This document shows positions 1-42,941 of a DNA stretch of 42,941 bases, piece after piece. Each line of letters opens with the position of its first letter. The first letter of the stretch is position 1. The notes under the pieces were generated by a model. That model saw nothing but the letters and a program-made list of their open reading frames with translations. It searched no databases and was not told where the DNA came from. A program made the position numbers and the translations under genes. This DNA is from a virus: IMG/VR virus record IMGVR_UViG_3300023313_000013, positions 1 to 42,941 of that record; one strand, given 5' to 3'.

Positions 1-165
1 TATAATAATATAAGCATTCGATATTGATAATCGTTATCATATAAGCATATCGTCATATAATAATATAAGCATTCGATATTGATAATCGTTATCATATAAG
101 CATATCGTCATATAATAATATAAGCATATCGTCATATAATAATATAAGCATATCGTCATATACTG
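1..165. repeat. Left AT-rich tandem repeat array (31-bp unit A and 24-bp unit B)
   Basis: Two building blocks alternate. Unit A is 31 bp, begins TAAGCATTCGATATTGATAA and starts at 11 and 66. Unit B is 24 bp, begins TAAGCATATCGTCATATAAT and starts at 42, 97, 121 and 145, the last being partial. The order is A-B-A-B-B-B. The A-B pair has an exact 55-bp period and continues from the right end of the window. No gene is present. Unit A carries the Fur-box-like palindrome described separately. Confidence 0.95.
20..93. promoter_or_regulatory. Two Fur-box-like palindromes (left end)
   Basis: GATATTGATAATCGTTATC occurs at 20-38 and 75-93, inside repeat unit A. It matches the 19-bp Fur box consensus GATAATGATAATCATTATC (established knowledge) at 17 of 19 positions. 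Its core is a perfect TGATAA-TCG-TTATCA inverted repeat. Identical copies lie near the right end. Binding by host Fur is inference; a phage or host DNA-binding protein with a similar site is the alternative. Confidence 0.5.
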
Positions 166-169
166 ATTT

Positions 170-195
170 GCCCCCCTGTAGGCACTGGCCTCGAC
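170..195. other. GC-rich island in the AT-rich terminal region; candidate packaging (cos/pac) signal
   Basis: A run of six C is followed by TGTAGGCACTGGCCTCGAC. It is the only GC-rich, non-repeated stretch in the first 400 bases, sitting between the 24-bp repeats and the 49-bp repeats, downstream of the terminase genes. It contains short inverted repeats (TGCC/GGCA and AGGC/GCCT). The packaging role is inferred from position and composition only. Confidence 0.25.
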
Positions 196-210
196 AAGCA
201 TAAAATCATA

Positions 211-308
211 TATACTCTTCTTTATAACTGAGCTACTTTTACTAGCATAATAAATATATTATACTCTTCTTTATAACTGAGCTACTTTTACTAGCATAAT
301 AAATATAT
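211..308. repeat. 49-bp direct repeat, two copies
   Basis: The 49-bp unit beginning TATACTCTTCTTTATAACTG occurs at 211-259 and again at 260-308. A degenerate third start follows. Each copy includes TTTACT, a 16-bp spacer and TATA[CG], a weak rightward promoter-like arrangement pointing at the 3' end of the terminase gene. No coding capacity is visible. Confidence 0.9.
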
Positions 309-343
309 TATAGACTTTCACTAGTATAATATATTTATTATGC
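294..343. terminator. AT-rich inverted repeat downstream of terminase; possible leftward transcript end
   Basis: Perfect 19-bp arms, GCATAATAAATATATTATA at 294-312 and its complement at 325-343, flank a 12-nt loop. It lies 58 bp past the large terminase stop codon on the minus strand. The stem is nearly all A/T and no clear U-tract follows, so it is not a classical intrinsic terminator. It could instead stabilise the 3' end or bind a protein. Confidence 0.35.
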
Positions 344-400
344 ACTTCACTGTATACACTAAATTGCTTTTATATTACAAGAACTTAGCCTCTTCGTATA

Positions 401-1990
401 CTAAATTGCAAAGCCTCCGCTATACGCTGAGCTAACTTTGTTTGCATGTACTATAACAGGCTTGGTATTGCTCATGACCATACCGCGTATTGTGTCTGCG
501 CCATGACTCCATTTGTCATGCAAAGGTTTGTTTTTCCACAAGCCATGCTTATCATCCCATTCTTTAGAATAGTGCTGGAAGCAGCCACGCAAGTATGTGC
601 ATTTCTCATCAATCCATATGTTCGGCATTTCAGCACGCACACGCTCGATACCGTCACTAAGACCAGTTCGAGGTAGCACTTGCAGATTAGTTACACCTAG
701 CTCGCGCAACCTAGCTTTACGAGTCATGTTCATACCTAACTCACGTACGTTTAGGTCATGAGGACCTACTACTTTAGTTACGCGATAAGGCGACGCATCC
801 ATATGCGCTACATAAAACTCTAGGCCTTCACCCGTGTTACTGTACTCATCAATAATACGGTACTCATTACGCCAGCGTTGGAAATACAGCAACACAAAGT
901 CATCATTCACGCCCAAGTCCATCATAACATAAGTGTCTAAGTTTTCATCATATAGGTTAGCTATCACATGACCTTTACGAACTATGTGAGTATGATACTT
1001 AGGTCCGTAGTAGGAACCATCTTTTACCTTAGTAAAAGCTTCTTGTGGTGTTGCTGGATACTCTTGGAAGATGCTATCACCTAGCTCACGATATTGACCT
1101 ACCCAAAAGTTCCGCTGCTCTTTAGTTATTGTTCGATTAGTTTCTGCTTCAAGTTCTTGAAAGTACTCTTCTTGGTTTAGAGAAGGACTCTCATCATAAG
1201 TACTGGTACAGTCAGGGTCATCCAGCCAAGACAGAAAGACGGGCTTAAAGTCTTTGCCAGGAAACTCAGAGAGGCCTAACCGATTTACTTTTGCCTCTGC
1301 GTCTACTGCGGTGTTCCACATAACTTTGAAATCATTATCGCCTTCTGCAGTGCTTTCGATAACAACTGTGTTGCCTGGTTTAATCGCCTGAAGTGTACCA
1401 GTCTTAGTTTCTTTAGCTCTACCAGGGTTAGCGTTTGCAATTTTACCATACTCTGAAATGTGTAAGCGTTGTAGCGTTGCTGAGCGGAAAGACGTTCGTA
1501 TGAATAAGGTAGCTCCGTTAGCAAACGATAGCTCTTCAGTATTGTTACGCACTAGCTGTTGTTCTAAGAACTCTTTGATTTCAGGTGTAAACGTCTCCCA
1601 TGCTAGCAACGCACGTTTTAGTAGCGTACTAGCTTCTGACTTACCTTGTGCCATTAAACCTACTGAAAGGTCACAGCTGACTAGCGCGTCGTCTAAAAAA
1701 CTAATAAGCCAGAATGTAGAGATGCCTTGCTGTCTTGACTTGAGGATTATTAAGCGAGGGTGAACTAACGATGCAGCATACACCATGTGCTGAGCATAGT
1801 TCATACGGAATAGTATACGCTCGCCGTTTTTATCTACGATGGTATAGAGGTTATTTAAGCGCCATAGTTTAGATGTTAGGTAACGCTCAATAAAGTCTTC
1901 GTCATCTTTTGGCTCTGTAGTGAACAGCTCTTTGTCTACTTTATCACCATAGATAGCTGCAAACTGCTCTTCAGTTATTGTTAAGTTCAT
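401..1990 (-). CDS. terL: Terminase large subunit (TerL)
   Basis: DNA-packaging motor of 529 residues: an ATPase that pumps DNA into the prohead through the portal, plus a nuclease that cuts the concatemer. The Walker A region is LKSRQQGIST near residues 83-92. Walker B is LHISEYG. The C-terminal RNase H-like nuclease shows the acidic motifs MMDLG and HGADTIRG. The start ATG is preceded by AAGGA and overlaps the stop of the upstream 58-residue gene (TAATG), so translation is probably coupled. It is the last gene of the leftward packaging operon, followed by AT-rich noncoding DNA. The assignment is firm; whether it makes cos or headful ends cannot be read. Confidence 0.95.
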   Translation of the reverse strand: MNLTITEEQFAAIYGDKVDKELFTTEPKDDEDFIERYLTSKLWRLNNLYTIVDKNGERILFRMNYAQHMVYAASLVHPRLIILKSRQQGISTFWLISFLDDALVSCDLSVGLMAQGKSEASTLLKRALLAWETFTPEIKEFLEQQLVRNNTEELSFANGATLFIRTSFRSATLQRLHISEYGKIANANPGRAKETKTGTLQAIKPGNTVVIESTAEGDNDFKVMWNTAVDAEAKVNRLGLSEFPGKDFKPVFLSWLDDPDCTSTYDESPSLNQEEYFQELEAETNRTITKEQRNFWVGQYRELGDSIFQEYPATPQEAFTKVKDGSYYGPKYHTHIVRKGHVIANLYDENLDTYVMMDLGVNDDFVLLYFQRWRNEYRIIDEYSNTGEGLEFYVAHMDASPYRVTKVVGPHDLNVRELGMNMTRKARLRELGVTNLQVLPRTGLSDGIERVRAEMPNIWIDEKCTYLRGCFQHYSKEWDDKHGLWKNKPLHDKWSHGADTIRGMVMSNTKPVIVHANKVSSAYSGGFAI

Positions 1991-2166
1991 TATGCATCCT
2001 TTTGTAGCTGTCTTATTTTAGCAACTGCTTTTTGACGTTGAGAGTTTAGCCATTTAATTCTAGCTTGTTCTTCATCGATGCCACGTAGTATAGGCACACA
2101 CTTATGTTGACGAGCTCTACTATGCAACACTATCTTGTTGCACTCGCATTTGTAGTATTTACTCAT
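1990..2166 (-). CDS. Small Cys/His protein between terminase subunits
   Basis: A 58-residue ORF starting MSKYYKCECNKIVLHS and ending QLQKDA. Its ATG overlaps the TGA of the small-terminase-like gene (ATGA), and its TAA overlaps the ATG of terL (TAATG), so it is locked into the packaging operon by coupling. The N-terminus has CxC followed by two His and one Cys (CEC...H...HKC), suggesting a small zinc knuckle. The C-terminal half is basic and helical. No family was recognised. A role in packaging or as a terminase accessory is inferred only from its position. Confidence 0.75.
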   Translation of the reverse strand: MSKYYKCECNKIVLHSRARQHKCVPILRGIDEEQARIKWLNSQRQKAVAKIRQLQKDA

Positions 2167-2729
2167 GACTTCATACGGTTCTTGAATTTAGTTAGCAAGG
2201 ACGCACCATCAGAAGACATAGTGTTTACTTGCACGTTAGTTACAGGCTTGTTAAAAAAGGCTTGCTGGACGCTGCATAGCGCAGATGTTAAGCTAGCAAG
2301 GTCTCTAGGATGCAAAGGGTCGTTAGCTAAGTCTGAAATGTGACCTACTAGCTTGCCTGCTGTGCTTTGTAAATCTTCGTTTAAGAGCTGTAGTCCTGTG
2401 ACGCCTTGTTTAAAGCGTTCTACTTTGGCGTTCTTCAGTTCTACCTCTTTAGCTATGCGTTTATCTACCACTGTTATCTTGCCATCAATTAGTTCAACAT
2501 GATGGCCAGATTCATCTGATAGTGGCTCGTCTGTGATGACCACAGGCTCATCTGAGGCTATTAGTTCTCTGACGGCTTGGCTTTGGCATTCTTTGTCATG
2601 TTTAGTCTGCCAGGTCTTGAGTATACTCACGTCAGTGTCTAGTTCTTTAGCTAAGGCGTCAAGGTTAGCTTCTTTACCTGATACTTTAGCAGCTTCTAAC
2701 AATGCAATAAACTTTACTTTAACGGTCAT
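2163..2729 (-). CDS. Putative terminase small subunit
   Basis: About 188 residues, directly upstream of terL apart from a 58-residue gene. The N-terminus (LLEAAKVSGKEANLDALAKE... then DVSILKTWQ) looks like a helix-turn-helix typical of TerS DNA-recognition domains. The middle is acidic and the C-terminus helical, as in oligomerising TerS proteins. ATG at 2729 is preferred: AGCAGG lies 9 nt upstream, whereas a GTG at 2735 (two residues longer) has only 3 nt of spacing. It overlaps the end of the RHH-like gene. The call rests on gene order and fold-like features, not a clear signature. Confidence 0.6.
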   Translation of the reverse strand: MTVKVKFIALLEAAKVSGKEANLDALAKELDTDVSILKTWQTKHDKECQSQAVRELIASDEPVVITDEPLSDESGHHVELIDGKITVVDKRIAKEVELKNAKVERFKQGVTGLQLLNEDLQSTAGKLVGHISDLANDPLHPRDLASLTSALCSVQQAFFNKPVTNVQVNTMSSDGASLLTKFKNRMKS

Positions 2730-2874
2730 TGGCACGTGCCTGCTCTAAAGCTTTTAACACAACGAAACTAAAGGACTTACCTGTGTTACGGCACTCTGCC
2801 TTTATTGTCTCTAATAGCTTTATAGTTTTTTCTTCTCTGTTAGGTACTGAAAAGGTGTATATTTTTTGTGTCAT
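2719..2874 (-). CDS. Ribbon-helix-helix-like small protein, candidate regulator
   Basis: A 51-residue ORF starting MTQKIYTFSVPNREEKTI and ending QARANDR. A short beta strand (KIYTFSVP) followed by two helices with a GKSFSFVV turn resembles Arc/MetJ-type ribbon-helix-helix DNA-binding proteins. It has a clear GGAG six bases before ATG and is the first gene after a strong leftward promoter (2893-2921). That promoter stands back to back with the rightward late promoter at 2996-3024. A repressor or activator of this divergent pair is the natural hypothesis. The fold assignment is by eye only. Confidence 0.65.
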   Translation of the reverse strand: MTQKIYTFSVPNREEKTIKLLETIKAECRNTGKSFSFVVLKALEQARANDR

Positions 2875-2892
2875 AAAATCTCCATTTTCTTA

Positions 2893-2921
2893 ATTATATC
2901 ACGGTGTTAGGATTTAGTAAA
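2893..2921 (-). promoter_or_regulatory. Leftward sigma70 promoter of the packaging operon
   Basis: On the minus strand TTTACT (2921-2916) and TATAAT (2898-2893) are separated by exactly 17 bp. Transcription would start about 12 nt before the RHH-like gene. It is divergent from the late promoter about 75 bp to the right. Confidence 0.85.
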
Positions 2922-2995
2922 CATATTTTTTTTATTAAACGCTGCTATTCATTATAATGGAGCATAAACTAAAAATATATTAAATATATTAAGTG

Positions 2996-3024
2996 TTTAC
3001 TTCTTCCTGCTAAGCGGTTATAAT
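2996..3024 (+). promoter_or_regulatory. Rightward sigma70 promoter of the virion (late) operon
   Basis: TTTACT (2996-3001), a 17-bp spacer, then TATAAT (3019-3024), 28 bp before the scaffold gene ATG. An A/T-rich stretch with repeated ATATATT upstream could act as an UP element or operator. Confidence 0.85.
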
Positions 3025-3051
3025 AGACGGATTATATTAAAGGAGTCTGTT

Positions 3052-3810
3052 ATGAGCATCCCAGATAATTCTGCGGCTCGTAACTCCGAAAGCACACAGC
3101 GTGCTGACAGTGTTACAGAGCCAACATTTGAAGAACAAGTTAACTCTGTAGTAAAACAGCTGAAGCAATCAGATAAAGGTGTTTGGGAGCTCCCGGACGA
3201 CGTACAGGTTGCTGACCAAGTTAAGTACGCTGCAGGATTAGAAAAACGTAGGCGTGACACCGAGAGCGCTCTTGGCAAAACACGTCTACAGCTGAAGACA
3301 GAAGAAGAGTTGCGTAAGAAACTTGAAGCGCGAGCTGCTGCAGGCTTACAACTAGATATGTCGCAAGAAGAAGCGGAAGCTCTAGAAGAGCTACAGGCGA
3401 TTGACCCTAACGCTTGGCGACTAAAAGTTAACGAGCTTGAGCAAAAAGCAACTACCGCGTTTCAAGAAGAACTTAATAGTGACAGGTCTTCTATTTCTCA
3501 GCAAGCAGAGCTAGAACGAAGAACTAATGTGCTAGAGCAGTTTAACATGAGCCATCCCGATGCGCCTATCACTGACGAAACACTAGCAAGCGAAATCCCA
3601 CCGCGGATTACTAAAAAGCTAGAAGCTGGTACTATTACGTTTGAAGACTTTTTAACTGAAGCTTATGAGTTTGTCACACGTCCTACGACAACTGTAAGTG
3701 CAGCGGCTGAAGAGTTACCTAATTTAGGTAACGTTGGTGGCGGGTCTGCAGTTTCTGATGAAGCGAAAGCTGGACAGGAATTAGCGGACTACAGTAAAAC
3801 AACTTTTTAA
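3052..3810 (+). CDS. Putative scaffolding protein
   Basis: 252 residues, first gene of the late operon and immediately before the major capsid gene, the usual place for a scaffold. It is acidic and rich in Glu, Gln, Lys and Ala, with long charged helices around residues 55-150 (for example TEEELRKKLEARAA) that look coiled-coil. There is no signal peptide and no enzymatic motif. AGGAG lies 8 nt before ATG. Scaffolds are poorly conserved in sequence, so the call rests on position, composition and length. Confidence 0.75.
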   Translation: MSIPDNSAARNSESTQRADSVTEPTFEEQVNSVVKQLKQSDKGVWELPDDVQVADQVKYAAGLEKRRRDTESALGKTRLQLKTEEELRKKLEARAAAGLQLDMSQEEAEALEELQAIDPNAWRLKVNELEQKATTAFQEELNSDRSSISQQAELERRTNVLEQFNMSHPDAPITDETLASEIPPRITKKLEAGTITFEDFLTEAYEFVTRPTTTVSAAAEELPNLGNVGGGSAVSDEAKAGQELADYSKTTF

Positions 3811-3823
3811 CTAGGAGATTATT

Positions 3824-4972
3824 ATGCCAACAGGTGTAGTAGCATTAAACTCAGACCTAGCCCGTAAGAAGTGGATGCGCGAAGGCTTGCTTCAAAAAAC
3901 AAGCGTTTCATTTTGGTCTGCATACACAGGCTTGTCTAAAGACTCACCAGTCTTCCAAAGTAACAACGAAACTGCAAGCGAAGGTCATACCGTAGTATTT
4001 GACTTTGATGGTAACCTTTCAGGCCGAGCCGTTAAAGGTAAAAACCAAGCGTATGGTAACGGCGAGCAAAAGAAAAAGTTCTCTGATAAACTTTCAGTTG
4101 AACGTTATCGTTTAGTTGTAGATAATGGCGACCGCTTTGACGGCGTTAACATTGGCGACTTGTCACAAAACGCACATGAAGATTCACGTGCTAAGCTTGC
4201 TGACTTGTTTACTCGCTTTAAGGACCAAGCTTTGTTTGATACCGCTCAAGGTTTCAAAGATGGTGTCGCTCCTACTCATTCAATTCAAATTGACGCGTCA
4301 GTAAATGCTCTTGCATACTCTGATTTAGTTACGATTGAAAAAACATTACGTACTGGCATTGGTTATAACACAGGCGTGTTTGGTTCTGCTATTGCAGCAC
4401 CTCAACGTGCACCTTTGCAGCCTTATCGCTTGCAAGACGGTCGTTCTGTATGGGTATTAGTTATCGACCCTTTCACTGCTGCTAATATTAAGAGCAACTT
4501 CACAACTGGCGGTATCATGCAGCTAGCTACGTCAGCAGATTTGCGTGGCGAAAGCAACCGTGTGTTCCGTGGTTTGGTTGGTCAAATTGGTCAGCTTATC
4601 ATTGTTGAAGCAGAAGCATTCTTCGGTACCACAACTTCTAATACTTTAGACGGTTCTGAAATCGAAATCAGCGGCATGCGTCAATATGACAGTAACAACA
4701 CTGCTTGGTCAGGTGAAGCAGGTTTTGTTGCACCTATCTACTCACGTAACTTATTGTTAGGTGCCGGCGCTATGCAAATGGCATTTGGTAAACAACCTGA
4801 CTATAAGTTCCAAGAGTCAACTGACTTTGGTATTAAATCTGAGTCTGCTGTAGAATTTTGGATGGACTCTAAAAAGACCAACCTAACAGCAGAAACTGCT
4901 GGCGATTACAAAGCAGCGAAAAAAGCTAACCTCGACTATGGTGTTATCGCAGTCGATGTTAAGATTGCATAA
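3824..4972 (+). CDS. Major capsid protein, N4-gp56/DUF4043-like
   Basis: 382 residues. The N-terminal third has the layout of the N4-gp56 family (HK97-fold capsids): a WMREGLLQ...FWSAYTG segment, then EGHTVVFDFDGNLSGRAVKG, then LSVERYRLVVDNGDRFD and a helical segment with RAKLADLFTRFKDQALFDTA. AGGAG precedes ATG. It follows the scaffold gene by 13 bp and precedes a small beta-rich protein likely to decorate the capsid. The C-terminal half (GVFGSAIAAPQRAP onward) is consistent with the same family. Family membership was judged by eye. Confidence 0.85.
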   Translation: MPTGVVALNSDLARKKWMREGLLQKTSVSFWSAYTGLSKDSPVFQSNNETASEGHTVVFDFDGNLSGRAVKGKNQAYGNGEQKKKFSDKLSVERYRLVVDNGDRFDGVNIGDLSQNAHEDSRAKLADLFTRFKDQALFDTAQGFKDGVAPTHSIQIDASVNALAYSDLVTIEKTLRTGIGYNTGVFGSAIAAPQRAPLQPYRLQDGRSVWVLVIDPFTAANIKSNFTTGGIMQLATSADLRGESNRVFRGLVGQIGQLIIVEAEAFFGTTTSNTLDGSEIEISGMRQYDSNNTAWSGEAGFVAPIYSRNLLLGAGAMQMAFGKQPDYKFQESTDFGIKSESAVEFWMDSKKTNLTAETAGDYKAAKKANLDYGVIAVDVKIA

Positions 4973-4982
4973 GGAGTAAATC

Positions 4983-5381
4983 ATGGCTGATATTTCACGC
5001 TCAGGTTTAAACAACCAAAAACGTAGTGTTTCAGTAGCTGTGTTAGCTCCTACTGAAGCAGATATTGTCGCAGTAGGTGGTGCACAAGCTATTACGTTAC
5101 CTCAACGTTGTTTGGTAACAGCAGTTAAGACTGTTGTATCAACACCATCAGCTACAGCTGGCGCGCAAGTTACATTGCGTGTTGGCGCTGTAGCTATTGC
5201 TACTAACGTAGCTGTTGCAACAGCAGGTGTAAAAACAACAAACACACCTGGCTACTTCCCAACTGGCGGAGTAGTTAATATTGTTGCAGGTGGTACTGCA
5301 CCAGCGGCAGGCAACTTAGTGGCTGAGTACATTATCGAGTACGTTGAACTTGATACTGTAAACGGCGCTTACGTAGGCTAA
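4983..5381 (+). CDS. Putative head decoration/capsid-associated protein
   Basis: 132 residues, rich in Ala, Val and Thr and predicted mostly beta (AGAQVTLRVGAVAIATNVAVA). It lies 10 bp after the major capsid gene and is followed directly by an intrinsic terminator, so it belongs to the highly expressed scaffold-capsid block. Small beta-rich proteins at this position are usually decoration or cement proteins. No specific family was recognised. Good ribosome site (AAGGAG) before ATG. Confidence 0.6.
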   Translation: MADISRSGLNNQKRSVSVAVLAPTEADIVAVGGAQAITLPQRCLVTAVKTVVSTPSATAGAQVTLRVGAVAIATNVAVATAGVKTTNTPGYFPTGGVVNIVAGGTAPAAGNLVAEYIIEYVELDTVNGAYVG

Positions 5382-5386
5382 CTTAG

Positions 5387-5414
5387 AAGGAGGTTCTTCG
5401 GAACCTCCTTTTAT
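5387..5414 (+). terminator. Intrinsic terminator with UUCG loop
   Basis: AAGGAGGTTC-TTCG-GAACCTCCTT followed by TTATTACT: a perfect 10-bp stem closed by the very stable UUCG tetraloop. It sits right after the decoration-like gene. It probably lowers transcription into the tail genes relative to the scaffold-capsid block. Confidence 0.9.
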
Positions 5415-5435
5415 TACTACTTTATAGGAGCTATA

Positions 5436-6221
5436 ATGCCTACAAGACTAGCTAACATTTTAACTCGTGTCCGTGACACTCTTTCTGACCCAGAAAGGGA
5501 ACGTTGGACTAACGCCAGATTGTTACGCCTAGCTGATGAAGCTCATCAACTTATAGCTGCACGTACGAACATGCTTCAACTAACTGCTACTTTAGCTCTC
5601 ACTTCAGGCAAGACTCTACTAACCTTACCTGCTGATGTAAATAAAGTTACCCGAATTCTAAATGAACAAGACAGAGTTTTACCTGTGTATTCCCACGCTC
5701 AAGCAGATAAAGTGCTTGGCGTTAATTGGCAGCTACGAGTTGGCAGCCCTGCACAAGCTATTATCTTTGACAAAAGTAAACCTAACGAGTTAATAATCTT
5801 TCCGGTTCCTGACTTGCCACCTGCTAACCCTATACAAGTAGCTACACTAAACTCTCTGTACGGTGTCACTGTTGCAGGAGGCTTGCAAAGCCGTTTTGAC
5901 TTACTAGCTTCTCCATATGGAGTAGTCACAGGAGTTACTACCTTCACGAGTGGCGAGATAACTCTTTACTATACTAAGATACCTGCTACGTTAGTCAATA
6001 CAACAGACCTGCTAGAGACTAGTCCTGTCTACGATACTGCGATAAAGTTCTACATCGCTGGTATGGCCTTAAGAGACGACAAAGACTCGCAGAATAGAGC
6101 TCTAGGTGCTGAGGAACTTCAGTTCTTCAACCTAGAGCTCAACGAAGCTCGGAAAAACAGTTCTATGTCATTCGTTGCTCATGAATCGCAATATGACACA
6201 CCTTATGTTGGCGGAGTTTAA
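5436..6221 (+). CDS. Putative head-tail adaptor
   Basis: 261 residues. The N-terminus (LANILTRVRDTLSDPERERWTNARLLRLADEAHQLI) matches the layout of phage adaptor proteins that bind under the portal: an 'L..vr..L.D....rWt...Ll...dea' helix pair, then a beta segment with LTLPADVNKVTRI. Such proteins (DUF6682-like, P22 gp4-like role) join portal to tail nozzle. It is the first gene after the terminator, and a GGAG-type site (TAGGAGCTATA) precedes ATG. The family was recognised only by pattern; the portal itself lies 14 kb downstream, which is unusual. Confidence 0.55.
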   Translation: MPTRLANILTRVRDTLSDPERERWTNARLLRLADEAHQLIAARTNMLQLTATLALTSGKTLLTLPADVNKVTRILNEQDRVLPVYSHAQADKVLGVNWQLRVGSPAQAIIFDKSKPNELIIFPVPDLPPANPIQVATLNSLYGVTVAGGLQSRFDLLASPYGVVTGVTTFTSGEITLYYTKIPATLVNTTDLLETSPVYDTAIKFYIAGMALRDDKDSQNRALGAEELQFFNLELNEARKNSSMSFVAHESQYDTPYVGGV

Positions 6222-6223
6222 CA

Positions 6224-6988
6224 ATGGCGAGTGTTAACCAAATTGAAAAAGCTTTAGCTGGCTTAGAAGACCTGTTAGTAGGTACAGGTGCAGTAGTGCA
6301 GCAACGAGCAGGGCAACAAGTTACTATAACTAAGCTTAACGCAGGGAACATACCTTTTTCAGGCGACGCTGCGACTGGTAACTTAATTACTATTTTAGAG
6401 AAAATCAACTCTATTGTGTTAGGCACAGATATTACCATTCACTTAGCAGACCTTAATAACCCACATGCAGTAACGGCTGCACAAGTAGGTTTAGGTCAAG
6501 TGGATAACACTACTGATATGGCTAAGCCTGTTAGTAACGCGCAAAACTTACTTTTTGTTCTAAAAGAGAATAAGTCAAATAAGAACGTAGCTAATGGTTA
6601 TGCAGGACTTGACGGTGCCGGGAAGCTACCGCTTACTAGAATTCCTGTGCTACAAGGGCTTACTGAAAAAGTCAATGTTATTGCTAGTACTGCCGCTACT
6701 ACTGCTATTGACTTTGCTGTAGGCTACTTACATGCTGTAACCTTAACTAGTAATACTACGTTTACGTTTGCTAACGTTACTACAGGCGTTAGTGTTTCGT
6801 TTACTATGGAACTTAGCCAAGATGCTACAGGTAACCGAGTTGTTACTTGGCCTGCTTCTGTACGCTGGCCTGGTGGTGTTGTGCCATCTTTGTCATTACT
6901 TAGCAGCTCTATAAACGTATTAAACTTTTATACTCGTGATGGTGGAGCTACTTGGAACGGCTTTGTTGCCGGCGCGGATATGCAATAA
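6224..6988 (+). CDS. Tail fibre protein
   Basis: 254 residues. It carries the classic fibre motif HLADLNNPHAVTAAQVGLG followed by QVDNTTDMAKPVSNAQ (near residues 75-110), as in many phage tail fibres and appendages. A short helical N-terminus probably attaches to the virion. The beta-rich C-terminus (TFANVTTGVSVSFTMELSQD, then WPGGVV...GATWNGFVAG) is likely the distal part. It starts 2 bp after the adaptor gene and its TAA overlaps the next ATG. It probably takes part in host recognition or fibre attachment. Confidence 0.7.
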   Translation: MASVNQIEKALAGLEDLLVGTGAVVQQRAGQQVTITKLNAGNIPFSGDAATGNLITILEKINSIVLGTDITIHLADLNNPHAVTAAQVGLGQVDNTTDMAKPVSNAQNLLFVLKENKSNKNVANGYAGLDGAGKLPLTRIPVLQGLTEKVNVIASTAATTAIDFAVGYLHAVTLTSNTTFTFANVTTGVSVSFTMELSQDATGNRVVTWPASVRWPGGVVPSLSLLSSSINVLNFYTRDGGATWNGFVAGADMQ

Positions 6989-7956
6989 TGTTATTTCGTA
7001 AACTACTAAGTTCTTCTAGTAACAGCGTTAGTGCGCTTCCAGTTTCTTATATTTTTGAAAGTACTAAAAATGCGGCGACTGCAGCAGCTATCGTTAGCAC
7101 TCTTACTTATGATTCAAGTACTTGGACGTATACTAGTTTTTTTACTTTTTTTACTCTTCGGTACGGCTCTGCTGTAACTAGTGATGGTTCACAAATGCTA
7201 AAGTACGGCGGCGCTAGTGCTTACACAGCAGTTAACTTATTTTCGTCTTTGACGTCAAGGCTACACTTTTTCGCTACCTTCACTGCTAGCGTAGGTCCTA
7301 CGCCGCTAGAAAAAGAAGAACTAGTTGGAGCGGCTAGTTCAAGAGCCTACAGTCTAATAATAGGCGATATCTCAGCATACAGTAGAGGACTTCATAAGTA
7401 TGCACACGTAACAGGAACGCTCTCTCGTAGCAGTGTGTTACCTGCTACGTTAGCCAACCAACCTACCACTTATGGCATATACGGTGCAATAGCCATAAGA
7501 GACATCTCGTTTTTACTTTACTATAGAACCGCAAAGGAACTGTTGTACACTTTAAGTATAGTTACTGAAACGGTGACAGCAGTTAGCTCGGCTATAGCTA
7601 CGTTACGTACAGATAGTAGAAGCTGTACTTCGTTTACTACGAAACAAAGTAGATTTATAGGTGGTTCTAGAGGCCTCTTAGGCTTAACCTACGCTGACAA
7701 TAAGCTGGTATCGTGGGCCACTAACGCTATTACTAATGGTGTAGCTCTAAGTACTGCGAGGTCTCAGTCTCATTGTTTAAGCGCTAGTGGCGTGTCTAGT
7801 AGAATCGCAGGCGGCTTTAGCGGAGTTTCGTTAAGCTCTGTAGAAGAATATAAATGGGCGTCAGACTCTACTCTTGCGTCAATAGCGTTAGTAAGCTCCG
7901 CACGCAGTGATGGCACAAAAGGTGACTGTAGCGCACAACAAGGAGGTTTATTTTAA
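6988..7956 (+). CDS. Putative tail appendage protein
   Basis: 322 residues from ATG at 6988, which overlaps the previous stop (TAATG). A longer frame back to 6952 lies entirely inside the fibre gene and is unlikely. The protein is very rich in Ser, Thr, Ala and Tyr. Toward the C-terminus there is a Kelch-like stretch (LSTARSQSHCLSASG...IAGGFSGVSLSSVEEYKW), suggesting a beta-propeller-like or repeat-built receptor-binding region. There is no strong ribosome site, so translation is probably coupled. The exact function is unknown. Confidence 0.55.
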   Translation: MLFRKLLSSSSNSVSALPVSYIFESTKNAATAAAIVSTLTYDSSTWTYTSFFTFFTLRYGSAVTSDGSQMLKYGGASAYTAVNLFSSLTSRLHFFATFTASVGPTPLEKEELVGAASSRAYSLIIGDISAYSRGLHKYAHVTGTLSRSSVLPATLANQPTTYGIYGAIAIRDISFLLYYRTAKELLYTLSIVTETVTAVSSAIATLRTDSRSCTSFTTKQSRFIGGSRGLLGLTYADNKLVSWATNAITNGVALSTARSQSHCLSASGVSSRIAGGFSGVSLSSVEEYKWASDSTLASIALVSSARSDGTKGDCSAQQGGLF

Positions 7957-8543
7957 TGTACTGGACAAACAGTAATTTTCAAACTAAAGCATTTATTGCA
8001 GGTAAATGTCACACTGCTGATGAAGCTTACCGCATTTTATGTCAGCAACTAGAAGACAGAGAACGCGCTTTGCGGGAAGCAGGCTTTGCAGCAAAAGAAG
8101 CTGAGCTAGCTATTGAAGAGCTAGAAGAAGATATTGCAAATGCAGAAGGCATCGCTAAGCGTAAACTTGAGCTTAAGCTAGAGCGCGTGTGCAGCGAAGA
8201 TAGCTCTGGTGTAGTTGAAGTTGCTAAAATAGAGCGTGACTTTATCAAATCGTTAATTACAGAACTTGAGCCTTTGCGTAAATACAAGCACTTACCTGAT
8301 GCTGAAGCTCATCAAGCGGCACAGCAAGAAGAGTGGCAATTAGAGTTATGTTTTAGAGCTGAAAACTACTTAGCAGCTAGCGGTACTATTCCTCACGACC
8401 ACTTAGCTGCTATGCGTATGCACCCTGAGTGGTCAACAAAAATTTCGCCAAGACTGCTAGAAATTACTGAAGCACTTAGCCAAAAAGGTTTAGTAGCTTT
8501 TGAAGCTCACAAATCACCATTGGCACTAGGAGTTACCTCATGA
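7956..8543 (+). CDS. Coiled-coil protein of the fibre region, unknown function
   Basis: 195 residues, starting MYWTNSNFQTKAFIAGKCHTADEAYRIL. A long charged helix follows (residues about 30-110, with EAELAIEELEEDIANAEG), then a shorter helical C-terminus. A strong AGGAGG lies before ATG. It sits between an appendage protein and another unknown and overlaps the next gene by 4 bp. It could be a fibre chaperone or a structural linker. No family was recognised. Confidence 0.6.
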   Translation: MYWTNSNFQTKAFIAGKCHTADEAYRILCQQLEDRERALREAGFAAKEAELAIEELEEDIANAEGIAKRKLELKLERVCSEDSSGVVEVAKIERDFIKSLITELEPLRKYKHLPDAEAHQAAQQEEWQLELCFRAENYLAASGTIPHDHLAAMRMHPEWSTKISPRLLEITEALSQKGLVAFEAHKSPLALGVTS

Positions 8544-9070
8544 TGTATTCTAAGCTCGTGTACCCTCAAGCGGTTACTGAGTATGGTCGGCCTAAGCTAC
8601 CTTACAGTGTGCTGTCTCCCCTTGGCACTGTGCTTAACTGGGACCCTTATAGTCCTGACCCTGCCTTGCGTGCAGAAATTTGGGAGGATACTCAAGGCAC
8701 GCTAACTTACGACCAAGCGATGGAACTGGTGCACGGCTTAGCAGGGCTTAAGCAAATGCAGAAGCAAAAGTATACTGAAGTATTTAACGCCGCTACAGCT
8801 AAGTCAGTGTTATGTAAACTAGTTCCTATGCCTATTGAGCTAGCTGCAGGCCAGCAGCTCTACGCAGGGCTAGTACATGCTGAGCTAAAAGCTGCAACCA
8901 GCATGGTAGTTAGAGACTTTGATAACTTAGACCACACTTTGCCTTTAGCTGACGTACGCGCTATGTTAGTTACTATGGGTGATGCTTGGCACGCACTCTG
9001 GCGTGCCAAGTGTGCTAAGCACGATAAAATAACACAAGCTACTACTGCCGCAGCAGTACTAGCGCTATAA
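8540..9070 (+). CDS. Hypothetical protein of the fibre region
   Basis: 176 residues. The start is ATGATG, overlapping the stop of the previous gene. The N-terminal part is rich in Pro and Tyr (YGRPKLPYSVLSPLGTVLNWDPYSPDP); the rest is helical. No transmembrane segment, signal peptide or known motif was seen. Tight coupling with the upstream coiled-coil protein suggests that the two act together. Confidence 0.6.
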   Translation: MMYSKLVYPQAVTEYGRPKLPYSVLSPLGTVLNWDPYSPDPALRAEIWEDTQGTLTYDQAMELVHGLAGLKQMQKQKYTEVFNAATAKSVLCKLVPMPIELAAGQQLYAGLVHAELKAATSMVVRDFDNLDHTLPLADVRAMLVTMGDAWHALWRAKCAKHDKITQATTAAAVLAL

Positions 9071-9082
9071 CAGGAGGCCATA

Positions 9083-9502
9083 ATGGCAATCACAGCAGCA
9101 ATCTGCAACTCATACAAACAAGAGCTACTTAGTGGGCTACACGCGCCGGCAGACGTGTATAAAATAGCTTTATTTACTAGCTTAGCAACATTAAATAAAA
9201 ATACCACTGCTTACTCTGCTACTAACGAAGCAACAGGTTTAGGCTATACTGCAGGCGGTAATGTACTGACAGGCTTTACTACTAGCTTGTCTGTTGACAC
9301 TGCGGTGCTTGACTTTACAACTGACCCTACTTGGCCTACATCAACATTGACAGCTCGTGGCGCGTTAATTTATAACTCTTCTAAAGGTAATGCAGCAGTT
9401 GGAGTGCTTGATTTTGGTTCAGACATTACGTCTACAGCGGATTTGTTCACTGTTCAAATGCCTGTAGCTGACGCAGCAAATGGCTTAATCCGTATCGCAT
9501 AA
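9083..9502 (+). CDS. Conserved phage virion-associated protein
   Basis: 139 residues, beta-rich, with VYKIALFTSLATLNKNTTAY, then TLTARGALIYNSSKGNAAVG, then VLDFGSDITSTADLFTVQMP. This pattern recurs in many phage genomes next to tail genes, but its function is not established. A similar architecture appears in the gene at 11515-11925 (RFYSG...), so the two may be related. AGGAGG precedes ATG. A hairpin follows the stop codon. Confidence 0.6.
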   Translation: MAITAAICNSYKQELLSGLHAPADVYKIALFTSLATLNKNTTAYSATNEATGLGYTAGGNVLTGFTTSLSVDTAVLDFTTDPTWPTSTLTARGALIYNSSKGNAAVGVLDFGSDITSTADLFTVQMPVADAANGLIRIA

Positions 9503-9508
9503 CTTATA

Positions 9509-9534
9509 AAGGCTACCTAGCAATAGGTAGCCTT
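9509..9534 (+). terminator. Hairpin with GCAA loop before the lysis genes
   Basis: AAGGCTACCTA-GCAA-TAGGTAGCCTT: a perfect 11-bp stem with a GNRA-type tetraloop. Only two Ts end the stem and no U-tract follows, so it may be a weak terminator or an RNA-processing/stability element. It lies between the preceding virion gene and the start of the lysis cassette. Confidence 0.55.
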
Positions 9535-9548
9535 ACAAAGGAGTTACT

Positions 9549-9776
9549 ATGAACACTAAACCGTTTTGGAAGTACGTAAAGAACAACCTGATTACTTTAG
9601 ACCAAGGGTTTAATACATTATTTGGTGGCGACCCTGACGAGACTATTAGTTCTCGATGTGGAAAGAGAGTAGAAACTTGTAAGTTATGCTTTTATTTATG
9701 CAAGTTGCTAAACAAGATTGACAACCGACACTGTAAAGAGTCGATTGAAAAAGATGAAGGCAGAGACGCCTTGTGA
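9549..9776 (+). CDS. Conserved small lysis-cassette protein
   Basis: 75 residues. The segment LDQGFNTLFGGDPDETISSR is a recurrent signature of small proteins found beside phage lysis genes; its function is unknown. The C-terminus has three Cys and one His (ETCKLCFYLCKLLNKIDNRHC) and ends in a charged EKDEGRDAL. No transmembrane segment is evident. AAGGAG precedes ATG. Its stop overlaps a GTG of the next frame. Confidence 0.7.
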   Translation: MNTKPFWKYVKNNLITLDQGFNTLFGGDPDETISSRCGKRVETCKLCFYLCKLLNKIDNRHCKESIEKDEGRDAL

Positions 9777-9790
9777 AGGGGAAGGCCATT

Positions 9791-10090
9791 GTGACTAACG
9801 ATGACTTGAAGGAACATATCATACGGTTAGAAGAACGACAAGCAAACTGTGATAGCGATATCCAACGCTTGTTTAAACGTATACTCGACCACATGGAAAA
9901 AGAAGAAGAAGCTTTTGCTAAGCTGTATAACAGGCTACATGCTATGGAAAAAGAGCTAACCGTATCGTTTAAAGAGCGAGACTCTTTAATACACGCGCTT
10001 AAGATGCAGCAAACAACATTAGTTGCTTATGCTACTTCTGCCTTCGTTGTTATGACTATTGTAGAGCAAGTACTGCTGAGGTTAATGTAA
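9791..10090 (+). CDS. Membrane protein with coiled coil, lysis-associated
   Basis: 99 residues from GTG at 9791, which has a strong GGGGAAGG five bases upstream. A longer reading from GTG 9773 overlaps the previous stop and lacks a well-spaced site. A long charged helix (LKEHIIRLEERQANCDSDIQ onward) is followed by one C-terminal membrane segment (TTLVAYATSAFVVMTIVEQV). It lies directly upstream of the endolysin and overlaps it by 1 bp. It could be a pinholin/antiholin-like or spanin-like protein; the sequence does not decide. Confidence 0.6.
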   Translation: MTNDDLKEHIIRLEERQANCDSDIQRLFKRILDHMEKEEEAFAKLYNRLHAMEKELTVSFKERDSLIHALKMQQTTLVAYATSAFVVMTIVEQVLLRLM

Positions 10091-10512
10091 TGTCTAACTT
10101 ATTAGAGCAGCTAGTTAGACACGAAGGCATACGCCTAAAGCCTTACAGATGTACCGCTGGCAAACTTACTATCGGTGTTGGACGTAACTTAGACGATGTT
10201 GGCATTAGTAAAGCTGAAGCAATGATGTTACTGGAAACAGACGTCACTACCGCTATGAGAGAGTGCATAAACGCGTGGCCTTGGTTTTCTTTCTTGACTG
10301 ACACTCGTCAAGACGTGTTAGTCAATATGGTGTTTAACATGGGTGTCACAAGAGTCAAAAAGTTTAAGCTAATGCTTAAAGCTTTAGAACACAATGAGTT
10401 CAAAGAAGCTGCAGTACAAATGCTAGATAGCGCTTGGGCTATTCAAGTTGGTGTTAGAGCCACTGAGCTAGCAGCACAAATGGAAAGTGGTAGCTATGTG
10501 GCCAGACATTAA
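10090..10512 (+). CDS. Endolysin, T4-type lysozyme (GH24)
   Basis: 140 residues. A muramidase that cleaves peptidoglycan between MurNAc and GlcNAc to release progeny. The catalytic region is HEGIRLKPYRCTAGKLTIGV: Glu12, Cys21 and Thr27 align with Glu11, Asp20 and Thr26 of T4 lysozyme. Asp is replaced by Cys, a natural variant of the family; T4 lysozyme with the same substitution is reported to stay active. There is no signal peptide, so export needs a holin. The start overlaps the upstream stop, and a 39-residue gene overlaps its 3' end. Confidence 0.92.
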   Translation: MSNLLEQLVRHEGIRLKPYRCTAGKLTIGVGRNLDDVGISKAEAMMLLETDVTTAMRECINAWPWFSFLTDTRQDVLVNMVFNMGVTRVKKFKLMLKALEHNEFKEAAVQMLDSAWAIQVGVRATELAAQMESGSYVARH

Positions 10513-10615
10513 GTTCCCGCCTATAAACTTATACAGCATGGCAAAGGTAAAAGAAAGTGACAACGGAAGAAGCGTTAAAGATATTGCTCGACAATTATAT
10601 GAAGAAAAAAGGTAA
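10496..10615 (+). CDS. 39-residue protein overlapping the lysozyme end
   Basis: This short ORF starts MWPDIKFPPINLYSM and ends IARQLYEEKR. Its first 17 bases overlap the lysozyme gene in another frame. The WPDIKFPPINLYS motif is distinctive and, as far as I recall, recurs in small proteins near phage lysis genes, which argues that it is real. A weak GGAAAGTGG lies upstream of ATG. The C-terminal half is charged and helical. Function unknown. Confidence 0.6.
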   Translation: MWPDIKFPPINLYSMAKVKESDNGRSVKDIARQLYEEKR

Positions 10616-10623
10616 GGTGTGAT

Positions 10624-10995
10624 ATGGGTTTTTTAGCTAATTTATTTGGTGGCGGCGATACTACTAACAAGCTTATTGATGGCGTAGTAAACGGTACGGA
10701 TGCATTGTTCTTTACAGATGAAGAGAAGAGCGTAGCTAATCAAAAAGTACTAGACTTTAAGCTTGAGTGGCTTAAGGCTACACAAGGCCAAAACATTGCG
10801 AGGCGTATTATTGCGATTGGAGTTACTTTAATGTGGATGGGCTTAGGCTTAGCTATCCTTATTACAAAAGGGCTAGGTCATAGTGCGTTTGCTACTTTTG
10901 CATTCGACTACATGACAGACGTAGTAACTACGCCATTTATGATTATTATAGGCTTTTACTTTGCTGCACATGTAGTAAAAGGACTTAAGAAATGA
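10624..10995 (+). CDS. Putative holin (Holin_3TMs-like)
   Basis: 123 residues. An amphipathic N-terminal part with LFFTDEEKSVANQKVLDFKL and the arginine pair NIARR precedes two hydrophobic segments (IIAIGVTLMWMGLGLAILIT and VVTTPFMIIIGFYFAAHVV). It ends with KGLKK. The layout matches the phage/GTA holin family with TEE and ARR motifs (PF11351-like). Such proteins form the membrane lesion that lets endolysin reach the wall. It sits after the endolysin and overlaps the next gene by 4 bp (ATGA). Confidence 0.7.
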   Translation: MGFLANLFGGGDTTNKLIDGVVNGTDALFFTDEEKSVANQKVLDFKLEWLKATQGQNIARRIIAIGVTLMWMGLGLAILITKGLGHSAFATFAFDYMTDVVTTPFMIIIGFYFAAHVVKGLKK

Positions 10996-11174
10996 ACGTT
11001 TTACAACTGCTAGCTAAGAATAAAGGTCATGCTTACGCTTATGTTATTTTAATTATCGCGGGCGCCACAGGGTATACTAACTTGCTACTTGAGCTAGGTG
11101 CGCTTAGAGCAGAAACTCACTATCAAGAACAAGCTATTCAAGCACTTACCGATAGCTGTGTTACAGGAGACTAG
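10992..11174 (+). CDS. Small membrane protein of the lysis cassette
   Basis: 60 residues with one membrane segment (AYVILIIAGATGYTNLLLEL) followed by a short polar tail ending in SCVTGD. Its ATG overlaps the stop of the holin-like gene. It could be a second holin, an antiholin or a reduced inner-membrane spanin. No outer-membrane spanin with a lipobox was found in the window. Confidence 0.6.
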   Translation: MNVLQLLAKNKGHAYAYVILIIAGATGYTNLLLELGALRAETHYQEQAIQALTDSCVTGD

Positions 11175-11176
11175 TT

Positions 11177-11518
11177 ATGTTCATGTTTATTGGTCACGTA
11201 TTTCGTAACTCTTCGTTTACAACTTCTGCGATACGCAAAGCCTGGGCTACAAGAAAAGCTATGAAGTCTTTTGCAGCGGCTAACAAAGAATGTGCTTGGT
11301 GTGGCAGAACTAAGCGTTTACATGTACACCATGTGTTACCTGTAAGTGTAGCGCCAGACCTCGCAGGTGTTAAGAGCAATATGCTTATGCTATGTGGTAA
11401 AGGCTGTCATATCAGAGTAGGTCATAACGGTAACTACCGCACAAGATACGCAGAGAACATTAAAACCTTGTGTATGTCAGCAAGAGTGGTAAAAACAGAC
11501 AAAGGAGCAGTTAAGTGA
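11177..11518 (+). CDS. HNH endonuclease
   Basis: 113 residues. Zinc-bound HNH fold: CAWC (Cys39, Cys42), LHVHHVLP (His51-His52), an Asn in KSNMLMLC, CGKGCH (Cys73, Cys77, His78) and a final His83. GGAG precedes ATG. Free-standing HNH genes are common beside lysis or terminase genes, where they act in packaging-related cleavage or as homing endonucleases. The basic N-terminus (RKAWATRKAMKSF) may bind DNA. It overlaps the next gene by 4 bp. Confidence 0.85.
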   Translation: MFMFIGHVFRNSSFTTSAIRKAWATRKAMKSFAAANKECAWCGRTKRLHVHHVLPVSVAPDLAGVKSNMLMLCGKGCHIRVGHNGNYRTRYAENIKTLCMSARVVKTDKGAVK

Positions 11519-11925
11519 TAGTAAACAACTCAACAGCAATGCGAAACGCACTACTAACCGTTGAAAGTGGTTTAATGGATAACGGAGAGCTACGCTTTTA
11601 TTCTGGTCCAATACCAGCTCCAGATGCTACTCCTACTGGCGTGTTGTTACAAACTATTAGCAACCCTACAGCTAACACATTAACTATAGCAAACGGAGTA
11701 GGCACTCTTAATGTAGGCGTGGCAAATCCTGCCGTGACCGCAGGCACTATTGGGTATTGTGCTAGCGTAATTGGCACAGGCGCAGGCACTGTGTTACGTT
11801 ACTTCGACGTAACCCTTACTGCAAGCACAGGTGCAATAAAAGTAGATACTCTAGCGATTGCAGTAGGCGACTTAGTTAACATAACTAGCGCAACACTAAC
11901 ACAGCCTGCTAGCGTGGTGGTATAA
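11515..11925 (+). CDS. Beta-rich virion protein
   Basis: 136 residues from GTG at 11515; AGGAG lies 8 nt upstream and the start overlaps the HNH stop (GTGA). The motif ELRFYSGPIPAPDATPTG followed by Thr/Ala/Val-rich strands (NTLTIANGVGTLNVGVANPA) is a recurrent phage structural pattern, and the layout resembles the gene at 9083-9502. Function unknown; probably a small virion or fibre-associated protein. Confidence 0.6.
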   Translation: MIVNNSTAMRNALLTVESGLMDNGELRFYSGPIPAPDATPTGVLLQTISNPTANTLTIANGVGTLNVGVANPAVTAGTIGYCASVIGTGAGTVLRYFDVTLTASTGAIKVDTLAIAVGDLVNITSATLTQPASVVV

Positions 11926-11926
11926 C

Positions 11927-12169
11927 ATGGCAAACTTAACTTTAGCAGTAGTAGAATCTGCAGTGTCACGAGCGCCTACGTTAGGTGATAGGCTTGTGAC
12001 ACTTGTCTCTTTGCGTAAGCGAGCAATACTAGAGAAGCAAACCGCGTTAAATGAGTGGAACGCAGGAGTGTTGACAGAGCTACAGTGTGAAGCAGCTCAA
12101 GATGCTAGTAATGCTGTGCTTGGACTTATTACGCATCACCGTATTGGTGTTGAGGCTTTGATACCGTAA
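11927..12169 (+). CDS. Hypothetical small helical protein
   Basis: 80 residues starting MANLTLAVVESAVSRAPTLG, mostly helical, with no cysteine-rich or membrane motif. It starts 1 bp after the preceding stop, and the next gene follows without a gap, so it is part of a coupled string of virion genes. No family recognised. Confidence 0.55.
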   Translation: MANLTLAVVESAVSRAPTLGDRLVTLVSLRKRAILEKQTALNEWNAGVLTELQCEAAQDASNAVLGLITHHRIGVEALIP

Positions 12170-13354
12170 ATGGAAAACTTTGTAGCTGACTGGACAACCC
12201 TTACAGAAAGTGACATTGCAGCGGTTCCAAACCCTGGAGGCACTGGCGGTGCAGCCCCTGCGTTTACTACTAACTTTGACTTTACTAGCGTACTAGAACC
12301 TGACGGTGTTACGGTAGGACTTAACAATCAAGTTACTCGCACTTCTTCAGGCTTAGACTTAGCAGGTAGCGCCGCCGGCGATGTTGGTTATGACAGGCTA
12401 TACCGCGTGTTCCCTGCTGCTACCTTTGGTAACGGTATAGGTAACTTTAACATTGAGTGGGAGTATGCTTACTGGGACGGTATGGCTCGAGGTACTGGCT
12501 ATGTTATACTAGGTTTAGCTAACTCTACTGCTGCGCGGTTTTACAACGGCGCAGGCAAAGGTATTACGCCTATCCCTACTGGGGGACCAGGTTGGGATAT
12601 TTTAGTTGATGACTCGGCAGGACTTTGGCTTGGCGAAGACGGCTCAGGTGCTACTGTAGTTGGAGGTGGCGGCGGAGCTATTACTGACTTAGTTGCAGCA
12701 GGCCTACCTGCTAGGACTGATGGCACATTCTATTTTTGTTCTTTAGCTTGGGACGACACGGCTAAGACGCTTACTTACTCAGAGTACACAGATGCGACAA
12801 GGGCTGTGTTAGTTGCATCTGCTGTAGTCACGCCGGCTACGCCTGCAACCTTTACAACACTCGTTTGCACAGTGAATGAAAATCAAATAAAGACCCGGTT
12901 CAGTGGTCGCGACCAGTCTTGCCAGTTTAGAAACTTAAACTTAAACCTTGTTAAAGGACCTGCGGCGACCTTGAATGCTGACTTAGGTGGAGTAAGTGTT
13001 GCAGCTACTGCGACTGTTGAAACACCTGTGGTGCGTTACTACACTCAAACTATACTAAATGATGACGGTACTCCTGCAGCTAACGGTATAAGAACTTATG
13101 CTATTGACGCGCAAGGCAATAAGCCAACAGACTATGGCTTACTCTTAACTTACGCGACCACTAGTACTCACCCTAGTAACCATCCAACGCACGCGGGACA
13201 ACCTGGCTTTGTGATTTACATCGCTAATGGGCCTCTAACAAAAATGGGAGACTTTCACTTACTCGTACTAGACCAAGCAGGAACGGTTGGCGCAGAGTCA
13301 GGCGTTAGTTCTACGCTACTAACTCCACAACTCACTGCAAGTGGTAACGGCTAA
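12170..13354 (+). CDS. Putative fibre/appendage protein with lectin-like features
   Basis: 394 residues, starting directly after the previous TAA without its own clear ribosome site. It is rich in Gly, Thr and Ala. The stretch from about residue 80 (FNIEWEYAYWDGMARGTGYV ... DGTFYFCSLAWDD ... SCQFRNLNLNLV) resembles concanavalin-like jelly-roll modules used for glycan binding. The C-terminal part (VVRYYTQTILNDDGTPAANG) looks Ig-like. It precedes the 22-residue-repeat protein. A receptor-binding role is inferred. Confidence 0.5.
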   Translation: MENFVADWTTLTESDIAAVPNPGGTGGAAPAFTTNFDFTSVLEPDGVTVGLNNQVTRTSSGLDLAGSAAGDVGYDRLYRVFPAATFGNGIGNFNIEWEYAYWDGMARGTGYVILGLANSTAARFYNGAGKGITPIPTGGPGWDILVDDSAGLWLGEDGSGATVVGGGGGAITDLVAAGLPARTDGTFYFCSLAWDDTAKTLTYSEYTDATRAVLVASAVVTPATPATFTTLVCTVNENQIKTRFSGRDQSCQFRNLNLNLVKGPAATLNADLGGVSVAATATVETPVVRYYTQTILNDDGTPAANGIRTYAIDAQGNKPTDYGLLLTYATTSTHPSNHPTHAGQPGFVIYIANGPLTKMGDFHLLVLDQAGTVGAESGVSSTLLTPQLTASGNG

Positions 13355-14673
13355 TGGCAATGTTCTTACATGATGGGTCAGTAAATGAAGTAGACTCACT
13401 AACGCTGCACGACTCCACTAAGGTAGGTAGCACAACAGCTATGCCTTTTGGAGTGTCTGCTTCTGCAATTATTGGTGCAGTAGTAGCTAGTGGTCAAGCT
13501 TTAGCGTTAGCTACTGGCTTGTCCATGACTACTAACATTGGTCAAGCTACGGCTAAAGAGACAGGTCACGTTGTTGCTACTGGCTTAGCCCTAGCTGCTA
13601 ATATTGGTCAAGTTATAGCTAAAGAGATAGGTCACGTTACTGTCGTTGGTTTAGCTGCTGCTATAAATGTAGGGCAAACAGTAGGTGGAGGCAAGGGTAG
13701 AGGCGCAAGTGTTAGCTCACCACTGGTTGCTACTATTGGTCAAGTTACAGCTAAAGAGACGGGGCACATTGTTGCCACTGGTTTGCCTTTAACAACTGCT
13801 ATTGGTCAAGCTACAGCTAAAGAGACAGGTCACATTGTTGTTGCTGGCTTGCCTTTAACAACTACTATTGGTCAAGCTACAGCTAAAGAGACAGGTCACA
13901 TTGTTGTCACTGGCTTAGTCCTGGCCGCTAACATTGGTCAAGCTACAGCTAAAGAGACAGGTCACATTGTTGTCACTGGCTTGCCTTTAACAACTACTAT
14001 TGGCCAAGCTGTAGCGATAGGCCTAGGAGGCTCATACGTTCACTTAGGTCCTGGGCTCTTAAGCGCCTCTTCTATAGGACAAGTAGTAGCAAAAGGTGCA
14101 GCTGCCGCGCTACCTAACGGTAACCTTAGTATAGCTACTATAGGACAGCCTCTCGCCCGTGAAACAGGCACGGCTAAGCTTGTAGGCATACAAAGTGCTG
14201 CACAAATTGGTACTGCTACCGCTAAAGAAACAGGTACTGCTAGACCTAGTAGTGCCCTTGCAGTAAGCACCATAGGCACAGGTTACAGTGTAGGTAGAGG
14301 CCGCGCTAAGCCTTTAGGCTCTATTAGCGCAGCTTATGTTGGTCAGCCTCTAGCGCGTGAAACAGGCACAGCTAAGCCTATCACGACTGGCCTGGTTAGT
14401 CACCTTACTAATCCTATCGGTAGAGGAGCCGCAACTGTTGCACCAAACGGGCTAGCTATACAGTCTGCAGCTACAACAGCTACAGCCACTGGACGAGGCC
14501 GAAGTAGAGTGGCAGGCTTAGTCGGACACACCTTTATACCTACTGCTGTGAAGTATAGCCCGACTGCAGCAAGCGTAACTTTAATAACACCTATGCGACA
14601 AACTAAATATACTGCTAGAGCTAAAACAATAGCATACGTCAGTAAACAGCGAGGCACTACATGGACACTTTAG
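13354..14673 (+). CDS. Repeat-built virion protein (22-residue IGQxTAKETGH repeat)
   Basis: 439 residues. After about 60 residues a 22-residue unit, typically LPLTTTIGQATAKETGHIVV plus two residues, repeats in register about eight times. It continues in degenerate form (IGQPLARETGTAK) to near residue 390. The alternation of hydrophobic strands and Gly/Lys turns suggests a beta-solenoid or extended fibre. The underlying 66-bp DNA repeats are nearly identical, implying recent expansion. It overlaps the next gene by 13 bp. Confidence 0.65.
   Translation: MAMFLHDGSVNEVDSLTLHDSTKVGSTTAMPFGVSASAIIGAVVASGQALALATGLSMTTNIGQATAKETGHVVATGLALAANIGQVIAKEIGHVTVVGLAAAINVGQTVGGGKGRGASVSSPLVATIGQVTAKETGHIVATGLPLTTAIGQATAKETGHIVVAGLPLTTTIGQATAKETGHIVVTGLVLAANIGQATAKETGHIVVTGLPLTTTIGQAVAIGLGGSYVHLGPGLLSASSIGQVVAKGAAAALPNGNLSIATIGQPLARETGTAKLVGIQSAAQIGTATAKETGTARPSSALAVSTIGTGYSVGRGRAKPLGSISAAYVGQPLARETGTAKPITTGLVSHLTNPIGRGAATVAPNGLAIQSAATTATATGRGRSRVAGLVGHTFIPTAVKYSPTAASVTLITPMRQTKYTARAKTIAYVSKQRGTTWTL
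13537..14064 (+). repeat. 66-bp in-frame tandem repeats (eight units)
   Basis: Units beginning ATTGGTCAAG (or close variants) start at 13537, 13603, 13669, 13735, 13801, 13867, 13933 and 13999, an exact 66-bp register coding for 22 residues. The four units from 13735 are the most alike. The copy at 13669 is the most diverged (GTAGGGCAAACAGTAGGTGG). Confidence 0.9.
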
Positions 14674-14942
14674 AAAAACGAGCTTTAGATAGCTTCACTT
14701 ACACATTAGATTTACAACGAGTAGGTAACTTAAATAATGGTGACGCTTTGTCATCAGTAACTTCAGTAACTAGTGAGCCTGCTGGCTTAACGTTTACTAA
14801 CATTGTACACGACTCAGCAGCTAAAATTTCATTTAGAGCAGGCGGAGGGTCACCTGGTATCAACTACGCGATTACATGCTTAGCTGACACTGTTGATGGC
14901 GACACTGTGCATGAAGTAGTTTACTTGGAGGTCTTACAATGA
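14661..14942 (+). CDS. Small conserved virion protein
   Basis: 93 residues: MDTLEKRALDSFTYTLDLQR, then GDALSSVTSVTSEPAGLTFT, then FRAGGGSPGINYAITCLADT and a C-terminal strand. This Ig-like pattern (two Ser/Thr strands, GG..G..Y.ITC) is a recurring phage structural type near tail genes; its role is not established. It overlaps the repeat protein and its TGA overlaps the next ATG, so translation is coupled. Confidence 0.6.
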   Translation: MDTLEKRALDSFTYTLDLQRVGNLNNGDALSSVTSVTSEPAGLTFTNIVHDSAAKISFRAGGGSPGINYAITCLADTVDGDTVHEVVYLEVLQ

Positions 14943-16438
14943 AGCTAGCGCATTTTAGTGGCGGCTTAAGTACTAGGCCGCACCCTAGCTTGATAAGCCC
15001 AGTGGAAGCAACGGTATGCAATAACTGTGATATAAGTGCAGGCACAATTAAAAGTGCTAAACAACCGGGCCCTATTAGTGTAGCAGGAGTTACTGATAGT
15101 TTTTATTTTATAGCTAAGCAGGAGTGGCGGCCTAACGCATCAACTCGACGTTATATTGAATATCAAGATAAGCTTTATTGGACTGATGGAACAAGCTCGT
15201 TTAAGTACGATGGTGTGACTACTCATAACTTAGGTTTAGCTGGACCTACTGCAAAGCCAGCTATTGGTTTAGGCGGTGTAGGCGCGTTAACAGGTGTTTT
15301 ACAATACGCTTACACCTACTATAATATTGTTGATGGCACAGAGTCTGCGCCTTCTCCTTTATCTGTAGAGCTAACCACAAGCAGCAGCAAAGTGGCAATA
15401 ACAGTAACTGCGTCACCTGACCCTCAAACAACTCATATCTTTTTATACCGTATCGGTGCAAGTTTGCTTAGCCTTACTAAAGTGACAGAACTTCCTAACG
15501 TAACAGCTACGCATATTGATAACGCTGTAGATAGCTCTTTAGCAATTGTCACCAACAATAGCATCTTAAACCATATGCCTCCAGCTAACATGTCGCAGCT
15601 AGAATACACACGAGGGATATTCTACGGTGCAGTAGGCTCTAAGCTGTATTATACTCTTGGGGCCAGTAACCCTAACTATTGGCCAGCTACTAACTATATT
15701 GACTTTAGGCTACCTATAACAGGTATCGTAGAGAGTCCTGCAGGCTTGCTAGTGTTTTCTAAATACAAGACTTGGCTTCTAACAGGCAATAGCGCTACTA
15801 CGTTTACAACTTATCAAATTAGCGCTAGCCAAGGCTGTATCAATTCTAACACAATAGCTAAACTTGGTACTACTGTGCTATTTGTGTCTACTGATGGTAT
15901 TTGCACCGCTATAGGGTCCACTATAACAGTTATTTCTAAACCTAAATTAGGTAAGCTTACATTAGATACCATTAACGCAGTAACGTACGACGACCAGTAC
16001 TTTTGTCAGCTTACTGATGGTAGTATGTTAGTATTCGATATTAGGTACGAGCCGTCATTTGTACACTACCAGTTTAATACTTCTTGGCTAGTAGTTGCTA
16101 ATGATGTGCTCTACGGTGCAACAACAGGGCTTAGCCAGCTCTTTGTTGGTACAGACTCAGTGTACTCATACACTACAGGTGAACTAACAGAGGGTAGCTT
16201 AAGCACACTAAAACAATATAAAACTATCTACATATATGCTACAGGCAGTCATAGCTTAAAGGTATATATCAATGGAGCGTTCATCGCGTTACGTGAGTTT
16301 ATTGGTGCTAAAAAGCCTATACAAATAGCAGTACCTCAAGAGTTTCAAAGCGGTTCTTCTATTCAGCTAGAGTTTACAGGCAAAGGCGAAATATTAGAAG
16401 TAGAATACAAAGCAGTGGGGCGGTTAAATGGCAAATAG
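14939..16438 (+). CDS. Putative tail nozzle / beta-propeller tail protein
   Basis: 499 residues. The N-terminus (FSGGLSTRPHPSLISPVEAT, then a Cys-Asn-rich turn and GTIKSAKQPGP) and repeated YxxxLYW/LYY turns (YIEYQDKLYWTDGTSSFKYD; GAVGSKLYYTLG; VANDVLYGATTG; VGTDSVYSYTTG) suggest a beta-propeller. This is as in tail nozzle or stabilisation proteins of podoviruses (P22 gp10, T7 gp12 role). Overlap with the previous gene (ATGA) and with the next by 11 bp puts it in the tail block. The family is not certain. Confidence 0.55.
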   Translation: MKLAHFSGGLSTRPHPSLISPVEATVCNNCDISAGTIKSAKQPGPISVAGVTDSFYFIAKQEWRPNASTRRYIEYQDKLYWTDGTSSFKYDGVTTHNLGLAGPTAKPAIGLGGVGALTGVLQYAYTYYNIVDGTESAPSPLSVELTTSSSKVAITVTASPDPQTTHIFLYRIGASLLSLTKVTELPNVTATHIDNAVDSSLAIVTNNSILNHMPPANMSQLEYTRGIFYGAVGSKLYYTLGASNPNYWPATNYIDFRLPITGIVESPAGLLVFSKYKTWLLTGNSATTFTTYQISASQGCINSNTIAKLGTTVLFVSTDGICTAIGSTITVISKPKLGKLTLDTINAVTYDDQYFCQLTDGSMLVFDIRYEPSFVHYQFNTSWLVVANDVLYGATTGLSQLFVGTDSVYSYTTGELTEGSLSTLKQYKTIYIYATGSHSLKVYINGAFIALREFIGAKKPIQIAVPQEFQSGSSIQLEFTGKGEILEVEYKAVGRLNGK

Positions 16439-16655
16439 ACTACTAGTACCTCTTGACTTAACAGACGAGCAAGAACTGTCAAGGTTCTTAACTAGAATTG
16501 CAGAGCTGTTGCCTACTGTGGACCTTGTACCTTCAATGCTAACACCTATTGTGCCTAGCGCTACTTACACACAAGCAGAAGCGCAGGCATTAGCTACTCA
16601 GGTGGCAGCCTTACAGACTCAGATAAACAGTATTATTGAAAGTCTAAAGGTCTAA
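16428..16655 (+). CDS. Small hypothetical protein with C-terminal coiled coil
   Basis: 75 residues. The N-terminal part resembles a docking segment (RLLVPLDLTDEQELSRFLTR), a Pro-rich linker follows, then a heptad-like helix (EAQALATQVAALQTQINSII). Such short proteins often trimerise in tails or fibres. It overlaps the upstream gene by 11 bp. No homologue recognised. Confidence 0.55.
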   Translation: MANRLLVPLDLTDEQELSRFLTRIAELLPTVDLVPSMLTPIVPSATYTQAEAQALATQVAALQTQINSIIESLKV

Positions 16656-16711
16656 AATAGTTGTGTCTTTATCTGTTTGTCTGCGGTATAATAATGCGAT
16701 TGGGAGTAGCA

Positions 16712-17341
16712 ATGACTAGAAACTTTGAGTTGCTTTATAAGAACATAGACTTCAGCTTTGCTCTGGCAGAGGTGTTAGCTCAACTTGACTTGTTCAAAGA
16801 AAGTGAAATGCGTCAAAACTTTGAAGGCTCTCCTTTCAAAGACACAAGGTTTATCCCGTGCCGTATGACTTATGAAACAGATATTGATGCTTCTTGGAAC
16901 CAAGCGCAACTACTAGAGTATAGAAAGTCTAAAGGCGTGACCAACATAAACGCAGAAGACACTACGCAATACACTGCTTTACCGGTGGTGTATAATGAAG
17001 TTATGGCCATTTGCGCAGCTCTGAAAACCGAGCAAATAGGAAGAGTAATAGTAGCAGAGCTAGCCGCAAATGGCCATATTCTACCTCACTATGACTTTGG
17101 GCCTTACCATGACTTTTACGACCGTATTCACCTAGTTATAGGTGGCCAAGGCTGTCACTTTAGAGCTGGCAAAGAAGTAGTTAAGATGCTACCTGGCGAA
17201 GTCTGGGCATTTAATAACAGAGACCAACACGAGGTTTGGAACGACTCAGACCAACCTAGGTATCACATAATCATTGACGCTAAGCTAAAAGGTGACCGAA
17301 TTGCTCGTTGGCCTGCTACAGAGTGTAAGAATAATGTTTAG
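16712..17341 (+). CDS. Aspartyl/asparaginyl beta-hydroxylase-like dioxygenase
   Basis: 209 residues from ATG at 16712, which has GGGAG six bases upstream; an upstream extension to 16661 lacks a site. The C-terminal half has the Asp/Asn hydroxylase pattern (PF05118-like, 2-oxoglutarate and Fe(II)): ILPHYDFG, then RIHLVIG (His140), GEVWAFNN, QHEVWN (His173) and PRYHIIID (Arg183). These align with His679, His725 and Arg735 of human AspH. The reaction would hydroxylate Asp/Asn side chains; the target is unknown. It lies among tail and internal-protein genes, paired with an acetyltransferase. A TATAAT at 16687-16692 lacks a good -35. Confidence 0.75.
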   Translation: MTRNFELLYKNIDFSFALAEVLAQLDLFKESEMRQNFEGSPFKDTRFIPCRMTYETDIDASWNQAQLLEYRKSKGVTNINAEDTTQYTALPVVYNEVMAICAALKTEQIGRVIVAELAANGHILPHYDFGPYHDFYDRIHLVIGGQGCHFRAGKEVVKMLPGEVWAFNNRDQHEVWNDSDQPRYHIIIDAKLKGDRIARWPATECKNNV

Positions 17342-17789
17342 CTTACAGACAGAGTCTTTTATGGCTGCTATACCAGAGCTAGAGCCGATTATTGCAGAAC
17401 ATTATAATGAGCTGGCGCTTAATCAAGATAAAGTGCCTCTAGCGCCTAGATGGAATATCTATGATGCATCAGAGCAAGCCAATGAACTACTCTTTGTTAC
17501 GTGTAGAGAGCATGGTAAGCTAGTAGGCTATTTTATTGGCTTTGTTACTCCAGGGCTACATTATTCAACATGTCTTACTTGTAACATGGATATTTTCTAC
17601 ATTTCTAAAGAGTTCAGAGGCGGTTCTTTAGGTATACGCTTGTTTAGCTTTGTAGAAAGAGAACTACGAACAAGAGGGGTGCAACGTTTCTTCGTAGGAA
17701 GTAAAACTCACGCCGACGCTTCAGCTTTGTTTAAACGACTAAAGTTTAATAAAGTAGAGACGTATTATTCAAAATGGATAGGAGACTAA
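17334..17789 (+). CDS. GNAT-family N-acetyltransferase
   Basis: 151 residues from ATG at 17334, inside the end of the hydroxylase gene (8-bp overlap). The longer frame to 17292 lies fully in the upstream gene. The GNAT core is visible: a strand LLFVTCREHGKLVGYFIGFV, then NMDIFYISKEFRGGSLGIRLF (acetyl-CoA loop R-G-G-S-L-G), then a helix and RFFVGSKTHADASALFKRLK...YSKWIGD. It transfers acetyl from acetyl-CoA to an amine; the substrate is unknown. Pairing with a hydroxylase suggests both may modify virion or host proteins. Confidence 0.75.
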   Translation: MFSLQTESFMAAIPELEPIIAEHYNELALNQDKVPLAPRWNIYDASEQANELLFVTCREHGKLVGYFIGFVTPGLHYSTCLTCNMDIFYISKEFRGGSLGIRLFSFVERELRTRGVQRFFVGSKTHADASALFKRLKFNKVETYYSKWIGD

Positions 17790-17790
17790 C

Positions 17791-18468
17791 ATGGTAGCTG
17801 CTGCAGTAGTAGGTACAGTAGTAAGTGGCGCGATTTCTGCGCACGGCGCGAGTCAAGCCGCAAGGGCTTCAGACCGTGCAACAAACGCACAAACAGCAGC
17901 TAGTGCTCAGCAGCTAGCGTTTCAACGCCAGCAATATGCTGACTGGCAAGCTGCGTACGGGCCGATACAAGATAACCTTTCAAACTTTTACCAAAACTTA
18001 ACAAGCGACTCTTTAGTCGCGTCAGGGTTAAAAAACTATGAGCAACAGTATCAAGCAACAGAGCAACAGTTGCAACGTAGCTTTGCTCAACGTGGAGTAG
18101 ACTCTGGTGCTCAAGATGCGCTTAACCAACAGAGCGCGCTTGCAACCGCAGAATATAAAGCTAACTTACGTAACGATGCACCTTTACAAGTCGCAAGGCT
18201 ACAACAAGGCTTTTTAGACCATAACGTGCAAAATCCTGCAGGCCAAGGTGTTGCTAGTTCATTAGGTCAGCAAGCAAGCATGTTCGGTCAACGAGCTAAC
18301 CAGCTACAACAACAAGCTAACATAGGCTTCCAAAACGCGGGCAACGCAATACAAAGTGGAGTTACAGGCTTTGTACAGCAGCAGCAATTTGACCAGCGAG
18401 TAGCACAACAGCGGCAACAACAATTCAATAGTACGCTAGCACCTCGCGCTAGCGATACATTAGCTTAA
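17791..18468 (+). CDS. Putative internal virion (DNA ejection) protein, Gln-rich
   Basis: 225 residues. The N-terminal segment VAAAVVGTVVSGAISAHGAS is Ala/Gly-rich and membrane-compatible. The rest is helical with many Gln (LAFQRQQYADWQAAYGPIQD, LQQQANIGFQNAG, FVQQQQFDQRVAQQRQQQ). This composition and its place before a larger helical protein and the portal fit the small ejection proteins of podoviruses, which leave the capsid with the genome to build a channel. No enzymatic motif seen. Confidence 0.65.
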   Translation: MVAAAVVGTVVSGAISAHGASQAARASDRATNAQTAASAQQLAFQRQQYADWQAAYGPIQDNLSNFYQNLTSDSLVASGLKNYEQQYQATEQQLQRSFAQRGVDSGAQDALNQQSALATAEYKANLRNDAPLQVARLQQGFLDHNVQNPAGQGVASSLGQQASMFGQRANQLQQQANIGFQNAGNAIQSGVTGFVQQQQFDQRVAQQRQQQFNSTLAPRASDTLA

Positions 18469-18477
18469 GGAGCTATA

Positions 18478-20007
18478 ATGTCTTCTACTTCTCTTATAGG
18501 CTTAGGTATGGCTTTGTCAGGCGCAACTCAAGGTATCCAGAATGGAGTTGCTGCAGGTAACGCGCAGTATCAAGCAGAACAAGACCGCAAAGCAAAACGC
18601 GAAGAAGCAGTTACGCGTAAAAAGATAACTGACTTACAGTTAGCTAAGTTAGGTAGAGAAGACGCAATCGCTACGGGTACTCATGATGAGCAACTTGCAG
18701 CTACAAAAGCAAAGCTACAAGAAACTGAACTTAAGAGTAAACAGCTTAGTATGAAAATGCTGCGTTCTGACTCATTCCAAGCGCTGAATAACTTTTTTGA
18801 CTCTGGTGACCCAAAAAGCATCAATAGGTTTTTCAAAGACAATCCTGAAGCAGGCCCATTGTTTGATAACACCTTACGCATCGAAAAGCTAAACTTACAG
18901 TCTGAAGAAGACCGTCAGTTACTACGAGGCATGGGTGTTAGCGACAAAGAACTAGACGGTTTGGATGGCAAGTCAGATGGCACTATCGATTGGGAAAAGC
19001 TATCACGTAGATACGTAAAGACCGTCCATACCGATGGTACTATTAGCGCATCTGATATGCTTAACAAAGCTGCAACTATGGGTTACGCAGACTATGCAGA
19101 CTCTAAAACGCTAGAACGTATGAAGAAGTTAGCAGAAATACGTAAGCTCAATAGAGACGCTAACGGTGTAGCAGCACAACATAAGCCCACGTCTTTTGAA
19201 ACTAAAGTGGCTTCTGAAGCTTCTTATCAAGACGCGATTGCTGCAAACAAAACTCCTAGCTCACGCGACGTAGCTGCTCACACGTTATTTACTTCTGAAA
19301 CTGCAGGCGACAAATCTGTACGCCGTAACAATGCAGAGCAAGCTATTTCACAATGGTCAGAGCAAGGTTTTAATAAACTCTCTCAGGATGAAATACTACA
19401 TGGTAAACGAGCTCCTGAAGCCCGTAAGTTGCTGCGTACTATGGAAACTGAGTATGGCATGACAGAAGCAGATAAAAAGCTCATTACAGAGTTATCTAAG
19501 GTAACAGCCTTAAGTCCTACTGCAGCAACGTTAAGTGAAGCAGAAACTGGTGTTATCGATAAAGCTGTGTCTTCTATGAGTAGCTACATCAATGATGACA
19601 CTAAGTCTAAAATGGGTAAGATGGCTTATGGAGCACTGATGAACTCAGTACGCCATAGCTTGTTCGGCTCAGCACAAACAGATGGCGAACTTAAGTTGTT
19701 TAAGCAAGCGTATGGTACTTTAGGTAACCAAGCAGGTACTGCGATTGCTGGCTTATCACAAGCGTTACAACAAGTCAAAGCCCAAATCACAGCAGTAGCT
19801 GATAGGTACCCAGAGCCTATTATCCAAGGTCGTTTAGGTAAGTCTAGAGCTAATATTACTTCGGCAGTTAAGAGCTTAGACCAACGTATTGAGTTTTATA
19901 ACCTAGTTGCAGAAGGCATAACTCCTGACGACGCTCATCAACAAGTGTTTGGTAGGCAAGGGGCTAGCATGACAAAAGAAGATATTACTGCAGCGCTAGG
20001 ACTATAA
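18478..20007 (+). CDS. Putative internal virion (ejection) protein
   Basis: 509 residues, mostly helical and charged. The Gly/Ala-rich start (LIGLGMALSGATQGIQNGVA) resembles that of the upstream protein. A long coiled-coil-like segment follows (AEQDRKAKREEAVTRKKITD...). AGGAG precedes ATG. With its neighbours it forms an ejection-protein set upstream of the portal. No catalytic signature recognised; the assignment is by position and composition. Confidence 0.6.
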   Translation: MSSTSLIGLGMALSGATQGIQNGVAAGNAQYQAEQDRKAKREEAVTRKKITDLQLAKLGREDAIATGTHDEQLAATKAKLQETELKSKQLSMKMLRSDSFQALNNFFDSGDPKSINRFFKDNPEAGPLFDNTLRIEKLNLQSEEDRQLLRGMGVSDKELDGLDGKSDGTIDWEKLSRRYVKTVHTDGTISASDMLNKAATMGYADYADSKTLERMKKLAEIRKLNRDANGVAAQHKPTSFETKVASEASYQDAIAANKTPSSRDVAAHTLFTSETAGDKSVRRNNAEQAISQWSEQGFNKLSQDEILHGKRAPEARKLLRTMETEYGMTEADKKLITELSKVTALSPTAATLSEAETGVIDKAVSSMSSYINDDTKSKMGKMAYGALMNSVRHSLFGSAQTDGELKLFKQAYGTLGNQAGTAIAGLSQALQQVKAQITAVADRYPEPIIQGRLGKSRANITSAVKSLDQRIEFYNLVAEGITPDDAHQQVFGRQGASMTKEDITAALGL

Positions 20008-20008
20008 C

Positions 20009-21874
20009 ATGACTAAAGTAACTGATATTGAGTATCTTAAAGACACGTTCCACATTGGCTATCGTGCTTTTGAAAGCTCTAGAGTTGAAGCAGACGAGTT
20101 GTGGAAGATGTACCATAACAAGCAGTACACTACCGAGCAGCTAGCTGTACTAAGTAACCGCGGGCAGCCTGCTGAAACTTTTAACATCATTAAGATGTTT
20201 TCACGTATGCTGCTTGGCTATTACTCTACGGTACTTAACACTGTGCAAGTTAATCCGGTAGGTATCGAAGACACGCCTACAGCTTCCTTACTAAACGATA
20301 TTTTAGCTAACGCTATGCGTCAAAACAACTTTGTTAGCGAAGGTGAGAAAATTAAGCTAAGTGGCATCATTGCGGGCTTATTTTGTGCTTACATCAATGT
20401 GAAGCCTACAGGCGAACAAGACCAGTTTGGTCGCGCAATGTACGAGCTAGATATTGAGCATGTGCCTGCTTCGGAACTCGTGCTAGACCCTATGAGCCGT
20501 CGTGATGACTACTCTGACGCACGGTACATTCACCGCTATAAGTGGCTACGCGAAGAAGAACTAGAAACCTTGTTTGGTGAAAAAGCAGTACATAGCTTGA
20601 CGCAATACTATAACTTTACTCAACAAAAAGATGCTGAGTATGCAAAAAATGGCAGGCAACAAGAAGTAGGACTTTATAAAATCCATAACAACTACTTAGT
20701 TGTGCACTCCGTAGTTATCGACGAGAAAGGCAAAAGCTGGTCGGTGCATTGGCATGATGATGTTATTTTGGACAAGAAAGAAATCACTCACAAAGAAGTT
20801 AAGTTCCCTTATAGAGTAGTTAAAACACACACCTCAGATGACCCAGAATACTATGGCATCTTTCGTGAAGTGTTAGAGACTCAGAAAGCAATCAATCAAG
20901 CTCTAATTAAGCTGCAGCTATTAGTTAACACTCAAAAAGCGTTGGTACAAGAAGGAGCTGTAGATAACATTGCGGACTTTACTAACGCGTTTAATAGAGT
21001 TACTGCTGTTATTCCTGTTGTTGACTTAGCAGGTATCAAAATAGAAAACTTGTCTCGTGAAGCTATAGAGCAGTATACTATCATCGATAAAGCGCTAGAC
21101 CGCGTACAACGAGTGTTAAGTATCAATGACTCGTTCTTAGGCTTAGCTATGGCATCTGATTCTGGTCGTAAAGTTAAGCTACAGCAAAATGCGTCAGCTA
21201 TTGGCCTTCGTTACTTATCAGGGCGCATTGAAACCTTTTACCGTTTCTTAGGTTGGGATATGGCCAACTTGGTCAAACAATACTTTACTTCTAATCAGGT
21301 ACTGCGTATCGTAGATGACGCTACAGGTGCTCGATGGATTGAGCTAAACAAGCCTATGCAAACGTGGACTGGTCAAATGGACCCTAACACTAACCAGCCT
21401 GTCATGCGTACAGAGTTTGAAGAGTACTTAGACCCTGAGACTGGTAAGCCTGCTATAGACAAAGATGGCAACTATATCATTGCACCAATCCCAGAAGAAG
21501 GCACCGAGCTTGCATACTCTAAAGTAGACCTCACTATTAGCTCTGTTAGTTACAATGATGAAGATGAGAAGAACCAACTACTGCTAGAACAAGTATTGTC
21601 TGGCAACGTAGGTCAAATGTTAGCTCAAGTTAATCCATCAGGGTTCTTCAAGGCTGCTAGCTTGAGCATGAAGTCTGTCAAAACTAAGAACTCACCTGAG
21701 ATTGCTAACATTCTTGAACAGACTGCGCAAATGCTTGGAGGCAACCCGCAAGCAGAACAACAAGCATCAGGTATGGCTCAAGGTATGCCTGGTATGTTAG
21801 CGCAGCAAGGGTCAGCGCCTGGCGGAGCTGCGTCTACCACTTTGAACTTGCCACAAAACACAAACGAGGTATAG
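20009..21874 (+). CDS. Portal protein, P22-like
   Basis: 621 residues. It forms the dodecameric ring through which DNA enters and leaves. The N-terminus has the P22-type layout: an acidic helix (ESSRVEADELWKMYHNKQYT), then QPAETFNIIKMFSRMLLGYY. The YELDIEHVPASELVLDPMSR segment is the conserved clip/wing region. A long C-terminal helix is followed by a Gln/Gly/Pro tail (MAQGMPGMLAQQGSAPGG). It starts 1 bp after the previous gene. It is 15 kb downstream of the capsid gene rather than beside it, an unusual order. Confidence 0.88.
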   Translation: MTKVTDIEYLKDTFHIGYRAFESSRVEADELWKMYHNKQYTTEQLAVLSNRGQPAETFNIIKMFSRMLLGYYSTVLNTVQVNPVGIEDTPTASLLNDILANAMRQNNFVSEGEKIKLSGIIAGLFCAYINVKPTGEQDQFGRAMYELDIEHVPASELVLDPMSRRDDYSDARYIHRYKWLREEELETLFGEKAVHSLTQYYNFTQQKDAEYAKNGRQQEVGLYKIHNNYLVVHSVVIDEKGKSWSVHWHDDVILDKKEITHKEVKFPYRVVKTHTSDDPEYYGIFREVLETQKAINQALIKLQLLVNTQKALVQEGAVDNIADFTNAFNRVTAVIPVVDLAGIKIENLSREAIEQYTIIDKALDRVQRVLSINDSFLGLAMASDSGRKVKLQQNASAIGLRYLSGRIETFYRFLGWDMANLVKQYFTSNQVLRIVDDATGARWIELNKPMQTWTGQMDPNTNQPVMRTEFEEYLDPETGKPAIDKDGNYIIAPIPEEGTELAYSKVDLTISSVSYNDEDEKNQLLLEQVLSGNVGQMLAQVNPSGFFKAASLSMKSVKTKNSPEIANILEQTAQMLGGNPQAEQQASGMAQGMPGMLAQQGSAPGGAASTTLNLPQNTNEV

Positions 21875-21875
21875 C

Positions 21876-24800
21876 ATGGCAGGTTCTGAAGTACTTAAGC
21901 TAATAACTAAGGCGGCTAAAACGTTAAAACAAAAGCCTAAAGGCATAGATGAGTCTGCACTTAGTGTGGACGAGTTTAACAAACTAGGTCAACAAGTGGT
22001 GGAACCTACTGCATTAGCTGCGCATACTGCAAGAGGTAAAAATAACTTCTCGTCAGAAGCAGGCACGTTCATGACGATGTCGGAAGACCAGTTTGTTAAA
22101 GCTACTACAGTATTAGATGAGTACAAACGCACATTAACTATGGACACCAAAGGGCTAGACCCTAACGTGTTCCCTAACTTAGATAACGCTTTAACTCCTG
22201 AAGCAAAAGCTATTAGAATTGAAGAACACTTAGCAGACGGTATCGGACGAGGAAAAATTAAAAGCTACTTAAAGAACTCCGAAGTCAAGCTAGAAAAACC
22301 TTTATATGTAATGCGCAACGATGGAGTATTTTCAGGCGTTAAGATTACTGACACAGAAGACCCTAAGTCAATCTTCTCGTTTAAAGCTGTTGACCCTTCA
22401 AAACCACAAACGCTAGAAGGTTACGGCACAGAAGATAAAGGCGAGCACCCTTTAGTATTTAAGCTTCCAGCAGGCACTAAGGTGCTTCACCCTGCAGGCC
22501 GAGCAGACCCTAATGAAGTAATCGTAGCTAAAGGGGAGTTTGAGAAGTCTGTTGACGTAGCTACGCGTAAAAACTACTTAGCTGCAATTGCTAAGGGAGC
22601 TCCTTTATTCGGCGCTGCTGGCGTAGCAGCTACAGTAGGTTCAGAAAACGCAAACGCAAGTACAGGAGGTTCACCAGTGAACACTAATCAAGATAACTCG
22701 GAGTTGTCTGGCAAAATTCAAGGCTTACTAGATAAAGGCACAAAAGGCGGCTTAATTTATCAAAGCCTAGCAGAATCTGGTAAGTATGACCCAGCTCAAG
22801 TTAGCTCTATTATGCTTAAAGCGTTACAACCTAAGATTGCAAAGCTAAGGGACCAAGGAATATCTAATCAAGATATTATGGCGTCTTTTGAAGCTGCAGG
22901 CATTAAGTTAGCTCAGCCAGAACAAGCTGTAACACCTCAGCAGCCAGAACAAGCTGTAACACCTCAGCAGCCAGAACAAGCTGTAACACCTCAGCAGCCA
23001 GAACAAACTAGCCTAACTGGTACTGCTGCGAGTTTTGTAGCTCAAAGTCCTTTAGCTTTAGTTGCAGGTTCTTTATCACTTGCAGCAGACGCTATGAAGG
23101 AAGGCTTAACACCTCCAGCTGTAGCAGAGCATTCTCATGCTATCGCTACTATTAAAAACTTAGATATGGAGTATTCTAAACTGTTTACTAGCGTTAAAGG
23201 CATGACTGGCTTAGACCCAGCCGCCGCGGCAGCAGCTAAAACAAACAAGCAAGAACTAGACTCATTTTTAGTAACCCAACTCAATAAGCAAGGTATTAAA
23301 GCTGAAGGAGTTAACTCCGCTGGTGAGGTACTTATTAGAGACCCTAACACCGGTGAGCTAGTAGCTCAAGATGAAACCCTAATTGACTCGCTACTCGCTG
23401 CAGCTAACGAAACAGGTGGCGCGATAATGGGTGCTCAAGCTGGCTTTGCCGCAGCGCCTCCTCTACCTCCTTATGCTAAGCCTGCTGGTGCTGTAGTAGG
23501 CGGCTTAATAGGTGCTATGGTAGGTCGAGGCACTGACGTAGTAAGTCATGCCATGGAACTTAACTACAAAATATCAGTTAACGACGTGTTGACTAAGATG
23601 AACGACGCAGGTGTAGCTGATGTAACCTTGGGAGCCTTAGGCTTAACAGTAGGTAAAGTTGGTAGCTACACGTCTAGACAGTTAGGACGAGGCTTGTCTA
23701 AGTCATGGGACTTATTCGTTGCAGGTAACAAAGAAGGCGCTATGAAAACGCTAAAAGAAGTCTATAACTTAAATGACGCCAAGACTATCGATTTAGTTAC
23801 TAAGTGGGAGACTTTAACAGGTCAAAAAGTCTTGTCTAGTGAAGCAAGAGCTACAGGCACACTAACTGCTAAAGACTCTGATGGTGTGCTTTCAGCTGTA
23901 ACAGAAATGACTCCAGGTGCTGAAAGCGTTATTGCTAGAGCTGCAGACGAAGCAAACTCTGGTGGTGTCAAGCTAGCTGAACGTATTGACGCCAGAGCTA
24001 AAGCTATCACTGCAGAAGCAAATAAGCTTACTAATGATAACATCGATGTGGTGCTGCAAGACTCTTTAGGTAAATACACAGTAGACACTAAAGACTTCTT
24101 TGAACAAACAAAGACTCTTGGTGTAGACTTAATGCAAAACTCTAGTTACACTTTTAACTTTTCAGACACTGCGTTAGTACCTGCTATGCGTGAAGCAGCT
24201 AAAGGTATCCACAACAGTGCTTTACGTAAAGACTTCTACCACTATATGGAACGTATCGGCGAGTTAGGCAGTACGCCTGCAGTCACTACTAAAACAATGC
24301 ATCCAGAAGCCAAGCAGGCTGCAGACGCAACTAAGCGCGCTGACTCATTAAAAGCAAGCCAAGCAAAACGAGCAGACCTCGCAAAAGCTGTAAAAGTTAG
24401 AGACAACGCTGTTACAAAAGCTAAAGCTCTTAAAACTGAAAAAGGACGTAAAGCTGCGTTACTACGAGCTAAGACTAACTTCCTAAACGCAAAAGTGGCA
24501 CTTGAAGATAAACACTTAGCTAAGACTGAAGACATTCGCGCTAAAGCTTCTAGCGTAGAAACTTCAACTATTACTACAACACCTGCTGTTGAGTCTAACT
24601 TACGAGGTTTTAATAACTTACTAGAGCTTCGCAAGACAGTTAATGAGTTACGAGGAGACGCTAGATTTAGTTCGTTCTCTAACTCTCAACAAATGAAGCT
24701 TGCGCTTAGCGCTGTAGACAAAGAGATTGCTACTGCAGCTACAACGCACATGCCAGAAGGCAAGCTATGGCTTAAACAGTGGCAGTCTGCTAACACAGAG

Positions 24801-25772
24801 TATAGTAAAATGAAAACGCTAGAACACAACGTTTTGTTTAAAGCGTTGTCTAACACCCGTGTCACAGCTGACAAAGCAGTTAAAGCAATTGCAGATAGCA
24901 TGACCTATACTGACCCATCTACTTTTATGCAAGTTATGGGTAAGCTACCAACAAAGACACGTCGTAGCGTAGAAGGCGCAGTGCTTAAGCAGCTTACAGC
25001 GCAGCATACAATTGGTGATGACGCAGGCAAACAAGCCGTTAGTTTCCATAGGTTGGCTGCAGACTTAAATAAAGTAGCTTTTACACAGCCTGAAGCACAA
25101 GCGGTAAAACGCACTGTAAACACATTTGCAGAAGTGTTTAAGAATGACGGACACTTGCTAGCAGCTGTAGGCAACGTGCCTTTGCCTAAGTTTCAAGCGT
25201 ACTTAACTGCAGACCCTATAATGCGAGCTAAGTATGAATTTGCAAGTACTATGTTTAATGCTGTTAAATCACGTTTACCTTATAGTGCAAACGCAGGAAG
25301 AGCCGCGCTTGTTAAAAACCTAGGTAACCTATTAGATAACCCTCTAGACGCTAAGTCAGTTAGCAGCGTGCTTAAAGGTTTACCAAACGACCCGGAACTT
25401 AAGACTGCACTGCATAAACTAGCAGTAACGTTTGTAGAACAAGGTAAGCCTGAAGCTTATGGTAAAGTGCCTATCTACCGTGTGTACAAACCTGGCGAGT
25501 TCAATAAGCCTAATAACACTAAGCTAGGTAAAGGCATGTTATATTATACAGATAAACAAGTGGCTACAGATATTGCAAAAGCAACAGGCACTAAAGTTAA
25601 GGAAGTTATGCAAGCGCATAAAAGAATTGCTACCCCTAATGAAGTAGCTAAGTTGCTAGGCAAGGAGCCAACTAAAGATGACCTTAGTGACCCTATTGTG
25701 TTGCAGAAACTACAAAACCAAGATTGGGCAGGACTTGCAGTTGATGACAAGGTTTTGCTGTTCAAACAGTGA
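21876..25772 (+). CDS. Giant putative ejected virion protein with possible ART-like ends
   Basis: 1298 residues, last gene of the late operon, 1 bp after the portal. Residues about 140-225 (LYVMRNDGVFSG ... SIFSFK ... LVFKLPAGTKVLHPAGRA, then NEVIVAKGEF) resemble an R-S-E ADP-ribosyltransferase fold with candidate Arg147, Ser168 and Glu214. The last 100 residues (IYRVYKPGEF ... GMLYYTDKQVATDIAK ... NEVAKLLG ... DWAGLAVDDKVLLF) show a similar layout. Between them are PEQAVTPQQ repeats, a Gly/Ala/Pro membrane-compatible segment (AGAVVGGLIGAMVGRG) and long helices. It is likely injected with the DNA. The ART assignments are tentative. Confidence 0.7.
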   Translation: MAGSEVLKLITKAAKTLKQKPKGIDESALSVDEFNKLGQQVVEPTALAAHTARGKNNFSSEAGTFMTMSEDQFVKATTVLDEYKRTLTMDTKGLDPNVFPNLDNALTPEAKAIRIEEHLADGIGRGKIKSYLKNSEVKLEKPLYVMRNDGVFSGVKITDTEDPKSIFSFKAVDPSKPQTLEGYGTEDKGEHPLVFKLPAGTKVLHPAGRADPNEVIVAKGEFEKSVDVATRKNYLAAIAKGAPLFGAAGVAATVGSENANASTGGSPVNTNQDNSELSGKIQGLLDKGTKGGLIYQSLAESGKYDPAQVSSIMLKALQPKIAKLRDQGISNQDIMASFEAAGIKLAQPEQAVTPQQPEQAVTPQQPEQAVTPQQPEQTSLTGTAASFVAQSPLALVAGSLSLAADAMKEGLTPPAVAEHSHAIATIKNLDMEYSKLFTSVKGMTGLDPAAAAAAKTNKQELDSFLVTQLNKQGIKAEGVNSAGEVLIRDPNTGELVAQDETLIDSLLAAANETGGAIMGAQAGFAAAPPLPPYAKPAGAVVGGLIGAMVGRGTDVVSHAMELNYKISVNDVLTKMNDAGVADVTLGALGLTVGKVGSYTSRQLGRGLSKSWDLFVAGNKEGAMKTLKEVYNLNDAKTIDLVTKWETLTGQKVLSSEARATGTLTAKDSDGVLSAVTEMTPGAESVIARAADEANSGGVKLAERIDARAKAITAEANKLTNDNIDVVLQDSLGKYTVDTKDFFEQTKTLGVDLMQNSSYTFNFSDTALVPAMREAAKGIHNSALRKDFYHYMERIGELGSTPAVTTKTMHPEAKQAADATKRADSLKASQAKRADLAKAVKVRDNAVTKAKALKTEKGRKAALLRAKTNFLNAKVALEDKHLAKTEDIRAKASSVETSTITTTPAVESNLRGFNNLLELRKTVNELRGDARFSSFSNSQQMKLALSAVDKEIATAATTHMPEGKLWLKQWQSANTEYSKMKTLEHNVLFKALSNTRVTADKAVKAIADSMTYTDPSTFMQVMGKLPTKTRRSVEGAVLKQLTAQHTIGDDAGKQAVSFHRLAADLNKVAFTQPEAQAVKRTVNTFAEVFKNDGHLLAAVGNVPLPKFQAYLTADPIMRAKYEFASTMFNAVKSRLPYSANAGRAALVKNLGNLLDNPLDAKSVSSVLKGLPNDPELKTALHKLAVTFVEQGKPEAYGKVPIYRVYKPGEFNKPNNTKLGKGMLYYTDKQVATDIAKATGTKVKEVMQAHKRIATPNEVAKLLGKEPTKDDLSDPIVLQKLQNQDWAGLAVDDKVLLFKQ
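22914..23006 (+). repeat. 27-bp in-frame repeats (PEQAVTPQQ)
   Basis: Three perfect 27-bp units start at 22914, 22941 and 22968, with a partial fourth from 22995. They code for a Pro/Gln linker, PEQAVTPQQ repeated, between the N-terminal domain and the membrane-compatible segment of the giant virion protein. Confidence 0.95.
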
Positions 25773-25834
25773 GCCAGAGTCTTAAAATGTGCCTACAAAA
25801 TCACACATATTGATTGTGGGCTCACCAGACTAAT

Positions 25835-25896
25835 CGTATGGACTTTTTATTTTTTGGCCTAGTGTCTATATCCGTTAAAAATAAAAAGTCCATACG
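25835..25896. terminator. 20-bp-arm inverted repeat between convergent operons
   Basis: Perfect 20-bp arms (25835-25854 and 25877-25896) with a 22-nt loop. The outer half of each arm is GC-containing (CGTATGGAC) and the inner half is T/A. A looser pair, GTGAGCC (25769) and GGCTCAC (25818), lies to the left. It is the only structure between the end of the late (+) and early (-) units, so a bidirectional terminator role is likely, though the T-runs sit inside the stem rather than after it. Confidence 0.65.
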
Positions 25897-25920
25897 GCTC
25901 AATATATGAGACCAATTTTT

Positions 25921-26217
25921 TCACTGTTTTTCGAGTAAGTCTGTTATTGCTAGCGACTCTAACAATAATTGCACTGTTTCGGGCTTTCTAGCAACAATTG
26001 CGATGCCGCCAGCCTTCTGTATCTTTGCTATGTGAGCTTTTTGTAGTGCAGATACAACACCAGTTTCTGTCTTGCCTTCTATTGCTATGAACTTGCCACG
26101 AATGCAAGCCAGAATGTCAGGGACTCCAGCCCGGTTGGTGGCTATGGTTTTAATAACATAGCCACCTTCTTTTTCAATTAGCTTTTGAATCTTACGGTTG
26201 ATAGCTGCTTCGTTCAT
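25921..26217 (-). CDS. VRR-NUC domain nuclease
   Basis: 98 residues. Single-domain PD-(D/E)XK nuclease of the VRR-NUC type: GVPDILACIRGKFIAIEGKT gives Asp34, Glu47 and Lys49, followed by SALQKAHIAKIQKAGG with the conserved Gln, and a final IVAR strand. Phage VRR-NUC proteins act as structure-specific nucleases, for instance on Holliday or flap junctions. It overlaps the next upstream gene by 4 bp and is the last gene of the leftward replication operon, just before the convergent inverted repeat. Confidence 0.85.
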   Translation of the reverse strand: MNEAAINRKIQKLIEKEGGYVIKTIATNRAGVPDILACIRGKFIAIEGKTETGVVSALQKAHIAKIQKAGGIAIVARKPETVQLLLESLAITDLLEKQ

Positions 26218-26474
26218 TCAAGGCCTCCTAAGTCACTTAGTTTGTCACCTCTAGTCATAGCCATTGCTTTTAGCACAAAAGCTTCAGAAACACCTGATGT
26301 TTGCACCTCAACTATTTCCTTAGTTCCTTCAACTAGCTGAGGTGCAATAACACATACGGCACAACCATTAGTTACGTGGTATACGACACCGTTAACGACG
26401 TAGTAGCCATCAAGCTGCCCGCAGTTAGTTGGCATTAAAGGCGTATCAAGTTCTGTCACAGGTATATACTTCAC
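26214..26474 (-). CDS. Hypothetical protein between ligase and VRR-NUC genes
   Basis: 86 residues: MKYIPVTELDTPLMPTNCGQ, then a beta-rich YYVVNGVVYHVTNGCAVCVI. There are three Cys without clear zinc spacing. The C-terminus is helical. It is coupled by 4-bp overlaps to both neighbours, so it is very likely expressed. No family recognised. Confidence 0.6.
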   Translation of the reverse strand: MKYIPVTELDTPLMPTNCGQLDGYYVVNGVVYHVTNGCAVCVIAPQLVEGTKEIVEVQTSGVSEAFVLKAMAMTRGDKLSDLGGLE

Positions 26475-27691
26475 GATTTATCTCCTCTAATAGTTACAAA
26501 TCGTGGTAAGAACAAAGAATGTTGCAACGTGTCTTTGTCTTGCACTACTGCGTTATACTTTAACTCAAGCACGCTACCTACATAGTCACAAGGGTCTTTG
26601 TCACGGTCAGCATCTGTTAAGCCAGAACCTACTTGCACACGAACATGCTGTCCTTCAACTGTGCCTTCACAAACTAATGCGCCAATCAAGCCTTCGTACT
26701 TGCCTGTGCCATCTACCCAGTCACGACAAAATAAGTCAGCTGTTTTAGTTTCCTTCATCTTAGCCCAGTCAGTAGTACGCTTAAACGTATAATAAGACTC
26801 AGGATGCTTTAGAATAAGACCTTCAAAACCGTTAGCTATGTGACGGGAGTAACTAGCTTCTGCTTCTTGTCTATCTTGAGCTTCAAATGCTTCTGCTTGT
26901 TCTAGCTGAGAGCATTGAAGTTCTGCTAAAGCGCCAGCTACCATAACTCTACGCTTTATATAAGGCATGTTACAGCAGTGAGTTTCAAAATCATGTAAAC
27001 TTAAAAAGTCAAACACATTGAACACTAAAAGTTGTTCTTTAATGACTCCACCCTTCATAGCTGAGTTAATCATACCAGATACCTTAGTTCTGTCTTCCAT
27101 CTTACCGCTAGCTAGCGTAACTTCTGTATCTAACACGTAGTTTTGTTTTACTTGAGCTTCTAAGTAACACTTAAGAATAGGTAGCTTTACGCTCTTACCA
27201 TTACGAGTAATAAACTCAATCTTACCATTACGGTTTGCAATAATAATACGCACGCCATCGTATTTAGTTTCTACAAAGCATGGAAACTCAACTTTATTAA
27301 GAGGCAGCTCTTTTGCTAACTGCACCTTAAACACAGGAACTGTGCCAGGCTGTACTTTGTTCACTGACGTAGCTGTTACGCCACACCGCAAGTCTTTATT
27401 GCATATAAGCATAACTAAGGTGCCGTGGTCTCTACAATGCAGTATAACATGTTCTCTTGCAACATCACCTGATAAGCTACGTTCTGCAAGCTTATCAAGC
27501 AGTTCAAAGTCAGCTGAGCAAGGTTCTTGTAACGGGTACTTAGCTATCTGGTGGTCTGAAAACTTAACACCAAAAGATAAACACTTGTCGTAAGCGTATC
27601 TAAACATTTGTTTCTCTAACGGTGTTAACTCTTCTAAGTGAGCTTCTTTGTTTAGCCTGCTTGCATAGCACCTTAAGTCGTTAATAATCAT
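26471..27691 (-). CDS. ATP-dependent DNA ligase
   Basis: 406 residues. It seals nicks by forming a ligase-AMP adduct on Lys143 in motif I (ETKYDGVRI). Further motifs: an acidic/arginine segment IEFITRNGKSV (III region), FEGLILKHP (IV), and the DWAKMKETKTADLF lysine motif (V). A C-terminal OB fold (GALVCEGTVEGQHVRVQVGS) follows. It probably joins lagging-strand fragments together with the phage polymerase and SSB. It overlaps neighbouring genes by 4 bp on each side. Confidence 0.93.
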   Translation of the reverse strand: MIINDLRCYASRLNKEAHLEELTPLEKQMFRYAYDKCLSFGVKFSDHQIAKYPLQEPCSADFELLDKLAERSLSGDVAREHVILHCRDHGTLVMLICNKDLRCGVTATSVNKVQPGTVPVFKVQLAKELPLNKVEFPCFVETKYDGVRIIIANRNGKIEFITRNGKSVKLPILKCYLEAQVKQNYVLDTEVTLASGKMEDRTKVSGMINSAMKGGVIKEQLLVFNVFDFLSLHDFETHCCNMPYIKRRVMVAGALAELQCSQLEQAEAFEAQDRQEAEASYSRHIANGFEGLILKHPESYYTFKRTTDWAKMKETKTADLFCRDWVDGTGKYEGLIGALVCEGTVEGQHVRVQVGSGLTDADRDKDPCDYVGSVLELKYNAVVQDKDTLQHSLFLPRFVTIRGDKS

Positions 27692-28878
27692 AGTTCCTCC
27701 CGAGTGAACACTGAGTCCACGAAATTAGTTTTGTTTACTGATACAGTTTCATATACTTGGTCACTTATTGCTTTGTGAACTAACAAGAAGTGCACTGTTA
27801 TAGGAGTATCGCGTTTCTTGTTAGCTTGACGTGCTCTGCGTTGTGAGTGACGTGCTGTAGAAAAGTCTTGCGAGTATATCACAAGCTTGTCATGACCTGA
27901 TAAGTCCACGCCCTCAGCAAATGATGTTGCTTGTAATAACAAAGCATGCTTGAAATGTTGCTTTAGCTTTGTTAGCTCTGCAATATAGTTGTACATAATC
28001 ACAATGCTAGGACAGTCTCCCCACGTAGCTTTAATGTAGTCAATCTTCTCAGTATTGCCTAACACCATATAAGTAGAGTCTACTTTTGCTACGCCACCTT
28101 CTAGCATGTGCAAAGACGTTCTAAGCTTAATAGGAGTATCACAAATAAGTTCTTCTCCATTTAGCTCCATAACCTTATGCTTCATTAGCAGATTATAAGC
28201 TTCTCTAGTAGGCTCAGCTAGCGTTATGTAATGCTTTTTGTCAACGGGTTCATGCTTAAACTGCAACGCTTTGCGTGTAGCTCTTACAAACAGATGGTTG
28301 CAACATCGTAACACTTCATCTACTTTTACCTTCTTATATGTTTCAACAGACCTGCCTGACAAGTATATAGGGTCAGGTACGCCATAGTCTCGAAACCATG
28401 AGTAAGGAGAGGTCCACTTACTGAACGGAGACCAATCACTTAATGCCAGCTGGTTAAACAAGAGCTGAGGCCCTTGAGCGTAAGGTGTCGCGCTCAAGTA
28501 AATTAAAGGCCTACCTTTAGTTAACACTTTTATGCTTTTCCACATAGCCGACCGCTTTGGAAAAGCGCTAATGTAGCTATGTGCTTCGTCTAAGATAACT
28601 AAGTTGAACTTTGTCTTGTCTAACTTTTTAGCTTGGTGATAGTTAACTACAGTATAGTTTTTCTTATGCTTAAATGCAGCTAACGTTTCGTCCCAGCCGC
28701 TTAACGCTTTCTTTTTAGTTATGACTAAAATGTTCTCTACTTTTATGTCTTCACATATCAGTATAGCTGTTAAAGTCTTTCCTGTTCGCTCTTCCATTGC
28801 AAGGTATACTAGCATGTGGGTAGCTAGTATACCTCTGGCTTTTTTAGCGAGATGTACTTGATGCTCGTAAGGTATCAT
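27688..28878 (-). CDS. SF2 DEAH-box helicase
   Basis: 396 residues. Motif I is EERTGKT (residues 29-35), motif II DEAH (97-100), motif III SATPYA. In the C-terminal domain are TSFAEGVDLSGHDKLVIYSQ (V) and QRRARQANK (VI). This is the compact Snf2/RAD3-like layout of phage helicases that remodel DNA-protein complexes or help replication restart. ATG overlaps the upstream stop. It is flanked by the ligase and, two genes up, a Cas4-like nuclease. Confidence 0.88.
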   Translation of the reverse strand: MIPYEHQVHLAKKARGILATHMLVYLAMEERTGKTLTAILICEDIKVENILVITKKKALSGWDETLAAFKHKKNYTVVNYHQAKKLDKTKFNLVILDEAHSYISAFPKRSAMWKSIKVLTKGRPLIYLSATPYAQGPQLLFNQLALSDWSPFSKWTSPYSWFRDYGVPDPIYLSGRSVETYKKVKVDEVLRCCNHLFVRATRKALQFKHEPVDKKHYITLAEPTREAYNLLMKHKVMELNGEELICDTPIKLRTSLHMLEGGVAKVDSTYMVLGNTEKIDYIKATWGDCPSIVIMYNYIAELTKLKQHFKHALLLQATSFAEGVDLSGHDKLVIYSQDFSTARHSQRRARQANKKRDTPITVHFLLVHKAISDQVYETVSVNKTNFVDSVFTREEL

Positions 28879-29126
28879 AAGCCTGCCGCCTGTTTTTGTA
28901 GCTGCTTTTGCTTCGCTGAACTATACACACGAGGCGCCCAAGACTTGAGCACCTCTTGTGTAGCTTCTTCAGAGTTCTTGCTAACTATAACTGCTGGTAA
29001 CAAGCCTTGACTAGTCTGCGCTAAGACTTGTTGACCTGGCTGTAGCTGTTCAGGTGACTTGAAGCTAGGGAAGTCTTTTATTATAGGTAAGCCTTTAGTG
29101 GCAAAACATATTTTATAAGTATTCAT
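28875..29126 (-). CDS. Small hypothetical protein
   Basis: 83 residues from ATG at 29126 (MNTYKICFATKGLPIIKDF), which has AAGGAG upstream; a longer frame runs back inside the Cas4-like gene and is unlikely. A beta-rich N-terminus with PGQQVLAQTSQGLLPAVIVS resembles small SH3-like barrels. The C-terminus is basic and Gln-rich. It overlaps the helicase start by 4 bp. Function unknown. Confidence 0.55.
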   Translation of the reverse strand: MNTYKICFATKGLPIIKDFPSFKSPEQLQPGQQVLAQTSQGLLPAVIVSKNSEEATQEVLKSWAPRVYSSAKQKQLQKQAAGL

Positions 29127-29127
29127 G

Positions 29128-29949
29128 TTAGTCTCCTTGTACAAAAGGGCAGTCGTTGTAAAGTGCACAGTACTTATTAGAGCACAAGTAGTACTTAGGG
29201 TTACCGCGAAATAGCATTGCAGGCTCAATAGTCTGTTTACTAAACACGTCTAGCACTTCTAACAAAGTGTTTACAGCAAACTTTGCCTTAGCTACTTGTG
29301 GCTCTAAAGCTAAAATATGACCTTCAGGTTTAGCTTTAAGAACTACACCTTGAATTAAACTGTGATTGACTGTACGACCATTTGCTTCTGCGAGCAACTT
29401 ATAAATAGTCTGCTGAGTGTTATAGTTAGCAACTACTGGTTTACGCTTAGACGTTTTAACGTCCGCAATGGCGTCTTCGCTGATATAATCTACAGTACCA
29501 CTTAGCCTTGCAGCTACAGGGTTGTCTAGGTCAATAGTGTAACGCTCTTCAACGGCTACAGGAATATCAGTAAACGGCACAATGTCTTCTACAAAAGCTT
29601 TTACACCTTTTACTGCTTCACCTGTAGCGGTGTTAAGGTCTTCTCCAAGGTCATAGTTCACGCCTGCTAAGTCCATTTCAGCAAGCTCAGCGGCTGCTAA
29701 GTCTGCCATAGCAGTAACATTAAAGTCTTTCTTTTTAGTAAGAATAGCTTCTTTCCACTCTTGTTCTACTGCTGCGTGAATAGAAGTGCCGATAGCCGCG
29801 CGTCCGCCATTTGTAGAAGGTACGCCACCAATATGTGTCATGGCCCACTGACGAGGACAATTCATAAAGCTGTCCACTGCTGAAGGGCGAATAGTTATTT
29901 TTTCGCCGTCCCAATTCTCTAGCAAGTTGTTTAGTTCGTTATCTGTCAT
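29128..29949 (-). CDS. Cas4/RecB-like PD-(D/E)XK exonuclease with Fe-S cysteines
   Basis: 273 residues. Cas4/AddB-type organisation: an N-terminal cysteine in MNCPRQW (Cys31), a GTSIHAAVEQEWKE helix with the conserved His, the nuclease core GTVDYISEDAIADVKTSKR (Asp...Asp-x-Lys), and a QQTIYKLLAEA helix. Three C-terminal cysteines in CSNKYCALYNDC (256, 261, 267) would complete a 4Fe-4S cluster with Cys31. Phage members process DNA ends for recombination. It is transcribed from its own promoter at 29974-30002. No Cas1 or CRISPR array is present. Confidence 0.88.
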   Translation of the reverse strand: MTDNELNNLLENWDGEKITIRPSAVDSFMNCPRQWAMTHIGGVPSTNGGRAAIGTSIHAAVEQEWKEAILTKKKDFNVTAMADLAAAELAEMDLAGVNYDLGEDLNTATGEAVKGVKAFVEDIVPFTDIPVAVEERYTIDLDNPVAARLSGTVDYISEDAIADVKTSKRKPVVANYNTQQTIYKLLAEANGRTVNHSLIQGVVLKAKPEGHILALEPQVAKAKFAVNTLLEVLDVFSKQTIEPAMLFRGNPKYYLCSNKYCALYNDCPFVQGD

Positions 29950-29973
29950 TTGTCTCTCCTTTAAGTAAGCCTA

Positions 29974-30002
29974 ATTATATCATAATAAACTTAATTTGTA
30001 AA
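29974..30002 (-). promoter_or_regulatory. Leftward sigma70 promoter before the Cas4-like gene
   Basis: On the minus strand TTTACA (30002-29997) and TATAAT (29979-29974), spacer exactly 17 bp. It feeds the nuclease-helicase-ligase block. Confidence 0.85.
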
Positions 30003-30023
30003 CAATTAAAATATGCAATCTAA

Positions 30024-30075
30024 GGCCTTTTTATTCTCAAAACGTGTTATCCTATTCTGAATAAATAAAAAGGCC
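30024..30075. terminator. Inverted repeat ending the nucleotide-metabolism block
   Basis: GGCCTTTTTATTC (30024-30036) pairs with GAATAAATAAAAAGGCC (30059-30075) with a small bulge. It lies between the end of the deaminase gene and the next leftward promoter, so a terminator is plausible. The right half, AATAAAAAGGCCATACGG, nearly duplicates part of the inverted repeat at 25877-25897. Confidence 0.5.
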
Positions 30076-30106
30076 ATACGGATTGAATCACACAGCCTAA
30101 ATTTTG

Positions 30107-30718
30107 CTATTTTAGACTTGAATGGTCACGAGTAGCGTCATCAAGCTCAATCAAAAAAGCAACGTTTGTAAGCAGGTGTGCTAGGTGAGGAAGCTTTGAC
30201 TCAGAGTCTACTACTTCACCAGCACGCCAAGCTTCTAAGTGGCGCATGGCTGCTCCTACATAACGGTCAAGCTCACCTTTACGCCAGTTGTTAGGCTTAT
30301 ACTTACGAGCGCCATAGGTTAGCACTTCAGCTAGTGCCTTTGTAGTAGTTGGCGGTATAAGCTCATAGCGAGGCTTAGCAGAGTCAAATTTCATAAACTC
30401 TTCAACTACTTTTACAACAATCTGCAGTTCTTCTAAAACAGAAGCGCATGTTGCACAAGGTGGCTGTGTTACATACATAGTGCCTGCCACAGGTGTCAAG
30501 TTTTTATGCTTTTCACGATACGCGTTAAGCGCAGCTATTTCTGCGTGCACAGTATCAGCAGCTGTAGTTCCGTCAGGCAGTTCACAAGCATCGCCATTAG
30601 GATTATGATTAAAGCCAGTAGAATAAATGCCTTGCTTAACTAGTACAGCACCAACCTTACGTTTTAAGCAAGGGCTAAGCTTAGCTGTATCAATGGCAAG
30701 TCTATTGAAATCTATCAT
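30107..30718 (-). CDS. Fusion: dCMP deaminase-like + dATP/dGTP pyrophosphohydrolase-like (DUF5664)
   Basis: 203 residues. Residues 1-105 form a deaminase: SPCLKRKVGAVLV, VHAEIAAL (His58, Glu60) and PPCATCA (Cys88, Cys91), the zinc site. Residues 108-190 match the phage dATP/dGTP diphosphohydrolase family (PF18909/DUF5664): KFDSAKPRYELIPP, VLTYGARKYKPNNWRKG, YVGAAMRHLEAW, PHLAHLLTN. One polypeptide would thus convert dCMP to dUMP and hydrolyse a purine dNTP. It overlaps the upstream MazG gene by 17 bp. The substrates are inferred from the families. Confidence 0.82.
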   Translation of the reverse strand: MIDFNRLAIDTAKLSPCLKRKVGAVLVKQGIYSTGFNHNPNGDACELPDGTTAADTVHAEIAALNAYREKHKNLTPVAGTMYVTQPPCATCASVLEELQIVVKVVEEFMKFDSAKPRYELIPPTTTKALAEVLTYGARKYKPNNWRKGELDRYVGAAMRHLEAWRAGEVVDSESKLPHLAHLLTNVAFLIELDDATRDHSSLK

Positions 30719-31304
30719 GGCGAACCCTCACTAAGATGTCTTCTAACATTTCGGTTGGTGGCGTATATAGTGCGCCTTTGTTGATGTTCGCTTTAACGTC
30801 TTTATCTGTCTTAGCTACTGACTTTGTGTTGTTAGAAATACAAATAGCTCGAATAACGTCTAGAGCTAAGTCGGAAGAATCTAGTAGTACTTCTAGTCTT
30901 GTTAAACAAGATAACGCTAGTAAAGCTAAAATAACGTTTAGCGGCTCCTCTTGATACCAGTGTAAAGCTACAGCTGGCGAAGGCACCAATGACATGTCTG
31001 CTTCTACAGTGTCAAGCAATCGTGTGATTTGGTCAGGGTGTAAGCCCGTCTTCCATAGCGCTCCGATAGCTACATAGAAAATGTCGCCTAATCCATCGAG
31101 TATTTCTACCACTTCACCAGCCTGGTAAGCTGCTTCAGTCTCTTGCAGTTCTTCTAGCAAAAGCTGTAGCGTTAACTCATCGCTAGGCTCTTGTTCGTAC
31201 CGTGCTTTGTTCCAAGCACAAATGTCTTCAACAACAGACGGCGTGTTTAATAGCTCTTGTAAAGCTACTTGTTCTTTCTTTGGCATGTTAATTACTTTAC
31301 CCAT
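30702..31304 (-). CDS. MazG-like nucleotide pyrophosphohydrolase
   Basis: 200 residues. The all-helical MazG signature is visible: LLLEELQETEAAYQAGEVVE (Glu51, Glu52, Glu55) then ILDGLGD (Asp70, Asp74), giving the Mg-binding EExxE...ExxD site (Glu67, Asp70). It hydrolyses (d)NTP to (d)NMP plus pyrophosphate; the phage substrate could be dCTP, dUTP or (p)ppGpp. The C-terminal extension (NINKGALYTPPTEMLEDILV) is of unknown role. GGAGG precedes ATG. It lies between the thymidylate-synthase-like gene and the deaminase fusion. Confidence 0.82.
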   Translation of the reverse strand: MGKVINMPKKEQVALQELLNTPSVVEDICAWNKARYEQEPSDELTLQLLLEELQETEAAYQAGEVVEILDGLGDIFYVAIGALWKTGLHPDQITRLLDTVEADMSLVPSPAVALHWYQEEPLNVILALLALSCLTRLEVLLDSSDLALDVIRAICISNNTKSVAKTDKDVKANINKGALYTPPTEMLEDILVRVRHDRFQ

Positions 31305-31319
31305 TTAATCCTCCTTTTA

Positions 31320-32114
31320 TTATACTTCTAAAGCAAACTTGATGCTTGGCATTGGCGCGTATTTAAGAACCTTAAACATGCTAGGCTCAAAGTTAAATAC
31401 CGTAGCTTTAGGGTCAAGTTCCCATGTAGGTAGATACATTTGAGGAGTATCATTAGCTTGCTCAAGATACGTATCGACGCCTTCTAAGTGACTTTCATAG
31501 ATGTGGCAGTCACCTAGCATAAAGTTCAAGCGACCAGGCTTAAGCCCTACAGTTTGTGCCATTAAGATATTCCACACAGCAGCTAAAATAATGTCACTAG
31601 GCAGCCCAATCATGATGTCAACAGAACGTTGGTTCCAAATCATTTCTAAGCACCCGTCTTTAACATACCACTGATAGCTATAATGACAGCAAGGTAAACT
31701 TAAGTCTTTTAAGTGCGCAGGATGCCAGCCACTGATTAAGTGTCGGCGACCTTCTGGGTGTGTTTTCAAAGACTTAACAACTTCTTTCAACTGGTTAACG
31801 CCTTCAAAATCAAGCCAAGCGTTACCATAGTCAACGTTTAGTTTTCCAGCCTTGTCACCCCAAGAGTCCCAATAGTTGCAACCTTGAGCCTTGAAGTCTT
31901 TGACTGCTTTAGGGCCTTTAAGAAAAGCAGCAAGCTCACCTATAATACCTTTCAAAAACAGTTTACGCCCCAACAATGCTGGAAGTTGATTATGTATTAG
32001 CGAGTCGACAACTAAGTGTTCGCCAAAGTAGCTTCTAGTGACCGCATTGCGTGTCTTTCTAGGCTCTTGAGCTAGCGCGTTGATTATTAAGTTTCTAAAC
32101 TTTCTGTCTAACAT
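31320..32114 (-). CDS. Thymidylate-synthase-family enzyme, possible dCMP hydroxymethylase
   Basis: 264 residues, full length for the ThyA fold. Conserved elements: a GELAAFLKG helix, CNYWDSWGDKAG, EGRRHLISGWHP (phosphate-binding Arg pair), LSLPCCHYSYQW (catalytic Cys), NQRSVDIMIGLP and GDCHIYESH. E. coli ThyA has Asn177 in GLPFNI; here the segment is GLPSDI, with Asp. Asp at this site is the hallmark of dCMP hydroxymethylase (T4 gp42 Asp179), and N-to-D in thymidylate synthase shifts preference toward dCMP. It could therefore make 5-hydroxymethyl-dCMP; ordinary dTMP synthesis is the alternative. Confidence 0.8.
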   Translation of the reverse strand: MLDRKFRNLIINALAQEPRKTRNAVTRSYFGEHLVVDSLIHNQLPALLGRKLFLKGIIGELAAFLKGPKAVKDFKAQGCNYWDSWGDKAGKLNVDYGNAWLDFEGVNQLKEVVKSLKTHPEGRRHLISGWHPAHLKDLSLPCCHYSYQWYVKDGCLEMIWNQRSVDIMIGLPSDIILAAVWNILMAQTVGLKPGRLNFMLGDCHIYESHLEGVDTYLEQANDTPQMYLPTWELDPKATVFNFEPSMFKVLKYAPMPSIKFALEV

Positions 32115-32115
32115 T

Positions 32116-33813
32116 TTACTCTCCTATAGTTAGGCTATAAATAGCTTCTTCTTTTCCATACTCGATATCACCCCAGTTGCGACCAACTAGAACGTCAACT
32201 GGCATAGGTAAGTCTGGAATCTTGGTATACAGCACAAGTTCTTCCCAAGCTTCTTTCATAGCGTGTGCTGTTAATACGGCTAAAGGCTTATACATAGCAG
32301 GATTGTTAGGACACTCCCACATAAAGCTATCATGCACGAAGTTCACGAACTTGCAATGCTTTTTCAAGCCTTTGTTTTTATCAAGCGCTTTGAACATCTT
32401 GTGCATAGCTAGTTTAGCTATGTCAGCCGACCCACCTGAGATAGGCAAGTTCATAGCATCTGTGTATAGCTTACTTTTGAACTTCCGGCCTAACGTAGTC
32501 TCAAAAGCTTCACCGTTACGCCACCTGGTAGTTGTTTCGTCTTGCCATTTAGTTAGTTCTAGCCATAAGTTATGCCATTTCTTTTTAAGCTCTCGTACCT
32601 CTTCAATAGGTAACAGTACATTACCTTTTTCAATAAAGATACTACGTAACATGTTTGCTGACCCACCATATAATAAGTTGAAGTTACAGGTTTTAGCGTA
32701 TTGTCGAGCAACTGCCATAGTGTCAGCTGTATATTGGTGTAAGTCTTCGCCAGACTTAAATCGAGCTTCCATAGCAGGCTCGCCTACAAAAGCACACCCG
32801 TAACGTAACTCAAGCTGTGCGTAGTCACTCATTACAAACACATTGCCTGCTTCAGCTTCAAACACCTCTTTAGTATCTCGAGGCAGTTGCTGTAAGTTTT
32901 GGTCTTTACAGTTACCGCGACCAGACTTAGTTGTGAACGTGAACTTGCCATATATACGGTTGTTAACCGCTTCTGCTTTATACTTGTTAAGAAAACTAAT
33001 TTGCTTAGTTAGCTTTCGTGTTTCTTGTACGTCACGTGCGCGGTCGTTGCCTTGTAACGCAAATGTTGCTAGAGCTAAGCCATCTGACTCAGACTCACCA
33101 ATGTAAGGCCTAACTTGTTGCCATGAGTTTACATTGATAGGAACAGCGAGGTCCGCAATTTTTTGTTGGTGCTTCGCAATAAGCGCGTTAATACGAGTTA
33201 CACTAATAGGTAAACCATTAGTTTGAAATTCAAATGCTCGGATAGTAGCATGTTTGTCTAGTTGGTACACAGAAGAGTTAAGCCACGATTTACATGCATA
33301 ATATAAATCAAGCAGGTAAAACACATCACAAGCTGCATACTTTAGCTTGTCTTCTGTTAGTAGGGACCAATCACATTTTTGCATAGCTTTTTTGTCTAGA
33401 CACTGTGCTTCATACGGGTCAAAGTGTAAAGCGTGTTTATAACATTCGTCTAATGAATACTTTTCTTTGTCAAAGAACTGAAGCTTAGCTAATAGCAAAG
33501 TGTCGTCCCAGTCTTTTTGGTCAAAATGTCTACTTGGCTCGTCGAATAACTTACCGAATTGTGTTTGTAGAGTTGATATTTCGTAAGACGTGTTATGGCA
33601 AACTAAGTGTAAAGTTTTAGTGAAGCTTAATAAGCTTAAGATTTCTGGCTTCTCAACTAACAATGCGGCTTCCCAGCTTTCTTGGTAGAACTGCGCTAGT
33701 TGTATCTCGCCATAGAAGCCTGTTGTTTCTATATCAAAAGCAACAGGTCTTGAAGTGTCAATCGCGTCGCGCACTTCTGTAAGTGTCGCCATGCTATATT
33801 TAAGTTGTCTCAT
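32116..33813 (-). CDS. DNA polymerase, family A, with 3'-5' exonuclease
   Basis: 565 residues. Exonuclease motifs: AFDIETTGF (Asp27, Glu29), VCHNTSYEIS and KYAACDVFYLLDLY. Polymerase motifs: A = MSDYAQLELRYG, B = RQYAKTCNFNLLYGG, C = FVHDSFMWE. Motif C has His-Asp-Ser instead of the usual His-Asp-Glu; the catalytic Asp is kept. There is no 5'-nuclease domain and no thioredoxin-binding insertion is obvious. GGAG seven bases before ATG supports this start. It is the replicative polymerase, with SSB, primase-helicase and ligase nearby. Confidence 0.94.
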   Translation of the reverse strand: MRQLKYSMATLTEVRDAIDTSRPVAFDIETTGFYGEIQLAQFYQESWEAALLVEKPEILSLLSFTKTLHLVCHNTSYEISTLQTQFGKLFDEPSRHFDQKDWDDTLLLAKLQFFDKEKYSLDECYKHALHFDPYEAQCLDKKAMQKCDWSLLTEDKLKYAACDVFYLLDLYYACKSWLNSSVYQLDKHATIRAFEFQTNGLPISVTRINALIAKHQQKIADLAVPINVNSWQQVRPYIGESESDGLALATFALQGNDRARDVQETRKLTKQISFLNKYKAEAVNNRIYGKFTFTTKSGRGNCKDQNLQQLPRDTKEVFEAEAGNVFVMSDYAQLELRYGCAFVGEPAMEARFKSGEDLHQYTADTMAVARQYAKTCNFNLLYGGSANMLRSIFIEKGNVLLPIEEVRELKKKWHNLWLELTKWQDETTTRWRNGEAFETTLGRKFKSKLYTDAMNLPISGGSADIAKLAMHKMFKALDKNKGLKKHCKFVNFVHDSFMWECPNNPAMYKPLAVLTAHAMKEAWEELVLYTKIPDLPMPVDVLVGRNWGDIEYGKEEAIYSLTIGE

Positions 33814-33947
33814 TTATACTCTCCAGAGTGTAATAAATGCTGAGTTAGGCTTATCAGCTACCTGGTTTAACACCAACTGCTGCTCGCTATTAGGACTTTA
33901 TACCTCGTTTTAATCGCGCTGCAACTCGTTCCAGTATTAGTTTTATA

Positions 33948-34568
33948 TTATAGTTTTACTTTTGGCTTGCCAGCAGGTGCGTCACCTGAACTTCGAGCAG
34001 GTTCATCAGCTTGTGCTTCAAAACCGCCTTCGTTTAAGTCTTCACCTGTCCAGCCGTCTTCATCTTCTTGAACATCAAAGCCAGCGTCAGAACTAAACTC
34101 AACAAACTTAGTTAACTGGATTGCGTTCAAGTAAAGTGTCACACCAACGTTAGGACCGTTTTGGTAAATAGCCATTGCACCTGAAACTGCGCCACGTGAA
34201 CCATTACCAATCTTCTTAGCACCAAGAGCTACTTCTGCGCCTTTTGCGTTCATAGTCTTAATAACTTTAGGTGAACCATCAGGAAAAGAAATGCCTGTCC
34301 AGAAGTTTACTAGCGTATAGCCAGTTGACTTACCTTCTTTATCAAACTCTTCTTTAATACCATTAGACTTGTACTTATTTTTACCTTTAGGTTTGTTTTC
34401 TTCCCAAAAGGTTTCGATAAGCTGTGATACTTTTTCAAGTTCAGGCGAGTCGTTCTTAAATGCAACAGACGCTACATAGCGGTCGTTGTCATTCAAATCC
34501 TTCTTGCCTCGTCCAGTGATAAATACCCATTTTAAGTCACCTACTGGTGTTACCATACGTTCTGCCAT
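33948..34568 (-). CDS. Single-stranded DNA-binding protein (DUF2815/gp2.5-like)
   Basis: 206 residues from ATG at 34568, preceded by CGGAGAATAAG; a 34-residue longer frame lacks such a site. The OB-fold-like core (GDLKWVFITGRGKKDLNDND; TLVNFWTGISFPDGSPKVI; GAVSGAMAIYQNGPNVGVTL; LNAIQLTKFVEF) fits phage ssDNA-binding proteins of the DUF2815 type. A strongly acidic stretch (DVQEDEDGWTGEDLNEGG) recruits partners in such proteins, but here a basic tail PKVKL follows. It coats ssDNA during replication. Confidence 0.8.
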   Translation of the reverse strand: MAERMVTPVGDLKWVFITGRGKKDLNDNDRYVASVAFKNDSPELEKVSQLIETFWEENKPKGKNKYKSNGIKEEFDKEGKSTGYTLVNFWTGISFPDGSPKVIKTMNAKGAEVALGAKKIGNGSRGAVSGAMAIYQNGPNVGVTLYLNAIQLTKFVEFSSDAGFDVQEDEDGWTGEDLNEGGFEAQADEPARSSGDAPAGKPKVKL

Positions 34569-34638
34569 CTTATTCTCCGAATTAGTATCTAATTTGATAC
34601 GAGTGAGTCTTTTCGCGTCGATACTCCAGGACGTTAAC

Positions 34639-35061
34639 TTATAGCTTCTTAACTGCTTTTGTTGCTTCAATAGCCTCAGGTGTCATTGACTCTTTTAACT
34701 CGTCTTGTACTTTTTTGACGAGCAAAGACCGCTCAGACTTACGTAGCCAGTTCATTAGTTCTTCTTCAGCTTCTAGACAAGAGCTATGTATCGAAAGGTC
34801 AAGCTTGTTGACAAGCCATTGATACTCAAATGAAGCGTAAGGGTCGATGTTAGGCGTGTCATCGATATGCGCTACTTTTACAACTTTGAATTGTCCTTTG
34901 CTAGTCATTACTAAAGCAAAATCACCTGCTTGAACTAGGTCTTTCTTAGCTTTGTAGGTATAAAGTTTAGACAAGCCTTCTATGTAGTCGTTATCAAATG
35001 TTACTTGTACAGTGTCAATCTGGTCAATCAGTAAGATAGTCGCTTTGTTACGCAAGTTCAT
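34639..35061 (-). CDS. Hypothetical protein upstream of SSB
   Basis: 140 residues. The N-terminal beta part (VQVTFDNDYIEGLSKLYTYK, then AGDFALVMTSKGQFKVVKVA) resembles a small phage fold found near replication genes in which a 'Y.Y......GD..lV...g..kVvkV' barrel is followed by helices. The C-terminus is charged and helical. It is tightly coupled to the upstream acidic protein (1-bp overlap) and followed by SSB after 70 bp with a small GTATC/GATAC inverted repeat. Function unknown. Confidence 0.6.
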   Translation of the reverse strand: MNLRNKATILLIDQIDTVQVTFDNDYIEGLSKLYTYKAKKDLVQAGDFALVMTSKGQFKVVKVAHIDDTPNIDPYASFEYQWLVNKLDLSIHSSCLEAEEELMNWLRKSERSLLVKKVQDELKESMTPEAIEATKAVKKL

Positions 35062-35375
35062 TACCGCACCTCCGCATGTAGCTCTGCAGCATATTCATAC
35101 TGGTCATACTGGTCTTGCTTGTCCCAGCCTTCTAAGTCAATTAAGCCTTCATCGTTCAAGCGTTCTAGAGCTTCATATAGCGTAGTATATTTGTCCTCGC
35201 TAATAGGACTGTTAGTAACTGTATGTGCTCCAATGTCGTCATCATCAGCATACCAGTCCACCACTGTTTCTTCAGTGTGACCACCAATTTCGTTGTTTTC
35301 GTCGTCCAACAGAAAAGTAGTGGCTTTATCAAGTAGTTCATCAAGACTTCTTGGCCTATAAGTAAATTGTTTCAT
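35061..35375 (-). CDS. Acidic hypothetical protein
   Basis: 104 residues, strongly acidic (WYADDDDIGAH; DLEGWDKQDQYDQYEYAAEL). AGGAGC lies upstream of ATG. It is the first gene after the promoter at 35433-35461 and so heads the SSB-polymerase-nucleotide block. Small, very acidic early phage proteins often mimic DNA or bind basic host proteins, but nothing specific is visible here. Confidence 0.6.
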   Translation of the reverse strand: MKQFTYRPRSLDELLDKATTFLLDDENNEIGGHTEETVVDWYADDDDIGAHTVTNSPISEDKYTTLYEALERLNDEGLIDLEGWDKQDQYDQYEYAAELHAEVR

Positions 35376-35432
35376 AATTTTGCTCCTAAGTAGTTTCTAA
35401 TTAGTTTCTATATGCATCCACAGCACATGACA

Positions 35433-35461
35433 ATTATATATTATTTATTTATGATTGTAAA
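35433..35461 (-). promoter_or_regulatory. Leftward sigma70 promoter before the SSB-polymerase block
   Basis: On the minus strand TTTACA (35461-35456) and TATAAT (35438-35433), spacer 17 bp. It lies between the Dda-like helicase gene end and the acidic protein gene. Confidence 0.87.
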
Positions 35462-35481
35462 CGTTTATTTTATTGCTAGTT

Positions 35482-36795
35482 CTAGTTAGTAACTACTAGC
35501 TTGACTGCTCGCGTTATAGCAACATAAAATAACCTAGCATACATGGTAAAGTTAACTTGAGCGCACCTAGCTAGGTCGTTAGAGTCTAAATACACTTCTT
35601 CATAAGTAGAACCTTGAGACTTATGTATAGTCATTGCATGAGTAAAGTCAACACAACACACTGAGTCTTTACATGACAGTAGTCTACGCCAAGCTTGAGC
35701 TCTACGCTTAGCTAATACTGATTTGTGATTACGTTTACACCAGTCTGCAGCTTTAATACCTGTCTTTTGTTCAATTACTTTATTGTCGTTAACTGCATTT
35801 TCAGTTAGCTTACGCATTAGTAGCTTATGGTTGTTTGTACCAAAGCATATTGCTAAATCATGCACTACGTTTAACGTCAAGTTCTTTACAGTCACAAACT
35901 CAATGTAAGGTTGGTCAAGCAAAAACTCTAGCGTTCTAAATTTAGTGTTCAACGGCAAAGGTCCTATTGGCGTAAGTATCTCGCTAACTTGCTGTCGGTC
36001 TGCTGTAGAGACAAATACCAGTTCGTGCCTAAGCGACGCATTCCAAAGCTCATCATCAGGCCGCGGCGCTTCTCTGCCAGCTAAAGTAAAGTTTAGCTCT
36101 TGCACTCGCGCGTTTGTCCAAGCTAGTATAACTTTGTCTTCACAGCTAGACGCTCTATAACATTCATCTAAGTCTTTGCCTCTAATAAAATGCTCTGACG
36201 AAACTAAAGGCTCTGGCTCTGAACCATCTATATAGCTAATTAGCTTTGTCGCTACGTCTACTAAGTCTTGGTGGTCCGTACGATGCACTTTAGTTAGTTG
36301 CACCCAATAGTCACCACAAGGCTCTATAGCTTGCATATCTTTTACTGGTGGTAACTGATAAGGGTCACCTACGTATATAAGCTTTGCTGAAGGCGTACCG
36401 TCATCGTTGTTGTCTTGTAAGGCTATCAAGTCCATATAGTCTTTTTCGCCTACCATACTATATTCGTCAATGATAATAACGCTATAAGCTTCAGAGTCGC
36501 CCATTTTTAGTCTCACGTCAACGTGGTCGGCTTTTGTGGCCTTTTTATTGACTCCTGGACGTTTCTTTAGAAAAGAATCTAAAGTTGTCACATGTGCGTT
36601 CTGTGGAAGCTTTGAGCGTAGCACTCCGCATGCTTTATGAGTGAACGCGCAGACTATATAGTTTATGTCTGCTGCTCGTAAGTACTCAACAACGTCATGA
36701 AGCTCTGTAGTCTTGCCTGTGCCAGCTCTGCCAGTGATGTACATTTCATAGGCTTCTGTATCAGCAAGAAACTTTGTTACTACTTTACATGTCAT
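35482..36795 (-). CDS. SF1 helicase, Dda/RecD2-like
   Basis: 437 residues. Motif I GRAGTGKTT (22-30), motif Ia AFTHKACGVL, motif II IIDEYSM, motif III YVGDPYQLPPV, and C-terminal motifs V TIHKSQGSTYEEV and VI RLFYVAITRA. This is the 5'-3' SF1B pattern of T4 Dda, which helps origin firing and removal of bound proteins. The start lies 2 bp left of the primase-helicase stop, so the two are translated from one message. Confidence 0.92.
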   Translation of the reverse strand: MTCKVVTKFLADTEAYEMYITGRAGTGKTTELHDVVEYLRAADINYIVCAFTHKACGVLRSKLPQNAHVTTLDSFLKKRPGVNKKATKADHVDVRLKMGDSEAYSVIIIDEYSMVGEKDYMDLIALQDNNDDGTPSAKLIYVGDPYQLPPVKDMQAIEPCGDYWVQLTKVHRTDHQDLVDVATKLISYIDGSEPEPLVSSEHFIRGKDLDECYRASSCEDKVILAWTNARVQELNFTLAGREAPRPDDELWNASLRHELVFVSTADRQQVSEILTPIGPLPLNTKFRTLEFLLDQPYIEFVTVKNLTLNVVHDLAICFGTNNHKLLMRKLTENAVNDNKVIEQKTGIKAADWCKRNHKSVLAKRRAQAWRRLLSCKDSVCCVDFTHAMTIHKSQGSTYEEVYLDSNDLARCAQVNFTMYARLFYVAITRAVKLVVTN

Positions 36796-36796
36796 G

Positions 36797-39253
36797 TTAT
36801 TCTCCGTCAGTTAGCTTGGCGAGCTTCCAATCTTCATACGGTTTTCTAACATTAAGTCGCCATTTGATATAGCCCATCTTCATAGCTAACGGGTTGTCTT
36901 TACGAGGGCGATACTGAGCTGCTTGGTTAGGCATCCATCTAATAGTAAACGCCTTAGATATTGTGGCATCAGTAAGCGTGAACGTATCAGTACCTCGCAT
37001 GTTCTCAATTAGCTCAGTTATCTGGTTCTTAAATATACTATCCTTGTCCCTAAGTTTTGGCGACTCCATGCAAGTAAAGAATAATGTAGCGTTAAACTCT
37101 TCCATAAGGTCAAATAGCTTGAACCAGTTGCCAGACGAGATTATGTTCTTGACTACCATGATTGGGTCGCTTTGTTCCATAGATAGCAGCTGCTTGTCTT
37201 CAGTTAGAGGCACTGCAGGTAACACCTTAGGACAGAACGTGCTTATGTACTTAGCAATTGTTCCTGCTTTAATGCCTTCAGTTATAAAGTCGATAATACG
37301 CAATCCGTGACGCTGCTCAAACTCCTCAATAGGCTTAGACTCTAACATGCTAGACTTAGGCATAATAGAGAAGAGTCTACGGTCGGCACTATCTTCTTGA
37401 TACCATGGCTCGTTAGCTAATAGAATAGGCAAAGCAAACACAGGCACGTTACGTCGCACTGGCCGTCCTTTAGGCTCAATATCTAGTGTCTTTTCACCAG
37501 TAACGGTTTTGAGCACCGCTTTAATGCCTTCTCGCTCACGATTAGATGCATCATTAGTTTCAGACAAGATTAGCACTGCTGTGTCTACTAAGAACTCATT
37601 AAACCTGCCTGTAACATGCGCAGCGGAAGGCCTACTAGTAGTATTGCTACCAAACAATTGCTCAATGAATTGTGCAAAGTGAGACTTACCTGCACCACCT
37701 ACGCCGACCATGTAAAGTATCACAGGTATATTCTCTAGTCGCTTACCATGAAACGCAATAACTTGTTTCATAAATAAGTTTGCTGCTGCGTCACTATTAA
37801 CTAAGTGGTCAATGAAGATATTGAATGCTTGCACATACAAGTTGCTTTCGTCAACGGTTTCAGTGTAACAACTAGGGTCACGTAGCACCCGTAGTGAGTA
37901 GCTTGGTTCCGCAGTATTTAACAGTGTATGCCCGTGACTATCAGTAAAGATACCTAACGGAAGCCGCACAGACTCTTCCAGGCGTATTAGCTTTAGCTTC
38001 TTAACTATGTTGGCTGCAGGACATTCTTGCTGCGGGTCTGTGTCCTTAGAGTATATCTGGTCGCGTAAAGACCTGGCTCCTTGTATTTCAATCAGTTCTT
38101 TGTTAGAGTGATTAAACTCAATAAACTTGTTAGCTGCGTTCTCTAAGGTGTAATACTCTAGGTTTTCACCATACTGGTTTATAATAGTATGTGATGTTTG
38201 GTCCCACTTTTCGTTATAGCGCCAAATAGGTTTGCCTTGAATCGAAGACTTCTGAAGTACCATAGGTGATACAACTTCGTCCATGAACCGCTTAGGTGGC
38301 ATAGGGTCATCTACTTGTGCATTGATAGCTTGCATAAAGTCTGCGTATAGCTCAGGGTCAATAGAAGGGTCGCTACCTGCGATAGCACTTACTCCAACTA
38401 TATACTCTGACCAAGACCCTAGCATAACTACTTCTTCAGAGTTAGGATGCAGCCACTTACGGTCAGTATAGTGTTTAGCTGCACGAAACTTTAGAGGCGT
38501 GAATATGCGATACACTCGCTCAACTAATGGTGTCTCGTCGAGCTTGCCAAACACGCCAGCTCCATCAGCTACGGCTTTAGAGTCAATGACAAACTGTTTA
38601 ACTAATGGTGCATTAAACGGCATGTTAGACTCTAGCGTGTTGGTAGCCTGCTGAACAGCAACAGGTCTAGGCTTGAGTAGCTTAAGCAGGTCTACAACTT
38701 GCTTAGGTGCGTAGTCTAGCTCTGCCCCTTTCTCAATAGGCTCTTTAGTCTCGTTAGCGGTAGTCGGCAAATAGACCATAGCATTAGCGCCACTCTCACG
38801 CCTCGCCATGTAGTCGAAGTGTATGGTATCATTCTTAATACTATACTGATGTAGCGAAAGTAAGTTCTCACATAGTAGATAGAGAATTGTGCCACCTGGT
38901 TTACCTCTCGATTTGAACTTAAACTTGTAGTCTGGATGCAGCGCTGTAAAGAGTTCCCATGCTTGTGCATTGTCACAGTCTAGTGCAACTACTTCTACTT
39001 CATCTTTTTGCTTAGCAGTTAGCTGTCCACATATTAGTCCACCTAAAGGTGTATTGTTATGTTCTGTACGAGCACGACCGTAAACATTTGTCCAATTAGC
39101 AGGCATAACATCGTTAAAGCTAAGTGTCTTATCGCCGCTACGTATCTGCTTCTTCCCGTGCTCGTCACGAGCTAATATGACGTTAGTCTGGCCTATTGGC
39201 ATTGTGCGCAGGCCTAAGTTAGTAAAGGTATGTACTGTAGTAGGCTTGCTCAT
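36797..39253 (-). CDS. AEP primase - SF3 helicase fusion
   Basis: 818 residues. The N-terminal primase-polymerase shows VVALDCDN (Asp92, Asp94) and IHFDYMA (His145, Asp147), the AEP metal site. The C-terminal helicase shows GVGGAGKSH (517-525, Walker A), TAVLILSETND (Walker B) and VFALPILLANEP with RRLFSIMP (sensor/arginine finger). Such fusions prime and unwind at the phage origin. It is preceded by a small gene with a large stem-loop in its leader, and the candidate origin lies about 1.1-1.6 kb upstream. Confidence 0.9.
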   Translation of the reverse strand: MSKPTTVHTFTNLGLRTMPIGQTNVILARDEHGKKQIRSGDKTLSFNDVMPANWTNVYGRARTEHNNTPLGGLICGQLTAKQKDEVEVVALDCDNAQAWELFTALHPDYKFKFKSRGKPGGTILYLLCENLLSLHQYSIKNDTIHFDYMARRESGANAMVYLPTTANETKEPIEKGAELDYAPKQVVDLLKLLKPRPVAVQQATNTLESNMPFNAPLVKQFVIDSKAVADGAGVFGKLDETPLVERVYRIFTPLKFRAAKHYTDRKWLHPNSEEVVMLGSWSEYIVGVSAIAGSDPSIDPELYADFMQAINAQVDDPMPPKRFMDEVVSPMVLQKSSIQGKPIWRYNEKWDQTSHTIINQYGENLEYYTLENAANKFIEFNHSNKELIEIQGARSLRDQIYSKDTDPQQECPAANIVKKLKLIRLEESVRLPLGIFTDSHGHTLLNTAEPSYSLRVLRDPSCYTETVDESNLYVQAFNIFIDHLVNSDAAANLFMKQVIAFHGKRLENIPVILYMVGVGGAGKSHFAQFIEQLFGSNTTSRPSAAHVTGRFNEFLVDTAVLILSETNDASNREREGIKAVLKTVTGEKTLDIEPKGRPVRRNVPVFALPILLANEPWYQEDSADRRLFSIMPKSSMLESKPIEEFEQRHGLRIIDFITEGIKAGTIAKYISTFCPKVLPAVPLTEDKQLLSMEQSDPIMVVKNIISSGNWFKLFDLMEEFNATLFFTCMESPKLRDKDSIFKNQITELIENMRGTDTFTLTDATISKAFTIRWMPNQAAQYRPRKDNPLAMKMGYIKWRLNVRKPYEDWKLAKLTDGE

Positions 39254-39534
39254 TAGCTAGCAACCTTTAACCATTCTCCGTATGGGAAGGTACCTTCAAA
39301 CTTCCAGTCTTGCGGTGTCTCTTGTAAGTCAGGCGCACGCTGGAGCCATTCTGGTCGAGTAACTGAATATAAGTCAGCTCTATCAGCAGTGAACACATCT
39401 GACGTGCTCTGGTAAGTCCACTTAGTATCTAGACCTAACTGCTTATGCACTTTAGTTAGCGGCACTCCTAAGTCTAGCAGCTTGTTTCCTTCTTCTAACA
39501 TATCAAGGCTTAGTAGTCTCTTGCGTCTGGCCAT
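39253..39534 (-). CDS. Small HTH-like protein upstream of the primase
   Basis: 93 residues. The N-terminal RRKRLLSLDMLEEGNKLLDL followed by GVPLTKVHKQLGL resembles a resolvase/homeodomain-type helix-turn-helix. The rest is rich in Trp and Pro (EWLQRAPDLQETPQDWKFEG). GGAG precedes ATG. Its stop overlaps the primase start by 1 bp. It may bind the nearby origin or regulate the primase operon; neither is shown. Confidence 0.62.
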   Translation of the reverse strand: MARRKRLLSLDMLEEGNKLLDLGVPLTKVHKQLGLDTKWTYQSTSDVFTADRADLYSVTRPEWLQRAPDLQETPQDWKFEGTFPYGEWLKVAS

Positions 39535-39550
39535 TGTAGTCTCCTATAAG

Positions 39551-39611
39551 TAGTTTATGAGTGACGTCAAGGGGGAGGAGGGAGAGAGACCTTGACGCCA
39601 CACATAAACTA
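39551..39611. promoter_or_regulatory. Large stem-loop with homopurine/homopyrimidine loop in the primase-operon leader
   Basis: Arms 39551-39572 and 39590-39611 pair at 20 of 22 positions. The loop is GGGAGGAGGGAGAGAGA on the plus strand, so pyrimidines in the leftward transcript. It stands between the terminator of the upstream gene and the ribosome site of the HTH-like gene. It may be a translational operator, a processing site or a priming site. Confidence 0.6.
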
Positions 39612-39657
39612 GCTATGTTGTTTTAATTTATTAAAGTTAAGCTAAACAGAGAAATAA

Positions 39658-39681
39658 AAGAGGGTGCCGAAACACCCTCTT
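39658..39681 (-). terminator. Intrinsic terminator of the SNWTKQ-protein gene
   Basis: On the minus strand AAGAGGGTG-TTTCGG-CACCCTCTT followed by TTATTTCT: a 9-bp stem plus U-rich tail, 6 bp after the stop codon of the gene at 39687-40187. Confidence 0.88.
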
Positions 39682-39686
39682 ATAAG

Positions 39687-40187
39687 TTATGCTACTTCAA
39701 CGCCTTCGTCTTCAAGATACGCAAGCACTTGTTCACGAGTTTCGAAGCCTTCATCAGTTGCTACAATCATCTTACGAGCTTCTTCGATGTCAGCACGCAC
39801 ATCAGCAATTTCGCTCATATCTAAGTTACCAGCTTCAACTTGCGTCAAGATGTCCGCTGTTGCTGCTTTAGCAGTACGTTGCTGTTTAGTCCAATTAGAC
39901 ACACCAGCTTTGCTCATTGAAGCAAAGCCAGATGCAGCAGATGCTTTCTTACCAAATTCAACAGCTTCATCGCCTACCAAAGGCATCCAACGCTTAAAGT
40001 AGTAATCTAAGATAGCTACTGTTTCGCCAGCAGAATCTTTAATGAATGTGCTAACAGCTTCACCTGCAGCAGCACGACCTTTAGTCGAAGCTAATGCAAC
40101 GATGTCGTCCATTACTGTCTTAATTGATTTGTTTTCGTTTGCTTGTAAGAACTCTACTAGTGGTTCAAACGCTTTTTTAATTGCCAT
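39687..40187 (-). CDS. SNWTKQ-family early protein (paralogue 1)
   Basis: 166 residues from ATG at 40187, with GGAG upstream; a longer frame runs through the promoter and is unlikely. It shares a clear pattern with the protein at 41342-41803: KKAF...LVEFLQANENKS, DDIVALA, GETVAILDYYFKRWMPL, EFGKKASAASGFASM and KAGVSNWTKQ, then a charged helical tail. It has its own perfect sigma70 promoter and its own terminator, so it is a strongly and separately expressed monocistronic gene. No known family or function was recognised. Confidence 0.8.
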   Translation of the reverse strand: MAIKKAFEPLVEFLQANENKSIKTVMDDIVALASTKGRAAAGEAVSTFIKDSAGETVAILDYYFKRWMPLVGDEAVEFGKKASAASGFASMSKAGVSNWTKQQRTAKAATADILTQVEAGNLDMSEIADVRADIEEARKMIVATDEGFETREQVLAYLEDEGVEVA

Positions 40188-40248
40188 GATAAACTCCAGT
40201 TTATATGCTTTATTTATTTTGTTTCTTTCTGCGTTAACAGATTTGATG

Positions 40249-40277
40249 ATTATATATTGTTTGTTTAGACTTGTAAA
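40249..40277 (-). promoter_or_regulatory. Leftward sigma70 promoter of SNWTKQ paralogue 1
   Basis: On the minus strand TTTACA (40277-40272) and TATAAT (40254-40249), spacer 17 bp, A/T-rich upstream. About 60 nt of leader precede the ATG. Confidence 0.88.
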
Positions 40278-40369
40278 CATTTATTTTTAATTTTATTAAA
40301 ACTGTGCCAGTTCTAATCAGAACTAAACCATGGTGCACCTCCTGGCGAGACTTTTTGAGTTACTGTAGG

Positions 40370-40395
40370 CTGTATACACGTTGTTGTGTATACAG
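40370..40395. promoter_or_regulatory. Perfect inverted repeat of two TGTATACAC sites
   Basis: CTGTATACAC (40370-40379) and GTGTATACAG (40386-40395) are perfect inverted copies around GTTGTT. It is the leftmost member of the GTATAC cluster and a likely two-dimer operator or a hairpin. Confidence 0.75.
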
Positions 40396-40838
40396 AACTC
40401 AATTTAATTGTTTAAGGACAAACAAGGTGTGTATTCAGTGTATTCAGTGTATTGTATACATTGTATACACAAAGATGCATACAAAAACTTGATTCAATTT
40501 TGTGTATACAACTTGAAAGTAGTGTATTTAGAGCCGTTTTGGCCAACTTAGGCTGTTTTTTAGGCTGTAAATCATAAACTTAAACTACTAAGAAAGTCCA
40601 TCTGTATACGTCTGTATACACAAAAATACAAATTGAGTGTATGCGGAAAAGTCCAACAAAATCAAGGACTTAGGCTCAGTTTTTAGGCCTTTTCGTCTGT
40701 ATACACTCTTTTTCAAGTCCGGCCGTGACAATCGGTAATGCCATAAACGCCATAAAGTAACCCTCCAATAGGGACGTTGGGAACGATTATATATTGTATT
40801 TTATGTATATAGTGTATACAGCTTTAATAGTAGTATAC
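40372..40838. other. Cluster of ten GTATAC sites; candidate replication origin or operator array
   Basis: GTATAC starts at 40372, 40388, 40454, 40463, 40504, 40604, 40614, 40699, 40814 and 40833. Four copies are extended to GTATACACA (40388 and 40504 on minus; 40463 and 40614 on plus), which differs from the DnaA box TTATNCACA only at the first base. The 580-bp region has no convincing gene. A TATAAT on the minus strand (40791-40786) has its -35 position covered by the site at 40814, suggesting regulated transcription through the cluster. Origin or repressor-array function is inference. Confidence 0.6.
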
Positions 40839-40864
40839 ATAAATAATATATAGATAAAGTAAGC

Positions 40865-41110
40865 TCACAAAGACCACTTAGCTTTGAGTGTCATATAGGT
40901 CCATGTAGTTAGATGGCAACTCAGCCAAGAAGGTGCCCCAATACTATTTAGTTCTACCACAGCTTTGTTAATTAAGTTCACTCGTGTAGTGAAGTCATCA
41001 GTCGTATTAGCTTCTGTTAGGTACGCCGAAGCCTTGAAGTAGCCCATTTTGGCCATTAAATAAGCTTCTTGAACTAGCATGCTATATAGTGTTCTATTTT
41101 GAGTTCTCAT
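40865..41110 (-). CDS. Small hypothetical early protein
   Basis: 81 residues, helical: MRTQNRTLYSMLVQEAYLMA, then YFKASAYLTEANTTDDFTTR and a C-terminal Trp-rich segment (PSWLSCHLTTWTYMTLKAKW). Its ATG overlaps the previous stop (ATGA). It is the last gene before the GTATAC cluster. Nothing identifies its role; early expression is inferred from the upstream promoter array. Confidence 0.55.
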   Translation of the reverse strand: MRTQNRTLYSMLVQEAYLMAKMGYFKASAYLTEANTTDDFTTRVNLINKAVVELNSIGAPSWLSCHLTTWTYMTLKAKWSL

Positions 41111-41262
41111 TGGTCTTCCTCCAGCTCAGCAGTTAGTTCAGCTTCCAACTTGCTATTAAATAATGTGCACGACTCTCCATCTAGCATTTCAAAATTGTGT
41201 TGACCAATTAGTATGTCCATTAGTGTCTGCCAAGTATGCAAATCCATCGTTACTTTAATCAT
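41107..41262 (-). CDS. Small acidic early protein
   Basis: 51 residues from ATG at 41262 (MIKVTMDLHTWQTLMDILIG), preceded by GGAGG at good spacing; a longer frame lacks a site. The C-terminus is acidic (LEAELTAELEEDQ). It overlaps the next gene by 4 bp. Unknown function. Confidence 0.6.
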   Translation of the reverse strand: MIKVTMDLHTWQTLMDILIGQHNFEMLDGESCTLFNSKLEAELTAELEEDQ

Positions 41263-41307
41263 AGCAATCCTCCATGAAGCCTCTTTAGTTAAGGCTTTAG
41301 GGAAGAT

Positions 41308-41333
41308 GCTCTTGAGCTTTAACACTCAAGAGC
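41308..41333. terminator. 9-bp hairpin between small early genes
   Basis: GCTCTTGAG (41308-41316) and CTCAAGAGC (41325-41333) are perfect inverted copies with an 8-nt loop, 8 bp after the stop of SNWTKQ paralogue 2. No U-tract follows on the minus strand, so it may be a weak terminator or an mRNA-stability hairpin. Confidence 0.5.
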
Positions 41334-41341
41334 GCTACCTT

Positions 41342-41803
41342 TTAGATACTAGCTAGCACTTCATCAGCTGACGTGAAGCCTTGAGGCATGTTGTCAGTAA
41401 TTACAGCTTTAGCTTCTGCGATTAGTCGCTCTTTAGTTTCAGCGATTTCATCAGCTCCAATTTCACCAGTTTCTAACATAGTCAAAACAGTTTCGCCAAC
41501 TTTCTTCACAGCGTTATTTTGTTTTGTCCAGTTAGATACACCAACTTTACACATAGTATTGAATCCAGTTGAAGAACTAGCTTTCTTGCCATATTCAACA
41601 TCTGCTAGCAATTCCCATTGCTTGTGATAGTAGCAATAAATCGCTACAACTTCGCCCTTGTCGTTCGTCAAAAAAGTTTTCTGATTTGCTTTTTGGGCCG
41701 TCATTGCTTTGATGTCGTTAAGAATAGACGACACCTTTTTATTCTTGTTTGCTTCTAAGAATTCAACAAGTTCAACGTATGCTTTTTTAGTGTTTATAGT
41801 CAT
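41342..41803 (-). CDS. SNWTKQ-family early protein (paralogue 2)
   Basis: 153 residues from ATG at 41803, with AGGAG upstream; a 22-residue longer frame runs over an upstream palindrome and is unlikely. It is related to the protein at 39687-40187: KKAYVELVEFLEANKNKK, NDIKAM, KGEVVAIYCYYHKQWELL, EYGKKASSSTGFNTM, KVGVSNWTKQ, then a charged helical tail. A 17-bp palindrome and a separate promoter-like sequence lie just upstream. Two copies of an unknown protein among the earliest genes suggest an important host-interaction or DNA-binding role, not proven. Confidence 0.8.
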   Translation of the reverse strand: MTINTKKAYVELVEFLEANKNKKVSSILNDIKAMTAQKANQKTFLTNDKGEVVAIYCYYHKQWELLADVEYGKKASSSTGFNTMCKVGVSNWTKQNNAVKKVGETVLTMLETGEIGADEIAETKERLIAEAKAVITDNMPQGFTSADEVLASI

Positions 41804-41826
41804 AATAGACTCCTTTTGGTTTATTT

Positions 41827-41843
41827 GGAGAGCAGTGCTCTCC
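41827..41843. promoter_or_regulatory. 17-bp palindrome in the leader of SNWTKQ paralogue 2
   Basis: GGAGAGCA-G-TGCTCTCC is a perfect 8-bp inverted repeat around one base. It lies 24 bp before the ATG and 21 bp downstream of a -10-like TATGAT. It suits a dimeric repressor operator or a small RNA hairpin. Confidence 0.55.
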
Positions 41844-41864
41844 CAGCAGTAAAATACAGGCGTA

Positions 41865-41892
41865 ATCATACTGTTGGGAAAGTACAGCTCAA
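41865..41892 (-). promoter_or_regulatory. Possible leftward promoter of SNWTKQ paralogue 2
   Basis: On the minus strand TTGAGC (41892-41887), a 16-bp spacer, then TATGAT (41870-41865). It is weaker than the TTTAC-type promoters of this genome. The surrounding noncoding stretch 41870-41987 otherwise holds only a short AGTTGG/CCAACT hairpin. Confidence 0.45.
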
Positions 41893-41987
41893 TTTCTTAT
41901 AGGCCACCTCTAGCGCATAAATTTTTGACGGTTCTCTACAGTCAATGACACTAATCAGTTGGCTCTATTCGAACCAACTAAGTGGTA

Positions 41988-42182
41988 TTATCGCTCTACG
42001 CTAATTTCCGACGGACTATGCCCGTTTAATATTTTTAATTCTTGCTCGATTTGATGCTTGATAACGTTTAAGCTTGCCTTGTTATCAAAAACATAAGTTG
42101 TACCTGTTAACTCGTTTTCTTCGCTATCTTTATAGTTAAAAAAGATAAACGTTACGTCTAGTGCCGATAATGTTGTTGACAT
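41988..42182 (-). CDS. First early protein after the promoter array, unknown function
   Basis: 64 residues: MSTTLSALDVTFIFFNYKDS, then a TGTTYVFDNKASLNVIKHQI helix and a polar tail. AAGGAG precedes ATG. It is the gene nearest the seven-promoter array, so it should be the most strongly expressed early gene. Small proteins at this position in other phages often inhibit or redirect host functions; no family was recognised here. Confidence 0.65.
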   Translation of the reverse strand: MSTTLSALDVTFIFFNYKDSEENELTGTTYVFDNKASLNVIKHQIEQELKILNGHSPSEISVER

Positions 42183-42201
42183 TTAATGCTCCTTTTGCAT
42201 A

Positions 42202-42812
42202 TTAGCTTATATATTTTATATAAATATATTCGCTTCAGTTATTATATATTAAAATAATCAGAAAGTAAACAGTTTATTTTAATATATTTATCAGCTTATA
42301 TATTTTATATAAATATATTCGCTTCAGTTATTATATATTAAAATAATCAGAAAGTAAACAGTTTATTTTAATATATTTATCAGCTTATATATTTTATATA
42401 AATATATTCGCTTCAGTTATTATATATTAAAATAATCAGAAAGTAAACAGTTTATTTTAATATATTTATCAGCTTATATATTTTATATAAATATATTCGC
42501 TTCAGTTATTATATATTAAAATAATCAGAAAGTAAACAGTTTATTTTAATATATTTATCAGCTTATATATTTTATATAAATATATTCGCTTCAGTTATTA
42601 TATATTAAAATAATCAGAAAGTAAACAGTTTATTTTAATATATTTATCAGCTTATATATTTTATATAAATATATTCGCTTCAGTTATTATATATTAAAAT
42701 AATCAGAAAGTAAACAGTTTATTTTAATATATTTATCAGCTTATATATTTTATATAAATATATTCGCTTCAGTTATTATATATTAAAATAATCAGAAAGT
42801 AAACAGTTTATT
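42202..42812 (-). promoter_or_regulatory. Seven tandem 89-bp repeats, each with a complete leftward sigma70 promoter
   Basis: Units start at 42202, 42291, 42380, 42469, 42558, 42647 and 42736 and are near identical. Each carries, on the minus strand, TTTACT, 17 bp, TATAAT (-10 at 42246-42241 and every 89 bp to 42780-42775). An A/T-rich upstream flank could act as an UP element. Each unit also has a 14-bp inverted repeat (ATATATTAAAATAA / TTATTTTAATATAT) around the -35 region. No ORF is present. Reading leftward they all feed the gene at 41988-42182. Confidence 0.92.
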
Positions 42813-42941
42813 TTATATAAGCATTCGATATTGATAATCGTTATCATATAAGCATATCGTCATATAATAATATAAGCATTCGATATTGATAATCGTTATC
42901 ATATAAGCATATCGTCATATAATAATATAAGCATTCGATAT
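42813..42941. repeat. Right AT-rich repeat array, continuous with the left end
   Basis: Repeat units A (42818, 42873, partial 42928) and B (42849, 42904) continue the array of positions 1-165. The final 79 bases (42863-42941) equal bases 1-79 exactly, and the match does not extend further left. This indicates a circular map or terminal redundancy. Confidence 0.95.
42827..42900. promoter_or_regulatory. Two Fur-box-like palindromes (right end)
   Basis: GATATTGATAATCGTTATC at 42827-42845 and 42882-42900, identical to the two left copies. They lie directly upstream (in transcription sense) of the seven-promoter array. When the ends are joined, three or four copies remain depending on how many repeat units the overlap removes. 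Confidence 0.5.

Follow-up and report, generated by a model that had tools for sequence, protein, structure and literature searches.

Identical tandem promoters facing the early operon of a Kafunavirus-related phage: a candidate natural promoter battery

The stretch of viral DNA analysed here (the window) is the 42,941-bp IMG/VR record IMGVR_UViG_3300023313_000013, in which structural genes run rightward and a block of early and replication genes runs leftward. Its right end carries an array of 89-bp repeats ahead of the early block, and this array adjoins a second one, of 55-bp repeats, that reappears at the left end of the record. The features concerned are the following.

1..127, no strand assigned: 127 bp exactly of the 55-bp array at the left contig end, with Fur-box-like sites at 20-38 and 75-93
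171..198, no strand assigned: GC-rich element CCCCCCTGTAGGCACTGGCC, also found after terL in relatives and followed by Fur-like sites in most lineages that have them
211..312, no strand assigned: 49-bp repeat containing AATAAATATATTAT, on the side of terL; it corresponds to the TTAATAAATTTATTAA repeats of relatives
2893..2921, minus: single promoter of the same class (motif search), upstream of terS-terL
2996..3024, plus: single promoter of the same class (motif search), upstream of the rightward late genes
29974..30002, minus: single promoter of the same class (motif search)
35433..35461, minus: single promoter of the same class (motif search)
40249..40277, minus: single promoter of the same class (motif search), upstream of the phrog_10459 paralogue
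41342..41803, minus: phrog_10459 protein (family match), an early-region marker in relatives; paralogue at 39687-40187
41988..42182, minus: first early ORF, 64 aa, from the ORF list, no family in the family search
42189..42194, minus: ribosome-binding site AAGGAG, 6 nt ahead of the ATG
42204..42815, minus: exact tandem array of 89-bp units (6.88 periods), 85% A+T
42241..42269, minus: promoter copy 7 (motif search), adjoining the first early gene
42330..42358, minus: promoter copy 6 (motif search)
42419..42447, minus: promoter copy 5 (motif search)
42508..42536, minus: promoter copy 4 (motif search)
42597..42625, minus: promoter copy 3 (motif search)
42686..42714, minus: promoter copy 2 (motif search)
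42689..42732, minus: 14-bp inverted repeat of copy 2, arms 42719-42732 and 42689-42702 (0 of 300 shuffles)
42775..42803, minus: promoter copy 1, TTTACT-N17-TATAAT (motif search), the most upstream, upstream arm of its inverted repeat truncated
42815..42941, no strand assigned: 127 bp exactly of the 55-bp array at the right contig end, with Fur-box-like GATATTGATAATCGTTATC at 42827-42845 and 42882-42900

An exact periodicity scan followed the 89-bp period over 612 bp with zero mismatches, and TRF called 7.0 copies at 42200-42819. The motif TTTACT-N17-TATAAT was found seven times on the minus strand (starts 42803, 42714, 42625, 42536, 42447, 42358 and 42269), each time facing the ORF at 41988-42182 and the leftward early operon. 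We thus recovered both the seven repeated promoters and their direction into the early genes, as claimed in a first-pass annotation of the sequence. Downstream of the seventh promoter come a leader, the AAGGAG and the ATG at 42182. Neither strand of the array contains an ATG, GTG or TTG, and a coding role was ruled out for want of start codons. An exact search of IMG/VR for the 89-bp unit of the window returned zero matches.

Every full unit also contains a perfect inverted repeat with 14-bp arms, ATATATTAAAATAA-N16-TTATTTTAATATAT, and none of 300 shuffles held an equally long one; only in the most upstream copy, at 42803, is the upstream arm truncated. The first-pass annotation had placed an inverted repeat over the -35 hexamer. 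Such a repeat exists, but it is longer than a -35 operator: its arms cover the A/T-rich upstream flank on one side, and the spacer and beginning of the -10 on the other. Since it is perfect in each full unit, transcripts from upstream promoters are predicted to fold strongly (z -4.5). A search of Rfam gave no match to a known RNA family.

The motif is not confined to the array. In the form GTTTACW-N17-TATAAT it was found at 12 places in the genome and at none in 100 dinucleotide shuffles. Seven of these copies are those of the array, and the other five (40277, 35461, 30002, 2921 and 2996) are single, intergenic and located before genes, as judged against the ORF list; for the copy at 40277, the ORF start at 40280 was reset to 40187 by homology. 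The copies at 2921 and 2996 point away from each other, one towards terS-terL and the other towards the rightward genes. Hexamers separated by 16-18 nucleotides, a position before a gene and an occurrence above chance are the marks of a sigma70-type promoter, and the sites show them; the array holds such predicted promoters on one strand in head-to-tail repeats. Because the same motif precedes terS-terL and the late genes, it is best read as a general host-polymerase promoter. The array sites, first described as early promoters, thus fit a promoter class of the phage itself, but this class is not early-specific. The phage would so use one host-polymerase promoter class generally, of which the array appears to be an amplified form. 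A megablast of positions 20000-42100, half of the genome, against phage records gave zero matches. Within the structural genes, one protein contains about seven copies of a 66-bp coding repeat (GQATAKETGHIVVTGL-like, 13532-14010).

By terL and phrog_10459, the phage, a marine podovirus, falls close to Edwardsiella KF-1 (Kafunavirus), Pseudoalteromonas PH1, Vibrio VPMS1 and Dickeya Amaethon, as well as to two genomes from Manatee Spring. Its terL is 47-53% identical to those of the named isolates and the Manatee Spring genomes, and 66-72% identical to those of the nearest IMG/VR contigs. A related terL and a phrog_10459 early gene follow each other in the same order as in Kafunavirus; judged by its terL identity, the window phage is a relative of this genus and not a member of it. 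The shared layout runs from terL through palindromic TTAATAAATTTATTAA-like repeats, a GC-rich element, variable arrays and an early promoter to phrog_10459. In many relatives the palindromic element directly follows terL, often in 2-4 tandem copies. The GC-rich element, often GGGCC...CTGGCCC, keeps its position after terL within an A/T-rich control region and is possibly a packaging or terminus site. An element near TATTCGCATGCGCACACGTATAATAAA, often with TGTACA or TTGTAC ahead of it, was seen in the control regions of L025, L028, L031, L034, L035, L037, L038 and L040 and is absent from the window, in which we did not find the TATTCGCATGCGCAC element of several relatives either.

To describe the promoter in this family, we used 78 post-terL regions from the window phage, which was counted as two regions, and its relatives. 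The strict promoter form occurs 62 times in sense and 11 times in antisense orientation, compared with 5.2 times in shuffles. The first-pass annotation had proposed a search of related phages for the same array, and tandem pairs or arrays of promoters at 88-94 bp were indeed found in eight relatives, with the following spacings.

L042: 90 bp
L071: 91 and 91 bp
L073: 90 bp
L089: 89 and 90 bp
L090: 89 bp
L157: 88 bp
L164: 91 bp
MW202744: 94 bp

On the terL tree, the tandem-promoter trait requires eight changes across the eight tips scored. In the closest cases, the units agree well at the promoter (window-L071 0.83, window-MW202744 0.83, L071-MW202744 0.93), whereas agreement downstream of it is only 0.20-0.53. 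This contrast suggests that the tandem arrays formed independently. Diverged copies are present within the arrays or pairs of L071, L089 and MW202744. Other spacings also occur in the family (L212 82, L088 79 and 58, L101 114, L136 63 bp), and in many relatives a single promoter of this kind, or none, was detected. Over all IMG/VR contigs, pairs of the exact TTTACT-N17-TATAAT, searched at 75-105 bp, were spread from 76 to 104 bp. We therefore dropped a universal 90-bp spacing; judging from these sequences, about 90 bp is a family tendency and no law. A conserved operator around the -35 was likewise rejected as a family feature, as only 8-10 bp arms were seen, in L071 and in one MW202744 promoter. 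In L197 (2864-3093), three TTTACT-N17-TATAAT motifs lie at 100-bp spacing, the first two units being identical; the stretch examined there had no terL or phrog_10459 match.

How many copies the array really has depends on how the contig was assembled. In metagenome assemblies from JGI, k is set as high as 127, and at each end of the contig (42815-42941 and 1-127) the perfect 55-bp repeat covers exactly 127 bp, beyond which, going inward, the period stops immediately. The ends fit a break of a k=127 de Bruijn graph of a circular map inside a tandem repeat; the genome map would be circular or terminally redundant, and the 55-bp array, by phase, at least 230 bp long. A graph of k=127 cannot count an exact repeat of 612 bp, so that the number seven must derive from coverage or read pairs. 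It is an assembly estimate, and the minimum at the same phase would be 256 bp with three promoters. We consider it rather unlikely that assembly produced most of the seven-fold array, with fewer true copies and a graph loop walked several times. The 127-bp mark at both ends and a repeat unresolvable at this k speak for such a product. Against it, a loop forms in the graph only from 216 bp of repeat upward; with the phase unchanged this amounts to three copies (256 bp) and hence a real array, and the diverged copies of L071, L089 and MW202744 cannot come from a loop. Since tandem early promoters about 90 bp apart recur in relatives, the array seems to be a biological theme and not solely an expansion made by the assembler. 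The seven copies listed in the first-pass annotation, which had named assembly expansion as a way to be wrong, thus become at least three copies of an array that is itself real.

That annotation had overlooked the array directly upstream of the promoters, and also that the two contig ends lie within it. Each 55-bp unit contains GATATTGATAATCGTTATC, which differs at two of 19 positions from the gammaproteobacterial Fur-box consensus GATAATGATAATCATTATC. At this threshold the window has 8 matches, that is, four sites read on both strands, compared with 0 in 100 shuffles; the window outside the control region has none. The post-terL regions contain 23 Fur-like sites in 71.6 kb, a count inflated by repeated boxes; the fairer measure is the number of regions, 9 of 78 compared with 0.1 expected. 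Sequence neighbouring these regions on the same contigs (452.7 kb) contained none. The 19-bp box thus occurs beyond chance in these control regions. The sites belong to nine lineages (the window, L005, L042, L104, L026/L027, L038, L082/L083, L088 and L112), require seven changes on the terL tree and come after the GC-rich element in every case except L112. L026/L027, a case additional to the nine regions, has three sites in a 29-bp array. In two lineages a box and a promoter-like element share one repeated unit: the 67-bp unit of L005 combines the box with TTTACTTTT, and the 66-bp units of L042 combine it with TGTACTTTT and are followed by the 90-bp promoter repeat. Fur-like sites were absent from the isolates whose hosts are known (PH1, VPMS1, KF-1 and Amaethon) and from three bacterial MAG contigs with a phrog_10459 relative. 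Fur-box-like clusters were also seen in L225 (9921-10504 of a 93.8-kb contig), L219, L220, L222, L226, L228 and L231; these viral contigs were found by pattern, and the stretch examined had no terL or phrog_10459 match of the group of the window.

We consider it probable that the 89-bp array is a natural battery of host-polymerase promoters that boosts transcription of the early and replication operon. The exactness of the repeat, the motif count of 12 against 0, the conservation of the motif and its sense bias, and the recurrence of tandem pairs and arrays in relatives were all observed and support this reading, as do the lack of start codons in the array and the ribosome-binding site and ORF that follow the last promoter. 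In such a battery, tandem sigma70-type promoters served by the host RNA polymerase would drive the early and replication operon, which runs leftward. The array may have arisen by tandem duplication of a single ancestral promoter belonging to the general class of the phage, and the copies would have been kept identical by recent expansion or by unequal recombination. A spacing of about 90 bp might be close to the tightest packing at which a promoter and its A/T-rich upstream element hold their own polymerase without overlap. If every copy initiates, output would climb with copy number, and the likely effect would be more total polymerase loading onto the first genes after DNA entry. In E. coli, engineered tandem core-tac promoters raised expression stepwise up to about five copies, by 4.4-fold (PMC3293061), whereas other synthetic tandem promoters can attenuate each other through polymerase collisions and reach at most the sum of their outputs (PMC11339919). 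Taken together, these two reports make a benefit of tandem copies plausible. The strong A/U hairpin predicted for each unit in upstream transcripts might hinder as well as help, and the battery is further weakened by a true copy number possibly below seven, by the varied spacings in IMG/VR and by the many relatives with one promoter or none detected.

The repeats could also serve replication or sequestration, or respond to iron. As a replication origin, the A/T-rich units would be iterons and an unwinding region, with the promoter motif incidental or used for priming transcription. An A+T content of 85%, the repeats and a minimum of the cumulative GC skew near the control region agree with this, and A/T-rich unwinding by the array is possible. 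The skew, however, tracks gene orientation here and is confounded; DnaA-box (TTATCCACA-like) sites show no cluster (6 in the genome compared with 9.1 expected, none in the control region); and it is the promoter motif, not the remainder of the unit, that is conserved and direction-specific. We therefore regard an origin as improbable. Improbable too, in our view, is a decoy, in which the array would titrate RNA polymerase, or a repressor of host or phage origin, instead of boosting the operon downstream. The perfect 14-bp inverted repeat around each -35 would suit this role, yet it is much shorter or absent in most arrays of the relatives, no repressor candidate was found, and a phage genome would add few promoters to the many of the host. 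Iron-linked control is a possible but tentative reading that would leave the promoter battery in place, since it can be a second layer. The 55-bp array would bind host Fur, and the promoter array would be the output of an iron-sensing switch or the neighbour of a decoy. Either iron-loaded Fur would nucleate on the 55-bp array and repress the adjoining promoters when iron is plentiful, or replicating phage DNA would titrate Fur and derepress host iron uptake. The excess of boxes over chance, in the window and in the relatives, and the further arrays of L026/L027, L005 and L042 argue for it. Conversely, the isolates of known host have no such site, a similar palindrome could belong to a phage protein, and the boxes of the window sit upstream of the promoter array and not on each promoter. 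With less than even confidence, we suggest that Fur-box arrays are part of the early control regions of lytic marine podoviruses, and that through Fur the iron status of the host would either gate the promoter battery or would itself be upset when replicating phage genomes titrate Fur.

Such a natural battery of perfectly repeated promoters would be the viral counterpart of a trick of strain engineering, and the recurrence of about 90 bp offers a test case for how tightly polymerases can load. The Fur-box-like arrays, if they bind Fur, would tie early phage expression to the iron status of the host. In the open-access literature, as far as it was accessible to strict term matching, which yields weak negatives, we found neither a repeated array of phage promoters nor Fur boxes in control regions of lytic phages; the only case related to the latter was a sit operon on lambda-like phages. 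Among known systems, Kafunavirus and its relatives (KF-1, PH1, VPMS1, Amaethon and MW202744) have the same layout from terL to phrog_10459, and their promoters are mostly TTTACT/TTTACA or TGTACA. They differ from the window in having no seven-fold array, MW202744 carrying two copies 94 bp apart, and the isolates lack Fur-like sites. The Fur-like boxes resemble gammaproteobacterial Fur boxes (GATAATGATAATCATTATC) in being 19-bp palindromes with 1-3 mismatches clustered beside promoters; unlike these, they are predicted sites, located in a phage control region and not ahead of host iron genes. In T7-like phages, the strong host-polymerase promoters A1, A2 and A3 stand in a row before the early genes, about 125 bp apart. 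The window shares with them a series of, here predicted, strong host-polymerase promoters ahead of the early genes, whereas the T7-like promoters are three and are not one repeat copied; the copies of the window are identical and spaced at 89 bp. The closest likeness in design is to the engineered MCPtacs (PMC3293061), which are identical head-to-tail promoters ahead of one operon whose output grows up to five copies. Those promoters are man-made, whereas the array of the window is natural and viral, with an A/T element upstream in each unit.
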